NCBI GenBank assembly: GCA_013360465.1
Contig: JABWBO010000003.1
Location: 62,001 to 126,000 of the forward strand
Direction: 5' to 3'
DNA from: Anaerolineae bacterium
GTDB taxonomy: Bacteria; Chloroflexota; Anaerolineae; Aggregatilineales; Phototrophicaceae
DNA: 64,000 nt
Shown: one piece after another, positions 1 through 64,000 of the stretch
Layout: each line of letters opens with the position of its first letter
Position numbering within the stretch: position 1 is the stretch's first letter
Notes under the pieces: model-generated
Database searches by the model: none
Told to the model about the DNA's origin: nothing
The model's input: the letters and a program-made list of their open reading frames with translations, nothing else
Program-made: the position numbers and the translations under genes

Positions 1-283
1 AGCCGTCAGAGAGCGCCCGGCGGAGGTCAAGAAGCTGAATCAGCGCCACGCCTACCAGCCAGGCAGCCGCCGTCGAAAGCGCGCTGGTCACCAGGGGGGC
101 ATTATCTGCCCGGCGCGAAAGTACGCTTAACCCCAGCAGCGCCGCGGGCATACTGATGGCGGCGGCGACGCGAACCAGAAAGGAATCCGTCTGCAACTCC
201 TTCCCAAGGAACAGCAGTGAGATCACCAGCAGGGCACTGCCGGCGTAGGTCGTCAGCGCAAGGGTCCACCGTGAGCGTTCCAT
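1..283 (-). CDS. Polytopic membrane protein, N-terminal part (cut by window edge)
   Basis: The minus strand is open from an ATG at 281-283 to the left edge, giving 94 residues of a truncated protein. The reading begins MERSRWTLALTTYAG and contains about three hydrophobic stretches (near residues 8-24, 34-50 and 66-82) separated by short basic turns such as SRR and DLRR, so it is an integral membrane protein. No catalytic motif is visible in the part present. It lies 110 bases downstream of, and in the same direction as, a membrane histidine kinase, so it could be the membrane sensor half of another signalling protein, but this is only a guess. The frame is clean and hydrophobic, which supports it being real. 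Confidence 0.6.
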   Translation of the reverse strand, partial: MERSRWTLALTTYAGSALLVISLLFLGKELQTDSFLVRVAAAISMPAALLGLSVLSRRADNAPLVTSALSTAAAWLVGVALIQLLDLRRALSDG

Positions 284-393
284 GAAAACGACTCCAATAC
301 GCGCATCATCTGCCTTCAGCATAGAAGGAACGCCGGCAGGATGGAGTAGGCGCTGCGTACGCCCCGCCCATGACAAATGTCCAGAGGCGAGAC

Positions 394-1644
394 TCAGGAT
401 GCGCGGTTCACCGGAAGCTCAAGCGTGAAGGTCGAACCAATGTCGGGCTGGCTGCTCAGAAGGATGTCGCCGCCATGCAGCCGGGCGATCTCCAGGGCAA
501 TCACCAGTCCCAGTCCCGCGCCGGAGGAATCGGTCGAGAGACGAACGAACGGCAGGAACACCAGATGCGCCTGGGATTCGGCGATCCCTACACCGGTGTC
601 CTGCACTTCGATGCGCAGGCGATCTTCGCGCAGCACGGTGCGAATCGTGATCTGTCCCTGCCGCGTGTACTTCGCAGCGTTGGTCGTCAGATTGCTGATC
701 GCCTGTCGCAGTCGCAGCGGATCGCCGTCGATCTCGGTCAGGGCGGGATCGAACTCCGTCTCCAACCGCACTCCGGCGTGGAGCATCCGCCGGGCTTCAT
801 CTGCCGCCTGCGCGCATAAGGCGTTGATCGAACAGCGCGCATAGTTGAGGGATAAACTCCCTGAACTCAGACGCGCGCTGTCCAGCAGATCGCCCACCAG
901 CCGGTCGAGATGCTCCCCCTCGCTGATGATCTGCTCCAGATAAGCGCGCCCCGGTTCTGCCGATGCGCTGCGGTGCAGCAGTTTGGCGAACCCCAGCACC
1001 GAGTTCAGTGGAGTCCGCAGTTCGTGGCTGACCCGCGCCAGAAAGCGCTGGCTCTGATGGCGCACTTCTTCCGCGACGTGCGCCGTGCTGATGTCGATGG
1101 ACAGATGGCTGAGAAAGCGGAGCGTCTGGAACGTGTAAGCGGCGAGCAGGATGTCGTAACTCACTATGATGGAGCGGCTGGGTTCCAGCCGCAGCGCGCC
1201 GGGCAGCACCTCGAAGACAAGGTTGACCCAGAAGGCGGCAATGCACAGGACCTGCACGAAACCGCGCCGCCGTCCCGAATACAGCATACCGCTGATCGTG
1301 TAGGGGATGAGCGTGGTCAGCGCCGTCACCGGACCCAGCCCCAGGATGACCATCCCCTGCAAGCCAAAAACGGCGATGAGAGAGATCATCCAGAAGAGGG
1401 ATGCGCCGCCAAACCACCCCACCCCATAGATGAAAGCTACAGCCCCTGCCAGGATGCCATATGCCCAGGGATACGGCACGTCCTGATAGACCGCTGCCGT
1501 CCACAGGATGACCTCGCCCAGCACCAACTGCCAGCCGCGCGTGCGCCAGTAGCGGTCGATCTGCGCCTGCGCCGTCGCCTGGACCGGCGCTGGGAGGAGG
1601 TTATCCTGGTCTGGAAGTAACCCGCTGAAGAGTTCGCGCCACAT
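394..1644 (-). CDS. Membrane sensor histidine kinase
   Basis: This 416-residue protein has an N-terminal block of about five or six membrane segments (roughly residues 38-175) and a cytoplasmic kinase core. The H-box SHELRTPL puts the phosphoacceptor at His207. An N-box (SNLTTNAAKY), a G1 box (DTGVGI) and a G2 box (GAGLGL) follow, so the HisKA and HATPase_c domains look complete and active. No periplasmic or PAS sensor domain is seen, so sensing is probably through the membrane bundle. Its start overlaps the upstream receiver gene by 44 bases, which implies translational coupling. With the next two genes it forms a small phosphorelay operon, in which it is the only complete kinase. The signal is unknown. 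Confidence 0.9.
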   Translation of the reverse strand: MWRELFSGLLPDQDNLLPAPVQATAQAQIDRYWRTRGWQLVLGEVILWTAAVYQDVPYPWAYGILAGAVAFIYGVGWFGGASLFWMISLIAVFGLQGMVILGLGPVTALTTLIPYTISGMLYSGRRRGFVQVLCIAAFWVNLVFEVLPGALRLEPSRSIIVSYDILLAAYTFQTLRFLSHLSIDISTAHVAEEVRHQSQRFLARVSHELRTPLNSVLGFAKLLHRSASAEPGRAYLEQIISEGEHLDRLVGDLLDSARLSSGSLSLNYARCSINALCAQAADEARRMLHAGVRLETEFDPALTEIDGDPLRLRQAISNLTTNAAKYTRQGQITIRTVLREDRLRIEVQDTGVGIAESQAHLVFLPFVRLSTDSSGAGLGLVIALEIARLHGGDILLSSQPDIGSTFTLELPVNRAS

Positions 1645-1960
1645 CGTCAGGGTCCAGCGGCTTTCTCAGATAGATGAACTCAAAGCCCGTCTGTCGCAGC
1701 GCGCCGGTTTGGTCGAAAGCGGAGGTGATGATCGTCGGAGCCTCATGCAGGGCGCGCAGATCCTTCGCCAGGCTGTAGCCGTCGCCATCCGGCAGATCGA
1801 GATCTATGATGTAGACATCCGGCAAATCGCTCGCTGCGCGCCGGCGTGCTTCGGCGCACGATGCGGCAGTCACCAGCCGGTACGGAGTCAGATCGCGAAT
1901 GATCGCCTCCATCAGAAAACGCGCCGGCGGATGATCTTCGACGTAGAGGATCAGGCTCAT
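1601..1960 (-). CDS. Single-domain response regulator receiver (CheY-like)
   Basis: The 119-residue protein is a lone receiver domain. It has the acidic pair Glu8-Asp9, a phosphoacceptor Asp53 in YIIDLDLP, Thr79/Ser80 at the end of beta-4 and Lys100 in LRKPL. There is no output domain. Its ATG overlaps the stop of the upstream regulator as ATGA, and its 3' end overlaps the downstream kinase gene by 44 bases, so the three proteins should be made in a fixed ratio. A stand-alone receiver between a kinase and a DHp-bearing regulator fits an intermediate phosphate carrier (inference). A CheY-type output by protein contact is the alternative. Confidence 0.9.
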   Translation of the reverse strand: MSLILYVEDHPPARFLMEAIIRDLTPYRLVTAASCAEARRRAASDLPDVYIIDLDLPDGDGYSLAKDLRALHEAPTIITSAFDQTGALRQTGFEFIYLRKPLDPDDVARTLQRVTSRPG

Positions 1961-2790
1961 CGCGTGACCTCATCGATCAGGCGGTCGACGCGCTCCGCCT
2001 CGGCGATAATTTGCTCAATCAACTCCTCGGCGTCCGCCCGTTCCAGCCTGCCCTGCCGTTCCAGCCGTCCCGCCAGCAGACGCGCCAGTCCCATGAGCGT
2101 GTGCAGCGGCGTGCGCAGTTCATGGCGCACATGAGCGTCGGCGCGCGGCAGTTCACGCAGCGCTTCGGCGGCGCGCAGAGCGGCTTCGCGGTGATCAACA
2201 TTGAGCTTGGCGTAAATGTTCGACCAGTGATTGCGCACCGTGCCGTGAGAAATGCCCAGCGCTGCCGCCGTCGCCTGGTTATCATGACCGCTCGCCGCCA
2301 ACCGTAGGATGGCGCGTTCACGATCGGTCAGGCGGCGCTGGCGGCGCGCCTGCGTCATGCCCAGGATCGCCGTCTGCGACAGGAAGGGACGTCCCTGGGC
2401 GACGGCGCGCACAGCATCGACCATATGCAGCGAGAAGTCGTCGCTTTTCACGACATAGCCGTGCGCTCCGGCGTCGATCAGCTCGTCGATCCAAACCGGA
2501 TCATCATAGGCGGTGAAGATCAGAATCTTCATCTGAGGCGAGCGGGCGAGCGTCTCGCGGACGAAGCTCGCCGGGTCGAACGCCGCGCCGGCAAACGCCA
2601 GATCGAGGACCAGCACCTCCGGGGGGGACTGCTGAATCAACCGGGGCAGCATCGCAGGCTCCCCGGTCTCCCACAGGATAGTCACATCCAGCGCCCGCGT
2701 CAGTTCCTGCCGCAGTACCCTCAGGATGAGGGGGTGATCATCCGCCAAGCCGATTTGGATCGCCATCATGCCCGCATCATTTCGTTGCAT
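1957..2790 (-). CDS. NarL/LuxR-family response regulator with a C-terminal HisKA-like domain
   Basis: The 277 residues fall into three parts. A receiver (about 11-135) has Asp17/Asp18, phosphoacceptor Asp63 in LVLDLAF and Lys115. A LuxR-type helix-turn-helix (about 153-208) contains LTDRERAIL and GTVRNHWSNIYAKL. The unusual third part (about 218-277) carries a textbook histidine kinase H-box, RHELRTPLHTL with His223, and the following helix of a DHp hairpin, but the protein stops there with no ATPase domain. NarL-type regulators normally end after the HTH. The tail could act as a phosphotransfer or dimerisation module for the kinase downstream (inference). The next gene starts inside its stop (ATGA). 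Met8 or Met9 are alternative starts; no strong ribosome site distinguishes them. Confidence 0.88.
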   Translation of the reverse strand: MQRNDAGMMAIQIGLADDHPLILRVLRQELTRALDVTILWETGEPAMLPRLIQQSPPEVLVLDLAFAGAAFDPASFVRETLARSPQMKILIFTAYDDPVWIDELIDAGAHGYVVKSDDFSLHMVDAVRAVAQGRPFLSQTAILGMTQARRQRRLTDRERAILRLAASGHDNQATAAALGISHGTVRNHWSNIYAKLNVDHREAALRAAEALRELPRADAHVRHELRTPLHTLMGLARLLAGRLERQGRLERADAEELIEQIIAEAERVDRLIDEVTR

Positions 2791-2820
2791 CTGCCCGCGA
2801 TTGTACCCCGGAAAAACGAC

Positions 2821-2854
2821 AGAGGGGGAAGTCGCCGCGGCGACTTCCCCCTCT
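2821..2854 (-). terminator. Rho-independent terminator of the TadE/TadG operon
   Basis: Two 17-base arms, AGAGGGGGAAGTCGCCG and its exact complement, abut with no spacer. Read on the minus strand the hairpin is followed by GTCGTTTTTCC, a short U-run. It lies 52 bases past the stop of the long pseudopilin gene and ahead of the regulator operon, so it separates the two transcription units. A few bases at the palindrome centre would have to open as the loop in RNA. Confidence 0.75.
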
Positions 2855-2905
2855 TCTTGGTGATGATCTCACCCTTGGAACACAAGGGCGAGGCTGTTCC
2901 TCTGG

Positions 2906-5758
2906 CTAGCCGCCCGCCCCACTGTCCGTCGGAAGCGGCGGCAGCGTATTCGTCGGAGTCCGTGTCGGCGAGGGCGTCGGCGTGTTGGTGCGCGACGGCG
3001 TCGGTGTTGGCGTCCGCGATGGCGTGTGCGTCGTCGTCGGCGTCCGCGACGGCGTGAACGTCTGCGTCGGCGTCCGCGATGGCGTCCGGGTCGGCGTGTT
3101 CGAAGGCGTGTTGGTGATCGTCGGCGTCCGCGACGGCGTCCGCGACGGCGTCCGCGTGATCGTCGGCGTCCGCGATGGCGTCCGCGTGATCGTCGGCGTC
3201 CGCGATGGCGTCCGAGTCGGCGTCCGTGATGGCGTCCGCGTGATCGTCGGCGTCCGCGATGGCGTCCGTGTGATCGTCGGCGTCCGCGATGGGGTCCGCG
3301 ACGGCGTCCGTGTGATCGTCGGCGTCCGCGTGATCGTCGGCGTCCGCGTGATTGTCGGCGTCCGCGACGGCGTCCGCGACGGCGTCCGCGTGATCGTCGG
3401 TGTGATCGTCGGCGTCCGCGATGGCGTCCGCGACGGCGTCCGCGTGATCGTCGGTGTGTTGGTCGTCGTGCTGGTCGCCGTATTCGTCGGCGTCGGCTGG
3501 ACCGTCGAAACATCCGTCACAACCGACGTCGGGCAGGAAGGCGCATCGATGTAGAAGACGCTGCCATCGAAGTCCTGCGGAAGCGATCCAAAATCGACCG
3601 CCACCGTATTGCCCGCGCCGCCGCTGAAGATGAAGAAGATAGATTCTGTCGCGCCCGGCGGGATGGTGATCACGCTGAGCCACGTCCCCTCAATCGGCGA
3701 CACGCCCGAGGTGGCGGTGCCGCTGGTCGTGTCGGCGGCGGCATCCGGTCCCGCCCACATCTGCACGCTGCTGGAGTCGCCCGGCGCAGCACCAAGTCCC
3801 CAGACCTGCGCCAGCGTCATGGCGGGGGCGCGTGTATCGGCAGCGGACCATTCCAACCCAAAGCCGAGTATGGTCGCCGGGCTGAGTACCCGGTTGTTGG
3901 TGATGTCGAAGCGAACGATATCCAGGTTCTGGAAGATGACCGACGAGACACTGACCAGATCAGGCTCGCAGGCGGGGGTATTCGTCGCCGTCGGCGTCGG
4001 TCCAGGCGTGTTGGTTGGGACCGTCACGTTGAAGACGGTGGCGCAGTCGGTCGTCCCGTTCAGATCGTCGTAATAGAACGTCGTGCCGTTGAACCCAACC
4101 TGCGGCATCAAACTCGGATTCAGCGCCAGCGGAGCATTGGCGAACTGCACCAGGAAGGCGTTCGCCCCCGGCTGAATCAGCAGGTTCGCGCCCACCGCGA
4201 AGTCGTATTCGGGCGTCCCGGATATCGGCGTCGGCGTCCCAGAGCCAACCGTGACGATATAGCCCACATCGGTCGGCGATGGGTTATCGGACCCTGTCCA
4301 GACGACGGAACCCGGCGTCCCCAGGCGGAACAACTGAGTCGAGAGGTCAGGGTAGCCCGCAATCGAGGGCCAGACCAACTGCACACGACGGAGTTCGACG
4401 GAGTACGGCAGGCTGTTGGTCAGCGTGAAAGTGACCGTCCGGTTCACATAGTTGATGCTGCTGCCAACCGTCACGTTGCTGCACTGGAATACCGGCGTCT
4501 GCGAGGGCGTCCGCGAGGGCGTCACCGAGGCGGTTGTGGACGGCGACGGGGTATCTGTTGGCGTCGGCGAATGATCCGGCGTATCGGTATAGGTCGCCGT
4601 ATCCGTCGGCGTCGCCGTGTTGACGCCCGGAGCCGTCGGCGTCTCATAGGAAGCATCAATCGGCTGAGGCGCGCGGAAGGCTTCGTTGACGGCGATGCGC
4701 CGCGCCTGAAGCGGGACAAACGGAGCCAAGCCCAGAGGCGTTACCAGCGGGTGGTTGAAGGTCACGACCACCGCGATGGTATCGCCTGCGCCGCCGGCAT
4801 CCCAGAAGGACACGCCTTCATCAATCGAACCGCTGCCCTTGTAAGCGTTGTCGGTCCATCCGTCCGCTTCCAAATCGCCGCCCGCGCTGGGGTATTCGCG
4901 CAGCAAACAGACTGGTGCGCGAGGATCGGTATTCGTGCCAAAACCACCCTGGTTCAGGATGGGCGGGAAGCGGAAGCGCTGCGCATAACCCCCCGCCGAT
5001 GGCTCGTTCGGCTGGCGAAGTTTCGGTCGACTGCTGCAAACCATCACATCGAACCAGCCCGGTTCGTCGGAGAAGCGCTGCCGATAGTATTGGGGCGGCG
5101 TCAGGGCATCGCTGTCGTGATCGCCGGGAAGCGGGCGATACCAGGGATAGAACCAGGGGAGATTCGCGAAGTCGGGATAGCTGGCGTCGAGCGTCCCCGG
5201 AACACCCACCGGCGGCAGGGGCAGCTGCTGCGGTCCAAGCGCCAAACCGGCTGCGCCGATGCGCGCTTCATCATAGATGGAAAGGATGCGTGCCAGGTCT
5301 TTGCGGCGGTTCTGATCTTCGGTGTCGCCGGGGTCGCAGTCATCGCCGCCGTAATAGGAAGCGTACAGGCTTTCGACGCCGCCCACGAAGACTTCGATGG
5401 CGCGCGCTCCGGTATAGGGAGTCAGCGTCGTCGCTGTGCCGCGCTGCGCCAGATCGACCACCTCGTCGCCGGTATTCTTGGCGCAGGGGACGATGGAATT
5501 CAGGTCGCCCGTGTATGCTACATCAGTCTGGTCATACAGGCGAAGATCGAGCTGATATTTCTCTTCGTCGTACTGGCCGGTCGCAGCCAGGCGCGCCGCC
5601 GCGCGCGCCGAGTTCTGGAGCGTCACCCAGGCTTGAAAGATGCGCCCGAACTCGATCACGCCGAACAGCAAGATCAGCAGTATCGGCAGAGTGAGCGCAA
5701 ACTCGACCAGAGTTTGCCCCCTTCGACGTGTGCGTACCTCAATGACTTGTTCTGCCAT
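2906..5758 (-). CDS. TadE-like pseudopilin with Ig-like domains and a long Thr/Pro/Ser/Arg repeat tail
   Basis: The 950-residue protein starts at an ATG preceded by a strong GGGGGAG site. A basic N-terminus is followed by [20 protein letters not shown], a class TadE prepilin-like segment with the conserved Glu and one membrane helix (about 18-42). Two beta-rich Ig-like domains follow (about 425-580 and 600-735), each introduced by a Thr/Pro spacer and each holding pattern residues such as NVTV or VSVSS. The last 200 or so residues are tandem [12 protein letters not shown] units. Such tails are usually extended, surface-exposed stalks and may be glycosylated (family knowledge). It is the last gene of a three-gene pseudopilin operon and ends in GAGG. 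It is far longer than ordinary TadE (about 150-200 residues). Confidence 0.85.
2946..3490 (-). repeat. Tandem 18-base-type repeat encoding ([12 protein letters not shown])n
   Basis: On the plus strand the region is built from recurring blocks such as GGCGTCCGCGATGGCGTC and GCGTCCGCGTGATCGTCGGC, all in multiples of three bases, usually six codons per unit. They encode the C-terminal [12 protein letters not shown] and TPTITRTP units of the pseudopilin on the minus strand. Because the unit is a multiple of three and lacks stops in other phases, several long shadow frames run through it. Copies differ by single bases, so the array is imperfect. Repeat number is likely to vary between strains by slippage or recombination (inference). 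Confidence 0.85.
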
Positions 5759-5812
5759 AGCTCCCCCGGCGCTAGACTAAACCCGCTGACGCAGCCCGAT
5801 TGCAGCGCGGCG

Positions 5813-8617
5813 TCATCCTGACAGCCTCGTAAACATCCTCGAAGCGATTTCATGGAACACTTCGGCAAGCTCAGCGCCGCCTGAAGCGTTGAAGTAATTG
5901 CCGCAGTCCTGCTGCGGCGCGACCGGCTGGAACGTGCCGCCCGGATTCGCCGGGCTTACCGGCGTCGTCTCTTCGCAGGCGCCACGCGCGCCCCAGTCGG
6001 GCGGCGCATTGCCGATTCTGCCGCTGATCTGTGCCTGCCAGTAATCGGCGTCAATCTGGAAGTTATCGCCGACATCGGCGATGTAGCGCAGCAGCTCTTC
6101 GCCCAGATAATCCTGGCGAAGCTTCTCCTGATGCGTTCGATTTCCGCGAGGGTCAGAACCGCGCATACAGGCAACATCTCCACCACAACTGATCTCGGTA
6201 CCGGCATCAAAATTGAGACCGAAGCCGATGGTGAAGATCGTCGGCAGAAGCTGATCCGAAAGGCGCGATGTCCCCGCATCATCGACGACCGCGCCGGGGA
6301 GATCGGACAGCCCGATCCAGTCCGCCCAGTCGCGGGCGTAGTCGTCCACGTCGTAAAACTGATAGCAGTTCAGCGGATAGTCATCCATGCGCAGCAGCGC
6401 CGGATTCACCGCCGTCGTGCCGCACTGCGTGCGGGTAGATGGCTCCAGGTCCATGCAGTAAGGCGGAACGGTGTCGATCAGCAGTTCGCCATTGACGGCA
6501 TCAGAGCCATAAGGACACACGCCATAAACGCCGTATGCTTCGTTCGGCAGCGGATAATCGCCTGGCGTGTTCAATGGGCTGTTGTTGCCCAAGGCGTTGA
6601 GCGGGTTGTTGTAGAAATTGCCGCTCACTTCGACCAGATTGTAGGGCTGCGGTTCAGACAATCCGGCGTAGTCGCCAGTGCGGGTGACCGGGTCGCTCGC
6701 GCCTGCCGCACCGTCGCTCAGCAGCACCATGACCCAGACTGCGCCTTCACGGCGGGCGGTGGCATAGAGCGCATCCGCACCGGCGCGCAGCGCTCCGCCG
6801 ATATTCGTCCCTCGGCAGGAACCGCGAAACTCATAGCTGACGGACGGCTTGCTGGTAGAACCGGTGTACCAGTGCGGAACCGAGTGAATGTCCGTCAGGA
6901 GCATCTGCTCGTAGGGACGCGCCGAACCATCGGGCAGTGTATCGTGCAGCGTCCAGAAGTTCCAAAGATTTGCCGAGTCGAATGGACACGCGCCGCGCAC
7001 CGGATTGTCTTTCAGATTGCCGATGAGCGTACCGTCGAGTCCATCATAGGTCTTGGGTGTGCCGTAATCGAGCAGGCTGTCCCACTGTCCGTCGTTGTCG
7101 GCGTCGTAGTAGGTGGAGTCTTCGGCGCGCACGCCAACCATCGCGTTGAGGGTGTTGTTCGCCCCGCGGCGCAGCAGCGTCGTGCCATCCGTATCGAACA
7201 GGTCGAATTCCGTCTCGATCATCGCCGACTGCAACCCATTGCCGTCCGGGTCGATGATGGTGGCAAAGCGGTCGAAGGTGACGAACGCCACACGATCGCC
7301 GCGCAGGAAATCGAGGCGCGCCAGAAACTCCTCGGCGGCATCGCGCGCTTCGCGGAAGGGCTGGCAGACCAGATCATCGAAGTTGAAATCGCCATCAGGG
7401 TCGTTACAGCAGCCGAAATAGTCGTACTGCGGGACAAAGCCGACAAAATTTCGCGCCACCGCAGGATCGTCACTGCTGCCGCCGATATTCAGGAACTGCT
7501 CGGAGTACCCCGTCCCAAAATAGCCGTAATACTCGCTACGCAGCCAATCTGGAACAGGGGAGCGCCCAAAGACGGAATTCGGATAAGCCCGAACGCGGCA
7601 GAAGGTGCGCGGCTCTTCACGCGCTTCGGGGGAACCCGCCGCACCCGTGTATGCCTGCCATGTTCCTGGAGTCGCCCCTGGTTCGAATTTGACAAGCGAG
7701 TCATAGAAGTTGTAGGCAGGGGATGCTGGGTCGGTCGGATCAATCGCAGTGTCAATCAGCGGGTTGAGCGCCACCTGACCATTGTTGAGGATGATGTCCC
7801 AAGGGTTCGTCCTATCGGGGTCACCCGAAGGGAGTAAGTTGCCATACGGATCAACGTTACCACCGAAGTCATAGCCCTTGATGTAGGGCGGCATGTAGCG
7901 CACGCCCAGTCTGTCTCGACCGGCGTCACCCGTGTATTCCGGGATCATGTCCCAGTCATCGTAGGTCGTTTCATTGAGCATGGACTCCGAAACGTCGAAG
8001 ACCAGGACGACATCAATGACGGCGGTCTGCGACAGCGCCGACTCAGTCAGGGTGATCGTGTCGTAGCCCAGCAGCCGCATGAAGATGGTCGGCGCTTCGA
8101 TCTGCGCCGTCACACGCACGACTTTCAATTCATCTTCGGTGCACAATTCGCGATAGCGCCGCACATCGTCCTGGTTCGCGGCGAGGTTGGGCGTCCCGTC
8201 AGAATTGAACAGCGCCGTCCCGTCCCGGTCCAATGGCGCCTCGGTCACCGCATCGCGCGGGACCTGCTGGAAGCGGCAGGTCTCGACCAGCACGTCGGTC
8301 GGGCTTAAGCCGTACAGCTCGATGAACTCGCGCGCGGCAAGGCTGAGCTGGGCGACGCTTTGCGCTTCATCCTGGGCGATTCCATCGGTGGGAGTCTCAT
8401 CGATGACGCGCCGCATCTGCCCCGCAGCCGCAACCGACGCCGCGTCGACCGCGCGCCGCATCGTGCTGTAGCGGATGAACAGCAGCGATACGTCGGTGAC
8501 GATGCCGACAAAACCAAGCAGCCCGATAAACCCAATCGCCAGCACAACGAGCGCCTGACCGGTCTGCCCTCTTCGGACAAAGTGCCTGGTTATCGCTGAC
8601 AGAAAACGCTTCATCAT
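5813..8617 (-). CDS. TadG-like pseudopilin with von Willebrand A domain
   Basis: The 934-residue protein begins with a basic stretch and GQTGQALVVLAIGFIGLLGF, the TadG/Flp-type membrane anchor (about 20-45), then the RAVDAASVAAAGQ segment typical of TadG N-terminal regions. Near residue 200 a von Willebrand A domain begins with VVLVFDVSESM, an intact DxSxS metal-ion site (Asp208, Ser210, Ser212). The domain carries long insertions, and VMVLLSDGAAG supplies the later conserved Asp. Role (family knowledge): a minor component or tip adhesin of a Tad pilus that binds ligand through a divalent cation. It sits between two TadE-like genes. A GTG at 8629 is an alternative start; the ATG at 8617 was preferred. 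Confidence 0.87.
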   Translation of the reverse strand: MMKRFLSAITRHFVRRGQTGQALVVLAIGFIGLLGFVGIVTDVSLLFIRYSTMRRAVDAASVAAAGQMRRVIDETPTDGIAQDEAQSVAQLSLAAREFIELYGLSPTDVLVETCRFQQVPRDAVTEAPLDRDGTALFNSDGTPNLAANQDDVRRYRELCTEDELKVVRVTAQIEAPTIFMRLLGYDTITLTESALSQTAVIDVVLVFDVSESMLNETTYDDWDMIPEYTGDAGRDRLGVRYMPPYIKGYDFGGNVDPYGNLLPSGDPDRTNPWDIILNNGQVALNPLIDTAIDPTDPASPAYNFYDSLVKFEPGATPGTWQAYTGAAGSPEAREEPRTFCRVRAYPNSVFGRSPVPDWLRSEYYGYFGTGYSEQFLNIGGSSDDPAVARNFVGFVPQYDYFGCCNDPDGDFNFDDLVCQPFREARDAAEEFLARLDFLRGDRVAFVTFDRFATIIDPDGNGLQSAMIETEFDLFDTDGTTLLRRGANNTLNAMVGVRAEDSTYYDADNDGQWDSLLDYGTPKTYDGLDGTLIGNLKDNPVRGACPFDSANLWNFWTLHDTLPDGSARPYEQMLLTDIHSVPHWYTGSTSKPSVSYEFRGSCRGTNIGGALRAGADALYATARREGAVWVMVLLSDGAAGASDPVTRTGDYAGLSEPQPYNLVEVSGNFYNNPLNALGNNSPLNTPGDYPLPNEAYGVYGVCPYGSDAVNGELLIDTVPPYCMDLEPSTRTQCGTTAVNPALLRMDDYPLNCYQFYDVDDYARDWADWIGLSDLPGAVVDDAGTSRLSDQLLPTIFTIGFGLNFDAGTEISCGGDVACMRGSDPRGNRTHQEKLRQDYLGEELLRYIADVGDNFQIDADYWQAQISGRIGNAPPDWGARGACEETTPVSPANPGGTFQPVAPQQDCGNYFNASGGAELAEVFHEIASRMFTRLSG

Positions 8618-8643
8618 ATCGATGCCCACTCAACTCGACTGGA

Positions 8644-9819
8644 TTACGGGTCAGGGAAAACGATGAACGGCTCGACCGCGGGAAGCGGGAACGCCGCCCA
8701 CACGTAGATGATCATCTTGCCTTCATCGTTGCCCACCGCAGTGAAGACGGGCGACAGCACCGGAATCTTCAACAGCATCTCGTGTTCCCAATACATTTCG
8801 ACCAGCGAGATGCCCTGCCCCGGTATCATCGTGCGTGCGTCGTTATCGAGAATTTCGTAGTTCGGAAGATTAACCAGGTCCTCGATCCGGCGCATCGTCC
8901 ATTCCGAACCGACGCAGGCGGTATCAGGAATCTTATGGTTTCCGAACAGCGAAAAACCGACCTGCTTCTCGGCAGCAGCGACGGTTCCGGCAGGGGCGTC
9001 GAAATCACCCGGATCGCCGTGTTCCGTGAAATCGTTGGAGCTATCCAGCACCAGCGTGGCTTCCCGCTGATCCCACTGATTGTTATCGTTGAAATCGAAC
9101 GGATCGCGCGATTCACGCGGCACAACCGCATAAACACCGGGGGAAGTTTCGGCGACATCACATTCATTAGTCTCTGCCGGATAGCGTCCCACCACGACCA
9201 ACTGAGGGACATCGCCGGCAACCGGACGATCCACAGGGAGCCACCCGCTGAACGTACGCGGGTCAACGTTTTCCACCGCGTAGCCGGTCACGATGATGTC
9301 ATCGATATCGTTGTCCTCATCGAGCGACAGCGGCTCCAAAGAGATCAGCATGGTGCAGATCACTTCATTATAGAAGAGACGGTCCACCGAAGTGGTGTCA
9401 CACGCGCCAGTTCCGGCTGCCGCATCGACGGCATTCCAGCGATACCGCTCGCGATAGGTGTCTTTCGATTTCGGCGGTATTTCCAGCAGCAGCGCATCTT
9501 CAGCGGCGGTGTACGCCATCTGGTAAGGCGCATCCAGCTTGCTCCAGGGGACGAAGCTGAATTCCCGGAACCAGGCATCAGCGATCGGCGACTGCTGATC
9601 AACCAGGGCGGTACCGCGCCGCGCCCCGGCACGGGTCACATCCAGGATGGACAGGTAGTTATTGGCGAACCAGCCGATTTCGACCAGCCCGGCGAGCAGA
9701 ATGATCAGCAGCGGAGTGACGAGCGCCAGCTCGACCATGCTCTGACCCGCCTGCCGTTGACCATACTCGGCGGATGTGCCATCGAGGACCTGTAGGAGTT
9801 TCTTCAGGATCGCGCGCAT
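8644..9819 (-). CDS. TadE-like pseudopilin
   Basis: This is a 391-residue protein. After a short cytoplasmic N-terminus comes GQSMVELALVTPLLIILLAG, the TadE signature with the conserved Glu in the processing region, and a single membrane helix (about 25-50). The remaining 330 or so residues are predicted extracytoplasmic, rich in Asp, Glu and aromatic residues, with a few Cys, and match no domain I can name. It is the first gene of the pseudopilin operon, 26 bases ahead of the TadG-like gene, and about twice the size of a classical TadE. An ATG at 9817-9819 was taken; a GTG one codon earlier is possible. Confidence 0.85.
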   Translation of the reverse strand: MRAILKKLLQVLDGTSAEYGQRQAGQSMVELALVTPLLIILLAGLVEIGWFANNYLSILDVTRAGARRGTALVDQQSPIADAWFREFSFVPWSKLDAPYQMAYTAAEDALLLEIPPKSKDTYRERYRWNAVDAAAGTGACDTTSVDRLFYNEVICTMLISLEPLSLDEDNDIDDIIVTGYAVENVDPRTFSGWLPVDRPVAGDVPQLVVVGRYPAETNECDVAETSPGVYAVVPRESRDPFDFNDNNQWDQREATLVLDSSNDFTEHGDPGDFDAPAGTVAAAEKQVGFSLFGNHKIPDTACVGSEWTMRRIEDLVNLPNYEILDNDARTMIPGQGISLVEMYWEHEMLLKIPVLSPVFTAVGNDEGKMIIYVWAAFPLPAVEPFIVFPDP

Positions 9820-9878
9820 CACCAGTTCGCTCGTCTTGTGGAGATAAGATGGGGAGCCCTAGGACTTCCCGCAGTCTC

Positions 9879-9887
9879 ATCATACCA
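9879..9887 (-). promoter_or_regulatory. Candidate extended -10 promoter of the pseudopilin operon
   Basis: On the minus strand TGG-TATGAT forms a TGn-type extended -10 box about 60 bases upstream of the first TadE-like start. No convincing -35 box lies 17 bases further upstream. The location between a regulator gene and the operon supports a promoter here, but the assignment rests on one short motif. Confidence 0.3.
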
Positions 9888-9953
9888 CAGGCATCTCTGG
9901 CTTTGAGTCGTGCTTCTGTGCAGAAGTTGATAGAGAATTGTGTGTGACTGAGG

Positions 9954-10655
9954 TCAGGCTTCGTCGTCTACCAGCACGCGCGCCTTGACAACATAGCCCC
10001 TGCCGTGTCGGGACTGTATGACTGCCGGACGTTCCGGGTCATCCTCGATCTTGCGGCGAAGGTTGTGAATGTGATTGCGCACCAGCGCCGCATCGCCGAC
10101 GCCTTTGGGGTACTGCCAAACGCCGGCAAGCAGGTCTTCCGTCGAATGCAGTTTGTGCGGGGCGCTGCACATATACTTCAGAAGGTCGAACTCGACGCGG
10201 GTCAGGGTGAGTTCTCGGCTCTCCATGAAAGCGCGGAACTGCGTGGGGACGATGCGCAGGATCGGAACATTTTCTTCACCGTAGAGCGCGGACCGGCGGA
10301 TGTGCGCGCGGACCCGGGCGATCAGTTCGCGCGGGACGAACGGCTTACGAATGAAATCGTCACCGCCAGAATTGAGCGCATCCACCACGTTGTTGGAGGA
10401 CGTATTCCCCGTCAGGAAGATGATCGGCGTGTTGGAAGTCTGCGGATGCGCTCGCAGTTTCCGGCACAGCGTGATGCCGTCCATCTCTGGCATCATGGCG
10501 TCGATTACGAAAAGATCAGGCGTCTGGTCAGAGGTCTGCTCAAGCGCATCAAACCCCGAAGAGGCACGCTTTACCGTGAATCCCTCGCGGCGCAGCACAA
10601 GCTCCACCATATCCAACATCTGAATATCATCATCGACAATCATGATTTCGTACAT
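9954..10655 (-). CDS. OmpR/PhoB-family response regulator
   Basis: The 233-residue protein has a receiver domain (about 1-120) with Asp8-Asp9-Asp10, phosphoacceptor Asp52 in VIDAMMPEMDG, Thr82 and Lys104 in IRKPF. A winged-helix DNA-binding domain follows (about 125-228), ending in the wing motif HGRGYVVKA. It is similar in layout to the next regulator, so the two may be paralogues. It lies directly upstream of the pseudopilin operon on the same strand and 111 bases downstream of the second regulator, so it is a plausible controller of that operon (inference). The ATG overlaps no other gene. Confidence 0.9.
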   Translation of the reverse strand: MYEIMIVDDDIQMLDMVELVLRREGFTVKRASSGFDALEQTSDQTPDLFVIDAMMPEMDGITLCRKLRAHPQTSNTPIIFLTGNTSSNNVVDALNSGGDDFIRKPFVPRELIARVRAHIRRSALYGEENVPILRIVPTQFRAFMESRELTLTRVEFDLLKYMCSAPHKLHSTEDLLAGVWQYPKGVGDAALVRNHIHNLRRKIEDDPERPAVIQSRHGRGYVVKARVLVDDEA

Positions 10656-10766
10656 TGCGCTACCCGACTTCGTAGTTCGAACTTATATGAAGTATAGCCG
10701 GTCCAGTACAACTGGAGCATGGCACTGCCGTGAATAATTCATGAAATGCACGGCTCCGAAGTGCTT

Positions 10767-11453
10767 TCAGGTCGAAATCATGTAGCCAACCCCGTGAATA
10801 GTGCGAATGTAGCGGCGCTGCGCGCTGCGCTCCAGTTTAGCCCGCAGATTGCGCACGTGCGCGCGCACCAAATCGGGGTCGCCCGTGTTCGGGGGATATT
10901 CCCACACTGCCTGAAGCAGGTGCGAAGGCGACAACGCCTGGTTCGGATGTTCCATCAGATAACGCAGCAGACGATGTTCGGTCGAAGTGAGCTGGATGGT
11001 CTCATCCTCGACATACACGCGATAGGTATCGGAATCCAGCCGCAGTCCGTCCATCTCCAGCACCATGTCCGAACGCTTGTCGCGCGTTCCCCGGCGCAGC
11101 ACTGCGCTGATGCGGGCGCGGAGTTCAGGCAGCTCAAAGGGCTTGATGATATAGTCATCCGCGCCTGCTTCCAGCCCGGTCACGATGTCCTCAGTACTGC
11201 CGCGCGCCGTCAGAAACAGGATCGGAAGCGCCATAAAGCGGGCATCGCGCCGCAGCCTTCGACAAAGCGTCACGCCGTCCATCTCAGGCATGATCACATC
11301 GAGGATCATCAGGTCGGGAATAGCGCGCTGCAAGATCTCGAGAGCGATTGCGGCTGAACTCGCCAAGCTCACCTCGTGGTTCTCATGACGCAGCACACGC
11401 CCAAGCGTATCCAGCACTTCGTTGTCGTCGTCAACTGCGAGAATATGCGCCAT
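10767..11453 (-). CDS. OmpR/PhoB-family response regulator
   Basis: From the chosen ATG the protein has 228 residues: a receiver with VDDD at 7-10, phosphoacceptor Asp52 in LDVIMPEMDG, Thr at LTAR and Lys in IIKPFELPEL. A winged-helix effector domain follows with TEHRLLRYLMEHP and the terminal wing HGVGYMIST. The start at 11453 was preferred to a TTG six codons earlier because GGAAGGAAC lies just ahead of it. The gene starts 37 bases after the GAF histidine kinase stops, which is the usual arrangement for a cognate pair. The receiver keeps all catalytic residues. Confidence 0.9.
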   Translation of the reverse strand: MAHILAVDDDNEVLDTLGRVLRHENHEVSLASSAAIALEILQRAIPDLMILDVIMPEMDGVTLCRRLRRDARFMALPILFLTARGSTEDIVTGLEAGADDYIIKPFELPELRARISAVLRRGTRDKRSDMVLEMDGLRLDSDTYRVYVEDETIQLTSTEHRLLRYLMEHPNQALSPSHLLQAVWEYPPNTGDPDLVRAHVRNLRAKLERSAQRRYIRTIHGVGYMIST

Positions 11454-11490
11454 CAGTTCTGTTCCTTCCAATGGTGCCGCACGTGCGCGC

Positions 11491-14067
11491 TCATCCGCTG
11501 GTCGGCAGGTTCACGGTGAAGACCGCCCCACCGCCGCCGGCTGTTGTAACGCCGATCTCACCGCCCACCCGCGTCACGACCTGTCGACAAATATAGAGTC
11601 CCAGTCCGGTCCCTTGCCCATGCGGCTTGGTGGTGAAAAAGGGTTCAAAGATAGTCTCCTGCATCTCATCGGGAATTCCTGGACCATTGTCGCTCACTTC
11701 TATCGTAACGCTGTTATGCGCCCGATCAACCATTACGGCGACTTCCACCCTGGGCTGCTGCCGCCCTACCAGTACATCGTGCGCATTGATCAACAAATTC
11801 AACCACACGTCGTCCAGTTCACCCTGCGGCGCAAGGACCGGCGGGACCGGCGCATCGGGCAGGTTCAGGACGAGCTGGATGGCGGATTTCTGAAAATACG
11901 AAAGGACCAGTGTGACCGTATCCTGTAGGGAAGCGACGATATCGACCGGAATACGCGGCGCATTTCCCGAATCTGGACGCGCGCTCGACAGCAGGCGGCG
12001 CACCACCCCGGTTGCCCGCTTTCCGGCGCGGACGATAGCGCTCACCGACTCGTATGCGCTGCTGCCCGGCTCCTGTTTGTCCAGCAGCAGTTCACCATCC
12101 AGGACGATGGTGGTCAGCGGATTGTTGATCTGGTGCGCCACCGCCGCCGCCAGCTCGCCCATCGCCGAAAGGCGCGCCGTCTGGACCAGCTTCGCTTGCG
12201 CCGCCTTGAGTTCGTGCAGGCTTTGTTCCAGATCTTCGACGAGCTGGGCATTGTCGATTGCCGTCCCCGCTTGACCAACTACTGCCTTGGCAAGATCGAT
12301 CTCGCGTTTGGTGAACACACGCGGACGCAGGTTGTCCACCATGACGGCAAGCCCCTGAAGCTGCCCACGCACCTTGACCGGCAAACCCAGCACCGCAAAG
12401 CCATAGGTCGCCTTGAGAATCGCCTGAACGGTGGGCGTCAGTTCGCCATCCTCGATGGAATAATTGAACGAGAAATTGTCCTGGAAAGGCACGGTCATAC
12501 CTGCTGAGCCAGCCTCTTCTCCATTCCACACCATCCCGCCGTAAGCATAACGAATGCGCAGTCCAGACCCTTCCTGATTCGTCACGCCAAACTCAATACG
12601 TTCTGCTTCCAGAAGCACGCGCAGATCGCCCAGGATGTTGAAGGCGTTGGTGCCGGTGCGTTCGCCGCTTCCGCCGATCAGCGTTTGGGAGCATTCATCC
12701 AGCGCACGCTGGGCGCGCTGCAAGCGCGCGCGGGTCAGCTTCGTCTCCGGTTCCTTCGCGCGATAAGCGATCAGCGCGCCAAACATGGTGTCGCCATACG
12801 CGACCGGCAGCAGCAGCGCATAGCCCGCGCCCACCCTCCGCAAGAACTGCACCTGAACCGGATCGAGTCGCTGGTCGCGGACCAGTTCGGTCACGCCATA
12901 GCGCTTCAAGCCTTCAGAGTCCCGCCTGCTCAGCGCAATAGTCTGTTCAGCGCCCGACCGCCAGCGTGCCTGAACGAATGTCGCCCGGCAGCGAAACATC
13001 TGGCGATCTGTCCCAACTTCGTAGATCTGGGCGCAGTGGACATTGAGGATTCGCCCTAAATGTTCACAGGCAGCGATCAAGGTTCGGTCCAGCGAGAGCG
13101 AGGCGTTGACCGACTGACTGGCATCCACCAGCCCTTTCAGCTCATTCGTCCGCCGAACGCTCTCTCCGTGAATACGCGCGTTGTTGATGGCGATGGCAGC
13201 ATACGAAGCCAGGTTGACCAGCAGCTCAAGATGGCGCTGGCTGAACGGCGTCGCTTTTTCGCGGTTCATCACCCCCAACACGCCCAGCGTCACCCCATTG
13301 AGCAGGATCGGCACATAGAGCAGCGCATTGGCGAAATATTCCGTCTTGATCTTCTGCGGACCCTGCGAACTGACCAGGACAGGCTGCCCGCTTGTGAAGA
13401 CATTGCCTGCCAGCGAGTCCTGCGTCCTGATGCGAAAGTTTTCGGCAGCCTTGGCGTCGATCCCGATCTTGGCGCGCAGATAAAGCTGCTCGGAATTCTC
13501 ATCCGGCAGGAGGATCATGCCCTCCTCGGCATTGGTCAGCCGGCGGGCTGCTTCGACCACACGATTGAGTACCTCGCTCAAATCCAGCACTTCGGTGAGC
13601 GACCGGCTGAGCGAAAACAGCGTCTTGATTTCGTCATCATGCCAGTGACCTGAAGGCGGCGGCTCGTCCGCCAGAGCAGGAGACGGGTCGACGAAAGGAA
13701 AGGTGCTGGGTTCGTAATGCGGGATGCGCAGCGCCGACATCAACGTCTGCCGCAGGGTGGCTTCATCCAGCCCAGTCAGCGGAACGTCGGAAAATGCCGA
13801 CGAGGTCGTCTCGCCATCGCCATAGACCAGCAGCGGCGGACGGGAACGGAGACGAGAGAGGATGGCAGCGCTGGATTCACCGGTCTCTGGTTGAGTCAGG
13901 CGTAGATCGATGATCGCCACAGAGAACGCCTCGTTATGCAGGTAGTACGCAGCATCGCGATGAGAATAACTGGCGACGACCGAGAAGCCGCGCCCATCCA
14001 CACCGCTGGCGATCTGTTGGATGAATTCAAGGTCGCCGCTGGCGACCAGCACTCTGCGCACAACCAT
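11491..14067 (-). CDS. Large GAF-domain sensor histidine kinase with degenerate N-terminal receiver
   Basis: The 858-residue soluble protein starts with a receiver-like fold (about 1-115) that keeps Asp54 in AIIDLRL but lacks the acidic pair (VASGD instead of DD) and the conserved Lys. Three GAF-type sensor domains follow (about 145-300, 310-465 and 475-615), the first with [11 protein letters not shown]. The kinase core is NtrB-like: AHQINNPL with phosphoacceptor His645, an N-box in [11 protein letters not shown]1 DNGPGIP and G2 GTGLGLYI. No membrane segment is present, so it probably senses a cytoplasmic small molecule or redox state. It is followed at 37 bases by a response regulator, its likely partner. 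Its start is 41 bases after the PspA-like gene. Confidence 0.9.
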
Positions 14068-14108
14068 AGTCAGGAACCATCAATAGATGTTCGCTTCGAC
14101 AACCTCGC

Positions 14109-14717
14109 TCAGCGGCGGCTCAAGCGAGCAATGCGACGCTCCAGATCATCATCGACCGCCTCAGATGAGTCTCGCCCTGCTGAAGTATCCATTCGCGCCT
14201 CAACGGCGCTGGAATACTGTTCAATCGTCGTGCGCATTTCTTCCAATACCTGATCCAGTGAAGGGGGTTCCGCCGCAGAGACAGCTTCCTCTCGGCTGTA
14301 CACAGCATCTCCAACCGAAGAAGACGACGTGACCGATTCAAGCAGGTTCACGCTGTCCAGCAGCGCCCGCGCCGCACGCTGGTGTTCCGCTAAATCGGCT
14401 TCAATCATCGTCATTCGGCGCTGCGTCCGCTGCATCGCCTCGACAGAACGCCGCGCCGTATCTTTGTGCCCCTGACTCAGCGCTGCATCCGCTTCGCGAT
14501 CATGTTGTTCGGCTTCGCGGCGCAGCGCTTCGATTTGTGCTTTAAGAGTTTCCTCGTGGGCAAATGCATCATCAAGCCGGCGGCGCAGACCGGCGACATC
14601 ACCGGCGACATCTGGGTCACGGCGGGAACCTGCAGCGCGCCCAGGCTGGTCGCCGGAAGCAATGCTGCGCATACGGGCACGCAGGAGTACATTGATCTTG
14701 CCGAGTAAATCGTCCAT
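14109..14717 (-). CDS. PspA/IM30-like coiled-coil protein
   Basis: The 202-residue protein is almost entirely predicted coiled coil. The N-terminal MDDLLGKINVLLRARM resembles the amphipathic membrane-binding helix of PspA/Vipp1. Within the coiled coil, ALSQGHKDTARRSVE fits the PspA-family pattern of an Ala/Gly step followed by an Ala-Arg pair. Role by family: a peripheral membrane protein that forms oligomeric scaffolds under envelope stress. It is about 20 residues shorter than typical PspA, and residues 110-202 are more divergent. It is transcribed toward the GAF kinase, so the kinase may report on membrane state (inference). A generic coiled-coil protein is the alternative. Confidence 0.7.
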   Translation of the reverse strand: MDDLLGKINVLLRARMRSIASGDQPGRAAGSRRDPDVAGDVAGLRRRLDDAFAHEETLKAQIEALRREAEQHDREADAALSQGHKDTARRSVEAMQRTQRRMTMIEADLAEHQRAARALLDSVNLLESVTSSSSVGDAVYSREEAVSAAEPPSLDQVLEEMRTTIEQYSSAVEARMDTSAGRDSSEAVDDDLERRIARLSRR

Positions 14718-14724
14718 GACCCGG

Positions 14725-14752
14725 ATTATACAATTTTTATATTGGCGGGCAA
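14725..14752 (-). promoter_or_regulatory. Sigma-70-type promoter, apparently giving a leaderless mRNA
   Basis: On the minus strand TTGCCC at 14752-14747, a 16-base spacer and a perfect TATAAT at 14730-14725 stand upstream of the PspA-like gene. A start about seven bases past the -10 box falls at 14718, next to the ATG at 14717-14715. No ribosome binding site precedes that ATG, as expected for a leaderless transcript. Confidence 0.6.
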
Positions 14753-14780
14753 AATAGCTGGCGGTGAAGCGCTGGAGCGT

Positions 14781-16334
14781 TCAGGGACAGTTCCCGGAAA
14801 AGGTCAGCGCATAGATGCTCATATTGCTGCCGCCCGCGCGCTGCGCCGCCTCGCCGCCCGTCGTGAACACGCGGCACAGGCGCGGATCGCTGAGATCTTC
14901 GCCGGGAACCTGGTTATCCAACGCCATCAGATAGCGTCCCCCGCGCGCCTCGATAAGCGACCACATCCCTTCCGGATCGAACAGCAGCGGGATAACTTCC
15001 GGGTTCACCAGCCCGGCGATGTCTATCAACGGGCGCGGAGCGAAATAGCCCACCGCGCCGATGTCGTGTACGATCAGCAGGTCTTCCGGCGGGATGTTCG
15101 CCTTCAGCCATAGGGCGGAAGCGACCATCTCCTGATCGACAATCGCCACATCCTGCCGATAGGCGCTCAGACCCAGTCCCAGCGCAAAAGTGACAGTGAC
15201 CACGACGGCTACAGCCGCCAGCGTTCGCGTCAGAACACGACCTAACATGCTCCGCCGCCCCTGGCGCAGCAGCCAGACAATGCCGACGACACCACACAGG
15301 ATCGCCGAAGGAAGCGCAGGGATGAGATAGCGCCCGTGCTGGATGTTCAGGGGCAGCGCCGCCGCGTAAAGCCCGATCAGCAGGATTGACCAAAGCAGAG
15401 GGGCAGCCAGCAGAATGGGCTTCCGTTCGCGAACCAGCCAGACGGCATAGGCTGCCATCCCAGGTAGCAGCACGATCTGCACACCGGCGGCGAGCGGTTC
15501 CAGCAAGTAAGCGAGCCGCCAGAGGTAGTTCTCAAAAAAGAGCGGTGTCGCATCGGCAGCCTTCGCCGCCGCCGTATTGGGCAGCAGCCCTCCGGTGACC
15601 TGAAGATTGTAGATCAGATAAGGGGCAAGCATGAGTACATAGACGGTAACTGCCGATGCGCCATAGAGGACGAGTCGAGACCAGGATCGTCCTGGTCGGG
15701 CAGCGACAAGCATCAAGCCGAGCAGCCCGGTCAACAGGATTCCTTCGGCGCGAGTGAGTGTGGTCAGCGCGGAGACCCCGCCGAACAGCGCACCGCGAAG
15801 TATGAAGGAACGCCCACCCGCATTTCGCGGGTCAAGCTCGCGCCACGCCAGCCAGATCGACAGCATGACAAACATGGCAAAGATCGGCGTCTCCATCCCC
15901 GACACCGCCGCCCAGATCAAATGCCATGCCGCAGTGATTGTCAACCCTGCTGCCGGACGCGCCACCCCGCTGGAAGGTGCGATCCGCCCTGCCAGCGCTG
16001 CGCCCAGAAGTCCAGTCAACGCCAGCGCCGCGATGCCCATACCATGAGTCCACATCTGGTACGGAATACCCAGGCGATACCCCACCGCCAGGATGATCGT
16101 ATACAGCGGAGAACTCGACGCCGCGCTCGGCTGCCCGGGCACGAACGACCACTCGCCATACTCTACCAGGTTGCGCGCATAGGTCTGATGAATCCAACTG
16201 TCATCCAGCGGAAAATTACCGCCCGCTGTCGCCAGGTAAAGGAGCGTCAGCAGGATCGTCAGGATGGGGATCAGCATAATGGCGCGATCCAGCCCAGCAA
16301 TCGAAGGACGGGGTTCAGTCGTGATCGATGACAT
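14781..16334 (-). CDS. Polytopic GT-C-like glycosyltransferase
   Basis: From the chosen ATG this is a 517-residue protein with about ten or more membrane helices. After the first helix comes FPLDDSWIHQTYARNLVEYG, with paired acidic residues in the first outer loop, the place where GT-C enzymes keep their catalytic Asp. The C-terminal 120 residues form a soluble outer domain. Known GT-C members move sugars from polyprenyl-phosphate donors to acceptors on the outer face. The longer open frame upstream was rejected: it lies in the preceding gene, is Arg/Cys-rich, and GCGAGGCTGT sits just before the ATG at 16334. It overlaps the upstream gene by 20 bases. The substrate is unknown. Confidence 0.75.
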   Translation of the reverse strand: MSSITTEPRPSIAGLDRAIMLIPILTILLTLLYLATAGGNFPLDDSWIHQTYARNLVEYGEWSFVPGQPSAASSSPLYTIILAVGYRLGIPYQMWTHGMGIAALALTGLLGAALAGRIAPSSGVARPAAGLTITAAWHLIWAAVSGMETPIFAMFVMLSIWLAWRELDPRNAGGRSFILRGALFGGVSALTTLTRAEGILLTGLLGLMLVAARPGRSWSRLVLYGASAVTVYVLMLAPYLIYNLQVTGGLLPNTAAAKAADATPLFFENYLWRLAYLLEPLAAGVQIVLLPGMAAYAVWLVRERKPILLAAPLLWSILLIGLYAAALPLNIQHGRYLIPALPSAILCGVVGIVWLLRQGRRSMLGRVLTRTLAAVAVVVTVTFALGLGLSAYRQDVAIVDQEMVASALWLKANIPPEDLLIVHDIGAVGYFAPRPLIDIAGLVNPEVIPLLFDPEGMWSLIEARGGRYLMALDNQVPGEDLSDPRLCRVFTTGGEAAQRAGGSNMSIYALTFSGNCP

Positions 16335-17853
16335 ACAGCCTCGCCGGTTCAAACTCAAGTTGATGCAGTTCAGCAGGCGGCGCATCAAGGATCGAAAACA
16401 ACCCAGCCGGTATCGCCGCCGGATCCTCTTTGAGCAGCAGATAGTCGATGTCATAGCGCCGTGCCACCGCCAGCAGATCATCAGGCGTGCCGTTCGGCAG
16501 CGTCGCCCCACCAAAGCCGGTGTAGTAGTACAGCGCCGGGGGATCATCGAACAGGACGCGCGCCCCTTCCGGCAGCATATCCTTCAGGGCAGCATAGAGC
16601 GGCGGCGTAGTGATCGGTCCAACGCGACCGCTGACCGTATAGAACACCGTCAGACCCGCCGCGAGCATCAGCGCCGCACCGCTGAAGACCGCTTTTGCGC
16701 CGCTGGGCTTCCATCGCCGCCTGCGCCGTGCCGCCCATTCTACCGCGCGATCCATCCCGATCAGCGCCAGCACACTCCAGAAGGGGATGAGCGCCGCCGC
16801 CGAATGAAATAACCCGCCTCGGTAGCCAGGAAACGGGAAGATGAAGGTCATCGCCAGGTGCATCCCCAGTGCATAAAGCGCAAATGGATGCAGCAGGCGG
16901 TCACGCCGGCGCGTCCAGAGTCCGATCACCATGAACGGCAGCAGCACGATCATGCCTTCGACAGCCACCACGGTAGCGAAGTTGTTGACCAGCGCCTCAT
17001 GCCGCGTTTCGATCAGCGCCGCCCCCCCATCGGCGAAGAACGTCTCGGCGCTGAACCGGGACGGAAAGGCGAAGATGTCATTGTATTCGCGAAACCAGAT
17101 CGCCTGTGTACCGCCAAGAGGCAGCGGAGACCCAATGGCTTGGAGGTTGCGCAGAAAGTACGGAGACATCACCAACAGGTAAGCGGCGACCATCACGACA
17201 GCATAGGCAGCACGTCGAGGCAGCGCTGCGCGAGCGCGCAGCGCGAAGAACCCGGAGACGGGCAGCAGCAGCAGACCATCCGCCCGCGTCAAATGAGCGC
17301 ACGCCGCCAGCCCTCCGGCGACAGCCCACCACAGCCAGCGCGGCTTCGCCGCCGCCAAGCCGGATACGACGAGACAGGCGCTCCCGAACAGGGCGTATGG
17401 GGCGAAGGTATCGACAGCACCCCAATAGCGCGCGAAGAACGGCGAGAGAAGTGTCAGCAGTCCACCGCCCCAGGCGGCGCGGTCGCTGTCCCCCAGCCTT
17501 CTGCCCAGCCCATAGCCGATGCAGGCAGTCAACCAAAGCGCCAGAGCCAGAGGAACCTGCGCCGCGCGATAGCTGCCGGGCGCATTCAGCCCCACCATTC
17601 CCAGCGCCGAAAGAACCGAGGTCATCGGCATCCAGTAGAGATGGGAAGGCATGGGCAGCGACTCCGCCGCGCCCAGGTAGGTCCAGACATAGGCATCCGT
17701 CATGCCCTGCCCCGTCACCAGGCGATGGGCGGCATTAAAATGATAGAAGGCGTCCGTGTAGCTGGGCGCAGCGACGACGCCAAAGACCAGTCCGGCAGCG
17801 GCGATCAGCGCGATCAGCGCGAAGAGGCTATGCTGCACCTGCCGGGTCATCAT
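16315..17853 (-). CDS. Polytopic membrane protein, GT-C glycosyltransferase-like
   Basis: The 512-residue protein has about ten membrane helices, and the C-terminal 100 residues are soluble and end PARLYVIDHD. The first outer loop contains APSYTDAFYHFNAAHRL, with an Asp-Ala-His arrangement common in PMT/ArnT-like proteins. By fold it should use a lipid-linked sugar donor on the outer face of the membrane. The ATG at 17853 follows GGGGTGAAG and lies seven bases after the stop of the upstream gene. Its 3' end overlaps the next membrane protein by 20 bases, so the genes are translationally coupled. No specific family name can be given from sequence alone. Confidence 0.72.
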   Translation of the reverse strand: MMTRQVQHSLFALIALIAAAGLVFGVVAAPSYTDAFYHFNAAHRLVTGQGMTDAYVWTYLGAAESLPMPSHLYWMPMTSVLSALGMVGLNAPGSYRAAQVPLALALWLTACIGYGLGRRLGDSDRAAWGGGLLTLLSPFFARYWGAVDTFAPYALFGSACLVVSGLAAAKPRWLWWAVAGGLAACAHLTRADGLLLLPVSGFFALRARAALPRRAAYAVVMVAAYLLVMSPYFLRNLQAIGSPLPLGGTQAIWFREYNDIFAFPSRFSAETFFADGGAALIETRHEALVNNFATVVAVEGMIVLLPFMVIGLWTRRRDRLLHPFALYALGMHLAMTFIFPFPGYRGGLFHSAAALIPFWSVLALIGMDRAVEWAARRRRRWKPSGAKAVFSGAALMLAAGLTVFYTVSGRVGPITTPPLYAALKDMLPEGARVLFDDPPALYYYTGFGGATLPNGTPDDLLAVARRYDIDYLLLKEDPAAIPAGLFSILDAPPAELHQLEFEPARLYVIDHD

Positions 17854-17859
17854 CACACT

Positions 17860-19125
17860 TCACCCCGCCCGAACATCGACGCCAGGGCGGCGCAGATCAC
17901 GATAGAGCGCCACGCAAAAGCCGACCAGGATCGTCGTGCGCGCCAGGATCAGGATGACATACGGCATCGTCAGCGCACCACTGATCACCCCGCCGGTGTC
18001 GCCAGTCCGCATGAACAGAAACGGATATTCTACGAAGGCTGTCACGCTCAGCAGTACCAGCGCCAGGATTCCGCTGCGATTGGGCATCGTCAGCAGCAGA
18101 AGCGGGACGATCTGCGCCATCCACTGCGGACTCCACCCCTGCGCCTGAAGGAAGAAGACGAGCAGCGTCAGCGCGGTGAACGTCACCAACCCGCGATCAT
18201 CCCGCCGGCGGGTGGTCAGGAAGATCGCCGCGCCAATCGCCAGCGCTGTCGCGGTTCGAACGATACCCGGAATAACTGCCGGTCTTCCGACCAACCGCGC
18301 GGCTGCGTCCGGGTCCAGACGCTCCTGGGCGGGACCGAAATTGCCGGTCGTCATGTTGCCATCGATCAGCGCCCAAACCGTCTGGTATGACGACTTGCTG
18401 AACTGCGCAGTCAGGGATGGCAGCGTCATGGCGGCGTTCTGCGCCAGGAGCAGCGCATAGACCAGGGCGAAACCGCCGAGTACCCTGACCGTATAGCGGA
18501 CAGATGTGCGGGTTGGGCGACAACGCCACACTGCTCCGAGTACCAGCGCCGGCGTGAACTTGACGAGCGCGCCGACCCAGGCGGCAAGCGCGGCGCGCTT
18601 TTCCTGCCGATCCACCAGTGCCGCCAGCGCCCACAGCAGGAAAAAAGCGACCATCGGTTCAAAATTCCACCAGATCATGACCGCCGGGGCAATCAGCAGC
18701 GCATACAACCACGCCAGCGCCATTCCGGCATCCGGGCTGTACAAACGGCTGCCAATCCGCCGCACCATGAGCAGATTGCCAACGTCGAAAACGAGCATCA
18801 GAAAGCCGAACGTCATGGCGAAAGAGGTGTAGTCGCGCCCGAACAGCTGAAACAGGGTGACATTCAGGTACGACGGAATCGGCGGGAATTCGCTCCACCA
18901 GTCCCGAAAAGGCAGCAGTCCTTCTCTGGAAAGCGCGCCGAGCTGGTAGTAGGTGAAGAAATCGCCGCCGGCGGTCACTCCACGTTCGCCACCCGCTTGA
19001 AAAAGCGGCGTGTAGACGACGACCATAAGCAGGCGAAAGGCGATGAACAGCAGCACCAGGAGCCGCAGATCGAGGAAGATCTGCGCGGCGCGAATGCCGA
19101 TGTCGTATTTCGAGCGCTGCGCCAT
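17860..19125 (-). CDS. Polytopic membrane protein, GT87-like mannosyltransferase family
   Basis: The chosen start gives 421 residues with about ten membrane helices. The first outer loop holds GGDFFTYYQLGALSREG followed by PFRDWWSEFPP, close in pattern to GT87-type (DUF2029) polyprenol-dependent transferases, in which an early acidic residue is catalytic. The start at 19125 was chosen because the upstream gene stops at 19127, one base away, and the 14 residues before it look like read-in from that gene. Membership in the GT-C superfamily is likely. Mannose as the sugar is only by analogy with GT87. Confidence 0.7.
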   Translation of the reverse strand: MAQRSKYDIGIRAAQIFLDLRLLVLLFIAFRLLMVVVYTPLFQAGGERGVTAGGDFFTYYQLGALSREGLLPFRDWWSEFPPIPSYLNVTLFQLFGRDYTSFAMTFGFLMLVFDVGNLLMVRRIGSRLYSPDAGMALAWLYALLIAPAVMIWWNFEPMVAFFLLWALAALVDRQEKRAALAAWVGALVKFTPALVLGAVWRCRPTRTSVRYTVRVLGGFALVYALLLAQNAAMTLPSLTAQFSKSSYQTVWALIDGNMTTGNFGPAQERLDPDAAARLVGRPAVIPGIVRTATALAIGAAIFLTTRRRDDRGLVTFTALTLLVFFLQAQGWSPQWMAQIVPLLLLTMPNRSGILALVLLSVTAFVEYPFLFMRTGDTGGVISGALTMPYVILILARTTILVGFCVALYRDLRRPGVDVRAG

Positions 19126-19126
19126 C

Positions 19127-20575
19127 TCATGACTCCCGCGTGAAGACCGATGCAAAATCGTCGGCATAGGCTGCGCGCCAGCCCGGTTCTTCGCGTAAAC
19201 GGCGCGCCAGCCCGCTTTCTGTCTCGATCAGCACCAGCCGGATACCCGCCTCATCGATCCATTCGCGCCAGGAATCTCCGGCGGTGGCTATCGTCAGATA
19301 GCGGCTCAGGATTTCGTCGCCGTACAGGTCAGTCCGCCCATCAACATAGACCGGGTAATCGCGCAGCGCATAGACGAGGTATCCCCCCCAGTTGTAACTG
19401 TTGAACAGCGGACCGGGTGGAGTCGTCGCCTGGATGTACTCGACCGCCTCCAACGGCAGCGACAGGCGCATCGCCTCATCGACCATTCGCGGCAGGACCA
19501 CCGACGCCGTCTTCACCAGCGCAGCGAAGGCGATCACGATGATCAGCGCGGTGTTGAGCGCCGCCATGCGGGGCGTCACGCGGCGGACCGGTTTCAGGCT
19601 CCAGCCTCGTTCTTCAAGAAAGTCATTCAGATAGAAGGTCAGGATCGGCGTCGCAGCGACAGCAAAGACCGCAATGTTGCGCCCCGCCAGCAGACCCATG
19701 AACGCCGTCCCGCCGACGAGGAAGAACTCCGTCCAGTCCATGCGCCGCCGGCTGATCCCCGCTGCGCCGAGTACAGCAAGCAGGAGGAAGATAAAGGGCC
19801 AGGTCTCGCGCCCCTGGAAGTTCGGCGAGTTCCACTCCTGTATGAAGCTGCGCAGCGCCCCGATGCCTATGGTCTGGAAAGGAACTGAAAGGATATCCAG
19901 ACCATAGGGGTTGATAACCAGCGCCGCTGCCGAGACCACGCCGATCAGCAGCAGCCTGCCAATACCCTTCCAGGGGATGCGAGACGCGGAGGGATTGAGG
20001 AGGCGACCGAGGATCTCGCCGCCGACCACCGCCGTCAGAAAGATGATACCGATGGCAAAACCGGCATGAAGGTTCCCCCACAGCGCCATGAGCGGCGGAT
20101 AGAGCCAGAGCCGATCGACATTGCGATATTTATAGAGAAACAGGAGATAAAGCGCAGCAGCGCTCAGAAAGAACGAGAGCATCTGCGGACGCGGCGACCA
20201 GAAGACTGCCGCCGCCGCCGCGCCCAGGATGATCGCGAAGGCGCGCAGGTAAGCGCTGCCCTGGCACATCAGAAAGATGAGGATCATGCCGGCGGTCGCC
20301 AGCCCCGCCATATAGACGACCAGCCCGGTCATGCCGCCGATCTGCCAGAAGGCGTAAAGGACGATCTGCGCCCCCCAACTGTGGTTGATCCAGGGTTCAC
20401 CAGCGCGCGTGTGCGAGAACGAGTCGGCGTGGATCATCCCCTCGGTGAGGGTGGTCTCACCGCTGCGCAGATGCCACCAGGTGTCGGTATCGACCGGCAC
20501 GCGCGCCGCCAACGCAAACACCAACAGGAACAGGATGACGACCGAAGTCCGCTCGATGGTTAGACGACGCAGCAT
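19127..20575 (-). CDS. Polytopic membrane protein, GT-C-like
   Basis: The 482-residue protein has about ten membrane helices with a C-terminal soluble part of roughly 110 residues. The first outer loop is VDTDTWWHLRSGE, followed by INHSWGAQIVLY. This D-T-D-x-W-W-H motif is widespread in uncharacterised membrane proteins related to oligosaccharyl/mannosyl transferases, and its acidic residue and His could coordinate the donor. It begins three bases after the sugar-transferase gene stops. The C-terminal segment DGRTDLYGDEIL recurs in this protein class. The exact acceptor is unknown. Confidence 0.7.
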   Translation of the reverse strand: MLRRLTIERTSVVILFLLVFALAARVPVDTDTWWHLRSGETTLTEGMIHADSFSHTRAGEPWINHSWGAQIVLYAFWQIGGMTGLVVYMAGLATAGMILIFLMCQGSAYLRAFAIILGAAAAAVFWSPRPQMLSFFLSAAALYLLFLYKYRNVDRLWLYPPLMALWGNLHAGFAIGIIFLTAVVGGEILGRLLNPSASRIPWKGIGRLLLIGVVSAAALVINPYGLDILSVPFQTIGIGALRSFIQEWNSPNFQGRETWPFIFLLLAVLGAAGISRRRMDWTEFFLVGGTAFMGLLAGRNIAVFAVAATPILTFYLNDFLEERGWSLKPVRRVTPRMAALNTALIIVIAFAALVKTASVVLPRMVDEAMRLSLPLEAVEYIQATTPPGPLFNSYNWGGYLVYALRDYPVYVDGRTDLYGDEILSRYLTIATAGDSWREWIDEAGIRLVLIETESGLARRLREEPGWRAAYADDFASVFTRES

Positions 20576-20578
20576 ACG

Positions 20579-22003
20579 CTATACCCCACTGAGCGAAGCG
20601 ATCTTGCGAACGGTGCGAAGCATGATATTCACGTCAAGCAGCAGCGACTGATGGCGAATATAGTACAGGTCATATTGCAGTTTCACCATCGCATCCACAT
20701 CGTTTGATCCGTAGTCATATCGCACCTGCGCCCATCCGGTCAGCCCAGGGCGCACGATCAGCCGGGTGCGATAAAACGGAATCTGCTCGGTGAGACGGCT
20801 GATGTGTTCTGGTCGTTCCGGGCGCGGACCCACGATGCTCATGTCTCCGCGCAGCACGTTGAGGAGCTGCGGCACTTCGTCAAGCCGGCTCTTGCGCATG
20901 AACCGACCGAAGCGCGTGACACGCTTGTCGTCTTTGCTGCTGAAGACGGGTCCGCTGATGGCTTCGGCGTCGTGGATCATCGAGCGAAGCTTGTAGACCG
21001 TGAACAATCGCCCATGCCGACCCACGCGCTTCTGCGTATAGAAGACCGGACCGCGCGAGTCCAACCGCTGAATGAGCGCCACCAGAGGAAAAATCAGCAC
21101 AAACATCAACAGCCCGATGAGCGCCAGGATGACATCGATCAGGCGCTTCAGGGGCGGATACGGATCCAGGATGCCATCGGAATTTCTGATCGACAGGAAT
21201 ATCACCGCCCAGTCGCTGCTGATGTGATGGATCGGAACCCGTCCGGTGATGCGCTCGTATTCCAGCGCCATCGGCACAATGGAAATCCCCGCTTCGTAAG
21301 CGTCCATCACGCCCTGAAACGCCTCCGCGTCCAGGCGTGAAGTCTCGGTCACGATCAGCAGGCTGATCCGATCTCGGCGTACGAAGTTCATCACATCCGC
21401 GCCAGAGCCGAGTACAGGCACACCGGTGATCAGCGAGCCAACCTGATTGTTGCTGCCGATGATGCCGCGCACATCGTATTCGCTCAGCGCCTCCGAACGG
21501 ATGGTGTTGATGATCACCTCGGCAGAGTCATCCGCTCCGACGATCAGCGTTCGGCGTTGGTCGCTCGCCCAGCCGACCAGGAACGGTCGGTTGAAGCGCC
21601 ACAGCCCGATCAGGATCAGCGAAGCGATGCCGTAATAGAGGACGAAAAGACGGGGCAGCATGCCGACCGGGGCAAGAAAGAAGACGATGATATAGACGAC
21701 CCACGTCTGCAGGGTGATGACGATAAGCCGCTGGAAGGTCCGCGACCGGCTGGCGGCTATCTGGAGTTCAAAAAAGTCGTTGGCGCTCGCCAGCAGCAGC
21801 CAGATCACCGACAGCACCACGAACCACCCGCTGCGCGGCAGGATGAATTCCGCGCTGAACGGGTCCCCAGACACCCGCGTCCAGATGCGCATAGCGATGA
21901 TCACCGAGATGAAAACAGCCGCCAGATCACCCAGCGCCAGCAGCAGGCGGCGTTCTGAAATTGGCAGTTGTGGACGCCGACGCGGCAGAGGAGAAAAGAA
22001 CAT
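20579..22003 (-). CDS. Polyprenyl-phosphate sugar-1-phosphate transferase (WcaJ/EpsE-like)
   Basis: The 474-residue protein has an N-terminal bundle of four or five helices, a Rossmann-like domain beginning RRTLIVGADDSAE, and a C-terminal bacterial sugar transferase domain. That last domain contains KRLIDVILA, the GPVFYTQKRVGR loop, KLRSM, SRLDEVPQLLNVLRGDMS and VGPRPERP, the conserved catalytic core. It transfers a sugar-1-phosphate to undecaprenyl phosphate and so starts assembly of a repeat unit for exopolysaccharide or another glycan. The ATG at 22003 has a strong AAAGGAGG site and overlaps the previous stop (TGATG). The open frame extends 30 residues further upstream, but that part lacks support. 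It is the only cytoplasmic-face initiating enzyme in the cluster. Confidence 0.9.
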   Translation of the reverse strand: MFFSPLPRRRPQLPISERRLLLALGDLAAVFISVIIAMRIWTRVSGDPFSAEFILPRSGWFVVLSVIWLLLASANDFFELQIAASRSRTFQRLIVITLQTWVVYIIVFFLAPVGMLPRLFVLYYGIASLILIGLWRFNRPFLVGWASDQRRTLIVGADDSAEVIINTIRSEALSEYDVRGIIGSNNQVGSLITGVPVLGSGADVMNFVRRDRISLLIVTETSRLDAEAFQGVMDAYEAGISIVPMALEYERITGRVPIHHISSDWAVIFLSIRNSDGILDPYPPLKRLIDVILALIGLLMFVLIFPLVALIQRLDSRGPVFYTQKRVGRHGRLFTVYKLRSMIHDAEAISGPVFSSKDDKRVTRFGRFMRKSRLDEVPQLLNVLRGDMSIVGPRPERPEHISRLTEQIPFYRTRLIVRPGLTGWAQVRYDYGSNDVDAMVKLQYDLYYIRHQSLLLDVNIMLRTVRKIASLSGV

Positions 22004-24225
22004 CAGCGCCTCCTTTCGACCACGCCAAGCCGGAACAGCAGCAGCAGCCCTACCAGCGAGAGGGTGCTGATCAGCGCACCAGGCTGGAGCCATTCCGGCT
22101 GATAATCAAAATGCACCAGGCTGGCTCCGGCTTGAACCTGAACCGCCCGAAAGGCGAGGTTGGCGCGATAGATGACCGCGTCCCGGTCGTTCACGGTCGC
22201 CGTCCAGCCAGGATAATTGGTATCTGCCAACACCAGCCAGGCGTCATGGTCAGTCTCGACAGCGATCTCAACCACGTTGCCGTCATCGCGGAAAATGCGC
22301 ACGTTTCCATTGAACGGCGCGGGTTCGGCGCATCCAGCATCTCCCAGGAAGTGGACCTGTTCGAAGGCGTCCCAAGCGGGGTCAACGAGGGCGCTGCGCA
22401 GTTCGCCCTCGCTGGCGTGCCAACATGCCGCCCTCACCAACCAGGCGCGCGGCGAGTCTCCAGCGATATTCATTAGACCGTCGGCGTCGATGACGGCGCC
22501 AATACCCGCCGCCCTCAGCAGTCCATCCGTCGGGGCGGCGTCCAATAGATCGCTGTAGTCCTGATGGTGGCTCGGCAGCAGCGGATCGAAATTATTGAAA
22601 ACCGCAGCATCATCCAGACTGTTCATGTTCGGCAGCAAACTGTCGCGATAAGCGTCGCGCTGCTCTTCAAGCGCAGGATAGTCATCGAAGCGCAGGAACG
22701 CTTCAAAGCGCGCCCTTTCCAGAGCATCGCGCTGCCAAAGGACGCGCCCGGTGACTGTGCGGGGGCGCGCCTCGTAAAAGACAGCGCTGGTCGTTGGATT
22801 CAGCCCCCAGGAAGCGTAAACCAGATCTGCCGCCGTCAGCAGCAGGACGAGTACCGACCATCGTCTGTGGTTCGACGCTTCCGGCGACGGTTGGGAAAGC
22901 GTCAGGAATGCCGCCGCCAGCGCCATCACGCCGACGTAAGCGACCGCGCGCGCCATCAGGTTGACAGCCGGGATCGAAGACGGCGCAAAAACCACGAACG
23001 GCACCGCCAGAAACACCGCCGCCCCGGCTGCGACCGCCAGGCGAGTCGACCAGCGCCGCACCCGCCACCCGCGCCACCACCAGGAGACGCCGACGGCAGC
23101 CAGTACGCTCAGACCAGTGACCGTCCACAAGTGCCAGCGCACTGGAGCCTGAAACGCGCTGAATGTCGGAATATGCTCGAAGAGGAACGGGAAGATCGGC
23201 GTGTGAACGCCAAATGCCAGCACCATGCCGACGAGGGATATCCCCATCCAGAACGGCGTCAGGCGCAGCGCGAGAGGTTTGTCTGATTCACGCCGCCGGG
23301 CAAACCAGACGCCGACTGCCGCCAGCGCCGCAAACAGGGGTATCAAGCCGATGTAGACCGCATCCTCGAAGTACGCGCCGCCGGTGATGTAGCTGCCATC
23401 CGCCGGCGTCCCGAAGATATGCGGCGTGAGCAGATTCAGCAGGCGCGCCGGGGCATAGCTGAGGTTCATGGCGAAGTCGAAATCGACGCCGCCTGATCGC
23501 TGAGACTGCGCCAGCAGCTCCGCAGTCCCCAAGAGCTGCAGCGCCGCCAATCCTACACCGAGGGCAACCCCGCCGAGGACAGCCAGCGCACCATAGGGGC
23601 GACGCGGCGACTGCATCATCTGGGCGATCAGCGTGTACAGCCCGATCATCACCATAGCGTACCAGGCGGTCTGGGCATGTCCTGCCAGCAGCAGCAGCGC
23701 CGCGAAGACCGCCGCCCAGGCGATCCGGCGCGGGGTCACCCGCTCGATCAACAAGGTCGATATCCACAAGAGCCAGGGCAGCCATGCCGCCGCCTGCAGG
23801 ATCGGGAACGTGCCGGCGCGAGCGACGAGATAGCCGGACAGCGCAAAGACGAGCATCGCCACGCCCTGCCCCAGGCGGAGTATGCCAAGCGCCTGCACAA
23901 ACCGCCCCATGCCAACCCCGGCGATGAACAGGTGAAGAACCACCGTGATGCTCATCGTCTGCGCTGCGGGCAGGATCAGGCTCAGCCAGTTGAGAGGATA
24001 GAGCAGCGACGATTGATAATTCGCGAACAAGGGAGCGCCGGCACCGTTCACGCTTGTCCAGAGCGGAAGCTGCCCGGCGCGCAGCAGATCGAGCGCCTCG
24101 ATCCGCCAGGGGATGAACTGAAGGGAGGGCAGCCCCCAGTAGAAGGCTTCGCCAAGGAACAGACGATAGAACAGCAGCGCCAGTGCTGCCAGAAGGATCA
24201 ACCAGGGAATGCGGCTGCTGCGCAC
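22003..24225 (-). CDS. YfhO-like polytopic membrane protein
   Basis: This 740-residue protein uses a GTG start that overlaps the preceding stop (TAGTG) with GAGG upstream. It has about twelve membrane helices followed by a soluble outer C-terminal domain (about 520-700) and a last helix. PWRIEALDLLRAGQLPLWTS and ANYQSSLLYPLNWL are typical of the YfhO family, whose GT-C-type members are linked with glycosylation of teichoic acids or surface glycans in Firmicutes. The C-terminal segment with NYPGWTATVN is also characteristic. It is one of two adjacent YfhO-like genes. The substrate in this organism is unknown. Confidence 0.8.
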   Translation of the reverse strand: MRSSRIPWLILLAALALLFYRLFLGEAFYWGLPSLQFIPWRIEALDLLRAGQLPLWTSVNGAGAPLFANYQSSLLYPLNWLSLILPAAQTMSITVVLHLFIAGVGMGRFVQALGILRLGQGVAMLVFALSGYLVARAGTFPILQAAAWLPWLLWISTLLIERVTPRRIAWAAVFAALLLLAGHAQTAWYAMVMIGLYTLIAQMMQSPRRPYGALAVLGGVALGVGLAALQLLGTAELLAQSQRSGGVDFDFAMNLSYAPARLLNLLTPHIFGTPADGSYITGGAYFEDAVYIGLIPLFAALAAVGVWFARRRESDKPLALRLTPFWMGISLVGMVLAFGVHTPIFPFLFEHIPTFSAFQAPVRWHLWTVTGLSVLAAVGVSWWWRGWRVRRWSTRLAVAAGAAVFLAVPFVVFAPSSIPAVNLMARAVAYVGVMALAAAFLTLSQPSPEASNHRRWSVLVLLLTAADLVYASWGLNPTTSAVFYEARPRTVTGRVLWQRDALERARFEAFLRFDDYPALEEQRDAYRDSLLPNMNSLDDAAVFNNFDPLLPSHHQDYSDLLDAAPTDGLLRAAGIGAVIDADGLMNIAGDSPRAWLVRAACWHASEGELRSALVDPAWDAFEQVHFLGDAGCAEPAPFNGNVRIFRDDGNVVEIAVETDHDAWLVLADTNYPGWTATVNDRDAVIYRANLAFRAVQVQAGASLVHFDYQPEWLQPGALISTLSLVGLLLLFRLGVVERRR

Positions 24226-26168
24226 TATCGACGCCTCGCACGACCAATCAGTAGAAGAAGGATGAGTATACCCACGAACGCGCCGGCGCTGAGAGCAGCC
24301 GAAAATGCGGTGACGGCATTGTAGAATTTCACGTCAGCAGCTTCAGGAAGCCCCTGCCAGCCGTCTGCCCAGTCAGGGATCGTCCTCTTCAGCGCCATCA
24401 CGTCAGGATCGGGATTTCGGTAGATATGGCTCGCACCGATCCGAATCGCCTCACCACTATCCAGCGCATACGCCGAGACGATGTGCGTAACCCCCCACCG
24501 CGCCAGGACATCCCACCGGGGAGTGGCATCACGATTCGCCAGCGCCAGCGCCCCGTCATCAACCGCACCAATCAGCGGCGGCACGGTGATGTTGTAGCCG
24601 GTTTCGGCAATGCCCCCACCCGCCCGAACCGCCTCAGCGACAGCCGCAATCTGAAATGGATCGACGCCGCCAAACAACGCCAGATCGTAAAGCGCCGCCG
24701 TCTGCTGTTCAAGCGTGTAAGTTGGCGAATAGATGCGCCCGGCGTCATCGGCGAGCAGCGCTTCAGCCAGCGTCCGCTGTTCGTCGGGCATCCACGTCTG
24801 TTCGTCTCGCCACTCCAGCCAGCCATGCCCGAACGCCAGCAGATCGATGAGTATGAAGCCGAGCGCCGCCATCCCCAACCGAACGGAGGTCAGCCTTCCC
24901 GCAGCACGCGCGCTAACGACCAGGCTCAGACCACCGCCAGTCAGCAGTCCTACCGCCATCCCCGCCGGAACCATGCCGCTGATCGCGCTGAAACCGCCGG
25001 CGCTCACCAGCCCAACCCCCAGAATCATGAAGCGCCGTCCGCCGCCGCGTCTCCCTTCGTCCATCAGCACTTGCAGCCCATAGCCGGCGAGCAGCGGTAG
25101 TACCAGTGCGCCGACCAGCCAGGCGCGCGCCGGCACGCGAAACCACAACAGCGCCGGGACGATTCGTGTCAGGATCGACCAGACTCCGGCGTATTCGCCC
25201 AGCGCGTAGATCAACGCTGCGATCAGCGCCAGCGCCCAATAGAGATGGCGGCGCGGCGCGCGCATCAGAGCGAAGATCGCCAGGACGAGTACCGGCAGTC
25301 CAACGTAAGCCAACGTCTCCTGGCTGCCGGTCTGCGGCGCGAAGATCAATCCCACCCACTGCGCAGGCTGCATGGCAAAAACGCCCGCCTCCTGCGCCGC
25401 CAGCCCGCTGCGGGACAACCAGGGCATCCAGATCAGCAGAGGAAGGCTAAGCGACAGGGTCAGCAGCAGCATGATGGCGACCGCAGTCAGCGCCACACCA
25501 ACCGGTCGCAGCGACCGGACCTGACGCCGCTGGACGATGCCATATCCAACCGCCAGCGCCAGGGCAAAGAAGCTGACGCGCACATCCGCCAGCAAAATCA
25601 GCGCGGCAGCCAGACCCAGGACGAGCGCATGGAAAAAGCGGCGCTCTTGTGCTGTAACGGCGCGTTGTACGGCGAGCATCAGCCAGGGAAACCACGCAAG
25701 CGCGTAGAGTACATCCAGATGCCCTGCCCCGGTGTGGGCGATCAGGCGCGGGGCGAGCGCGTAAGCCAGCGCAGCGGCGGTGGTGGGCGCGGGCGGCATT
25801 TGCTGGGCGCACGCCCAGCGAGCCATCCCGAAATAGGCAGCCAGCAGATGAGCGAGGATCATGCCGTTCAGATGTATCAGGGGTGGAAAGACGCCAGCCA
25901 GCCACTGAAACGGATAGGCGGTCTTGTTGAGCGGGTTTGCAGCGAAGGGATGACCGGCGAGAATTGTCTCGCGCCAGATCGGCAGCCCCTGCCCCGCCTG
26001 AATTGATCGATGAAGGTGCAGCGCCGCCGGAAAGTGCGAGGTGACGGCGTCCGAAAAGTGTGCGCCGGGTGTGAACGGGAGTCCATCGAAGCGGAAACCT
26101 GTCCAAACCATGAGGATCATCAGCCCAACGAGAAGGAGGATATGGCGGCGCAGGAGAAGCGCGATCAC
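24225..26168 (-). CDS. YfhO-related polytopic membrane protein
   Basis: The 647-residue protein has about twelve membrane helices. The first outer loop reads FSDAVTSHFPAALHLHRS, followed by LPIWRETILAGHPFAANP and the LNKTAYPFQWL segment, which parallels the neighbouring YfhO-like protein and supports a common GT-C-like fold. The last 170 residues form an outer soluble domain and a terminal helix with a basic end (GRARRR). The start is a GTG at 26168, giving a good N-terminal signal-anchor (MIALLLRRHILLLVG). It overlaps the next gene by one base. The pair may be an ancient duplication, though the sequences are now clearly different. Confidence 0.75.
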   Translation of the reverse strand: MIALLLRRHILLLVGLMILMVWTGFRFDGLPFTPGAHFSDAVTSHFPAALHLHRSIQAGQGLPIWRETILAGHPFAANPLNKTAYPFQWLAGVFPPLIHLNGMILAHLLAAYFGMARWACAQQMPPAPTTAAALAYALAPRLIAHTGAGHLDVLYALAWFPWLMLAVQRAVTAQERRFFHALVLGLAAALILLADVRVSFFALALAVGYGIVQRRQVRSLRPVGVALTAVAIMLLLTLSLSLPLLIWMPWLSRSGLAAQEAGVFAMQPAQWVGLIFAPQTGSQETLAYVGLPVLVLAIFALMRAPRRHLYWALALIAALIYALGEYAGVWSILTRIVPALLWFRVPARAWLVGALVLPLLAGYGLQVLMDEGRRGGGRRFMILGVGLVSAGGFSAISGMVPAGMAVGLLTGGGLSLVVSARAAGRLTSVRLGMAALGFILIDLLAFGHGWLEWRDEQTWMPDEQRTLAEALLADDAGRIYSPTYTLEQQTAALYDLALFGGVDPFQIAAVAEAVRAGGGIAETGYNITVPPLIGAVDDGALALANRDATPRWDVLARWGVTHIVSAYALDSGEAIRIGASHIYRNPDPDVMALKRTIPDWADGWQGLPEAADVKFYNAVTAFSAALSAGAFVGILILLLLIGRARRR

Positions 26169-26210
26169 AGTCGGGGTAGAATCCTTACATGAAACCGTTC
26201 AAGACACATT

Positions 26211-27872
26211 TCACGGCACATACACATAAATGGACACCGTGTCGGCGCGGGCGGCAAGTTGCATCGACTGAAGACAGGTGTTCTCGCCGAGCTGCGCTTC
26301 TTGCGGTCCGGCGACCACATAGTGAATGTCGTACTGCACGATCAGCGCCGCACAGTCCACCCCGGCAGAGAACCAGGCGCGCACCGCAGCCTCTTTCTCC
26401 ACCGCGTCCAGCGTCTCGTAAGGATGCCCATAGACGACGCGGCTTCCAACCCACCCCGGAATCCAGACGCCGACGACAGGTGACGCCAGGATAACGTCCT
26501 CTGGCGTAGAACGCTCACGCAGCCAATTGAATGTCGCCGCGTAGTCGCGTTCCAGAAAGATGCCGACAGCCTGGTCTGGTCGTCCGGCAAGCATCGAGAT
26601 AATCGGCAGAAACAGCACAATCATGGGGCTGATCGCCATCACAGCGGCGATCAGCACATTGATCAACCCTCGACTGCGCCCGCCCATCAGACGCAGCCAG
26701 ACATCTTCAACCGCACGGGTCGCAAAATAGGCGATCGGAATCATCATGCCGACTGCGAATCGACGTTGTGTGTTCGTCGGCAGATACATAGCGATCACCA
26801 TGACGACCAGCCAGACCAGCATGATCCAGTCACCGTTGCGTTCAAAACGCCGTGCCGCACGAACCAACGCCGGAATCGCCAGAATGAGCGGCAAGCCGAA
26901 GCCAATCGCCAGGGCGATCGGGTTTGGCGACGGCGTGACGTTTTGAGCATTCCATTCCGCCATTGCCGGGTTGAAGCGCACCGTGACCATATAGTAGATC
27001 GCGAAGGGCAGCGCCGGAAGCCCGATCGCCAGCAGCCACCGCAGCGCACGGCGCGCAGCCGGATTGCGGCGAAACGCCAGTACCCCTGTGTACATGACGA
27101 GTGCACCGCCGAACGGGACCAGCGCCTGCGGGTACAAAAGCGCCAGAAGCAGGCTCAGCAAGGCACCGACCGGCAAGCCGCTGCGAAGCAGCGTCAGATG
27201 GCTGCTGCCAGGGCGCAGCGCGGCGATCAGCAGCGCGGCGAGGAGGGCGAGGCAGGCAGTGGTCAGCGGAAAATGGACATTGACCAGGGTGCTGTAAAAC
27301 GGAAAGGCTTCCGGCAGCAGCGCGAAGTCGGGGAACTGATCGCTTCCAGTCAGCGGAGCGAACAGCCACCCTAAGCCGGCGCCGGTCGCCGCAATGATAA
27401 AGAAGATGCGCCGCGTACGCACGCGAGTCCATATCACTGCCGCGCACTGGTAGAGCGCCGCATACATGATGAGGGATGCGCCCAGACGAGCGACATGGAA
27501 GACGATGAGCGGCGGCAGAGCGCTCAGCCGGGCGATATGTCCCAGCGCCGGATAGAGCGCCTGTATGAACGCGCCTGAATGTTCTTCCGGCGTATGCTGG
27601 AAGCGAACCAGCCATTCCCCCTCGTAACCGAGTGACATCTTGGCGAGATAGGTCGCCCCATCACGGTAGTTGTGCAGCGCCCCCATGAACTGCCAGCCCT
27701 CGGTCCCTCGCAGGGCGACCCAAATCAGCGGCGCAAACGCCAGCAGCGCCAGCAGCGCAGCCATCACGATCAGCCAGCGCGCTTCGCCGGGCGTGATGTA
27801 ATTCGTCTCCGACGATTTCATCATCTCGACGCCGAGCGGTCCGGTCGAAATCTGGCGATGTGGCGAATTCAT
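26211..27872 (-). CDS. Polytopic membrane protein, GT-C-like
   Basis: From the ATG at 27872 the protein has 553 residues and about eleven membrane helices, with a short soluble C-terminal domain that contains SPVVGVWIPGWVGSRVVYG. The first outer loop carries NYRDGATYLAKMSLGYEGEW, again with an acidic residue after helix one. The open frame runs 56 residues further upstream but that extension is hydrophilic and lacks a ribosome site. It is the promoter-proximal gene of the eight-gene membrane cluster, divergent from the NACHT gene. Met73 of the long frame (27824) is another possible start. Confidence 0.7.
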   Translation of the reverse strand: MNSPHRQISTGPLGVEMMKSSETNYITPGEARWLIVMAALLALLAFAPLIWVALRGTEGWQFMGALHNYRDGATYLAKMSLGYEGEWLVRFQHTPEEHSGAFIQALYPALGHIARLSALPPLIVFHVARLGASLIMYAALYQCAAVIWTRVRTRRIFFIIAATGAGLGWLFAPLTGSDQFPDFALLPEAFPFYSTLVNVHFPLTTACLALLAALLIAALRPGSSHLTLLRSGLPVGALLSLLLALLYPQALVPFGGALVMYTGVLAFRRNPAARRALRWLLAIGLPALPFAIYYMVTVRFNPAMAEWNAQNVTPSPNPIALAIGFGLPLILAIPALVRAARRFERNGDWIMLVWLVVMVIAMYLPTNTQRRFAVGMMIPIAYFATRAVEDVWLRLMGGRSRGLINVLIAAVMAISPMIVLFLPIISMLAGRPDQAVGIFLERDYAATFNWLRERSTPEDVILASPVVGVWIPGWVGSRVVYGHPYETLDAVEKEAAVRAWFSAGVDCAALIVQYDIHYVVAGPQEAQLGENTCLQSMQLAARADTVSIYVYVP

Positions 27873-27930
27873 CTCAAGACACTCGATTATTCTCTGTTGA
27901 AGCCATTGTCGTAATTGTATGTCAGAGTTG

Positions 27931-27948
27931 ACGCGATCGGGATCGCGT
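27931..27948. promoter_or_regulatory. 18-base palindrome in the divergent intergenic region
   Basis: ACGCGATC-GG-GATCGCGT is a perfect inverted repeat with eight-base arms, placed between the GT-C-like gene and the NACHT gene. A TTGACA-type -35 element on the minus strand (27967-27962) lies 14 bases away. The size and symmetry suit a dimeric regulator, but no regulator is known for it. Confidence 0.45.
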
Positions 27949-28068
27949 TTCGTTGAGGAATTGTCAATGATGTGACTCGCCGCCCCCAATCTGCAAAAAT
28001 CGGGTATATTCCCTGGGTAGATAGAGGTCGCCAAACACAATCGTGCTTAGCGAGAATGTGAGCGAACG

Positions 28069-30768
28069 ATGGGGTTCGATCTGGAGAATTTCGGCGTTGG
28101 TCTGCTCGCCGGATGGGCATCTGCCTACGGCGTGTACCGCGCGAGACATGTCATTCGAGGGACGGTAGATTCGTTTGGCAAGGGGGCGCAGCGTGTCCAG
28201 TATTCAGCGACGCGCAGTGCTGACAGCCGCTATATCCATGATCTCATCGAGCAGTGCGAGACCAGTCACCTGGCGGGAAAGCTGGTGAGACTGAGCGACA
28301 TCGTCGTCGAGCCACGCTTCCTGCCGCCAGAGGTGTTCACCGTACCACCGGACGACGAGCCTTACCCGTCGCCGTATAAAATCATCCCAAACATTCCAGA
28401 TCATCCTTATCTTCAGGCGCCTTTCAGCGTCGAGACGCTGTCCATCGACGATCTGGCGACCGGCAGCAATCGTATAGCGCTGCTGGGCTTGCCCGGCAGC
28501 GGGCGGACGACAGCGCTCATGACGATTGCGCTGCACAGCCTGGGACGTGTCAAGTTCCGTGCCACGCCAGACTCGGTTCAGCAGCGGCTTGACGCCGAGG
28601 AAGCAAAGCTGGCGGAAAAAGAGCGCGCAGTGCGCATCAAAGAACGCATCCTTATGGAAGAGCGCGCCAAAGAGCGGCTAGCCAGCGAAATCGGAACAAC
28701 CTACGAAACGCTCCAAAAAGCTGACGACGGTCAGGAATACATCCCCCTTTTCAATCGGCTGATGCCGGTCTACGTACACTTCGCCGATCTCAATCTGGCA
28801 TCCGGTGAGTTCAGCGGCGCGACCGACCCTGCCGAACCTGTCGTCAAGGCAATTCAGCATACCGTCCGCCGCGTCACCGCCAGCACCATCCCGCGCAACT
28901 TCTACAAGCGCATCTCGAGCGGGCAGGTACTCCTGCTGCTGGATGGCTTCGACGAGCTTCAGGAACATGAACAGGCTGCCGCCCTGGATTGGATTCGCGG
29001 CTTCACCGAACTGTATCCGCAGAACTTCGTAGTTGTCACTGGACCTGCGAGCGGATACTCCCAGCTCACGCGGATGGGGTTCACATCGGTGTTCCTGCGC
29101 CCCTGGAATGATCTCGACGCCGATGCTCTGGTCGCCCGTTTCAAGGATACCTGGAGCAAAATTGGTAAGGGACGACGCAAGGCAGTTAACGAGGAAGTGC
29201 TTCAGCGTGCCCACGCCAATAACCGCGCCTTGTCAACCACCGAAGTATTCCTGAAAGTCTGGACGAACTTCGCCGATGACGCGGATGCTGTGGGCGTCGT
29301 TGGCTGGTATCGGGCATTCCTCAAACGGCAGATGCAGAAGGGCGAAGATCAGACCGACGCGCTGGCGCAAATGGCGGCGCTTCAGCTTGATGAAGGATTC
29401 ATCTCGGCAGCCAGACTCCAGGCAATCGCGACGGGCAGCGCGTCGGATGTCGATCTGGCAGCGAGATCGCTGCTTCAGGATTCGCGCGACGGAATATCCA
29501 GGACAGAGGGTGAAGCGACAGCCGCCAAACCCGAAGAGGAGAAAAAGGACAGCGAGACGACCAGCGCCCAGGGTCGCCAGTTGGGGGCGCTGCGTCGTGC
29601 CGGCTTGCTTGTCCGTTTCCGTGGCGACCGCTACCGTTTCCGCTCAGGCATGTTGGCGTCGTATCTCGCCAGCCATACCCTGCGCAGCGCATCGCTCGAA
29701 ACGCTGAAAGCCAAGAACGGTTCACCCGCCTGGAACGCCGCCATAGCTTACTCAGCGCTGAGCCGCCCCTTGGACGATCTGGTCAAGGCGCTCATGAAGA
29801 CGCCCGCCGACCTGCTTAACGAGCAGTTGATCCGCATGGGGCGATGGCTGGCTTATGCCCCGAACGACGTCAAGTGGCGCGGCGTCGTCCTCAACGCACT
29901 GGGGGTGCAGTTCGTCGCCCCCAGTCAGTATCCCGTCGTACGTGAACGCACCGCCGCTGCATTAATCGACAGCCGGGACAGCAACATTCTGCTCGTGTTC
30001 CGCCGCGCCGTCCGAAACGCCTCACCAGACATCCGCCGGCTGGCGTGCCTGGCGATGGGAGCACTCGGCGACCCGGAAGGGCTGCGCGATCTGAAGCCGC
30101 TGATCGGCGATCACGACAGCGCCGTACAGCTGTCGGCGGGCATGGCGCTGGGCGCGGTTGGCAGTGACGAGGCGCTGGAAACGATGGTAATCGCGCTGAC
30201 CACTGGCACGGAACCGCTCCGCCAGGCGATGGCGGAAGCCTTTGCCGCGCTGCCGGATGAAGGCTTTCCAACGCTGTTTGACGCCATCCACGATAACGAC
30301 CTCATGCTGCGCCGTGCGGCAGTCTTCGGGCTGCGACGCATCCGTTCGACCTGGGCGCTGGTCGAAATTTATCGCGCCTTCCTGGAAGATGAGCAGTGGT
30401 ACGTGCGCTCGGCGGCGCAGCAGGCGTTCACCGAACTGCAATACGGGCGCACCGTCAGCATGACCACGCCCTATCCCCGTCCTGAGTCTATCGAGTGGCT
30501 GAAGGCGTGGGCTGGTCAGCGGGGTGAGACGCTGCCGCCAGGAGACAGCGCGGCGCACATGCTGCTGCGCGCCCTTCAAGAGGGAGACGCGGTAATCCGC
30601 GCGCTCGCCGCGCATGATATAGGCCAGCTGATGATGGTCGATATGATCAAGCCGCTCTACGGAGCGCTGCGCGATGCTCGCGATGAGGTGCGCACGGCTG
30701 CGCACCGCGCCCTCACGGAGTTTCAACTTCAGATGGGGCAGTCTCTGCCATCTCCAACCGCGCTCTAG
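28069..30768 (+). CDS. Membrane-anchored NACHT/STAND NTPase with HEAT repeats
   Basis: The 899-residue protein starts with a short hydrophobic segment (about 8-25, GVGLLAGWASAYGVY) that could anchor it in the membrane. A NACHT-type NTPase follows: Walker A GLPGSGRT at 140-147 and Walker B VLLLLDGFDEL around 287-297. Between them sits a charged coiled-coil insertion (about 168-208), which is unusual. VVVTGPASGY occupies the sensor-1 position, without the usual Arg. A Glu/Lys-rich linker lies near 475-505, and HEAT/PBS-lyase-like helical repeats fill about 600-890. STAND NTPases switch on oligomerisation and act in signalling, cell death or phage defence. The gene stands alone, divergent from the glycan cluster, with no obvious effector. 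Confidence 0.85.
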   Translation: MGFDLENFGVGLLAGWASAYGVYRARHVIRGTVDSFGKGAQRVQYSATRSADSRYIHDLIEQCETSHLAGKLVRLSDIVVEPRFLPPEVFTVPPDDEPYPSPYKIIPNIPDHPYLQAPFSVETLSIDDLATGSNRIALLGLPGSGRTTALMTIALHSLGRVKFRATPDSVQQRLDAEEAKLAEKERAVRIKERILMEERAKERLASEIGTTYETLQKADDGQEYIPLFNRLMPVYVHFADLNLASGEFSGATDPAEPVVKAIQHTVRRVTASTIPRNFYKRISSGQVLLLLDGFDELQEHEQAAALDWIRGFTELYPQNFVVVTGPASGYSQLTRMGFTSVFLRPWNDLDADALVARFKDTWSKIGKGRRKAVNEEVLQRAHANNRALSTTEVFLKVWTNFADDADAVGVVGWYRAFLKRQMQKGEDQTDALAQMAALQLDEGFISAARLQAIATGSASDVDLAARSLLQDSRDGISRTEGEATAAKPEEEKKDSETTSAQGRQLGALRRAGLLVRFRGDRYRFRSGMLASYLASHTLRSASLETLKAKNGSPAWNAAIAYSALSRPLDDLVKALMKTPADLLNEQLIRMGRWLAYAPNDVKWRGVVLNALGVQFVAPSQYPVVRERTAAALIDSRDSNILLVFRRAVRNASPDIRRLACLAMGALGDPEGLRDLKPLIGDHDSAVQLSAGMALGAVGSDEALETMVIALTTGTEPLRQAMAEAFAALPDEGFPTLFDAIHDNDLMLRRAAVFGLRRIRSTWALVEIYRAFLEDEQWYVRSAAQQAFTELQYGRTVSMTTPYPRPESIEWLKAWAGQRGETLPPGDSAAHMLLRALQEGDAVIRALAAHDIGQLMMVDMIKPLYGALRDARDEVRTAAHRALTEFQLQMGQSLPSPTAL

Positions 30769-31337
30769 CTGCTGCCTGAATCGGCTGCTTCCGGCGTAGA
30801 CTCGACGGCTTCTGCCGCATCGGCGAGCGGAAGCCGCTCGTTTTCAGGATCACAGGACATGATGCGGTCGATGTCTGTGTGGAACAGGTATTCCGCATCA
30901 CCAGCGCGCAGCAGAATGCGATATCCATCGATTTGCATAGGCGTATACGCTGCGTCGGGGAGCGGGCAGTTCAGACCGCTGTCGGTCCAGACGACCGCCT
31001 GAATCGCCTCCAGTTGAATGCGTCGAATCGGCAGATCGGTCTCTCGCGCTACCGCTGCCTGAGCCAAGCCTACCAGTTCGGCAGCAATGGGGTCCCGTTC
31101 GATCAGCGAGAGTTCCGCTGTCGGCATCGTTTCGACATCACCGGCTGACGGCAGAACAGCCAGGTCCTGAGGCGCGGGCAGATCGGACTGGGTAGGAGTC
31201 TGCGAAGGAGGTGGGGGAGTCAGCGTATGGGTTGCCGCAATCAGCGTTGACGTAGCAACAAGCTCCCCGGTGGGAGCCTGGTCAGCGGTCGTGCATGCCG
31301 TCAGGGCAAGCAGCAGAAAGGCGGTCCACCTGCGCAT
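30765..31337 (-). CDS. Secreted lipoprotein of unknown function
   Basis: The 190-residue protein has a lipoprotein signal peptide ending in LLALTAC, with Cys15 as the lipidation site, then a Thr/Pro-rich spacer (TLTPPPPSQTP). The mature part (about 70-165) is a small mixed domain with one Cys pair candidate and the motif VVWTDSGLNCPLPDAAY, a pattern recurring in Chloroflexota lipoproteins of unknown role. The C-terminus is Ser/Glu-rich. Its stop TAG overlaps the stop of the convergent NACHT gene in the four bases CTAG. The stop-to-start spacing to the next gene on this strand is two bases, so it is probably the last gene of the YfiH operon. Confidence 0.75.
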   Translation of the reverse strand: MRRWTAFLLLALTACTTADQAPTGELVATSTLIAATHTLTPPPPSQTPTQSDLPAPQDLAVLPSAGDVETMPTAELSLIERDPIAAELVGLAQAAVARETDLPIRRIQLEAIQAVVWTDSGLNCPLPDAAYTPMQIDGYRILLRAGDAEYLFHTDIDRIMSCDPENERLPLADAAEAVESTPEAADSGSS

Positions 31338-31339
31338 GG

Positions 31340-31660
31340 TTAAGTGACGTTCAGAGCCTCGTTAACCTGCTGGCTGGACACGCCTTCAATGGAGACGATC
31401 TTTTCGCGTCCGCCGGCGCCTGCGACGATTTCCACGCGATTCGGCGCGACGCCGATGAGACCCGCCAGGAACTCGATCAACTCAAGATTGGCGGACGGAT
31501 CACCGGCAGGCGACGCCATCAGCCTCACCTTCACCACCCGCACATCCCCCTCATCCTGAAATCCGGCAAGTTCCGTCTTCTCAGCCTGCGTGATGACGCG
31601 AACGCTGATGGCGGCGCCGCTTCTGGCATCGGTGATTCTGAATTTCCGGTTCGCGGACAT
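31340..31660 (-). CDS. yggU: DUF167 (YggU) family protein
   Basis: The 106-residue protein carries the DUF167 core VKVRLMASPAGDPSANLELI followed by the conserved GAGGREKIVSIEG. The ATG at 31660 follows GGGAGGGCAGGT; 12 extra residues in the longer frame lack support. YggU-type proteins are small, widely conserved, and usually sit beside yggS and yggT as here. Their biochemical role is not established. Family members have about 95-110 residues, so this one is complete. It lies 89 bases downstream of the yggT stop and two bases upstream of the lipoprotein gene. Confidence 0.85.
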   Translation of the reverse strand: MSANRKFRITDARSGAAISVRVITQAEKTELAGFQDEGDVRVVKVRLMASPAGDPSANLELIEFLAGLIGVAPNRVEIVAGAGGREKIVSIEGVSSQQVNEALNVT

Positions 31661-31749
31661 ACCTGCCCTCCCCCAGTCTACAGTGCATCCACGCAAATCT
31701 TAGCACTGTGTCGTTCAATGGACAATCCGGGCGATTGTTCCGCAGCGCC

Positions 31750-31998
31750 TTACAGAAGGCGCATCAGCAGCGTAATCACCAGAATGACGATCATTGGGCT
31801 GAAGTCCACCGGCATGGGCGGCAGCATCCGGCGAATCGGCTGCAAGACCGGCTCAGTCGCGCTGTAAATGAAGCGCACGACCTGATCGACCAACGGATTC
31901 GACCGATCCAGCGGAACCCAACTCAGCAGCACGTGCGCGAAAATCAGCAGAATGTAGATCGAAAGGAAAGTCTCGATCAGACTTGTGATTGGATTCAT
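31750..31998 (-). CDS. yggT: YggT family membrane protein
   Basis: The 82-residue protein has two membrane helices separated by SWVPLDRSNPLVDQVVRFIYSATEP, with the family motif PxLxPIRRMLPP here as EPVLQPIRRMLPP near residue 55-65. YggT proteins are small membrane proteins linked genetically to cell division and osmotic or ion stress, often in dcw-linked operons. The gene starts three bases after the yggS stop and is close to the typical length for the short single-repeat form (about 85-95 residues). Confidence 0.9.
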   Translation of the reverse strand: MNPITSLIETFLSIYILLIFAHVLLSWVPLDRSNPLVDQVVRFIYSATEPVLQPIRRMLPPMPVDFSPMIVILVITLLMRLL

Positions 31999-32001
31999 GT
32001 G

Positions 32002-32727
32002 TCAACCTGTTCTTTCACCGAATATCGCCCGCCCTACACGCACCATCGTCGCGCCTTCCTGCACCGCTACCGGATAATCATCGGTCATACCCATACTCAA
32101 CTCGGTGAACGTCGGTCCTGCATAAGGGGCGAGCCACTCGCGCAGAGCGGCAAGGCTGGCGAAGATCGGGCGGGTTTCTTCGACATCCTGCACAATGGGC
32201 GCCATCGTCATTACGCCGCGCAGGCGCAGCCCCGGAAGGACAGTAAGCTCGCCAACAGTCCGGGCAAGCATCTCGCGTCGTTCAGCCTGAGCCTGCCAGT
32301 CTGCGGCGTCAAATCCCCCCTTGCTCGCTTCGCCAGAGACGTTCATTTCCAGCAGGATATCCAGTACGAGTCCCGATTCGACTGCGTTCCGCGAAAGTTT
32401 TTCCGCCAGTTTCACCGAATCGATGGAATGAATCCAGCGAAACAACGCTGCCACATCTTTCGCCTTGCGCGACTGAATGTGCCCGATCATATGCCAGGTC
32501 ACCGGATGTGTCAGACGCGCATCCACCACCGGTATCTTCGCGACAGACTCTTCTACGCGATTTTCGCCGAAATGTTGCGCCCCCGCCGATGCCGCTTCAA
32601 GCAGATGATCCGACGAATGCGTCTTGCTCACGGCGATCAGCGTCACCGCATCGGGCGAGCGCCCGACTCTGGCACAGGCGGCGCGAATGTTTTCCTGGAC
32701 TCGTTCCAGGTTTTCGGCAATCGTCAT
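32002..32727 (-). CDS. yggS: YggS/PLPBP family pyridoxal phosphate-binding protein
   Basis: The 241-residue protein is a PLP-homeostasis protein with a single alanine-racemase-like barrel. The cofactor Lys35 lies in LIAVSKTHSSDHL, and HFGENRVEE, WHMIGHIQSRKAK and the later LSMGMTDDYPVAV are family hallmarks. It binds PLP and affects amino and keto acid pools; no catalytic reaction is known. The ATG at 32727 overlaps the preceding stop as ATGA, which decided the start over a GTG at 32733. Operon order YfiH-YggS-YggT-YggU is the same as in many bacteria. Confidence 0.92.
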   Translation of the reverse strand: MTIAENLERVQENIRAACARVGRSPDAVTLIAVSKTHSSDHLLEAASAGAQHFGENRVEESVAKIPVVDARLTHPVTWHMIGHIQSRKAKDVAALFRWIHSIDSVKLAEKLSRNAVESGLVLDILLEMNVSGEASKGGFDAADWQAQAERREMLARTVGELTVLPGLRLRGVMTMAPIVQDVEETRPIFASLAALREWLAPYAGPTFTELSMGMTDDYPVAVQEGATMVRVGRAIFGERTG

Positions 32728-33500
32728 ATGCACAACACCGCCCCGAACCTTCCGGTTCGCCCTTTCTCAGCGCGATGCGAAAAGAACTCATCCGTTCGCT
32801 CCGCCGTACACAGCCCCGCAACCTCGATGCAGCAGACTCCGGCGCGCTCCAGATCAATGCGGTTCGCGGTCCACAGGTCAAGATACGCCGTGCCGTCTTC
32901 CGTTGAACGCCTGATCGTATCATCGACTCCACCCAAATGGCGTCTGACGGCTTCAACAACTTCCTCGCCGACCTGATAGCGTTCAGGTCCAATACTCGGT
33001 CCGATGACGACGCGAAGGTCACCAGGCGCGCTGCCATAAGCATCATGCATCGCCCGCACCACCGACGAGGCGATTCCCTGTACCGTGCCCCGCCAACCCG
33101 CATGGGCGGCAGCGATGACGCGGCGCTGCGGGTCGAAAAAGAGGATCGGCGTGCAGTCGGCAAAGCGCATCGAGAGCGGTGTATCGGGCTGGTCGGTCAT
33201 CATCGCATCTGCGTGAGCTAACCATCGCCTGCCCTGCACCGGTCCCCGAACCATGACGACGTCGGCGCTGTGTACCTGCCACACCGTACACGCCCGCGCG
33301 TCGTCAACGCCGATCGCCTCGTACATGCGGATGTGATTCGTCCGCACCGCGTGAGGATCATCGCCCACGTTCCCTCCGACATTGAGCGCGTCGAACGGAG
33401 GAGCGCTCACACCGCCCCGCCGCGTGAATACCCCGTGCCGCAGTTCATCGAGCAGGCTCGAACGGTAGTACACTACCCCTTGCTTCTCGTGCCTTTCCAA
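32724..33500 (-). CDS. yfiH: YfiH/PgeF-family laccase-domain protein (purine nucleoside phosphorylase / polyphenol oxidase type)
   Basis: The 258-residue protein has the N-terminal HGVFTRRGGVS, then WQVHSAD with His77, FADCTPILFF with Cys116 and AAHAGWRGT with His133, the His-Cys-His metal site of this family. The later GPSIGPERYQVG is also conserved. Members have been reported to act as Zn-dependent purine nucleoside phosphorylase/adenosine deaminase and as peptidoglycan-editing factor, so the exact activity is not fixed. It is the first gene of the minus-strand operon, with a TATAAT box 39 bases upstream of its ATG. Confidence 0.92.
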   Translation of the reverse strand: MERHEKQGVVYYRSSLLDELRHGVFTRRGGVSAPPFDALNVGGNVGDDPHAVRTNHIRMYEAIGVDDARACTVWQVHSADVVMVRGPVQGRRWLAHADAMMTDQPDTPLSMRFADCTPILFFDPQRRVIAAAHAGWRGTVQGIASSVVRAMHDAYGSAPGDLRVVIGPSIGPERYQVGEEVVEAVRRHLGGVDDTIRRSTEDGTAYLDLWTANRIDLERAGVCCIEVAGLCTAERTDEFFSHRAEKGRTGRFGAVLCI

Positions 33501-33538
33501 CGCAATCCGCCTCGCTCACACAACGCCACACGTCTCGC

Positions 33539-33544
33539 ATTATA
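33539..33544 (-). promoter_or_regulatory. -10 box of the yfiH operon
   Basis: A perfect TATAAT on the minus strand lies 39 bases upstream of the yfiH ATG, giving a leader of about 30 bases. The -35 region is CCAAAA, a poor match, so activity may need an activator. It is divergent from the response regulator promoter. Confidence 0.4.
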
Positions 33545-33563
33545 CTGTACAGGGCAGCGTTTT

Positions 33564-33591
33564 TTGGTGGCTGGCAGAGTCTCGCTATACT
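33564..33591 (+). promoter_or_regulatory. Candidate promoter of the DegU/DegS-like operon
   Basis: TTGGTG at 33564-33569, a 16-base spacer and TATACT at 33586-33591 precede the response regulator gene. A second TATACT lies at 33610-33615, so there may be two starts. The leader would be about 130 bases long. Confidence 0.4.
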
Positions 33592-33613
33592 TCTATACAC
33601 AGAACACACTATA

Positions 33614-33628
33614 CTGATCAATGATCAG
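33614..33628. promoter_or_regulatory. Perfect 15-base palindrome (possible operator)
   Basis: CTGATCA-A-TGATCAG is a perfect inverted repeat overlapping the end of the second TATACT and lying just past the likely transcription start of the response regulator operon. Its placement suits a repressor site or autoregulation. Confidence 0.5.
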
Positions 33629-33672
33629 AGGCATACGCTGAAGCCCCGCACGGCAGACCAGCAGGGCGTAAG

Positions 33673-33700
33673 AAAGGAGATACGGGACAACGTCGTTGTC
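33673..33700 (+). promoter_or_regulatory. Displaced ribosome site and hairpin in the regulator leader
   Basis: AAAGGAGA at 33673-33680 is a strong ribosome binding site but lies 46 bases before the ATG at 33727 and 34 before a GTG at 33715. It is followed by a small perfect hairpin, GACAAC-GTC-GTTGTC (33686-33700). A TTG at 33696 would open a 15-codon frame that ends inside the regulator gene. No other ribosome site is near the start. Confidence 0.4.
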
Positions 33701-33726
33701 TAACGACCTGTACCGTGCTTTTGCCA

Positions 33727-34449
33727 ATGACAACAGGCAGTAACGGACACGAACAGGAATTGGAACAAATTCGCGTGATGGTCGTCGATGATCATCCGCT
33801 GTTTCGAGACGGACTGGAAAAGACGCTGAGTATGGAAGACGACATCACCGTCGTCGGACAATGCAGTGACGGCGAAACAGCGCTCGACATGGCGCGCCAG
33901 CTCGCCCCAGATGTCATCGTCCTGGATGTAAATCTACCCTCGATGAATGGTCTGCTGGTGGCGCGGCAGCTTCGCGCCAGCCGCATGGACGTCGCCATCG
34001 TCGTACTGACGGCATATCACGACAATCAACAGCTGGTGCATGCCATGCGTTCCGGCGCATCGGCTTACTGCCCGAAAGACATCATGCCGGATGAACTCGT
34101 CCGCATCATCCGCGAAGTCGCAGACGGCTTCTATGTGGTGGGGGCGCAGACGCTTACCGTTCAGGAACTAGCAGCGTGGCTCAGTGCCGAAGTCGAACGT
34201 CTGGGCGGCTCCTACATCATCGACGCCGACGAACACTTCATCCCGCTCAGCCCGCGCGAACTTGAAATCCTTCAGTTCGTGACCAACGGCATGAGTAACA
34301 AGGAGATCGCCTACCAACTGCGCATCAGTCAGCAGACGGTCAAGAACCACATGACGTCTATTCTGAAGAAACTCAATGTTGAAGACCGGACGCAGGCGGC
34401 AGTCACAGCGCTGCGTCATGGCTGGGTCCGTTTGGATATGAAGGACTGA
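33727..34449 (+). CDS. NarL/DegU-family response regulator
   Basis: The 240-residue protein has a receiver with Asp21-Asp22, phosphoacceptor Asp67 in VIVLDVNLPSMNG, Thr95 and Lys117 in YCPKD. A longer linker follows, and then a LuxR-type helix-turn-helix (about 178-235) with LSPRELEILQFVTNGMSNKEIA and TVKNHMTSILKKLNVEDRTQA. It is followed after six bases by a DegS-like kinase. It stands upstream of the Tad pilus assembly genes on the same strand, so it is a candidate regulator of pilus expression (inference). Start choice is uncertain: ATG 33727 was taken over GTG 33715 because neither has a nearby ribosome site. Confidence 0.88.
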   Translation: MTTGSNGHEQELEQIRVMVVDDHPLFRDGLEKTLSMEDDITVVGQCSDGETALDMARQLAPDVIVLDVNLPSMNGLLVARQLRASRMDVAIVVLTAYHDNQQLVHAMRSGASAYCPKDIMPDELVRIIREVADGFYVVGAQTLTVQELAAWLSAEVERLGGSYIIDADEHFIPLSPRELEILQFVTNGMSNKEIAYQLRISQQTVKNHMTSILKKLNVEDRTQAAVTALRHGWVRLDMKD

Positions 34450-34455
34450 ACTATC

Positions 34456-35544
34456 ATGCAGGATCGAGATTTTCGTGCCGACCCGCGCGCACGTGATCAA
34501 CTCATAGACGTGCTAACTCAGGAACTCAAGCGTGTGCGCGACAAAATATCGGAATTCAAGGTGCAGATCGACCAGACGCAGACGATTGTTGACCGGGAAC
34601 AAACCCGCAACAACGACATCATGACCGAACTGCGTTCGGTTCAAGACAATATCGAGACGGTTCCCCGGCAGGACATCCGCCAGCGCTATAACGAAGCGCT
34701 TGAAGCTCGCTATCGCCTCCTGACGATGCGCGGACAGCTGGAGAAATTCGTCGGCATACGCGAGCAGTTGGAAACAGAACTGGCGATGCTGCGAGAAGTG
34801 CTGAACCGCCTTCAGGGTATTGAATCACTGCCTTCCGGCACCGGCGTCGTCGAGACCGAGACATCCGATGGCGGGCGCGGCAGTTTCAATATCGTCCGCA
34901 TCATCCAGGCGCAGGAAGAAGAACGTCAGCGCCTCGCCCGGCAGATGCATGACGGACCGGCGCAGTCGATGACCAACTTCATCCTGCAAGCAGAAATCTG
35001 TCAGAAGCTCTTTGACCGCAACCCGGCACGCGCCGCCGAAGAACTGGATAGTCTGAAGAACTCGGCGAACGTCACGTTTCAAAAGATCCGCGAGTTCATC
35101 TTCGATCTGCGCCCGATGATGCTCGACGATCTCGGCGTCCTGCCGACCGTGCGCCGCTACGTCGATTCGTTCCGCGAAAAGAACGACATGGACGTCAAGC
35201 TGGACATCTTCGGCGACGAACGGAGACTGCAATCGCACCGTGAAGTGCTGATCTTCCGCACCATCCAAGAACTGATGGCGCTGGCACGCGATTACGCCAC
35301 CCCGGAGCATCTCTCAGTTCGGCTGGATATCACCAACACCGCTGCAAAGATCGTGATCCAGGATGACGGACGGGGGTTCGACGCCGAAGCCGCATTTTCC
35401 AGTGAAGAAGGCAGTCACGATCCGCGCGTCCCCAGCCTGATCACCCTGCGTGAAAAGTTCGATCTGGTTCGCGGATCGTTGAGCGTGGAAAGCGGCGAAA
35501 ACGAGGGGATGACGGTCCGCGTCGAGCTGCCTCTGGAGGATTAA
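34456..35544 (+). CDS. DegS-like sensor histidine kinase with degenerate ATP-binding motifs
   Basis: The 362-residue soluble protein has a long N-terminal coiled coil (about 10-125), like DegS, then a HisKA_3 H-box EEERQRLARQMHDGPAQ with His165. The ATPase domain is odd. Where DegS-type kinases have QEALTNAxKHA this protein has QELMALARDYA, so the N-box Asn is Leu276 and the Lys-His pair is Asp-Tyr. The G1 box DDGRGFD is kept, but the G2 glycines are replaced by PSLITLREKF. ATP binding may therefore be weak or absent, and the protein could act as a phosphatase or scaffold (inference). It is co-transcribed with the response regulator upstream. Confidence 0.85.
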   Translation: MQDRDFRADPRARDQLIDVLTQELKRVRDKISEFKVQIDQTQTIVDREQTRNNDIMTELRSVQDNIETVPRQDIRQRYNEALEARYRLLTMRGQLEKFVGIREQLETELAMLREVLNRLQGIESLPSGTGVVETETSDGGRGSFNIVRIIQAQEEERQRLARQMHDGPAQSMTNFILQAEICQKLFDRNPARAAEELDSLKNSANVTFQKIREFIFDLRPMMLDDLGVLPTVRRYVDSFREKNDMDVKLDIFGDERRLQSHREVLIFRTIQELMALARDYATPEHLSVRLDITNTAAKIVIQDDGRGFDAEAAFSSEEGSHDPRVPSLITLREKFDLVRGSLSVESGENEGMTVRVELPLED

Positions 35545-35709
35545 ATCTTCGGTTCCAACTTTTCGAACAGGACAATAGCACTGTTTCGGAATTGTCAGAA
35601 TCGAAATACACTTATCGCAGCACATGCTCTATCAACCGGGTGAAGCCCGCTGCGAACCGTCATCGCCACGACTGGGGATGCGCTCACATCGGCACTCATG
35701 GGAGGACTT

Positions 35710-36843
35710 ATGGGACGTTTGCGTGTTTTTCTGATCATTGCCATCCTGATCGTTCTTGTAGCTGTTGTGGTCGTCTTGGTGCTGCCTTCACTGAACCAGC
35801 CACCCGTGTCGACCACAGCACCAAACGTTGCCGAAGTGCCAACGCAGGCTCCGGATGAACCGGAGGCAACACCGCTGCCAACCGCAACGCCTATCATCTT
35901 CGTCGATCTGGTGATCGCCGTTCAGGAACTCCCGCGCGGCATCATCATCCCGCCGAACGCAGTCGCGATTCGCCCCTGGCCCCAGGACGCTGCTCCCTTC
36001 AATGCGGTGACCAATGTCGAGGATGTCATCGGCAAACGTGCGCGCACCGACATCTTCCGCGAACAGCCTATCCTGAGCAACATGGTCGTCGAAGACCTGA
36101 CCAGCGCCGCCCGTGTTGGCTCCGACGCAGCAGCGGTCCTCCCGACCGGTCTGGTTGCGGTGTCGCTGCCCATTGACCGTCTGACCAGCATCGCCTACGC
36201 CCCGCAGGACGGCGACCGCGTTGATCTGATCATCTCCCTGCTTTACGTCGATGTTGACGAAGCCTTCCAGAGTATCACCCCCAACTCGATCACCCTCTTC
36301 AGGATCACCGACGAAGGTATCGAACTCCTGCAAGGCATTCAGGGGCGTGTCGACTCGACACAGTTGGGTCCGGTCATCGTCGGTCCTTCTGAGCGTCAGC
36401 GTCCCCGTCTGGTGACGCAGCGGACCATCCAGGATGCCCTGGTCGTCCATGTCGGCAACTTCCCGCCGGATGGGCGTTTCATCGGCGTCCCGCCGACCCC
36501 GACGCCGGTGCCCCAGGAAGGCGAAGAAGGCGAAGGCGGCACGCCGCCACCGCCCACCCCGACTCCGCCGCGCCCGGACATCATCACGCTGGGTGTTACG
36601 CCCCAGGAAGCGGTGGTCATCACCTGGTTGATCGAGGCGCGTGTGCCCGTCACGCTGGCGCTTCGCTCCGCTCAGGATACCTCGCGCACCAGTACAACGG
36701 AAGTGACCCTCGACTATGTGATGGCGCAGTACGGCATCACCTTGCCAGGGAAGCGTCCTTATGCGATTGAGCCGGCTATCCGCAGTATTCGCCAGATCCT
36801 TGCTTCGCAAGTGATCGATCTCAATCCAAACGCGGGCGGTTGA
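35710..36843 (+). CDS. cpaB: Tad pilus assembly protein CpaB/RcpC-like (SAF domain)
   Basis: The 377-residue protein begins with one membrane helix (about 3-24) and a Thr/Pro-rich spacer. A SAF domain follows (VIAVQELPRGIIIPPNAVAIRPW), with the later DIFREQPIL typical of CpaB. The C-terminal half has a second Pro/Thr linker with PTPTPP units and a beta-rich RcpC-like domain. In diderms this protein works with the secretin; here no secretin is visible, as expected for a monoderm. The start at 35710 was chosen because GGGAGGA lies between an upstream ATG and this one, in ideal position. It ends in NAGG. It is the first gene of the Tad assembly operon. Confidence 0.85.
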   Translation: MGRLRVFLIIAILIVLVAVVVVLVLPSLNQPPVSTTAPNVAEVPTQAPDEPEATPLPTATPIIFVDLVIAVQELPRGIIIPPNAVAIRPWPQDAAPFNAVTNVEDVIGKRARTDIFREQPILSNMVVEDLTSAARVGSDAAAVLPTGLVAVSLPIDRLTSIAYAPQDGDRVDLIISLLYVDVDEAFQSITPNSITLFRITDEGIELLQGIQGRVDSTQLGPVIVGPSERQRPRLVTQRTIQDALVVHVGNFPPDGRFIGVPPTPTPVPQEGEEGEGGTPPPPTPTPPRPDIITLGVTPQEAVVITWLIEARVPVTLALRSAQDTSRTSTTEVTLDYVMAQYGITLPGKRPYAIEPAIRSIRQILASQVIDLNPNAGG

Positions 36844-36882
36844 TCGAACTAGACACGTAGAGAGACAGGTCCGGACAAAGCC

Positions 36883-38211
36883 ATGCAGAACCGACAGGGT
36901 GGACAGAACGCAATTTCGGTCTTGATCGTCGATGATATCGCTGAAACGCGCGAGAATATCAAGAAGCTGCTCGCGTTCGAGGAACAGGAATTCCGTGTTG
37001 TAGGGTCTGTTGGCACTGGGCGAGATGCGATCAAAGCAGCTATCGAGACCAAGCCGGACATCATCATCATGGATATCAATATGCCGGATATGGACGGCAT
37101 CACGGCGACGGGCGAGATCACCAAGCGCCTCCCAACCGCTGCCGTCATCATGATGTCCGTCCAGACCGATGCCGACTACATGCGAAAAGCGATGCAGGCG
37201 GGCGCGCGCCAGTTCCTCGGCAAACCGATCGACACCGATGAGCTGTACAGCACCATCCGCGCCGTCTACAGAAGCTATGAATCGATCCGCAACCAGGCTA
37301 TCGCCATTCAGGACCTGCCGGTCGATGTTCGCAAGCCACAGCCGATGCAGGGCGAACCAGGCGTTCGCTCTGGTCATGTCATCGTCGTCTACAGCGCCCA
37401 GGGCGGCAGCGGCTGCACGACAGTCGCCACCAACCTCGCCTCAGGGCTGATGAAGAAGAATGTCCGCGTCCTGCTCGTCGACGCCGACTTGCAGTTTGGC
37501 GATGTTGGCGTCTTCCTGAAGCTTCAGTCGCAGTCTACGCTCCTCGATCTTGTTGGCAAAATCGACGACCTGGATACCGACTTTTTCGACAGCGTCGTCG
37601 CTACACATGACAGCGGTCTGAAGGTGCTGCTCGGACCGCTGCGTCCGGAATACGCCGAAGAGGTCGAGGCGGTCCCACAGGCTGTCTCGCGCATCATCGA
37701 GAAGATCGCCAACAACTACGATTTCGTCGTGGTCGATACCAGCCGCCGGGTGGATGAGCATCTGCTCTCGCTGACCGACGTCGCCACGAGAGTCATGCTC
37801 GTCGTCAATCCGACCCTGGCGGGAATCAAGAATACCAAATTCATCCTCGACCTGTTTGACCGCCTCAATTACACGCCAGACAAGTCGCTGCTCGTCCTGA
37901 ATCGCGTCGAAGATGAGCGGAGCCGCCAGCGAGTGACTATCGCCACCGAACAAATCGAGCGATTCCTAAGAAAACAGGTCTTCGCCAAGATTCCCGATGC
38001 CGAACGCGAGGTGTTGGGCGCGGTCATGAAAGGCGTTCCCATCGTCGCCTCTCGCGACCGGAGCAAATCGCCGGTCAAGGAATTCCTGGAAATGGCGGAT
38101 CACCTTTCAACCCTGCTGATCGGCGCGAGCGCTGGTGAAAGTGACAGCGGAGAAGGCGAAGAACGCAAGGCGCCGAAGAAAGCCGGCTTAGGACTGCTGG
38201 GTAGAAACTGA
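36883..38211 (+). CDS. cpaE: Tad pilus assembly ATPase CpaE/TadZ-like with receiver domain
   Basis: The 442-residue protein has an N-terminal receiver (about 10-130) with Asp17-Asp18, phosphoacceptor Asp64 in IIMDINMPDMDG, Ser92 and Lys114 in LGKPI, so it keeps the phosphorylation residues. A MinD/ParA-like ATPase domain follows with an atypical Walker A, QGGSGCTT (173-180), and LLVDADLQFGD. CpaE/TadZ proteins localise the pilus machine at the pole or membrane, and family members often have a non-canonical P-loop, as here. Many lack an active receiver, so this one may be phospho-controlled by a nearby kinase (inference). Confidence 0.9.
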   Translation: MQNRQGGQNAISVLIVDDIAETRENIKKLLAFEEQEFRVVGSVGTGRDAIKAAIETKPDIIIMDINMPDMDGITATGEITKRLPTAAVIMMSVQTDADYMRKAMQAGARQFLGKPIDTDELYSTIRAVYRSYESIRNQAIAIQDLPVDVRKPQPMQGEPGVRSGHVIVVYSAQGGSGCTTVATNLASGLMKKNVRVLLVDADLQFGDVGVFLKLQSQSTLLDLVGKIDDLDTDFFDSVVATHDSGLKVLLGPLRPEYAEEVEAVPQAVSRIIEKIANNYDFVVVDTSRRVDEHLLSLTDVATRVMLVVNPTLAGIKNTKFILDLFDRLNYTPDKSLLVLNRVEDERSRQRVTIATEQIERFLRKQVFAKIPDAEREVLGAVMKGVPIVASRDRSKSPVKEFLEMADHLSTLLIGASAGESDSGEGEERKAPKKAGLGLLGRN

Positions 38212-38273
38212 TTGACGCCGCACAGAGGTTGCATGTACTGTAAGAACACAGCCGAGTATCGGGGAGTCTGAGC

Positions 38274-39731
38274 ATGTCGCTGCTAAAGCGTATCGAAAAA
38301 GGTGGGGGAGCGGCCGGGGGTGGCGGGAATGAACCGCCGCAGGGGGCGTCGTCTGGAAACGCCTTTGATGCGCCCTCTGGCGCGGAATTCTCTCAGGAAG
38401 AGTCTTCTCGTCTGTCGGCGATGCGGAATCGCACCCAGCAGGTTGCGGGGCGACCTCAGTCGCGCGAAAACGCCTATGTTGACCTGAAGTCGCGCGTGCA
38501 AACCCGCCTGCTTTCCGAGCTGGATCAGTCTACCGACCTGTCGCGAAAGTCTGAAGTGCGCGCCCACATCGAAGAGCTGTTCAACGCCATCCTCGCTGAA
38601 GAAAGCATGGTGCTGGCGCGTCAGGAACGGCAGCGCCTGTTTGAGACCATCGTCGCCGAAATCATGGGGTTCGGTCCCCTTGAACCTCTGCTCGCCGACG
38701 AAAGCATCACCGAAATCATGGTTAACGGACCCAAGAACATCTTCATCGAGCGTAAGGGCACGATCAACCGCGCGAATGTGACCTTCGAGGATGACGATCA
38801 CGTCCTGCGCATCCTCGACCGCATCGTCGCCCCACTCGGTCGCCGTATTGACGAAAGCTCGCCGATGGTGGACGCCCGTCTGCCCGATGGTTCGCGCGTG
38901 AACGCGGTCATTCGCCCAGTTTCTCTGGTCGGGCCAACCATCACGATCCGAAAATTCTTCAAGAAACCGCTGACCGTCGAGGACCTGATCAAGTTCGGAT
39001 CAGTCACCAAAGAGATCGTCGAATTCCTGCGCGCCTGCATCATCGCCCGCCTCAATCTCGTGGTCTCTGGCGGCACAGGTTCCGGCAAGACAACTCTCCT
39101 CAACGTGCTGTCAAGCTTCATTCCGAATAATGAACGCATCGTCACCATCGAGAACGCGGCAGAACTTCAGTTACGTCAGGAACACGTGGTCACCCTGGAG
39201 AGCCGCCCCGCCAATATCGAAGGGCGCGGCGCGATCACCATTCAGGACCTGGTCGTCAACTCGCTGCGTATGCGCCCGGACCGCATCATCGTCGGCGAAT
39301 GCCGTTCTGGCGAAGCGCTGGACATGCTCCAAGCGATGAACACCGGTCACGATGGGTCGATGACGACCGCCCACTCCAACAGCCCGCGCGATACGCTGGC
39401 GCGTCTTGAGGTGATGTGCCTGATGGCGGGTATGGATCTTCCCGTACGCGCCATTCGTGAGCAGGTCGCCAGCGCACTTGATCTGGTTGTGCATCAGGAA
39501 CGCCTGCGTGATGGTTCGCGTAAGGTCGTCAAGATCACCGAGGTGCAGGGCATGGAAGGCGACATGATCACCATGTCCGACATCTTCGAGTTCGAACAGA
39601 TCGGCGTCGAAGCAGGACGGATCATCGGACGCATTCGTCCGACCGGCATTCGCCCCAAGTTCACCGACCGCATTGAGGCAGCTGGCATCTATCTGCCGCC
39701 GTCGGTGTTCGGTCTCGGCAAATCATACTAG
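38274..39731 (+). CDS. cpaF: Tad pilus assembly ATPase CpaF/TadA
   Basis: The 485-residue secretion ATPase has an N-terminal Gly/Ser-rich disordered stretch (about 8-70), then the type II/IV secretion NTPase fold. VVSGGTGSGKTTLLN carries the Walker A Lys272. The Asp box lies in ERIVTIENAAELQL, and GHDGSMTTAHSNSPRDTLARLE includes the His box. It powers pilin polymerisation. The start has GGGGAG eight bases upstream. It sits 62 bases after cpaE and 78 before tadB, in standard order. Confidence 0.95.
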   Translation: MSLLKRIEKGGGAAGGGGNEPPQGASSGNAFDAPSGAEFSQEESSRLSAMRNRTQQVAGRPQSRENAYVDLKSRVQTRLLSELDQSTDLSRKSEVRAHIEELFNAILAEESMVLARQERQRLFETIVAEIMGFGPLEPLLADESITEIMVNGPKNIFIERKGTINRANVTFEDDDHVLRILDRIVAPLGRRIDESSPMVDARLPDGSRVNAVIRPVSLVGPTITIRKFFKKPLTVEDLIKFGSVTKEIVEFLRACIIARLNLVVSGGTGSGKTTLLNVLSSFIPNNERIVTIENAAELQLRQEHVVTLESRPANIEGRGAITIQDLVVNSLRMRPDRIIVGECRSGEALDMLQAMNTGHDGSMTTAHSNSPRDTLARLEVMCLMAGMDLPVRAIREQVASALDLVVHQERLRDGSRKVVKITEVQGMEGDMITMSDIFEFEQIGVEAGRIIGRIRPTGIRPKFTDRIEAAGIYLPPSVFGLGKSY

Positions 39732-39746
39732 ATAGACTCCCCCTTC

Positions 39747-39771
39747 AACCCGGCGCGGCAAGCGCCGGGTT
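39747..39771 (+). terminator. Hairpin between cpaF and tadB
   Basis: Ten-base arms AACCCGGCGC and GCGCCGGGTT enclose a GGCAA loop 16 bases after the cpaF stop. No U-run follows, so full termination is unlikely. It may attenuate transcription or protect the 3' end of the upstream message and so set the ratio of ATPase to TadB/TadC. Confidence 0.45.
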
Positions 39772-39809
39772 GATTCCGTAAGGCACAGGGTCGAGGAAGA
39801 GGCTAAGAT

Positions 39810-40799
39810 ATGGATCCAATCCTCATCATCGGAATTGCTGTCGTCGCCGCGGTGTGCGTCATCATTTACGGCGTGATCAGCGTCCGCAGTGAGCGCGACA
39901 TCATCGAAGAACGCCTGGGACGCTACGACGAGCAGAATTCCTCCTTCTTACAGCTCGATGAAATCGTGGCGGAGGAGCCTGAGCAGTCGGTAACCAAGGA
40001 CAGTGCGCTGCGCGACCGACTCGATAACATCTTCGCCGAAAGGACCTTCGGCAAGCGCTGGCGCGCACAGCTGGCGCGCGCAGACCTGAAGCTGACCGTA
40101 TCAGAATATGCGGCGCTGCACGTCATCAGTACATTCGGTTTTTTTGGTGCGGGCTATTTCGTCCTGTTCGGTCAGCAGCTTGCTCCTGCCCTTTTGGCAG
40201 CCTTCGTCGGCTTCTTCGCTCCGCGAATCTACGTGGCGCGCCTCACTTCAACGCGCCTCATCCGTTTCGAGAATCAACTGCCCGACACGTTGGGGTTGTG
40301 GGTCAACGCGCTGCGCTCCGGTTACAGCGTCCTCCAGTCGATGGAAGCCATCGCACGCGACGCGCCAGAGCCAACCTCGACGGAGTTCAAGCGTGTTGTT
40401 CAGGAAGTTCAGCTGGGCATCGACATGGAAGATGGTCTGGCGCACCTGCTGACCCGAGTCGACAGCGAAGACCTGGACCTGGTCATCACGGCGGTCAACA
40501 TTCAGCGCGAAGTCGGCGGTAACCTTGCCGAGATTCTCGACGTGATCAGCCATACTATCCGCGAACGCATCAAGCTGAAGGGTGAAATCCGCGTCCTCAC
40601 CGCTCAAGGGCGCATCACCGGATACGTCATCAGCGGCTTGCCGATCATCCTGGGGCTCTTCCTGTATGGCATCAATCCAACTTACATGGGCAATCTGTTT
40701 GAAAATCGCGCGTGCGGCTGGCCCCTGTTGGGGATCGGTCTGGCGCTCATCGGCATCGGTTTCGCTGTCGTTCAGAAGATCGTAGACATCGACATCTAG
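39810..40799 (+). CDS. tadB: Tad pilus inner-membrane platform protein TadB
   Basis: The 329-residue protein has an N-terminal membrane helix, a soluble region, then the type II secretion F domain (about 165-290) with QLPDTLGLWVNALRSGYSVLQ and DLVITAVNIQREVGGNLAEIL, and membrane helices near 105-140 and 270-325. It forms the inner-membrane platform with TadC and is driven by CpaF. GAAGAGG precedes the ATG. It follows cpaF by 78 bases, with the hairpin between them, and precedes tadC by 16 bases. Confidence 0.93.
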   Translation: MDPILIIGIAVVAAVCVIIYGVISVRSERDIIEERLGRYDEQNSSFLQLDEIVAEEPEQSVTKDSALRDRLDNIFAERTFGKRWRAQLARADLKLTVSEYAALHVISTFGFFGAGYFVLFGQQLAPALLAAFVGFFAPRIYVARLTSTRLIRFENQLPDTLGLWVNALRSGYSVLQSMEAIARDAPEPTSTEFKRVVQEVQLGIDMEDGLAHLLTRVDSEDLDLVITAVNIQREVGGNLAEILDVISHTIRERIKLKGEIRVLTAQGRITGYVISGLPIILGLFLYGINPTYMGNLFENRACGWPLLGIGLALIGIGFAVVQKIVDIDI

Positions 40800-40815
40800 T
40801 CAAGGTGCGATTCTG

Positions 40816-41763
40816 ATGGATCAATCGCTAATCGTCCTCGCCGTGATCGTCGTCGGCACAATCGTCTTCGTCGGTCTGATCTATGTCGGTCTGCGCGAAG
40901 ATCGCGGGCGCGACCCACTCCAGGAGCGTCTGGCGCAGTTCGAAGACAAGGAAATTCCGCAGTCGCTCGAAGAGATCGAAATGTCGCTTTCGTTCCGCGA
41001 CCGCGTCCTGCTGCCGATGATGAAAGCGCTTGCTCGATTGAGTACACGCTTCACACCGCAGAAACAGCTTGAAGAGACGCGACGGCAGATTGAGCTGGCG
41101 GGGATGAGCATGGACCCGGCAACGTTCTTCGCCGTCCGAATCATGGTCACCATCGCTTTCGCGCTGGGCGGTTTCTTCGTATTCTTCGTCGGCTCGCGCT
41201 CTACCCCTCCCGCGACTGCCCTGCTCTATACCATCGGACTCACCGCCCTCGGTTATGTCTTCCCGTTGATGTGGATTCAGAGCAAGATCAAGCGCCGCCA
41301 GGAAAACATCTGGAAAGCACTGCCAGACGCGCTTGATCTGCTGGTGATCTGCGTTGAGGCGGGTCTCGGCTTTGACATGGCGATGGGCAAGGTCTTCGAG
41401 AAATGGGATAACGAGCTGGCAATCGCCTTCGGTCGTGTGCTGCGCGAAATCCAGCTTGGTAAGCTGCGGCGCGACTCGCTGCGCGATATGGCGAACCGCA
41501 TGGATGTGCCCGACGTCACAGCCTTTGTCGCCGCCATTATCCAGGCGGATCAGCTCGGCGTCAGTATGGCGAAGATTCTGCGCGTGCAGGCTGACCAGAT
41601 GCGCGTGAAGCGCCGTCAGCGCGCCCAGGAAAAAGCCCATCAAGCGCCGGTCAAGATGATCTTCCCGATGGTCTTCCTGATCTTTCCATCGATCTGGATT
41701 GTGCTGCTGGGACCTTCTATCATCATCCTGCTGAACAGCGCTGAAGTGGGCGCGGTCTTTTAG
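40816..41763 (+). CDS. tadC: Tad pilus inner-membrane platform protein TadC
   Basis: The 315-residue protein has an N-terminal helix, two membrane helices near 105-150, a T2SSF domain (about 165-290) with ALPDALDLLVICVEAGLGFDMA and the QADQLGVSMAKILRVQAD segment, and a last membrane helix ending in GAVF. It pairs with TadB as the platform of the Tad system. AAGGTG lies eight bases before the ATG. It is the last clear pilus gene of the operon; ComF begins 21 bases later and may be co-transcribed. Confidence 0.93.
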   Translation: MDQSLIVLAVIVVGTIVFVGLIYVGLREDRGRDPLQERLAQFEDKEIPQSLEEIEMSLSFRDRVLLPMMKALARLSTRFTPQKQLEETRRQIELAGMSMDPATFFAVRIMVTIAFALGGFFVFFVGSRSTPPATALLYTIGLTALGYVFPLMWIQSKIKRRQENIWKALPDALDLLVICVEAGLGFDMAMGKVFEKWDNELAIAFGRVLREIQLGKLRRDSLRDMANRMDVPDVTAFVAAIIQADQLGVSMAKILRVQADQMRVKRRQRAQEKAHQAPVKMIFPMVFLIFPSIWIVLLGPSIIILLNSAEVGAVF

Positions 41764-41784
41764 CCGCGCCCGGTCTCGACCGGT

Positions 41785-42447
41785 TTGACTCGCCTCGCGG
41801 GCAGTGCCCGGAGTCTGGTCGGCGGCATCCTCGACTTGATCTTTCCGCCGGTTTGCGCCGGATGCGGACGAGTGGATACGCCCTGGTGTCCCTCGTGTGA
41901 CCGCAAGCTGCGCGCTGAGCCGCTTGATCTTCGCCGGCGTCATCTTCCGCCGCTGCAAACAAGCCTTGCGACCGGGCTGCATGACGGCATTCTGCAAACC
42001 GCTATCCATGCCCTCAAGTATGACAACGTCACAGCGGTGATCCCTGCCCTGGGCGACCGGATGATCCTGGCGCTGCGCCAGTCCGGCTTGTCATTCGACA
42101 TGATCATCCCCGTGCCGTTGTTCACTTTGCGAATAAAAGAAAGAGGGTATAATCAAAGTCAGGTGGTCGGATCGTACATGGCACAGTTCATGGCTCAACC
42201 GGTCGTTTCCACAGCCCTAGAACGGCACCGCCACACCGCCTCTCAAGTGGGACTCTCCCACGACGAGCGCCAAATCAACGTGCGCGGCGCATTTCGTGCC
42301 AATCCCCTCCTCGTATCCAAAGCCACCGTCCTTCTGCTGGATGATGTCATGACCACAGGCGCAACGCTTCAGGAGTGTGCTCACGCACTTCTCGATGCGG
42401 GTGCGAACGCTGTGCTGTCACTGACCGTCACAGCGGCGCTTCCCTAA
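41785..42447 (+). CDS. comF: ComF-family phosphoribosyltransferase-like protein
   Basis: The 220-residue protein has the N-terminal zinc-finger-like FPPVCAGCGRVDTPWCPSC and a PRT domain with VPLFTLRIKERGYNQS and the PRPP loop VLLLDDVMTTGAT. ComF supports DNA uptake during natural transformation in some bacteria, but its reaction is unknown. The start is a TTG at 41785 in the available frame, with no good ribosome site, so the true start may depend on coupling to tadC. The ComF-HPF adjacency is common in bacteria. Confidence 0.88.
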   Translation: MTRLAGSARSLVGGILDLIFPPVCAGCGRVDTPWCPSCDRKLRAEPLDLRRRHLPPLQTSLATGLHDGILQTAIHALKYDNVTAVIPALGDRMILALRQSGLSFDMIIPVPLFTLRIKERGYNQSQVVGSYMAQFMAQPVVSTALERHRHTASQVGLSHDERQINVRGAFRANPLLVSKATVLLLDDVMTTGATLQECAHALLDAGANAVLSLTVTAALP

Positions 42448-42494
42448 GCGGTTCCGCAGCGATTTTCGCCCATCAACACAAAAGGAGATTCGGT

Positions 42495-43082
42495 ATGAAT
42501 ATTGAGATTCTTGGTCACAACATGAAAGTATCCGAGGCACTCGAGATACACACGCGGAAGAAGCTGGAACGCCTCGACCGCTATCTCCCCAATATCGCCA
42601 ATATTCGCGTCGAATACACCCACGAGCATACGCGCCGCGGTGAGGATATGCTGGCAGCACAGATCACCATCCGCCACAACAGGGGCGCCATCCTGCGCGC
42701 TCAGGAATCCGCCCAGGGCGATGTCGAGGTCGCGCTTCAGGAAGCGGTCGAACGGATGTATCGTCAGATCGAACGCTTCAAGGGGAAGAAGGCGCGTAAA
42801 GGGAAAAGCCGCTTCAGCGCCAGCCTTGAAGAGATTAGCGCCGCCGAAGCCAGCCCTGGCGTGGCGCTCCCAGACGAAGGAGAGGAAGAAGAGGCTGAGG
42901 TCAGCATTGTTCGCCGCAAGAACATCGCCGTCACTGCCATGAACGAGGAAGAAGCCATCGAACAGATGGAGCTGCTTGGGCACACCTTCTTCGTCTACTA
43001 CGATGACCTGACACGCGGAGTGAATGTGGTCTACAAGCGCCGAGCCGGCGGCTACGGCATCCTCGTCCCACAGCTTGCATAG
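42495..43082 (+). CDS. hpf: Ribosome hibernation-promoting factor, long form
   Basis: The 195-residue protein has the N-terminal S30AE/HPF domain (MNIEILGHNMKVSEALEI, about 1-105) and, after an acidic linker, the C-terminal dimerisation domain with MNEEEAIEQMELLGHTFFVY (about 140-190). Long HPF bridges two 70S ribosomes into 100S particles in stationary phase. AAAGGAGAT sits seven bases before the ATG at 42495. The longer frame runs into ComF and was rejected. Confidence 0.95.
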   Translation: MNIEILGHNMKVSEALEIHTRKKLERLDRYLPNIANIRVEYTHEHTRRGEDMLAAQITIRHNRGAILRAQESAQGDVEVALQEAVERMYRQIERFKGKKARKGKSRFSASLEEISAAEASPGVALPDEGEEEEAEVSIVRRKNIAVTAMNEEEAIEQMELLGHTFFVYYDDLTRGVNVVYKRRAGGYGILVPQLA

Positions 43083-43122
43083 TGGCAGGTGACAGGATTG
43101 CAGCCGCGTGATCGGTGTTTCG

Positions 43123-43142
43123 GGGGGAGCTGCGGCTCCCCC
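43123..43142. terminator. Hairpin between convergent hpf and glycosyltransferase genes
   Basis: GGGGGAGC-TGCG-GCTCCCCC is a perfect eight-base-pair stem 40 bases past the hpf stop and 23 bases before the stop of the convergent gene. Neither side has a U-run, so it is a weak terminator candidate acting in either direction. Confidence 0.45.
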
Positions 43143-43165
43143 TCTCGCGATTGGAAGGCGGGGCG

Positions 43166-43951
43166 CTACCGAGATATGCCGTTTGGGGTATCAGCACGCT
43201 GCGCGTTCCACAGCCGCCTGATCAGCAGCAGGCGGTAGAACTCGTACCAAGTCATCAGAAGGCTCATGCGCAGCCCATGCAGTCCGTCATCACAGCCGCG
43301 CAGCGTGATGAAGCGCCACCAGAACTGACGCAGCGGCAGCGTGAGAACCTGGCGAAATGTCGGACGAAACGAACGTTTCAACGCCATCTGCGCATCGAGC
43401 GCCGCATAGCGCCGCTGCTTGGCGATGAACTGGCTGAGGCTGCGATAGTTGTGGTGTACCAGGGGGCTGCGCAGCGTCCCCTCCTGCCCGTCCAGGATGA
43501 CGATCTCGTGGACCTCATGGGCGAGATCATAGCGGGCACGGCTGGCATGAAGCAGGCGCGTCTGATAGTCGGGGAACCAGCCTGCGCCGAGTGTTAGCCT
43601 TCCAAAGATGTAGTTATGCCGAGGAATGCGAAAACCGGCGTATTCGAGGGATGAAATGCTCGCGCGGATCTCCTGCGCCAGAGCAGGCGTGACGCGCTCA
43701 TCGGCGTCGACGAACAGCACCCAGTCGGTTTGACCGGAAACGTGGTCCAGCACCGCGTTCCGCTGCGCGGCATAATTCACAAAGGGATGCGTCACCACCG
43801 TCGCCCCCGTCGCCCGCGCCAGACTATCCGTACCGTCGGTACTCCCAGAGTCGAAGACGATGATGTGATCGGCAAATCGAACAGACTCGATACAGTCGCG
43901 GACATGATCCGCCTCGTTGTAGGTCAGAATGATGGCGCTCAAGTGGAGCAT
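43166..43951 (-). CDS. Family 2 glycosyltransferase (WaaE/KdtX-like)
   Basis: The 261-residue soluble GT-A protein starts LSAIILTYNEADHVRDCIESV, with FDSGSTDGT and WVLFVDADERV as the nucleotide-sugar and metal-binding DxD-type region. RNAVLDHVSGQTDWVLF and FPDYQTRLLHA are typical of the WaaE-like branch. Family members add hexoses to lipid cores or other envelope glycans. The C-terminal 70 residues contain an amphipathic stretch. It lies four bases after the rhamnosyltransferase-like gene, so both probably act on one glycan. Confidence 0.88.
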   Translation of the reverse strand: MLHLSAIILTYNEADHVRDCIESVRFADHIIVFDSGSTDGTDSLARATGATVVTHPFVNYAAQRNAVLDHVSGQTDWVLFVDADERVTPALAQEIRASISSLEYAGFRIPRHNYIFGRLTLGAGWFPDYQTRLLHASRARYDLAHEVHEIVILDGQEGTLRSPLVHHNYRSLSQFIAKQRRYAALDAQMALKRSFRPTFRQVLTLPLRQFWWRFITLRGCDDGLHGLRMSLLMTWYEFYRLLLIRRLWNAQRADTPNGISR

Positions 43952-43955
43952 GGGG

Positions 43956-44900
43956 CTATTCCGTCCGTGCCGCCATCGCCCGGACCTGATCGTAGGCGGC
44001 GGCGATCTCGGCGCTGCCCGCCCTGCGCCTCAGGCGTCCCATACCGCGCGCGATCATCCAGCGAGCGACGCGATTCTTCCAGCGAGGATAGTGCTTACTG
44101 TAGAGAAGCAGGCGGCTGGTCCACAGGTTGACGATGCTGCGTGGGCGCGCCTGTCCCGTGCTTTGACCGACATAATGCACGACTGAGGCGCCCGGGGTGC
44201 AGACTCCGTGAAAGCCTGCCCTGGTGATCCGCCATGCCCAGTCGATCTCTTCGCAGTACATGAAGAACCGCTCGTCGAGTAACCCTGCCGCCTGTATGCT
44301 CTCGCGCCGCACCATCATCGCCGCGCCCAGGACGCAGTCCACATCGAAAGGTTCACCTCGTTCGTACAAGGCGTGCGGATACCGTCCATTGAAGGTTCCC
44401 TCAATCATCCGACCCGGCGTAGGGAAGAATTCGACCCAGAGCTGACGCAGACCGGGAAAGGCAAACGCGCTAGGCTGAAATCGTCCATCGCCGTAAGACA
44501 GCTGCGCACCGGCGAATCCACGCCGGGGATCTGACATGAGAGCCTCGAACAGAGCTTGCGTCGCGCCAGGATGCGTCGCAGTGTCGGGGTTCAGCAGATA
44601 GACTGCGCGCGGCAGATCGTCCGAGCCGGCGACGCTTCCAGCCGCATCCCGGAAGCCGATCCGCCGCAGAAGCAGATTATTCCCGGCGGCGAAGCCAAGG
44701 TTTTTCTCACTGGCGACCAGATCGACCTCAGGGAACATCTCGGCGACCGCCTGCGCCGTGCCATCCGAAGAGGCGCAGTCCACGAGATGCACGGTTGCCC
44801 CCAGCCCGCTCGCGGCAAGGTCTTCGAGCAGCGTGCGAAGCGCCGTGAGGACCAGTTCGCGAACGTTCCAGGTGACGACCAGTACGGCGAGATCGCGCAT
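43956..44900 (-). CDS. Family 2 glycosyltransferase (rhamnosyltransferase-like)
   Basis: The 314-residue GT-A protein has LAVLVVTWNVRELVLTAL, DCASSDGT and NLGFAAGNN, then VYLLNPDTATHPG as its DxD-type segment. DVDCVLGAAMMVRRESI and DERFFMYCEEIDWAWR are the signature of WbbL-like rhamnosyltransferases. The start at 44900 overlaps the previous stop as TGATG; a GTG one codon earlier is possible. It probably transfers a sugar such as rhamnose to a growing glycan on the cytoplasmic face. Confidence 0.88.
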   Translation of the reverse strand: MRDLAVLVVTWNVRELVLTALRTLLEDLAASGLGATVHLVDCASSDGTAQAVAEMFPEVDLVASEKNLGFAAGNNLLLRRIGFRDAAGSVAGSDDLPRAVYLLNPDTATHPGATQALFEALMSDPRRGFAGAQLSYGDGRFQPSAFAFPGLRQLWVEFFPTPGRMIEGTFNGRYPHALYERGEPFDVDCVLGAAMMVRRESIQAAGLLDERFFMYCEEIDWAWRITRAGFHGVCTPGASVVHYVGQSTGQARPRSIVNLWTSRLLLYSKHYPRWKNRVARWMIARGMGRLRRRAGSAEIAAAYDQVRAMAARTE

Positions 44901-45907
44901 CACGAGCCGAGGTCCGCCAGGCTTAACCCAGATTGGCTGAAAAAGGCGCGCAGCCGCGAGAAGTCGGCATCTTCCGCCCGTATGATCTCACTTTGCAGGA
45001 GGAGCGGGCGGAGCAAATCCGCCCGCGAGCCGTTGCCGATGCTGATGAAGGCATCAATCAGCGCATTCGCCTGTCCCAAGGGGAGATAGTCGGGAAGGAT
45101 CAGCACGCTGTAGGGAATCTCGACAGATCGCGCCAGCACCACTGTCGCGATGCGGGCGTCGGCGCTGGCGCGTTCCTCGAAGTCGCTCACGCTCATCCCG
45201 GCAGCGCCGCAGTCACCGCTGATCACCCCGGCGATCAGTGCATCAAGGTCTTCCAGGTCTTGCGTGCCCCCAATCGACGCGAACAAATCTTCGCCGCTGC
45301 CGCGCAGTAGGACCAGCGGGATGAGTCCGGTGTAAAGATCATCGAGTCCGAGGCGGCAGAGAGTCTTGCCAGAAAGCGACGCCAGCGCGGCGACACCCGC
45401 CTCGCGGCTGCCGTACAGCGCAATTTCCACACCGGTGTGGGACTGATCCCGGTCCCCGCGCGAAATCTGCAGCGCGGCGGATCCGCATCCCTGCGCGTAG
45501 GCGGCAGCATAGGCAGCTCCGCTCACCCAGGCGACACTGATCTGTTCAGGCGTGGAGGCGCACAGCTGCGCCAGCGCTTCCGCATCGTTTCCGACGAGGT
45601 CCACATCCACCGCCAACCCGGCAGCCTGGGCGAGTTCTGGAGCCAGTGCTTCCGCCGCCGCCGTGAAAGACGCCTCAGCGCGCCCACTTTCGATCAACCT
45701 GAAGTAGACACGAATGGGGTTATCTCCCGTCCCGATAGGCTCCGCCGTCGGTGCGGGCGGCAGATGTGTCGATCGGGGGGTCGGGGTCGTCGTCGGGCGC
45801 TCGGTGGGACTCACCGCTACGAAGCGGCGGCAGCCCGACAGCGTCACGAAGGAAATCACCAGCAGAAAGATCACCCAGTGGAGATTGCGACGGGAAAATG
45901 CAGTCAT
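44900..45907 (-). CDS. Lipoprotein, PhnD/PBP2-like substrate-binding domain
   Basis: The 335-residue protein has a signal peptide ending in SFVTLSGC, a Thr/Pro linker (PTERPTTTPTPRS), then a periplasmic-binding-protein fold (about 60-300). AWVSGAAYAAAYAQGC and the GKTLCRLGLDD/IPLVLLRG stretch resemble PhnD-type phosphonate/phosphate-binding proteins. ABC permease and ATPase genes are absent on both sides, so this is an orphan binding protein, possibly used in sensing. Met at 45922 is an alternative start. The gene overlaps the GT2 gene by one base. Confidence 0.78.
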   Translation of the reverse strand: MTAFSRRNLHWVIFLLVISFVTLSGCRRFVAVSPTERPTTTPTPRSTHLPPAPTAEPIGTGDNPIRVYFRLIESGRAEASFTAAAEALAPELAQAAGLAVDVDLVGNDAEALAQLCASTPEQISVAWVSGAAYAAAYAQGCGSAALQISRGDRDQSHTGVEIALYGSREAGVAALASLSGKTLCRLGLDDLYTGLIPLVLLRGSGEDLFASIGGTQDLEDLDALIAGVISGDCGAAGMSVSDFEERASADARIATVVLARSVEIPYSVLILPDYLPLGQANALIDAFISIGNGSRADLLRPLLLQSEIIRAEDADFSRLRAFFSQSGLSLADLGS

Positions 45908-45997
45908 CGAATGACGTTCCATTTCTGCAAACAACCACAAGCCGCAGCAAACAGAAGGATCGTAACAGCGATCACGCCTTCTGCAAACTGCTGCGGG

Positions 45998-47398
45998 TCA
46001 TCCCCCGGCAGCCTCTTGCAGGAATATCGAGCGAGCGCCGACATTGGCGTTCACCTGGCTGACCTCAACATCCTCGTGGATCAACCCCGCCCAGCAGTTC
46101 TGAGGGTTGCGCGTGCCAACCTCAGTCATGCGTACTGCTCCCCACACCACCACGCGCTCACCCGGCGGCAGGTACAGATACTCGACATCGGCGTCTGGGT
46201 CCACCACGACATCCAGTGTCTCCCGGCTGCCCAACGCCCAGCGCCAGGGATAGTCGGACGGGGCAGACATGCAGTCCAGCCCAACCCGCCACGCGCCCGG
46301 TTCATCGGTCAGTCCGAGCGTCGCCGCACGCTGGTCCCATCGGTAGACCGTGCCAGGTTCCGGCCCGGTCGTGCGAAGCGGCACAGCGCTGTAGTTCTCG
46401 ACAGTCAGCTTGAAGACCAGGAGATCGCCAAGGGGCAGCGAAACCGTCGTGCGCGTGAGCGAATCCGGGTCCTGGGGCGGGTCGATCAGATCTCCAGGCT
46501 GTTCCAGGGTCGTGGTGAAGCGATCATCCCAGGGGCGTGTCTCGAAGACCACCGTCACGCCGATGGTCTGCGGCACAATCTCGGCGAAGGGTTTGCCACC
46601 GTCCTGAATCGTAAGCTCAGCCGAGCGGCGGATATTCTGACCGACGACGTCCTGCGCTTCGGCAACGATGACATAACTGCCATCGGGCGGTGGGTCGGCA
46701 TTGTTATCTACGCCGCCATCGTAATCGTATTGGTGTCTGCCGCGCTCGCCCGGCAAAACATCTTCCAACCGTTCAGTCAGATAGATCGGTTCGGCGCTTC
46801 CATCGATGGGAAGCAGATACACCTTGAGATCCGCCTGCTTCTCAAGGTAGACATTCACCTGTGTGCGGTCGTGGATACCATCCTGATTCGGGGTGAATTC
46901 GACGGGAAAAACGGTGAATTCGGAGATCAGCGGCAGCGGCGCATCCCCGTCGCGGACGACGATCTGCCCCATCCGTTCTTCCTGTGAGCCGCTTTCGACA
47001 TCTACAGCCGTCAGTCTCCAGGTGTAGGTGTCATCCGGGATCAGCCGGCGGGTAATCTGGTGATCGATTTGAGGGTCGTCCGGAAGCGAGAAGCCATCGA
47101 CAACACCGCTGAAAGCAACCTGGTAGCGCTGCGGCGTTCGCAGTTGATCTTCCCGAAAAGCGAAGCGGCTTCCGCCTGCCCCTTCGAAGACCAGTGAGAC
47201 TGCTGCCGTCCGGGTAATTTCATAGCTAAATATCGTAACATCATCGGAACCATCGGCGTTTGGCGTGATCACTTCATGAGCGAACTGCGCTTCGGTGATC
47301 AGCGAAACTGCTGGCGCGAGCAGCGCCTGTCCGATCAACACAATGAGCGCCGCGCCCACCAGCGCACCCGCCAGCACCAGACCTAAAGATAGTCGCAT
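45998..47398 (-). CDS. Membrane-anchored surface protein with FlgD-Ig-like domains
   Basis: The 466-residue protein has an N-terminal membrane anchor (about 5-28) and two FlgD-Ig-like beta domains. The first shows ITPNADGSDDVTIFSYEIT and the second FTPNQDGIHDRTQVNVYLEK, each with the P-N-x-D-G-x-x-D calcium-type start. The second half (about 270-466) is another beta-rich region with no family I recognise. It ends QEAAGG. Such domains in Chloroflexota are usually exported. It is divergent from Lon. Confidence 0.72.
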   Translation of the reverse strand: MRLSLGLVLAGALVGAALIVLIGQALLAPAVSLITEAQFAHEVITPNADGSDDVTIFSYEITRTAAVSLVFEGAGGSRFAFREDQLRTPQRYQVAFSGVVDGFSLPDDPQIDHQITRRLIPDDTYTWRLTAVDVESGSQEERMGQIVVRDGDAPLPLISEFTVFPVEFTPNQDGIHDRTQVNVYLEKQADLKVYLLPIDGSAEPIYLTERLEDVLPGERGRHQYDYDGGVDNNADPPPDGSYVIVAEAQDVVGQNIRRSAELTIQDGGKPFAEIVPQTIGVTVVFETRPWDDRFTTTLEQPGDLIDPPQDPDSLTRTTVSLPLGDLLVFKLTVENYSAVPLRTTGPEPGTVYRWDQRAATLGLTDEPGAWRVGLDCMSAPSDYPWRWALGSRETLDVVVDPDADVEYLYLPPGERVVVWGAVRMTEVGTRNPQNCWAGLIHEDVEVSQVNANVGARSIFLQEAAGG

Positions 47399-47556
47399 CG
47401 GGTTCTTTTACCCTGTTCCTGACCCTATACGAAACGGCGAGTCTAGCGGAGGGCGGATCGAAATGCCAGCACGAGGTTCGCTCCCACCCCGTCGCCGTGT
47501 TACAATATCCTTCCTGTTTCCCGAAGAAGTCCTGGATATCGACCCAAAGGAACATC

Positions 47557-50001
47557 TTGACCGATCTCAATTCCGTCAGCGAATTCTTTGATATCGGCAA
47601 CGCCGCCGATGATGAGGGCGTGATTGAATGTCCGGTCATCCCCCTGCATGACCTGATCATCTTTCCCGGCGTCGTGTCGCCCGTCGCGCTGACCGGCAAA
47701 CGCGCGACCACGGCGGCTGAAGCCGCCAATGACCAGCGAATCACGGCGATCACCGTGCTGATGCGCGATACCACGCAGTCCGCCGACCCTGATCTAGCTG
47801 ATTTGCATACGATTGGCGCAGAGGTCGCGCTGGGACGCATCATGCGGATGCCCGATGAAACGCGCGGGGTTCTGATGCAGGGACGCCGCCGTGTCGAGCT
47901 GATCGAAATCGTCCGGCGCACGCCCTATCTGATCGCGCGCGCCCGTGTGCTGACCGAGGAGAATCTGCACGGCGCGCGCGCTAACGCCACCATGCAGGTG
48001 GTGACCAACCTCTTCCGTCGTGCAGTCGAGCTGAACGAGAACATCCCGGAAGAAGTCCTGCTCTACGTGCTGAACGCCCACAATGCCAGCTGGCTCGCCG
48101 ATCTGGTCATCTCGACCCTCACCATCAGCCTGGAACAGCGGCAGCAGCTTCTTGAAGAACTGGATGTCGAGAAACGCCTGGATCAGGTCGTGGACCTGCT
48201 CAACCAGGAGCTGACCATGCTGGAACTCAAGGACGAGATCACCAGCCAGGTCAATCAGGAGATGGATCGCACGCAGCGCGAGATCTATCTGCGCGAGCAG
48301 ATGCGCGTGATTCAGGGCGAACTCGGCGAAGAAGACGTCTTCCAGCAGGAGCTGAACGAGGTTCGCGAGCAGATCGTCCAGGCGCAGATGCCGCCGGAAG
48401 TCCACGATAAGGCGATGAAGGAGTTCGCCCGGCTGGCGATGATGGCTCCGCTTGCGCCGGAAGTTGGCATGGTGCGCACGTACATCGACTGGCTGACGGC
48501 GCTGCCTTGGACGAAATCAAGCGAAGATCAGCTCGATATTCAGTACGCTCAGCAGACGCTGGACCGTGAACACTACGGACTGCCTAAGATCAAGGATCGC
48601 ATCCTCGAATACATCGCCGTGCGCAAGCTCGCCCCGGAAAACGCCAAAAGCCCAATCCTATGCTTCGTGGGTCCCCCTGGTGTCGGCAAGACATCACTTG
48701 GCAGGTCGATTGCCTCTGCCCTGGGACGTGAATTCGTCCGGGTCAGTCTGGGTGGGGTGCGCGACGAAGCAGAAATTCGTGGTCACCGCCGCACTTATAT
48801 CGGCGCGCTCCCTGGACGCATCCTGCAAACGATGCGCCGTGCCGGCACCGTCAACCCCGTCTTCATGCTCGACGAGATCGACAAACTGGGCGCAGACTTT
48901 CGCGGCGACCCGGCGGCGGCGCTGTTGGAAGTACTCGACCCGGAGCAAAACGGCGAATACAGCGATCACTACCTGGAAGTGCCTTACAACCTTTCTAAGG
49001 TTCTGTTCATCACGACCGCCAACGATCTTGACCCGATTCCGCCGGCGCTGCTGGATCGTCTTGAGATCATCGAGTTCACCAGCTATACCGAAGAAGAGAA
49101 GACCGCCATCGCGCGCAAGTTTCTGCTGCCCAAGCAGAAATCGGCAAATGGGCTGACGGGACACCCGGTGGCGTTTGAAACTTCAGCGCTGCTCAAGCTC
49201 ATTCGTGAGTACACCTACGAGGCGGGGGTGCGCAATCTCGACCGCGAAATCGCCAACGTCTGCCGCAAGGTGGCGCGGCTGATCGCCGAAGAAAAGCGCC
49301 ATCCACAGTCGGTCTCTGGCGCGCACGTTGAACGCTATCTGGGTCCCCCACCCTTCCTGGACGAACGCGCCAACGATAAGGATGAGGTCGGTGTCGCCAC
49401 CGGCATGGCTTGGACGCCTTATGGCGGCGAGATTCTGACTATCGAGGTGAGCGTGCTGCCGGGCAAGGGATCACTGCTGCTGACCGGGTCTCTGGGTGAT
49501 GTCATGCAGGAGTCCGCCCAGACGGCGCTCAGCTATATGCGCGCCCGCGCCGAAAGCCTGGATTTGCCCTTTGATGACCTGGACTATTTCGACCTGCATG
49601 TGCATCTCCCCGAAGGTGCCGTGCCGAAAGATGGACCGTCGGCGGGCATCACCCTCGCCATCGCCATCATTTCCGCCTTCACCGAACGTCCGATTCGCAG
49701 CGACTTCGCCATGACCGGTGAAGTGACGCTGCGCGGAAAGATACTTCCGGTCGGCGGGATCAAGGAAAAAGTCCTGGCGGCACGGCGGGCGCGCATCAAA
49801 CACATCATCATGCCTCGCCAGAACGAGCGCGATCTGGTCGATATTCCGAAAGAGGCGCGGCAGGACCTGAATCTGCATTTTGTGGAAACCATGCAGGAAG
49901 TCATCGATCTTGTCCTTCTGCCGAACGATCAGGAAGAGCGGCGGTTGGATCGCATCCGGCGCGAACGCGACAAAGAGGCGCAGCGTGGTGATGAGGAATG
50001 A
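47557..50001 (+). CDS. lon: ATP-dependent Lon protease
   Basis: The 814-residue protein has an N-terminal LON substrate-binding domain (about 25-215), a coiled-coil/AAA region with Walker A GPPGVGKT (372-379), Walker [12 protein letters not shown], and the C-terminal protease domain. The catalytic dyad is Ser695 in [10 protein letters not shown] and Lys738 in GGIKEKVLA, spaced 43 as in E. coli. It degrades misfolded and regulatory proteins. The start is a TTG at 47557 with AAAGGA before it; a GTG 20 codons earlier lacks such a site. The downstream regulator gene overlaps its last codons. Confidence 0.96.
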
Positions 50002-51433
50002 CCAGCAGCCGTTACCCGGTGAAATGATGAATGCTGACGACGTACAAGCGCTGATCAAGAATGGTCGCAACCAGCGGCTCGACTGGCTGGCGGATGGCTC
50101 GCCGGTGGAGTCCATCGCCCAGATGCTCACGTCGATGGCGAACGGCGTCGGAGGTCGGCTGCTGGTGGGTGTCACGGGTCCGTCTGGCATGGTCATCGGG
50201 GTGCGCGACCCGGCATCCACCATCGACCGGGTGATGCAAGCGTCGCTTTCTGCCGATCCGCCACTGCGCATTCCAGTGCCGCAGACGCTCAGCATCAAGG
50301 AAAAAGTGGTGGTCATCATCGACATTCCGGAGGGTATGCCGAACATCTATGCCATTGACGGACGCTACGTAGGAAGGAGCGACGGGGAAATCAGCCCTTT
50401 GGCGCTGCGCGATATCCGTAAGCTGCTCTTCGAACGCGGAATCGCCAGCTTCGAGACTGAATCAGCCGACGGAGCGACGCTCGCCGACATCGACTGGGTC
50501 AAAGCACGCGCTTACAGTGAAAAGATCGGCGGGGGGACCGATGTCGAAAAGACGCTGCTTCGGCGGGGCTGTCTGACGCGCACCAGCGGTACGCTGTGCC
50601 CGACCAACGCCGGGATTCTCCTCTTCGGCGTGGACCCACAAGCCTTCCTTCCCAGCGCCGAACTCACTGCCGTGCGCTTCGCCGGGGAGACAATGAGCGA
50701 CACCTTCTCGCGCCAGGACCTCGGCGGCACCTTGCCCGATCAGATTCGCCGTGCCGAGACCTTCCTGCGCGATCATCTGCGAAAAGCGGTCACGCTCGGT
50801 AAGACGATGGCGCGCAGCGAGGACCTGGAATATCCTCTCGAAGCCGCCCGCGAACTGGTGGTCAACGCGGTCGCCCATCGCGATTACAGCATCGCCGGCG
50901 ACAACGTGCGGCTCTACCTTTTCGCCAACCGCCTCGAAGTCACCAGCCCCGGTAGGCTGCCCGGACCAGTGACCCTCGCCAACATCCGTGAAGCCCGGTT
51001 TTCGCGCAATCCGGTGATCGTTCAGGTTCTGGCGGACCTCGGCTTTATCGAGCGCCTGGGGTACGGCATCGACCGGGTGATCGCCCTGATGGAAGAGTCG
51101 TATCTGCCTGCCCCGGAATTCGCGGAGGTGGTGGGGACTTTCTGCGTCCGCCTGCATCGAGGACAGCCGCCCGCCGCCCTCAGCGCTGCTGCCATCGCCG
51201 ATAAGCGCCTGCAGGGCGTCCATCTGAACCCGCGCCAGGAAGCAGCGCTCATGTTCCTGAACCGTGAAGGCAACCAGCGCATCACCAACAGCAACCTGCA
51301 ATCGATGTACCCGGATGTGCATCCCGAGACGATCCGTCGCGACCTCTCCGACCTCGTCACCAAGGACTTTCTGGAAAAACATGGGCAGAAGCGCGGCTCG
51401 TACTATATCCTTAAGCCAACTCACGATTCCTAA
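49991..51433 (+). CDS. AlbA_2 / RecG-like ATP-binding transcriptional regulator
   Basis: From the ATG at 49991 the protein has 480 residues. An AlbA_2 (divergent AAA-4) domain occupies about 10-130, with ANGVGGRLLVGV. A HATPase_c_4-like region follows (about 225-350) with AARELVVNAVAHRDYSI and the LGYGIDRVI segment, and a winged helix-turn-helix forms the end (about 410-480, VHPETIRRDLSDLV). These proteins are annotated as RecG-like helicases but are thought to be transcriptional regulators. The frame overlaps lon by 11 bases; Met at 50024 is an alternative start. The regulated genes are unknown. Confidence 0.85.
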   Translation: MRNDQQPLPGEMMNADDVQALIKNGRNQRLDWLADGSPVESIAQMLTSMANGVGGRLLVGVTGPSGMVIGVRDPASTIDRVMQASLSADPPLRIPVPQTLSIKEKVVVIIDIPEGMPNIYAIDGRYVGRSDGEISPLALRDIRKLLFERGIASFETESADGATLADIDWVKARAYSEKIGGGTDVEKTLLRRGCLTRTSGTLCPTNAGILLFGVDPQAFLPSAELTAVRFAGETMSDTFSRQDLGGTLPDQIRRAETFLRDHLRKAVTLGKTMARSEDLEYPLEAARELVVNAVAHRDYSIAGDNVRLYLFANRLEVTSPGRLPGPVTLANIREARFSRNPVIVQVLADLGFIERLGYGIDRVIALMEESYLPAPEFAEVVGTFCVRLHRGQPPAALSAAAIADKRLQGVHLNPRQEAALMFLNREGNQRITNSNLQSMYPDVHPETIRRDLSDLVTKDFLEKHGQKRGSYYILKPTHDS

Positions 51434-51445
51434 TCGTTGAACCGG

Positions 51446-51474
51446 TTGCAGTGGATTCCTGCTTCGCATATAGT
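51446..51474 (+). promoter_or_regulatory. Candidate promoter of the LysM protein gene
   Basis: TTGCAG at 51446-51451, a 17-base spacer and TATAGT at 51469-51474 give a leader of about 29 bases before the ATG at 51510. The -10 matches five of six consensus bases, the -35 three. Confidence 0.45.
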
Positions 51475-51509
51475 GAATAAAGTCTGGCGGCACAAAAGGT
51501 GAACTTGTG

Positions 51510-52940
51510 ATGTCCAAGAAAATCTATCGACTCGTGCCCGTTCTGATAGGGTTGCTGCTGCTGGTGGCGCTGCCGGCACTGAGCGCGCCGAGCGCCGCTC
51601 CGGCAGAACAAGCCGCTACCTGCGATGAACTGGTCGCACTGGCAACTACCACCGTTGGCATCTCCTGCGATAGTCTGGGGCGCAACCAGGCATGTTACGG
51701 CAATCGACAGATCGCCGTCGAGTTCGCGCCAAACACCAACCTCATTTTCAATCAGTCCGGCGATATTGTGGATCTGCTGGCGCTGCGCCGTCTCATCACC
51801 TCTGGCTTTGACGAAACGACTGGAGAGTGGGGTATCGCCATCGTCAAGGCGCAGGCAAATCTCCCCGACGCGCTTCCCGGCGAAAACGTCACCTTCCTGC
51901 TCTTTGGCGATTCCGAAATGAACAACCTCAGCGCCGATATGCGCGCGGTCAAGCTGCGCACCGGCATCGCTGGAACAACCTGCGACGACGCCCCTTCCGG
52001 CGTCCTCATCCAGTCGCCTTCCGGTCGACAGGTCACGATGAATATTAACGGCGCCGATATCACGCTGGCGTCTACGGTCTATTTAACGGCTCAGGAAAAC
52101 GTCAGCATGAAACTGAGTACAGTGGATGGCGTCGCTGTAGTTTCGGCACTGGGCGAAACGCGCATCGTTCCGTCTGGCGGCGAAATCGGCGTTCGCCTTG
52201 GCGGCGTGGATGGGCTGGAGGTCGATGGTCCACCCTCGGCGCTGCGCGGCTTCACCCAAGTCCAGCTGCCATTCGTCCCGCTCGGTCTTTTGGAAGATCC
52301 GCTTGTTCTCCCGGGTGCACTCCCCATCGGAGGACAGATGCCGGCGGGGACGCTTACGCCCACCGTCCCGGTATCCACGCTGCCGGCGGGCTGCGCGCCG
52401 CGTGCCGACTGGACCTTCCGCTATGTGATTCAGAGCGGCGAAACGCTGTCGAGCATCGCTTCGCGCGGCGGTATCTCCCTCACCGAGCTGGCGGCGGGCA
52501 ACTGTATCGTGAACCCTGGTCTGATTTACGCCGGTCAAGTGCTTAATGTGCCTGTGCCGATCCCTACGCCGATCCCCAGACCGACCGCGACCTATACCCC
52601 GATGGTGACGCCGACGCAGAATACGACGATCATCGGTCCCAATCTGCGCGCAGACACCAATCCTATCTACTACGAGACCTGCACCTTCATCCGCTGGGAT
52701 GTCTCCAACATTCAGGCAGTCTATTTCGAGGGTTCTCCGGCGGTCGGCAGCGACGCCCGCCAGGTCTGCCCAAGCCAGACGACGACGTACACGCTGTCAG
52801 TCATTCGGTTGGATGGGATAACGCAGAATTTCACCATCACCATCTATGTAGAAGGTCCGGCACCGGTCTGTGGCAATTACGTCTGCGAGCCGGGTGAAAC
52901 AGAACAGTCGTGCCCGCACGACTGCGACGTCCCCGGTTAA
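51510..52940 (+). CDS. Secreted LysM protein with FecR-like, Ig-like and Cys-rich C-terminal regions
   Basis: The 476-residue protein has a signal peptide (about 1-28). A FecR-like region follows (about 150-230, VVSALGETRIVPSGGEIGV). A LysM peptidoglycan-binding domain (about 310-350) shows YVIQSGETLSSIASRGGISL and the LIYAGQVLNVP end. After a Pro/Thr linker there is an Ig-like beta domain (about 380-450), and the C-terminus has CGNYVCEPGETEQSCPHDC, a Cys-rich motif seen in other surface proteins. Its likely role is a cell-wall-associated matrix or sensor protein. It uses an ATG at 51510 with AAAAGGTGA nearby, and a hairpin terminator follows the stop. Confidence 0.8.
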   Translation: MSKKIYRLVPVLIGLLLLVALPALSAPSAAPAEQAATCDELVALATTTVGISCDSLGRNQACYGNRQIAVEFAPNTNLIFNQSGDIVDLLALRRLITSGFDETTGEWGIAIVKAQANLPDALPGENVTFLLFGDSEMNNLSADMRAVKLRTGIAGTTCDDAPSGVLIQSPSGRQVTMNINGADITLASTVYLTAQENVSMKLSTVDGVAVVSALGETRIVPSGGEIGVRLGGVDGLEVDGPPSALRGFTQVQLPFVPLGLLEDPLVLPGALPIGGQMPAGTLTPTVPVSTLPAGCAPRADWTFRYVIQSGETLSSIASRGGISLTELAAGNCIVNPGLIYAGQVLNVPVPIPTPIPRPTATYTPMVTPTQNTTIIGPNLRADTNPIYYETCTFIRWDVSNIQAVYFEGSPAVGSDARQVCPSQTTTYTLSVIRLDGITQNFTITIYVEGPAPVCGNYVCEPGETEQSCPHDCDVPG

Positions 52941-52951
52941 CGAACGCTGGA

Positions 52952-52986
52952 GAAAGGGGCGTGTCTCTGTCGAGACCGCCCTTTTC
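52952..52986 (+). terminator. Terminator after the LysM protein gene
   Basis: GAAAGGGGCG-T-GTCTC pairs with GAGAC-CGCCCTTTTC around a TGTC loop, with one bulged T and one G-U pair, 12 bases past the stop. The U-run is inside the 3' arm (TTTT), so termination is likely but not textbook. Confidence 0.62.
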
Positions 52987-53071
52987 AATCCTTGCGCTCT
53001 CTCGTCAGGATGGACGCCGGAATTCCTGTGGTATCCTAGTTGGCGCTATGGACAGGTCACAGGAAGCACAC

Positions 53072-54604
53072 ATGCGGGGACTCTTTCTTCTTCTGCTGGT
53101 CATCATGATGGGGACGGGATGCACGATCCTGGCTGCGCCAACCGCCACACTGACGCCGACAATCACCCCGACTGAGACGCCACCTCCTACAGACACCGCC
53201 ACCTGGACGCCCATACCTGCCACCGACACGCCGACCGTCACCCCTTCCTCCACACCGCTGCCTACGCTGACGCCGACTCCGGCACCGACTCTCACGCCTT
53301 CCACGACGCCAGAAGTAACGGTCGTCTTTACGTATGACAACTGGGAATTCCTGGACCTGCCGAGCGATATTGCGGCGCGGCTCAATTCGCCGATGATCGC
53401 CTTCCTCAACACCAACAACCGTACCGGTTCCGCTGCGACGCCTCTGCCGGGAAACAATATTCAGACGCTCTACTACGTGCCGCCAACCAACTCCGCCGCG
53501 CGCATCGCCATTAAGGAATTCGATATTTCGACGGGCGATCAAATCTTCATCGCGCCGGGCGGAGACAAACTGGCATATCTGCGGCTTGATGTTGGCAGCG
53601 CTGCCAACGGCTTGTACGTGGCGGACTTCGAGATCGGCGTCACGGGCAGGGTCCTGCCGATCACCGCGCTGACTCAGCGCGGCATCTATTCCCCACCGAG
53701 CTGGAAGCAGGACGGATCGCTGATGGCAGTTGCCGTCGCCACCGGTTACGACATCGACATCTTCACCATTGCCCCCAACGGAGCCTGGGCGCCGCTCATC
53801 ACTCACGGGTCCTATGACTTCTGGGGCGAGTGGTCACCGGATGGCAACTACCTGGTCTTCGTCTCCGACCGCGTCGCCTGCCCGACCTGGCATCCCGGCG
53901 AACCAGGGACATGCGATGGCACGGAAACACCACCTCCGTTCGGCGGGCACGTCTTCGTCCTGGAAATCGCGACCGGGCGCATCACGCAGATTAGCGATCA
54001 GGTGGTCTATGAGCCGCCGCACTGGGTGACGCCGCGTCAGGTCAGCTTTGTCGTGGGCGATCCCCTCTTTGGCGATCCAGAACGCGCGCTTTACCTCGCC
54101 GACATCTTCAGCGGTGAAGTGCGCAGCGTCCGCCTGAGCAGTGGCGATGTGCCGCTGAAACTCTCCGAAACCTGGTCTCCGACTGGGCAGCAGGTGCTGT
54201 TTCAGGGGGCAGATACCAGCACAGAAATCATCCTGGCGCAGATCAGCGGCACGGTGCTGGGGCGCATCGGCGATCTGAATTTCGCGCGCTACGGCATGTC
54301 TGCCGACTGGTCTCCCGACGGCTCGCTGATCGCTATCGGCGGGGTCGGCGGCGAATGCCCCTACGGCATAGTCGTCACCGATACCAGCCTGACCCCTATC
54401 GCGCGTGGAAACCCGCCGCCGTCGATGTGCGAACCGCGTTTCTCGCCCGACGGACGCTGGATCGCCTTCACCGGCGTGATCCCCAATCGCGATGGGCGGG
54501 TGGATGTGTACGCCGCCAACCAGAACGGCTTCGGCGCAGTCAACCTGACCGGCAGCCTGTTAGGGAACATCGCTATGTTCGGTTGGGTCGGCGGTCTGCC
54601 ATAA
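53072..54604 (+). CDS. Lipoprotein with WD40/PD40-like beta-propeller
   Basis: The 510-residue protein has a lipoprotein signal peptide (LLLLVIMMGTGC), then about 60 residues of Thr/Pro repeats (TPTITPTETPPPT), and a beta-propeller. The propeller repeats end in segments such as GEWSPDGNYLVFVSDR, ADWSPDGSLIAIGG and PRFSPDGRWIAFTG, the PD40/TolB-type blades. It is a surface-anchored binding protein of unknown ligand. The ATG at 53072 has AGGAAG seven bases ahead; earlier Met codons (53048) lack it and would spoil the signal peptide. Confidence 0.85.
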   Translation: MRGLFLLLLVIMMGTGCTILAAPTATLTPTITPTETPPPTDTATWTPIPATDTPTVTPSSTPLPTLTPTPAPTLTPSTTPEVTVVFTYDNWEFLDLPSDIAARLNSPMIAFLNTNNRTGSAATPLPGNNIQTLYYVPPTNSAARIAIKEFDISTGDQIFIAPGGDKLAYLRLDVGSAANGLYVADFEIGVTGRVLPITALTQRGIYSPPSWKQDGSLMAVAVATGYDIDIFTIAPNGAWAPLITHGSYDFWGEWSPDGNYLVFVSDRVACPTWHPGEPGTCDGTETPPPFGGHVFVLEIATGRITQISDQVVYEPPHWVTPRQVSFVVGDPLFGDPERALYLADIFSGEVRSVRLSSGDVPLKLSETWSPTGQQVLFQGADTSTEIILAQISGTVLGRIGDLNFARYGMSADWSPDGSLIAIGGVGGECPYGIVVTDTSLTPIARGNPPPSMCEPRFSPDGRWIAFTGVIPNRDGRVDVYAANQNGFGAVNLTGSLLGNIAMFGWVGGLP

Positions 54605-54654
54605 GCTTTGCTGCTGGCATTTCAATGCATTGATTCATCTTGAAGGAGAACCTG

Positions 54655-55401
54655 ATGGCGTCGTTGCAGGATAAAGTAGCGGTTGTGACCGGAGGCAGCC
54701 GAGGAATCGGACGCGGCATCGCGCTGGAGCTGGCGAAGCGCGGCGCTGCCGTCGTGGTCAACTATCACCAGAGCGCCAGCGCAGCCGACGAGGTTGTCAC
54801 CGCGATCACAGCGATGGGGAGCAAAGCCCTGGCGGTGCAGGCGGATGTCAGCACCGAAGAAGGCGCGAATACGCTGATCAAGACGGCGAACGATACTTTC
54901 GGGAAGGTCGATATTCTGGTCAATAACGCCGGAACGACGCGCGACAACGTGATCATGCTGATGGGCGCAGACGACTTCGACACTGTGATTGATACCAACC
55001 TGCGCAGCGCGTGGCTGTGTTCCAAGGCGGCGGTCCGCCTGATGATGCGCAAGCGCTACGGGCGCATCATCAACATCACCAGCATCAGCGGCATCATGGG
55101 AAATGGCGGTCAGACCAACTACAGCGCCAGCAAAGCCGGACTGATCGGTTTGACCAAAGCCCTGGCGCGCGAGGTCGGTTCGCGCAGCATCACCGTCAAC
55201 GCAGTCGCTCCCGGCTTCGTGCAGACCGACCTCACGTCCAATCTGCCGGACGAAATGTTGAAGAAGCTTAACGAGAACATCCCACTGGGTCGCTGGGCGT
55301 CCATCGAGGATGTCGCTTATGCGGCGGCGTTCCTCGCCTCCGACGAAGCCGGCTGCATCACCGGGCATGTGCTGGTCGTCGATGGTGGCATGGCAATGTA
55401 A
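54655..55401 (+). CDS. fabG: 3-oxoacyl-[acyl-carrier-protein] reductase (FabG-like SDR)
   Basis: The 248-residue short-chain dehydrogenase has the cofactor motif TGGSRGIG (12-19), NNAG (90-93), Asn115, Ser143 and the Tyr156-x3-Lys160 pair (YSASK), matching the FabG catalytic tetrad spacing. The C-terminal [12 protein letters not shown] is typical. It reduces 3-oxoacyl-ACP with NADPH in fatty acid elongation; other SDR roles are possible as no fab genes are adjacent. AAGGAGAA precedes the ATG at 54655. The HIT gene follows after 14 bases. Confidence 0.92.
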
Positions 55402-55415
55402 CAGGGGTTAACTCC

Positions 55416-55766
55416 ATGCCGACGATCTTCTCCAAAATCATCGCCCGAGAAGTGCGTTCCGACATCGTCTTTCAGGACGAGCGCGTCACCGCCTTCAGGG
55501 ATATCAATCCGCAGGCTCCAGTACACATCTTGATCGTTCCCAACAAAGAGATTGCGACCGTCGATGATGTCACGCCGGAAGACGAAGGCGTCCTCGGTCA
55601 CATGTTCATCGTCGCCCGGCAGATCGCCCGCGATCTGGGTATCGGAAACAAGGGCTATCGGCTGATCGTCAACTGCAAGGATGACGGTGGACAGGAAATC
55701 TACCACCTGCATATGCATCTAGTCGGCGGACGTCGCCTGGGGCGGATGCTGTCGCGCGCCGATTGA
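55416..55766 (+). CDS. HIT/HINT family hydrolase
   Basis: The 116-residue protein has the histidine triad HLHMHLVGG (about 97-105) and [18 protein letters not shown]-type segments typical of HINT. These enzymes hydrolyse purine nucleoside phosphoramidates or AMP conjugates. The length is normal. It shares the fabG transcript, and a strong hairpin follows the stop. Confidence 0.92.
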
Positions 55767-55797
55767 GGAAAAAAGGCTCGGCGAAGGGTTTGCGCTT

Positions 55798-55838
55798 CAG
55801 ACCTCACCCCGCCTGCGAAACCGGCGGGGTGAGGTCTG
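55798..55838 (+). terminator. Strong hairpin terminator after the fabG-HIT operon
   Basis: Perfect 16-base arms CAGACCTCACCCCGCC and GGCGGGGTGAGGTCTG enclose a nine-base loop, followed by TTTATCG. It lies between convergent genes and may serve both, although only the plus side has a short U-run. Confidence 0.75.
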
Positions 55839-55877
55839 TTTATCGAGTAAACTCGCGTGTTGAGTTCACCTTCTTCA

Positions 55878-56861
55878 CTAGCCGCCCGCCTCGGCAGCCG
55901 CTTCAGTGGTCGCTTCCGGCGTCGACTCCGGGGTCGATTCGGGCACAGCCGCGCCGGCTGGCTCCGCTGTCGCTTCAGGTGTTGACTCAAGAGCCGGCGC
56001 AGACTCCGGTTCGGCTGTCGCCTCAGGGATCGGCTCAATTGCGCTCACGCGCTCAATTTCAGCGTCAATCGCTGCCAGAATATCGGCGGCGGCGGTCAGC
56101 GCCGTCTGCTCTTCACTGAGCGGCACAACTCCGTTGATAGCGACCGTCGGCGCGCCGTTGAAACTCAGCAGCGCCAGGGCATTGTTGCGCGCTGTCGTGA
56201 GCAGTTCCTGCACGCTTCCGCTGGCGACGCAGGCGCTGTGCTGACCGCGATTCAAGCCCAGCGCGTCCAGACCCGCCACAAGCCGGTTGTTGGTGAAGGA
56301 CTGGTTGCCATAGCGCCCCTGCCAATCGAACAGCATGTCGTGGAACTGCCAGAACGCCTGCTGTTCCGCCGCGCAGACCGCCGCAATCGCCGCGCCCTGC
56401 CCGTTCGGGACCGTTCCATAGCCGAACAGCGGGACGTAGATCACGGCGATCTTCTCGTCGCGCACGCGCGTCACCAGTTCATCGATGATCTGGTCGTGAA
56501 GATCGCGGCAGCTTGGGCAGTCAAAGCTGGAATAGAGGCTGACTTTGACGCTGGCGTTCGGCTCGCCCAGGAGAGGATAGCCTTCCTGCGTGCGCGACAC
56601 CGGCAGATCGGCATAACGCGCCGTCGTCGCCTGCGGGATCGGCGCTTCCTGCGGCAGGTTGACCAGGATGAAAATGACTGCGAACAGGACAGCCAATCCG
56701 ACGACTGTCCCCACAATCATGATGAGCCGGCGGCGCTGCCGCTCTCGTTCGCGTTCTCTGATGCGTTCAGCCGCGCGCGAACCGCTGGCGGTCGGTCGGG
56801 AGGGCTGAGCCGACTGTTCCGGTTTGGAGTCTGTTTTGCGATTTCTTCTCTGCTGAGCCAT
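55878..56861 (-). CDS. Membrane-anchored DsbA-like thioredoxin protein
   Basis: The 327-residue protein has a basic, Arg/Glu-rich cytoplasmic N-terminus, a membrane helix (about 47-69), and an outer thioredoxin domain with the active site CPSC (Cys115, Cys118) in SSFDCPSCRDLHDQII. GAPTVAINGVVPL supplies the cis-Pro loop. The C-terminal 55 residues are a Glu/Pro/Thr/Ala-rich tail of PEATAEP-type units ending AEAGG. It probably forms or isomerises disulfides in exported proteins; no DsbB/VKOR partner is adjacent. It converges with the HIT gene and diverges from aconitase. Confidence 0.88.
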   Translation of the reverse strand: MAQQRRNRKTDSKPEQSAQPSRPTASGSRAAERIRERERERQRRRLIMIVGTVVGLAVLFAVIFILVNLPQEAPIPQATTARYADLPVSRTQEGYPLLGEPNASVKVSLYSSFDCPSCRDLHDQIIDELVTRVRDEKIAVIYVPLFGYGTVPNGQGAAIAAVCAAEQQAFWQFHDMLFDWQGRYGNQSFTNNRLVAGLDALGLNRGQHSACVASGSVQELLTTARNNALALLSFNGAPTVAINGVVPLSEEQTALTAAADILAAIDAEIERVSAIEPIPEATAEPESAPALESTPEATAEPAGAAVPESTPESTPEATTEAAAEAGG

Positions 56862-56967
56862 GACAGCCTCGATTCCTGTGTGTAAACCGGCTTCAGTTTA
56901 CAGCCCGAAAGCCAAACGTCAAGCAGTGCCGCTGAGGGTATACCGTTCAATTGGTCCGATGATTTGG

Positions 56968-56997
56968 CTGACAAATCGGATCGGTTTGGAGTAAAAT
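56968..56997 (+). promoter_or_regulatory. Candidate promoter of aconitase
   Basis: CTGACA at 56968-56973, an 18-base spacer and TAAAAT at 56992-56997 precede acnA, leaving a leader of about 100 bases. Confidence 0.45.
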
Positions 56998-57106
56998 GCA
57001 GTGGAATTCGGATTGCTCCTGATACTCCCTCTACCCCACATGTTATGGTCGATTGAGCGGCGGCTGCGCTGAAGGCAGTCCCGCAGAAACGATACGAGGA
57101 CAACCA

Positions 57107-59809
57107 ATGAAAGTCGACTCTTTCGGCACTCGCGGCACGTTCGACACCGGTCACGGGCAAGCGGTCATCTACCGCTTGAATAAGCTGAGCGAGCGCGGAA
57201 TCGGGCACGTAGACCGCCTGCCATTCAGCATCAAGATTCTGCTCGAAAACGCGCTCCGCAACCTGGATAACTACGAGGTCATGGAAGATGCGGTTGCGGC
57301 GATTGCCGGCTGGAACGCCGCCGCTCCCGGCGACATCGAGATCCCCTTCAAGCCTGCGCGTGTCATCCTCCAGGACTTCACCGGCGTCGCCGTCGTCGTC
57401 GATCTTGCGGCGCTGCGCAGCGCCATGCAGCGTCTCGGCGGCGATCCGCGTCGGATCAATCCCAATATCCCGGTCGATCTGGTCATCGATCACTCCGTGC
57501 AGGTCGATCGCTTTGGGTCGGCAGACGCGATCCTATTCAATGCCGAACGCGAGTTCGTCCGCAATCGCGAACGCTACGAACTCCTCCACTGGGCACAGAA
57601 CGCCTTCGAAGACTTCAGGGTTGTCCCGCCGGCGACCGGCATCGTGCATCAGGTAAACCTCGAATATCTGGCGAAGGTCGTGCAGCTCTTCGAGGAGGAT
57701 GGCGCGCAGATTGCCCTCCCAGATTCGCTGGTCGGCACCGACAGCCACACCACCATGATCAATGGTCTGGGCGTGCTGGGTTGGGGCGTCGGCGGCATCG
57801 AAGCCGAAGCTGCCATGCTTGGACAGCCGATCTACATGCTCATGCCCCAGGTCATCGGCGTCAAACTGACCGGCAGTCTGCCCGAAGGCGCGACCGCTAC
57901 CGACCTGGTGCTGACCGTGACCCAGACGCTGCGCAAGAAGGGCGTGGTCGATAAATTCGTCGAGTTCTACGGACCCGGATGCGGCACGCTGAGCCTGCCA
58001 GATCGCGCAACTATCGCTAACATGGCGCCCGAATACGGCGCAACGATGGGCTTCTTCCCGGTCGATGCTGAATCGCTGAATTTCCTGCGCCGAACTGGAC
58101 GCAGCGAAGCCCTGACGCAGCTGGTCGAGCGCTACACCAAGGAACAGGGCTTGTTCCGCACCAACACCACGCCAGACCCGATCTTCACCGATTCCCTGGT
58201 GATCGATCTCGACGCCGTGCAGCCGAGCATGGCAGGTCCTAAGCGCCCCCAGGACCGCGTCCTGCTGCGCGATATGAAGGACAGCTTCCAGAAGGCGCTG
58301 CGCGCCCCGGTCGATCAGCGCGGTTTCGCCCTGGACGACAGTGCGGTGAACCAGCGCGCAGCGGTTGCCGACAATGGGCAGAGCGCCGAGATCGGGCATG
58401 GCGTCGTCGTCATCGCCTCGATCACCAGCTGTACCAACACCAGCAACCCGATGGTCATGATGGGGGCAGGTCTGCTGGCGAAAAACGCGGTCGAAAAAGG
58501 CTTGCAGCGCAAGCCCTACGTCAAGACCAGCCTCGCCCCTGGTTCGCGCGTTGTGACGGAGTATCTGGACCGCGCTGGGCTGACGTCTTACCTCGATCAG
58601 CTCGGTTTCAACACCGTCGGTTACGGCTGCATGACCTGCATCGGCAACAGCGGTCCTCTGCCCGAAAACGTCGCGGAAGCGGTGGAAAGCGGAGAGCTGG
58701 TCGCCGCCGCCGTGCTGAGCGGCAACCGCAACTTTGAGGGACGCATCAACCCGCTGGTCAAGGCGAACTATCTGGCGTCGCCGCCGCTGGTGGTCGCCTA
58801 TGCCCTTGCCGGGACGGTCGATATCGACCTGACAAACGATCCGATCGGCATCAATGATGCCGGCGAAGCGGTGTACCTCAGGGATATCTGGCCCTCGAAC
58901 CAGGACGTGATGACTCTGGTTGAAAAGACCATCACCCCCGACATGTTCGCCTCGCAGTATGGCAATGTCTACACCGGGAATCCGACATGGAATGCCATCA
59001 CCGGTTCCGAAGGCGATGTCTACGTCTGGAACAGCGAGAGTACCTACGTTCAGGAGCCGCCCTTCTTCTTCGACTTCGATACGCAGCCCTCCGCGCTCAG
59101 CAGCATTGAGGCGGCGCGCGCGCTGGCGGTCCTGGGGGATTCGATCACGACCGATCACATCTCTCCGGCGGGCGACATCGCCGTCAACAGCCCGGCGGGC
59201 AAATATCTGATCGAACACGACGTCGAGCCGATCTATTTCAACACCTATGGCACACGACGCGGCAACCATGAGGTGATGATTCGCGGCACGTTTGCCAACA
59301 TCCGCCTGCGCAACCGGCTGGTTCCGGGGAGCGAGGGTCCGGTTACAACCCACTTCCCAACCGGCGAAACCACCAGCATCTACGCCGCATCGGAGCGCTA
59401 TCTCGCCGCCAATACGCCGTTGATCGTGCTGGCAGGTTCCGAGTACGGCACAGGTTCCAGCCGTGACTGGGCAGCCAAGGGCACCGCGCTGCTCGGCGTC
59501 AGGGCGGTGATCGCCCGATCCTTCGAGCGCATCCACCGCAGCAACCTGGTCATGATGGGTGTGCTGCCCTTGCAGTTCAAGGACGGCGAGAGCGTCGAAA
59601 GCCTGGGGCTGACCGGGCGCGAGACGTTCGACATCCTGGGCATCGACGACCACTTGCAGCCCAAGCAGGACCTGACCGTCGTCGCGCGCGGCGAGGATGG
59701 CTCGGAAAAACGCTTCACAGTGACCGCCCGTGTCGACACGCCGGTCGATGTCGAGTACTATCGCAACGGGGGCATCCTGCAGACCGTGCTGCGCAAGTTC
59801 CTTCAGTAA
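57107..59809 (+). CDS. acnA: Aconitate hydratase A
   Basis: The 900-residue enzyme interconverts citrate and isocitrate in the TCA cycle. The 4Fe-4S ligands are the Cys in [10 protein letters not shown] and the two in [41 protein letters not shown] and [11 protein letters not shown] form the active-site signatures, and the C-terminal swivel domain is complete. The start at 57107 has GAGGA seven bases upstream; the 18-residue longer frame lacks a site. The length matches bacterial AcnA/IRP-type enzymes (about 890-900). Confidence 0.97.
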
Positions 59810-59824
59810 TCAGAATCGTCGAAT

Positions 59825-59876
59825 GGACGATACATGCAGGGGTGCAGACTGCTGTACCCCTGATTCGTCCTTTATT
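59825..59876 (+). terminator. Terminator after acnA
   Basis: GGACGA pairs with TCGTCC at the base, and CAGGGGTGCAG pairs with CTGTACCCCTG (one G-U) above a small internal loop, closed by ACTG. TTTATT follows the stem. It lies between acnA and the RNase HI gene. Confidence 0.6.
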
Positions 59877-59895
59877 CCAGGTGATGGCGCATCCT

Positions 59896-60351
59896 ATGAC
59901 TGACGATACACCAGTGATCATCTATTCCGATGGGAGCGCCAAGCCGAACCCTGATGGACCGGGCGGGTGGGCTGCATTGCTGATCTACGGCGAGCAAGAA
60001 AAGCCGATCAGCGGCGGAGAACCCAAAACAACGAACAACCGAATGGAGCTGACGGCGGCGATCAAGGCGCTGGAAGCGCTCAAGCGGCGCTGCAGAATCG
60101 ACTTCTACACCGATTCGCAGTATCTGCGCAACGGCATCACCACCTGGATCGAAGGCTGGAAACGCAACGGCTGGCGGACCGCGAACAAACAGGCAGTCCT
60201 CAACCAGGACCTTTGGGTGCAGCTAGATGAACTAACGCGCCAGCATGATATCTCGTGGCACTGGACGCGGGGTCATGCAGGAAATCACTACAACGAGCGG
60301 GTCGATCAGATGGCGGCTGCGGCGCGGGAAACTGTACGCCGCAGTCGTTAG
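59896..60351 (+). CDS. rnhA: Ribonuclease HI
   Basis: The 151-residue enzyme degrades the RNA strand of RNA-DNA hybrids. Catalytic residues are Asp12 (YSDGSA), Glu51 (NNRMELTA), Asp73 (YTDSQYL), His127 (RGHAGN) and Asp137 (NERVDQMA), the same spacing as E. coli RNase HI. The basic handle region [14 protein letters not shown] is present. AGGTGA precedes the ATG at 59896; the two upstream Met codons (59842, 59884) are weaker. The aminotransferase gene follows after 17 bases. Confidence 0.95.
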
Positions 60352-60368
60352 CAGGATGGAGCAGGGGT

Positions 60369-61535
60369 ATGGCGAAGCGCGCTGATCGCGTAGCAGGGTT
60401 TGGAACCACTATCTTCACAGAGATCAACCAGCTGGCACAGCAGCATAACGCGCTGAACCTGGGTCAAGGCAAACCGGACTTCGACGGTCCTGCGGAGATC
60501 ATCGACGCCGCTGTGCAGGCGCTGCAGCAGGGCGCACTCAACCAGTATGCGCCCGGACCAGGCGCTGCCTCGCTCCGCCAGGCGGTCGCTGATCATGCCC
60601 GTCGGTTCTATCATATGGAAATCAGTCCCACTGAAGGGGTCGTCGTCACCGCCGGCGCGACCGAAGCGATATTCTCGTGCGTACTCGGTCTAGTCGACCG
60701 GGGCGACGAGGTGATCGTCATCGAACCTTATTTCGACAGCTACGTCCCGAACATCACGATGGCGGGAGCCAAACCGGTCTTTGTGCCGCTGCGTCCCCCG
60801 ACCTGGACCTTTGACCCGGAAGAACTGCGACGCGCCTTCAACAAACGCACGCGCGCCTTGATCCTGAACACACCGCACAATCCCAGCGGGCGCGTCTTCA
60901 CCCGGCAGGAGCTGACGCTGATCGCTGAATTATGCCGGGAACATGACGTGACGGTGATCTCCGATGAGGTCTATGAGCATCTGATCTTCGACAGCGCCTG
61001 TCACATCCCGATTGCCAGCCTGCCCGGCATGTTTGACCGCACCGTCACGGTCAGCAGTCTCGGCAAGACGTTCAGCGTCACAGGATGGAAGATCGGCTGG
61101 GTCTATGGCGCACCAGAATTGGTGCGCGGCGTGGCGCAGGCGCACCAGTTTGTGACGTTCGCCGTCAATCACCCGGCGCAGCAGGCGGCAGCCTTCGCGC
61201 TCAGCTTGCCGGAATCCTATTTCGCTGATTTCAAGAAGATGTACACCGGCAAGCGCGATCTGCTGATGAGTGCGCTCAGGCGGGGTGGGCTTTCCCCAAC
61301 TCTGCCCGAAGGCACTTATTTCATCATGGCGGACTTCTCGTCAGTCTTCGACGGCGACGACATCGAATTCGCGCGCTACCTCACGTCAGAAGTTGGCGTG
61401 GCGTGTATCCCACCGACCTTCTTCTACAGCCATGATCACGCGCACATGGCGAGTACTCAGGCACGCTTCGCTTTCTGCAAGAGCGATGAGATGCTGCGTG
61501 AAGTCGGCGAGCGGATGGCGCTCCTGGGACGCTAG
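60369..61535 (+). CDS. Class I/II pyridoxal phosphate aminotransferase
   Basis: The 388-residue protein has GQGKPDFDGP near the N-terminus, TAGATEAIFS for PLP phosphate contact, NTPHNPSGRVF, SDEVYEHLIF and the cofactor Lys in SSLGKTFSVTGWKIGW. A C-terminal Arg in QARFAF binds the substrate carboxylate. The pattern is closest to the kynurenine/methionine aminotransferase branch (YbdL/KAT-like), but the exact substrate cannot be read from the sequence. The ATG at 60369 was chosen since the longer frame reads through the rnhA gene. It converges with the TPR-Yip1 gene, the two stops being five bases apart. Confidence 0.9.
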   Translation: MAKRADRVAGFGTTIFTEINQLAQQHNALNLGQGKPDFDGPAEIIDAAVQALQQGALNQYAPGPGAASLRQAVADHARRFYHMEISPTEGVVVTAGATEAIFSCVLGLVDRGDEVIVIEPYFDSYVPNITMAGAKPVFVPLRPPTWTFDPEELRRAFNKRTRALILNTPHNPSGRVFTRQELTLIAELCREHDVTVISDEVYEHLIFDSACHIPIASLPGMFDRTVTVSSLGKTFSVTGWKIGWVYGAPELVRGVAQAHQFVTFAVNHPAQQAAAFALSLPESYFADFKKMYTGKRDLLMSALRRGGLSPTLPEGTYFIMADFSSVFDGDDIEFARYLTSEVGVACIPPTFFYSHDHAHMASTQARFAFCKSDEMLREVGERMALLGR

Positions 61536-61540
61536 AAGGC

Positions 61541-62581
61541 TCAGAACAGGGCAAACGGCAGCGCTCCTCCGATGACCAGACTGCTCAGAATGACGCGGAA
61601 GAGGCTGATCGCCAGCAGCATGACAAGCAGCGTGATCAGAGGCAGAGCGGCTTTGTCCTTCGTCTCGGTCAGCAGGTACAGTCGTTCATAGCCGCTGCTC
61701 ATGATATAGCCGGCTAGGATGAGCATGATCAGTCCAGTGTATCCTCCGCCAAAACCCAGCAGCGCAAAGATCAAAGTGATGGCGGCGGTGAAGACAACGG
61801 TTGGCGCCCAGACGATGCCGGCGGTCATGCTGTGACGCACGAGCGTCGCCTTCCATCCCTGCGCCTGCGCATAACGGTACGAAGCATAGCAGCCGAGGAA
61901 CAGCGCCAGAACCAGCAGCGGAATACTCAGGAGCGGCGTCAGGATGATGCTGACGAAGCTGAATAAGTTCGCCGAGGTGACGATCACGATGAAAAGGGAC
62001 AGCAGCAGGCTCACGCCGGCGCTGATCGTCGCAGCTGTCCCCGTCACCAACCAGAATCGCCACCACGTCGCCTGATCGACCTCTGCGGCATAGTCGCCAG
62101 GACGGCGCAGCAGGACATTCCACCCGGAACGAAGCAGCGCTAAGCCGTCCCGTGCTAAACCGCCTGGCGAGACCGAGGCGGGCGCGCCGGGTATCTTGAA
62201 AGGCAGACGAAAACCCTCTTCGGCGATGTCCGCCTGTCCAGGGCGACGTTCATCTTCCGGGTTGAGTGCCCGTATCTTGGGACGCATCCCCGAAGGAGTC
62301 CGCGCCGCCGGAGCGCCGCCCTGCATGACGTTTGCCTCGCGCGCCTTGATACGATCCAGGACCTCCCGCGCCTTGACGTTACCGGGATTGATTTCCAGGA
62401 CGCGCTCTAGATGCTGCTTGCGCAGCTGGGCGTCCTGCTCGACGGCGGCGAGATAGTACCACCCTTGTTCATTATCCGGCGACTGGCTGACAAAGTGATT
62501 CAGCAGTTCCCGCGCTTTCTCGCGGTCGCCCGCCTGGAATGCTGAAATCCCCTGGTTCAAGAGATCTTGTTCGGGCTGCAT
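61541..62581 (-). CDS. TPR-Yip1 domain membrane protein
   Basis: The 346-residue protein has two TPR-like units in the N-terminal 75 residues (ISAFQAGDREKARELLNHFV and GWYYLAAVEQDAQLRKQHLE), a Pro/Arg-rich linker, then a C-terminal Yip1-type domain with five membrane helices (about 180-346). The TPR part probably faces the cytoplasm and binds a partner. No function is established for bacterial TPR-Yip1 fusions. AAGGTGG lies ahead of the ATG. It is divergent from the deoxynucleoside kinase. Confidence 0.8.
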   Translation of the reverse strand: MQPEQDLLNQGISAFQAGDREKARELLNHFVSQSPDNEQGWYYLAAVEQDAQLRKQHLERVLEINPGNVKAREVLDRIKAREANVMQGGAPAARTPSGMRPKIRALNPEDERRPGQADIAEEGFRLPFKIPGAPASVSPGGLARDGLALLRSGWNVLLRRPGDYAAEVDQATWWRFWLVTGTAATISAGVSLLLSLFIVIVTSANLFSFVSIILTPLLSIPLLVLALFLGCYASYRYAQAQGWKATLVRHSMTAGIVWAPTVVFTAAITLIFALLGFGGGYTGLIMLILAGYIMSSGYERLYLLTETKDKAALPLITLLVMLLAISLFRVILSSLVIGGALPFALF

Positions 62582-62699
62582 TACGATCTACCACCTTCCT
62601 CGTCGCTGCGACTCAGCGGATCGAACGCTGGTCGTAATTCACGGTTGCAGAAACGACTCTCACCGAATCTATTATCCGGGAAAGCCCAATTTTCAGGGA

Positions 62700-62728
62700 T
62701 TGAGAAATCCCCCATCAGATAGTATAAA
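62700..62728 (+). promoter_or_regulatory. Strong sigma-70 promoter of the deoxynucleoside kinase
   Basis: TTGAGA at 62700-62705, a 17-base spacer and TATAAA at 62723-62728 give a near-consensus promoter, with the start near 62735 and a leader of about 28 bases. Confidence 0.7.
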
Positions 62729-62762
62729 CGTTCTAAGGTCGGACACGCCTCAACCGGGAAAA

Positions 62763-63401
62763 ATGACTGAAAACGCCCCCAAACGATTCATCGCCGTCGC
62801 TGGAAATATTGGCGTCGGCAAGAGTACCCTCACCCGCTTGATGTCCTCCGCCTTTGGTTGGGAGCCCTTCCTGGAAGCAGCATCCGAAAACCCCTACCTC
62901 GCCGATTTCTATCAAGACATGAAGCGCTGGAGCTTTCACTCGCAGGTGTTCTATCTGGGCAAGCGTCTGGAGCATCACCGTCAGCTGGTGGATCACCCCG
63001 GCAGCGTCATTCAGGATCGTACGGTCTACGAGGACGCCGAAATATTCGCCCGCAATCTGCACGACCAGGGACTCATGTCGGCGCGCGACTACGATGCCTA
63101 CCGCCGACTCTACAAGGCTGTCAGCAGTTTTCTGCCCCCTCCCGACGTGATCGTGTACCTGCGCGCCGATGTGCCAACGCTGCTGCGTCGTATTCGCCTG
63201 CGCGGAAATGTCTACGAGCAGCAAATCGCTCCCGAATACCTTGAGCGGTTGAACGCGCTATACGACAGCTGGATTGCCGAATGGCGCCACTGCCCGGTGC
63301 TGACCATCGCGGCAGACGAGATCGACTACGTTCAGCGCCCAGACGACATCAAGCGTATCACGCTCCCCATCTACGAACTGTTTCATCAAACCCCGGTTTA
63401 G
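62763..63401 (+). CDS. Deoxynucleoside kinase (dAdo/dGuo/dCyd type)
   Basis: The 212-residue enzyme phosphorylates deoxynucleosides in the salvage route. It has the P-loop GNIGVGKST, the DRTVYEDAEIFA signature of the dNK family, the lid RRIRLRGN with basic residues, and PPPDVIVYLRA before it. Substrate choice between adenosine, guanosine and cytidine cannot be told from the sequence. The ATG at 62763 gives the usual family length (about 210-220); the 21-residue longer frame would start upstream of the promoter's -10 box. It runs toward the FadR gene. Confidence 0.92.
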   Translation: MTENAPKRFIAVAGNIGVGKSTLTRLMSSAFGWEPFLEAASENPYLADFYQDMKRWSFHSQVFYLGKRLEHHRQLVDHPGSVIQDRTVYEDAEIFARNLHDQGLMSARDYDAYRRLYKAVSSFLPPPDVIVYLRADVPTLLRRIRLRGNVYEQQIAPEYLERLNALYDSWIAEWRHCPVLTIAADEIDYVQRPDDIKRITLPIYELFHQTPV

Positions 63402-63423
63402 GACAACTCACACGACTCCTTAA

Positions 63424-63452
63424 TGGACAAAACCAGTACCCCGTGCTAGACT
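63424..63452 (+). promoter_or_regulatory. Candidate promoter of the FadR-type regulator
   Basis: TGGACA at 63424-63429, a 17-base spacer and TAGACT at 63447-63452 lie 64 bases before the ATG. The start would be near 63460, just before the inverted repeat. Confidence 0.5.
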
Positions 63453-63460
63453 CTTTTCAA

Positions 63461-63481
63461 CGGATTGTTCAGATTAATCCG
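63461..63481. promoter_or_regulatory. Inverted repeat downstream of the promoter (possible autoregulatory operator)
   Basis: CGGATT and AATCCG form an inverted repeat with a nine-base spacer, right after the predicted transcription start of the FadR/GntR gene. The position and symmetry fit a site for a dimeric GntR-type regulator acting on its own gene. Confidence 0.5.
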
Positions 63482-63515
63482 ATCATTTAGTTTCTCTCAG
63501 ACAAGTTTCTTTTTC

Positions 63516-64000
63516 ATGTCGCGCATTCAGCTAGAATCCGATTTACTCAATTTCATCATCCGGGCTGGCTTTCAGCCGGGAGATCGCCTGCCGACTCTCA
63601 ATGTCCTTCAGGACGAGAACCATCTTGATGTCGGTATCAGCAAGGTGCGCGAGCAGCTTGAGGTGGCGCGTGCGCTCGGCTTGGTGGAAGTGCGCTCCAA
63701 GACCGGTATGCGTCTGAAGGAGTACAGCTTCACGCCGGCGGTCCGTCTGAGTCTGTTCTACGCGCTGGCGCAGAGCCAACGGAATTTCGAGCATTTTGGC
63801 GAGCTGCGCAATCATCTCGAAGTGGCATTCTGGAATGAAGCGTGCGCCCGTTTGCAGCCGGAAGACCTGGAGACAATGCGCGACTGCATCGTCCGAGCGG
63901 CGGACAAGCTCAACAGCAGCCACATCAACATTCCCAACGAAGAACATCGGACGTTTCATCTGACGCTGTTCGCTCGTCTGGAGAATCCGTTCGTGATGGG
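63516..64000 (+). CDS. GntR/FadR-family transcriptional regulator (cut by window edge)
   Basis: From the ATG at 63516 the frame is open to the right edge, 161 residues. The winged-helix N-terminus reads MSRIQLESDLLNFIIRAGFQPGDRLPTL, with the GDRLPT pattern that marks GntR regulators, then KVREQLEVARALGLVEVRSKTGMRL. An all-helical FCD-type ligand domain begins near residue 80 (FGELRNHLEVAFW and HRTFHLTLF, with Asp and His candidates for metal binding). Residues beyond FVM are missing. FadR-type proteins sense small carboxylates or acyl groups. A promoter and an inverted repeat lie just upstream, suggesting self-control. Confidence 0.88.
   Translation, partial: MSRIQLESDLLNFIIRAGFQPGDRLPTLNVLQDENHLDVGISKVREQLEVARALGLVEVRSKTGMRLKEYSFTPAVRLSLFYALAQSQRNFEHFGELRNHLEVAFWNEACARLQPEDLETMRDCIVRAADKLNSSHINIPNEEHRTFHLTLFARLENPFVM

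Follow-up and report, generated by a model that had tools for sequence, protein, structure and literature searches.

Few phosphotransferases derived from histidine kinases (HK) are named in the papers cited here: ChpT, Spo0B and PhyT. In the accessible part of its description, ChpT has the fold of a histidine kinase, does not autophosphorylate and has no bound nucleotide (PMC3433190), and PhyT is presented, in the part of the source available, as a protein with a degenerate ATPase domain that transfers phosphate (PMC5898713). For HisKA_3 proteins, the available text of PMC5231405 reports that the DesK phosphatase complex holds a nucleotide analogue in its CA domain, and that the phosphorylatable His is non-essential for the phosphatase action of NarX, the key residue being a Gln one turn later. 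For CpaE/TadZ from elsewhere, the available portion of PMC13170226 calls the receiver atypical and describes a deviant Walker A motif able to bind ATP for dimerisation. The literature that we searched, mostly papers available without subscription, contained no HisKA_3-derived phosphotransferase in a Tad operon, nor any published case of a ChpT analogue that derives from HisKA_3 proteins and has a pilus-localisation protein as its target.

A DegS-type pseudokinase heading a Tad pilus gene cluster

The window, i.e. the whole stretch of 64,000 nucleotides analyzed here (contig JABWBO010000003.1 of assembly GCA_013360465.1, positions 62,001 to 126,000), comes from an uncultured Chloroflexota (Anaerolineae bacterium). 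It contains a Tad pilus gene cluster headed by a gene for a DegS-type HisKA_3 pseudokinase (34456-35544, + strand, as are all features of the cluster given below), which encodes 362 aa from an ATG start, with no internal stops. The Pfam matches above cut-off were DegS (PF05384; aa 21-119, 30.3 bits against a cut-off of 27.6), HisKA_3 (PF07730; aa 156-221, 59.3 bits) and HATPase_c (aa 263-361, 31.4 bits, just above the cut-off of 26.4), with no ChpT family among them. The protein consists of a DegS-like N-terminal helical region (aa 10-119, 34483-34812), a highly conserved DHp domain (aa 156-221, 34921-35118) and a degenerate CA domain of the Bergerat fold (aa 263-361, 35242-35538). Its AlphaFold2 model (mean pLDDT 84.4) has two long N-terminal helices (aa 10-64 and 71-119), the DHp helices and a mixed CA domain; the 10-residue means of pLDDT are mostly 88-95 over aa 260-360, and lower around the lid. 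Among the matches listed, the best solved structure was the CA domain of VraS (Z 18.6, rmsd 2.4, 133 residues), so the CA fold is predicted to be kept. ChpT and Spo0B were not among the structure matches listed for this model, from which no exclusion follows.

An earlier note on this sequence had described a kinase with intact H-box and G1 box and broken ATP-binding motifs otherwise, and the translation agrees. As in HisKA_3 homologues, the DHp domain carries an H-box His (QMHDGPAQ; His165, the predicted phosphorylation site, 34948-34950), followed by Asp166 and by Gln170, the Gln of the HisKA_3 phosphatase-type motif HDxxxQ. The G1 box (QDDGRGFD; D303-D309, 35362-35382) retains the DxGxG of active kinases (D303-G305-G307). 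Two other sequence features of active kinases are missing. The N-box, IQELMALARDYA, has Leu276 at the Asn position (35281-35283), and Asp279-Tyr280 stands where Lys/Arg-His is expected (35290-35295); in the G2 segment, PRVPSLITLREK, the GxG of the ATP lid is Val-Pro-Ser (aa 325-327, 35428-35436), with Ser327 at the lid glycine.

As controls we took 10 HisKA_3 paralogues encoded by the window's own genome, in which 12 other matches had been found (two were left out). Asn276, Asp303, Gly305, Gly307 and Gly327 are each present in all ten, and position 279 is Arg, Lys or His in all ten. No gap was found that could have displaced the Asn, which makes its loss genuine. The note had also reported the G2 glycines as lost; Gly325 occurs in only two of the ten paralogues, so that only Gly327 is informative within the GxG, and the first glycine carries less weight. 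An alignment or frame artefact was ruled out, since there is no gap and the loss spans a clade, and sequencing error was ruled out, since the letters are the same in L031, an orthologue of 99% identity, and orthologues of 67-70% identity (L032-L035) also lack the Asn. Private decay of a single gene was ruled out as well, with a match at E<=1e-40 in 39 of 41 genomes, the window's own genome included.

The gene order of the orthologous loci is RR-HK-cpaB-cpaE-cpaF-tadB-tadC, all on the same strand in the window. The response regulator (33715-34449) is of the NarL/LuxR type (Response_reg 96.8 bits, GerE 80.9 bits) and is separated from the pseudokinase start by a 6-nt gap; its phosphoacceptor site is complete (D25, D26, D71, T99 and K121), as the note had held. 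Downstream of the pseudokinase are a CpaB/RcpC-like SAF-domain protein (35698-36843; SAF 32.7 bits, RcpC 26.0 bits, below the cut-off of 28.8), CpaE/TadZ with a receiver and a MinD-like ATPase domain (36883-38211; Response_reg 98.4 bits, AAA_31 53.0 bits), the motor ATPase CpaF/TadA (38274-39731; T2SSE 216 bits) and the TadB-like (39810-40799) and TadC-like (40816-41763) platform proteins, these two named by operon position and with homologues at the same place in other loci. The receiver of CpaE is intact (D17, D18, D64, S92 and K114), and in its ATPase domain the signature Lys of the deviant Walker A motif (QGGSGCTT) is replaced in the alignment by Gln173 (37399-37401). Elsewhere in the window, we observed an 899-aa protein (28069-30768) with a weak NACHT-like segment (22.1 bits, cut-off 26.7) and C-terminal HEAT repeats, and two more HATPase_c matches, at about 406-726 and at 11500-11817 (-), with receiver matches nearby.

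Loss of ATP-site residues across the family

The main count set comprises 159 loci. The best 80 of 460 relatives were taken from a scan of named genomes, and 79 came from the phylum, of which 251 genomes were searched with a profile; 80 of them had a match at E<=1e-60, the 80th being the window genome. Loci L001-L030 were left out. This sampling combines best matches with an even draw over the phylum and is no census, and almost all loci are from metagenome assemblies. The 159 loci include 158 distinct DHp+CA cores, with no pair of at least 97% identity between the two sets and near-copies remaining within them. We scored five residues at the ATP site (Asn276, Asp303, Gly305, Gly307 and Gly327), and distinguished clade A, the clade of the window (51 rows, including the window and L031), the neighbouring clade B (21 rows), six transitional rows, and an f9-like group of 17 rows (15 of family code f9, one of f12, plus L109).

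In clade A, Asn276 is present in 7/51 rows, a basic residue at 279 in 0/51 and Gly327 in 19/51; Asp303 and Gly305 are kept in all 51 and Gly307 in 46. Since the adenine-side Asp303 is retained throughout, these proteins may still bind nucleotide. Clade B has lost Asp303 in 21/21 rows (His in 11, Phe in 8, Ser and Asn in one each), and has Asn276 in 8/21 and Gly327 in 18/21; the AlphaFold2 model of a member is poorer (mean pLDDT 77.8), but its elements follow one another as in the window protein. Over seven scored ATP-site positions, Gly305 is the only one that is kinase-like throughout both clades. Outside them, Asn276, Asp303 and Gly327 are present in all 17 f9-like rows and in all 52 other members from the phylum. 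A distant third group (L203, L205, L206, L207, L210 and L213) has Glu276, Glu279, Ser or Thr at 303 and a lid of reduced length. L170, within the f9-like clade, is degenerate on its own. The sequences give strong support to the pseudokinase proposed in the note, throughout two clades and again elsewhere.

Position 279 is Asp or Glu in every row of clade A (51/51), clade B (21/21) and the transitional set (6/6), a swap common to all three; it is Arg or Lys in 17/17 f9-like rows and 44/52 other phylum members, so a basic residue is not universal among intact members. We take this residue to contact the ATP phosphates, as in other kinases such as PhoQ. The rest of the motif residues persist in the transitional rows (Gly327 in 5/6), which may still be kinases. 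Taken together, the counts suggest that charge reversal at 279 came first, followed by loss of the Asn and of the lid glycine in clade A and of Asp303 in clade B. On these residues, ATP-driven autophosphorylation has very probably been lost in both clades.

With the motif columns excluded from tree building, six changes of state are needed to account for the degenerate sequences. The branch figures are 100 for clade A, 98 for clade B and 100 for the third group, all starred. The tree is a quick one, with long control branches and three controls that do not fall on one side of a branch, and clade A, clade B and some of the transitional rows meet at an open fork, so that the two clades may have lost their ATP site in one event or in two.

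All five scored residues are kept in 30 of 99 loci linked to tad genes, in 46 of the 51 loci whose stretch shows no tad genes, and in 5 of 9 loci with short downstream sequence. The 30 intact tad-linked loci consist of 26 outside clades A and B, three transitional ones and L054, the only clade A row with all five residues (Asp at 279). With these 30 loci, tad linkage was ruled out as the cause of degeneration.

Conservation of the DHp domain and of the receivers

The H-box HD is present in 157 of the 159 loci, the exceptions being L202 (Gln for His) and L228 (no Asp). His165, Asp166 and Gln170 are invariant in the 78 rows of clade A (51/51), clade B (21/21) and the transitional set (6/6), and in 71/71 after thinning at 95% identity. 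Mean pairwise identity of the DHp domain (aa 146-240 for clade A) is 0.844 in clade A and 0.854 in clade B, and 0.824, 0.826 and 0.800 in the kinase groups with intact sites (f9-like, Chfx and Deh, the last two being our own labels for family codes). Identity at the seven ATP-site positions is 0.743 in clade A and 0.516 in clade B, against 0.966, 0.988 and 1.0 in the same three groups. Judged from these sequences, the constraint on the DHp domain is unchanged while the ATP site degenerated. The invariance of both His165 and Gln170 suggests selection for phosphate transfer in addition to dephosphorylation. The third group keeps the His in 6/6 members, next to a regulator that has Glu for the acceptor Asp in 5/6, and the unlinked CpaE receiver in these genomes is intact; conservation of the His alone is thus no proof of transfer to the neighbour.

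The remark of the earlier note that CpaE, encoded downstream, also has an intact receiver proved its most useful one, as this receiver is the invariant companion of the kinase. The acceptor Asp (Asp64 in the window, 37072-37074), the Ser and the Lys are present in 96 of 96 loci with CpaE near the kinase, the window and L031 included. Mean identity of the CpaE receiver is 0.729 within clade A and 0.740 within clade B, versus 0.602 and 0.634 for the receiver of the regulator. In nine tad-linked loci whose family kinase is intact, there is no receiver besides that of CpaE in up to about 4 kb on each side (1.4 kb upstream in L209). In 16 genomes where the family gene is unlinked (six of the third group and ten chosen others), the best CpaE receiver is intact in all 16. 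As a control, we searched for CpaE in 20 genomes (the first 20 of 171) that had given no kinase match at E<=1e-60. Eleven matched; the best match was an ordinary regulator in four and a CpaE-like protein in seven. Among these seven, some of which may be paralogues, the receiver is intact in G046, arguable in G041 (Glu-Glu, Asp, Thr, Lys) and broken in five. With one or two of seven intact, receiver integrity is not proof of partnership.

The regulator is less constant. Its acceptor Asp is present in 65 of the 67 degenerate-kinase rows that have a regulator (the third group excluded), the exceptions being L103, with Ala instead, and L058, which is cut by the contig end. In L102 the acidic pocket is broken, and the match carries a stop codon. 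In L100 and L105 the operon lacks the regulator, and the rest of the genome offers only 41-42% matches, so a relay between the receivers of CpaE and the regulator cannot fully explain these two loci.

Unexpectedly, CpaE itself has lost a residue of its nucleotide site. The signature Walker A Lys is kept in 10/10 f9-like loci, 16/16 other loci and 3/4 transitional ones, and in only 1/46 loci of clade A and 0/18 of clade B; in L170 it is Arg. In the f9-like loci, where the kinase looks intact, the second Lys (that of the P-loop) has already been replaced in 10/10, which makes their CpaE unusual as well. Most of the remaining nucleotide-site residues are retained: three of the four Asp columns and the majority of the Gly residues of the P-loop, the first of which is Ala in 7/18 loci of clade B. 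The state of the kinase and that of the CpaE Lys agree in 85 of 88 rows (57 with both lost, 28 with both kept), and three are discordant (L063, L081 and L085). Going by these alignments, the loss of the signature Lys coincides with that of the kinase ATP site in clades A and B; a paired test of co-loss had only two independent pairs on starred branches, with which significance is unreachable.

Candidate roles and related systems

We propose that the protein is a pseudokinase derived from a histidine kinase that would be unable to phosphorylate itself with ATP, and whose DHp His165, beside Asp166 and Gln170, would still accept phosphate. Transfer could then proceed independently of ATP, in the way of ChpT, Spo0B and PhyT, and Gln170 would add dephosphorylation of the receivers. 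The constant partner of this predicted dimer would be the receiver of CpaE, the localisation ATPase of the Tad pilus, with which it presumably interacts; the second, where present, would be the adjacent NarL-type regulator. Input to the helical N-terminal region would decide whether phosphate is relayed between the receivers, in a direction likewise predicted, or lost to water, a switch that would tie the state of the pilus machine to transcription. We give about even chances to such an ATP-independent histidine phosphotransferase with phosphatase capacity, acting on the CpaE receiver and on the regulator where there is one. The phosphate would come from a kinase or from a small molecule; with 108 HATPase_c and 128 receiver matches, the window genome has many possible donors.

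A dedicated phosphatase, among the functions suggested in the note, would only dephosphorylate CpaE~P and/or the regulator through Gln170, with the His kept for structure. It would explain why Gln170 is invariant (78/78), would work with a single receiver, as in the regulator-less L100 and L105, and is compatible with the third group, where the His is kept beside a regulator without the acceptor Asp in 5/6 members. The available text on HisKA_3 proteins also has phosphatase action needing the Gln and not the His (PMC5231405). By that same account the His, as invariant here as the Gln, is dispensable in NarX phosphatase action, and the DesK phosphatase complex holds a nucleotide analogue (PMC5231405, in the part available), which clade B, without Asp303, could hardly bind. 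We regard a pure phosphatase as rather unlikely.

Another alternative is an active kinase of a non-canonical kind, which would bind ATP or another nucleotide without the Asn and the Lys and continue to autophosphorylate. The predicted CA fold is intact (Z 18.6 to VraS; pLDDT mostly 88-95), and clade A keeps D303 and G305 in 51/51 rows and G307 in 46/51. However, the window protein combines charge reversal at 279 with the loss of Asn276 and Gly327, and clade B has lost Asp303 in 21/21, leaving Gly305 as the only one of the seven positions kept in both clades. We consider such a kinase improbable.

Second DegS-like kinases (HK2) occur in the phylum across the regulator from the family kinase (HK1), in L096, L153, L199, L228 and the six third-group loci; L176 and L202 also have an HK2. 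In the third group, the ATP site of HK1 is lost and that of HK2 intact (6 loci). Mirror-image losses were observed as well: the HK2 of L096 (L096:4174-5136) and of L153 (L153:5808-6548) has Glu or Ser for the H-box His next to a kinase with intact motifs, the HK2 of L153 having also lost its N-box. The tad-linked L202 keeps the five ATP-site residues and has Gln for the H-box His, and its HK2 neighbour (in L280) is intact.

Such HK2-RR-HK1 arrays, with partial losses in either partner, make trans-acting pairs plausible in the phylum, and to that extent favour the heterodimer raised in the earlier note, in which an intact partner kinase would carry out the ATP chemistry in trans on His165. A profile search detected no HK2-level match, among the matches listed, in the window genome or in 31 relatives of its order: the best was 6.3e-60 or weaker, that of the window genome (1.3e-46) being the family protein itself, against 2.0e-89 to 3.0e-162 where a true HK2 is present (five genomes, including three that had supplied profile rows). 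We found no companion kinase dedicated to the protein in the window genome. One HisKA_3 kinase with intact motifs is an orphan (L230; G000:C84:239000-248000); its GAF and membrane parts were judged by eye. Of 42 genomes tested, 37 have a match to it at E<=1e-60, and its ATP site is intact in 20/20 tested genomes of the order. The 8.5-9.2 kb stretches around it contain no receiver in 10/10 genomes, in a search run with a positive control. It is only 31% identical to the window protein and differs at DHp residues that we take to determine specificity; as a phosphate donor it may be regarded as a lead only, weakened by these differences, and a heterodimer seems to us quite unlikely.

Very improbable, finally, is a non-catalytic scaffold or decaying relic, whose DHp domain would only bind receivers while the ATP sites of kinase and CpaE erode under relaxed selection: loss of the CpaE signature Walker A Lys in the same clades, the broken regulator receivers of L102 and L103 and the missing regulators of L100 and L105 would fit, but the catalytic residues of the DHp domain and of the CpaE receiver are invariant, and mere binding would not require the acceptor Asp and the Lys in 96/96 loci.

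Returning to the phosphotransferase with phosphatase capacity, a wider possibility, which we put forward tentatively and hold to be less likely than not, is that in two Anaerolineae-type clades of Chloroflexota the Tad signalling core gave up ATP at two points together, in the kinase and in CpaE, and that CpaE is controlled there by receiver phosphorylation through the pseudokinase and not by its own ATP cycle. The proposed role of the pseudokinase also predicts that the CpaE/TadZ receiver is genuinely phosphorylated in Chloroflexota; if true, this would offer a direct handle on the control of the Tad pilus. The family also allows kinase-like species and clades without an ATP site to be compared within one HisKA_3 lineage of nearly constant DHp domain, a natural experiment on the passage from kinase to relay or phosphatase, with the order of residue losses along it.

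The window protein shares with HisKA_3 (HPK7) kinases of the DegS, DesK and VraS type the HisKA_3 DHp domain, the HDxxxQ motif, the CA fold, a DegS-like N-terminus and an adjacent NarL-type regulator. Unlike them, it lacks the N-box Asn, the Lys/Arg-His pair and the lid glycine, it heads a tad operon, and a second receiver is present in CpaE. DivL of Caulobacter, compared by description only and as far as that description goes, is alike in having lost kinase output and having been repurposed as a sensor of a response regulator. DivL is not known to have a phosphorylatable His, which the window protein keeps. To our knowledge, neither PhyT/PhyP nor Spo0B is a HisKA_3 protein or tied to a pilus ATPase.

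ChpT and PhyT would be the nearest working analogues. In the accessible description (PMC3433190), Caulobacter ChpT has a dimer fold derived from a histidine kinase and a conserved His, and its ATP-like domain plays no part in autophosphorylation; the same is proposed here, with the dimer predicted. The ChpT lid consists of helix turns that close the pocket (PMC3433190, in the part available), whereas the window model is closest to HisKA_3 CA domains; the window protein also keeps its N-terminal helices, and the DHp family and the partners differ. PhyT/PhyP of Sphingomonas and, as cited in the same source, Spo0B of Bacillus are degenerate histidine kinases described as phosphotransferases, like the proposal made here; by the text available, PhyT differs in being membrane-anchored and in having an HRxxN motif (PMC5898713). 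TadZ/CpaE of other phyla has, in the available account, the same combination of receiver-like and MinD/ParA-like domains and the same role in Tad localisation; the receiver of Eubacterium rectale TadZ is described there as atypical (PMC13170226), whereas the receiver site of the proteins studied here is canonical in 96/96 linked loci.
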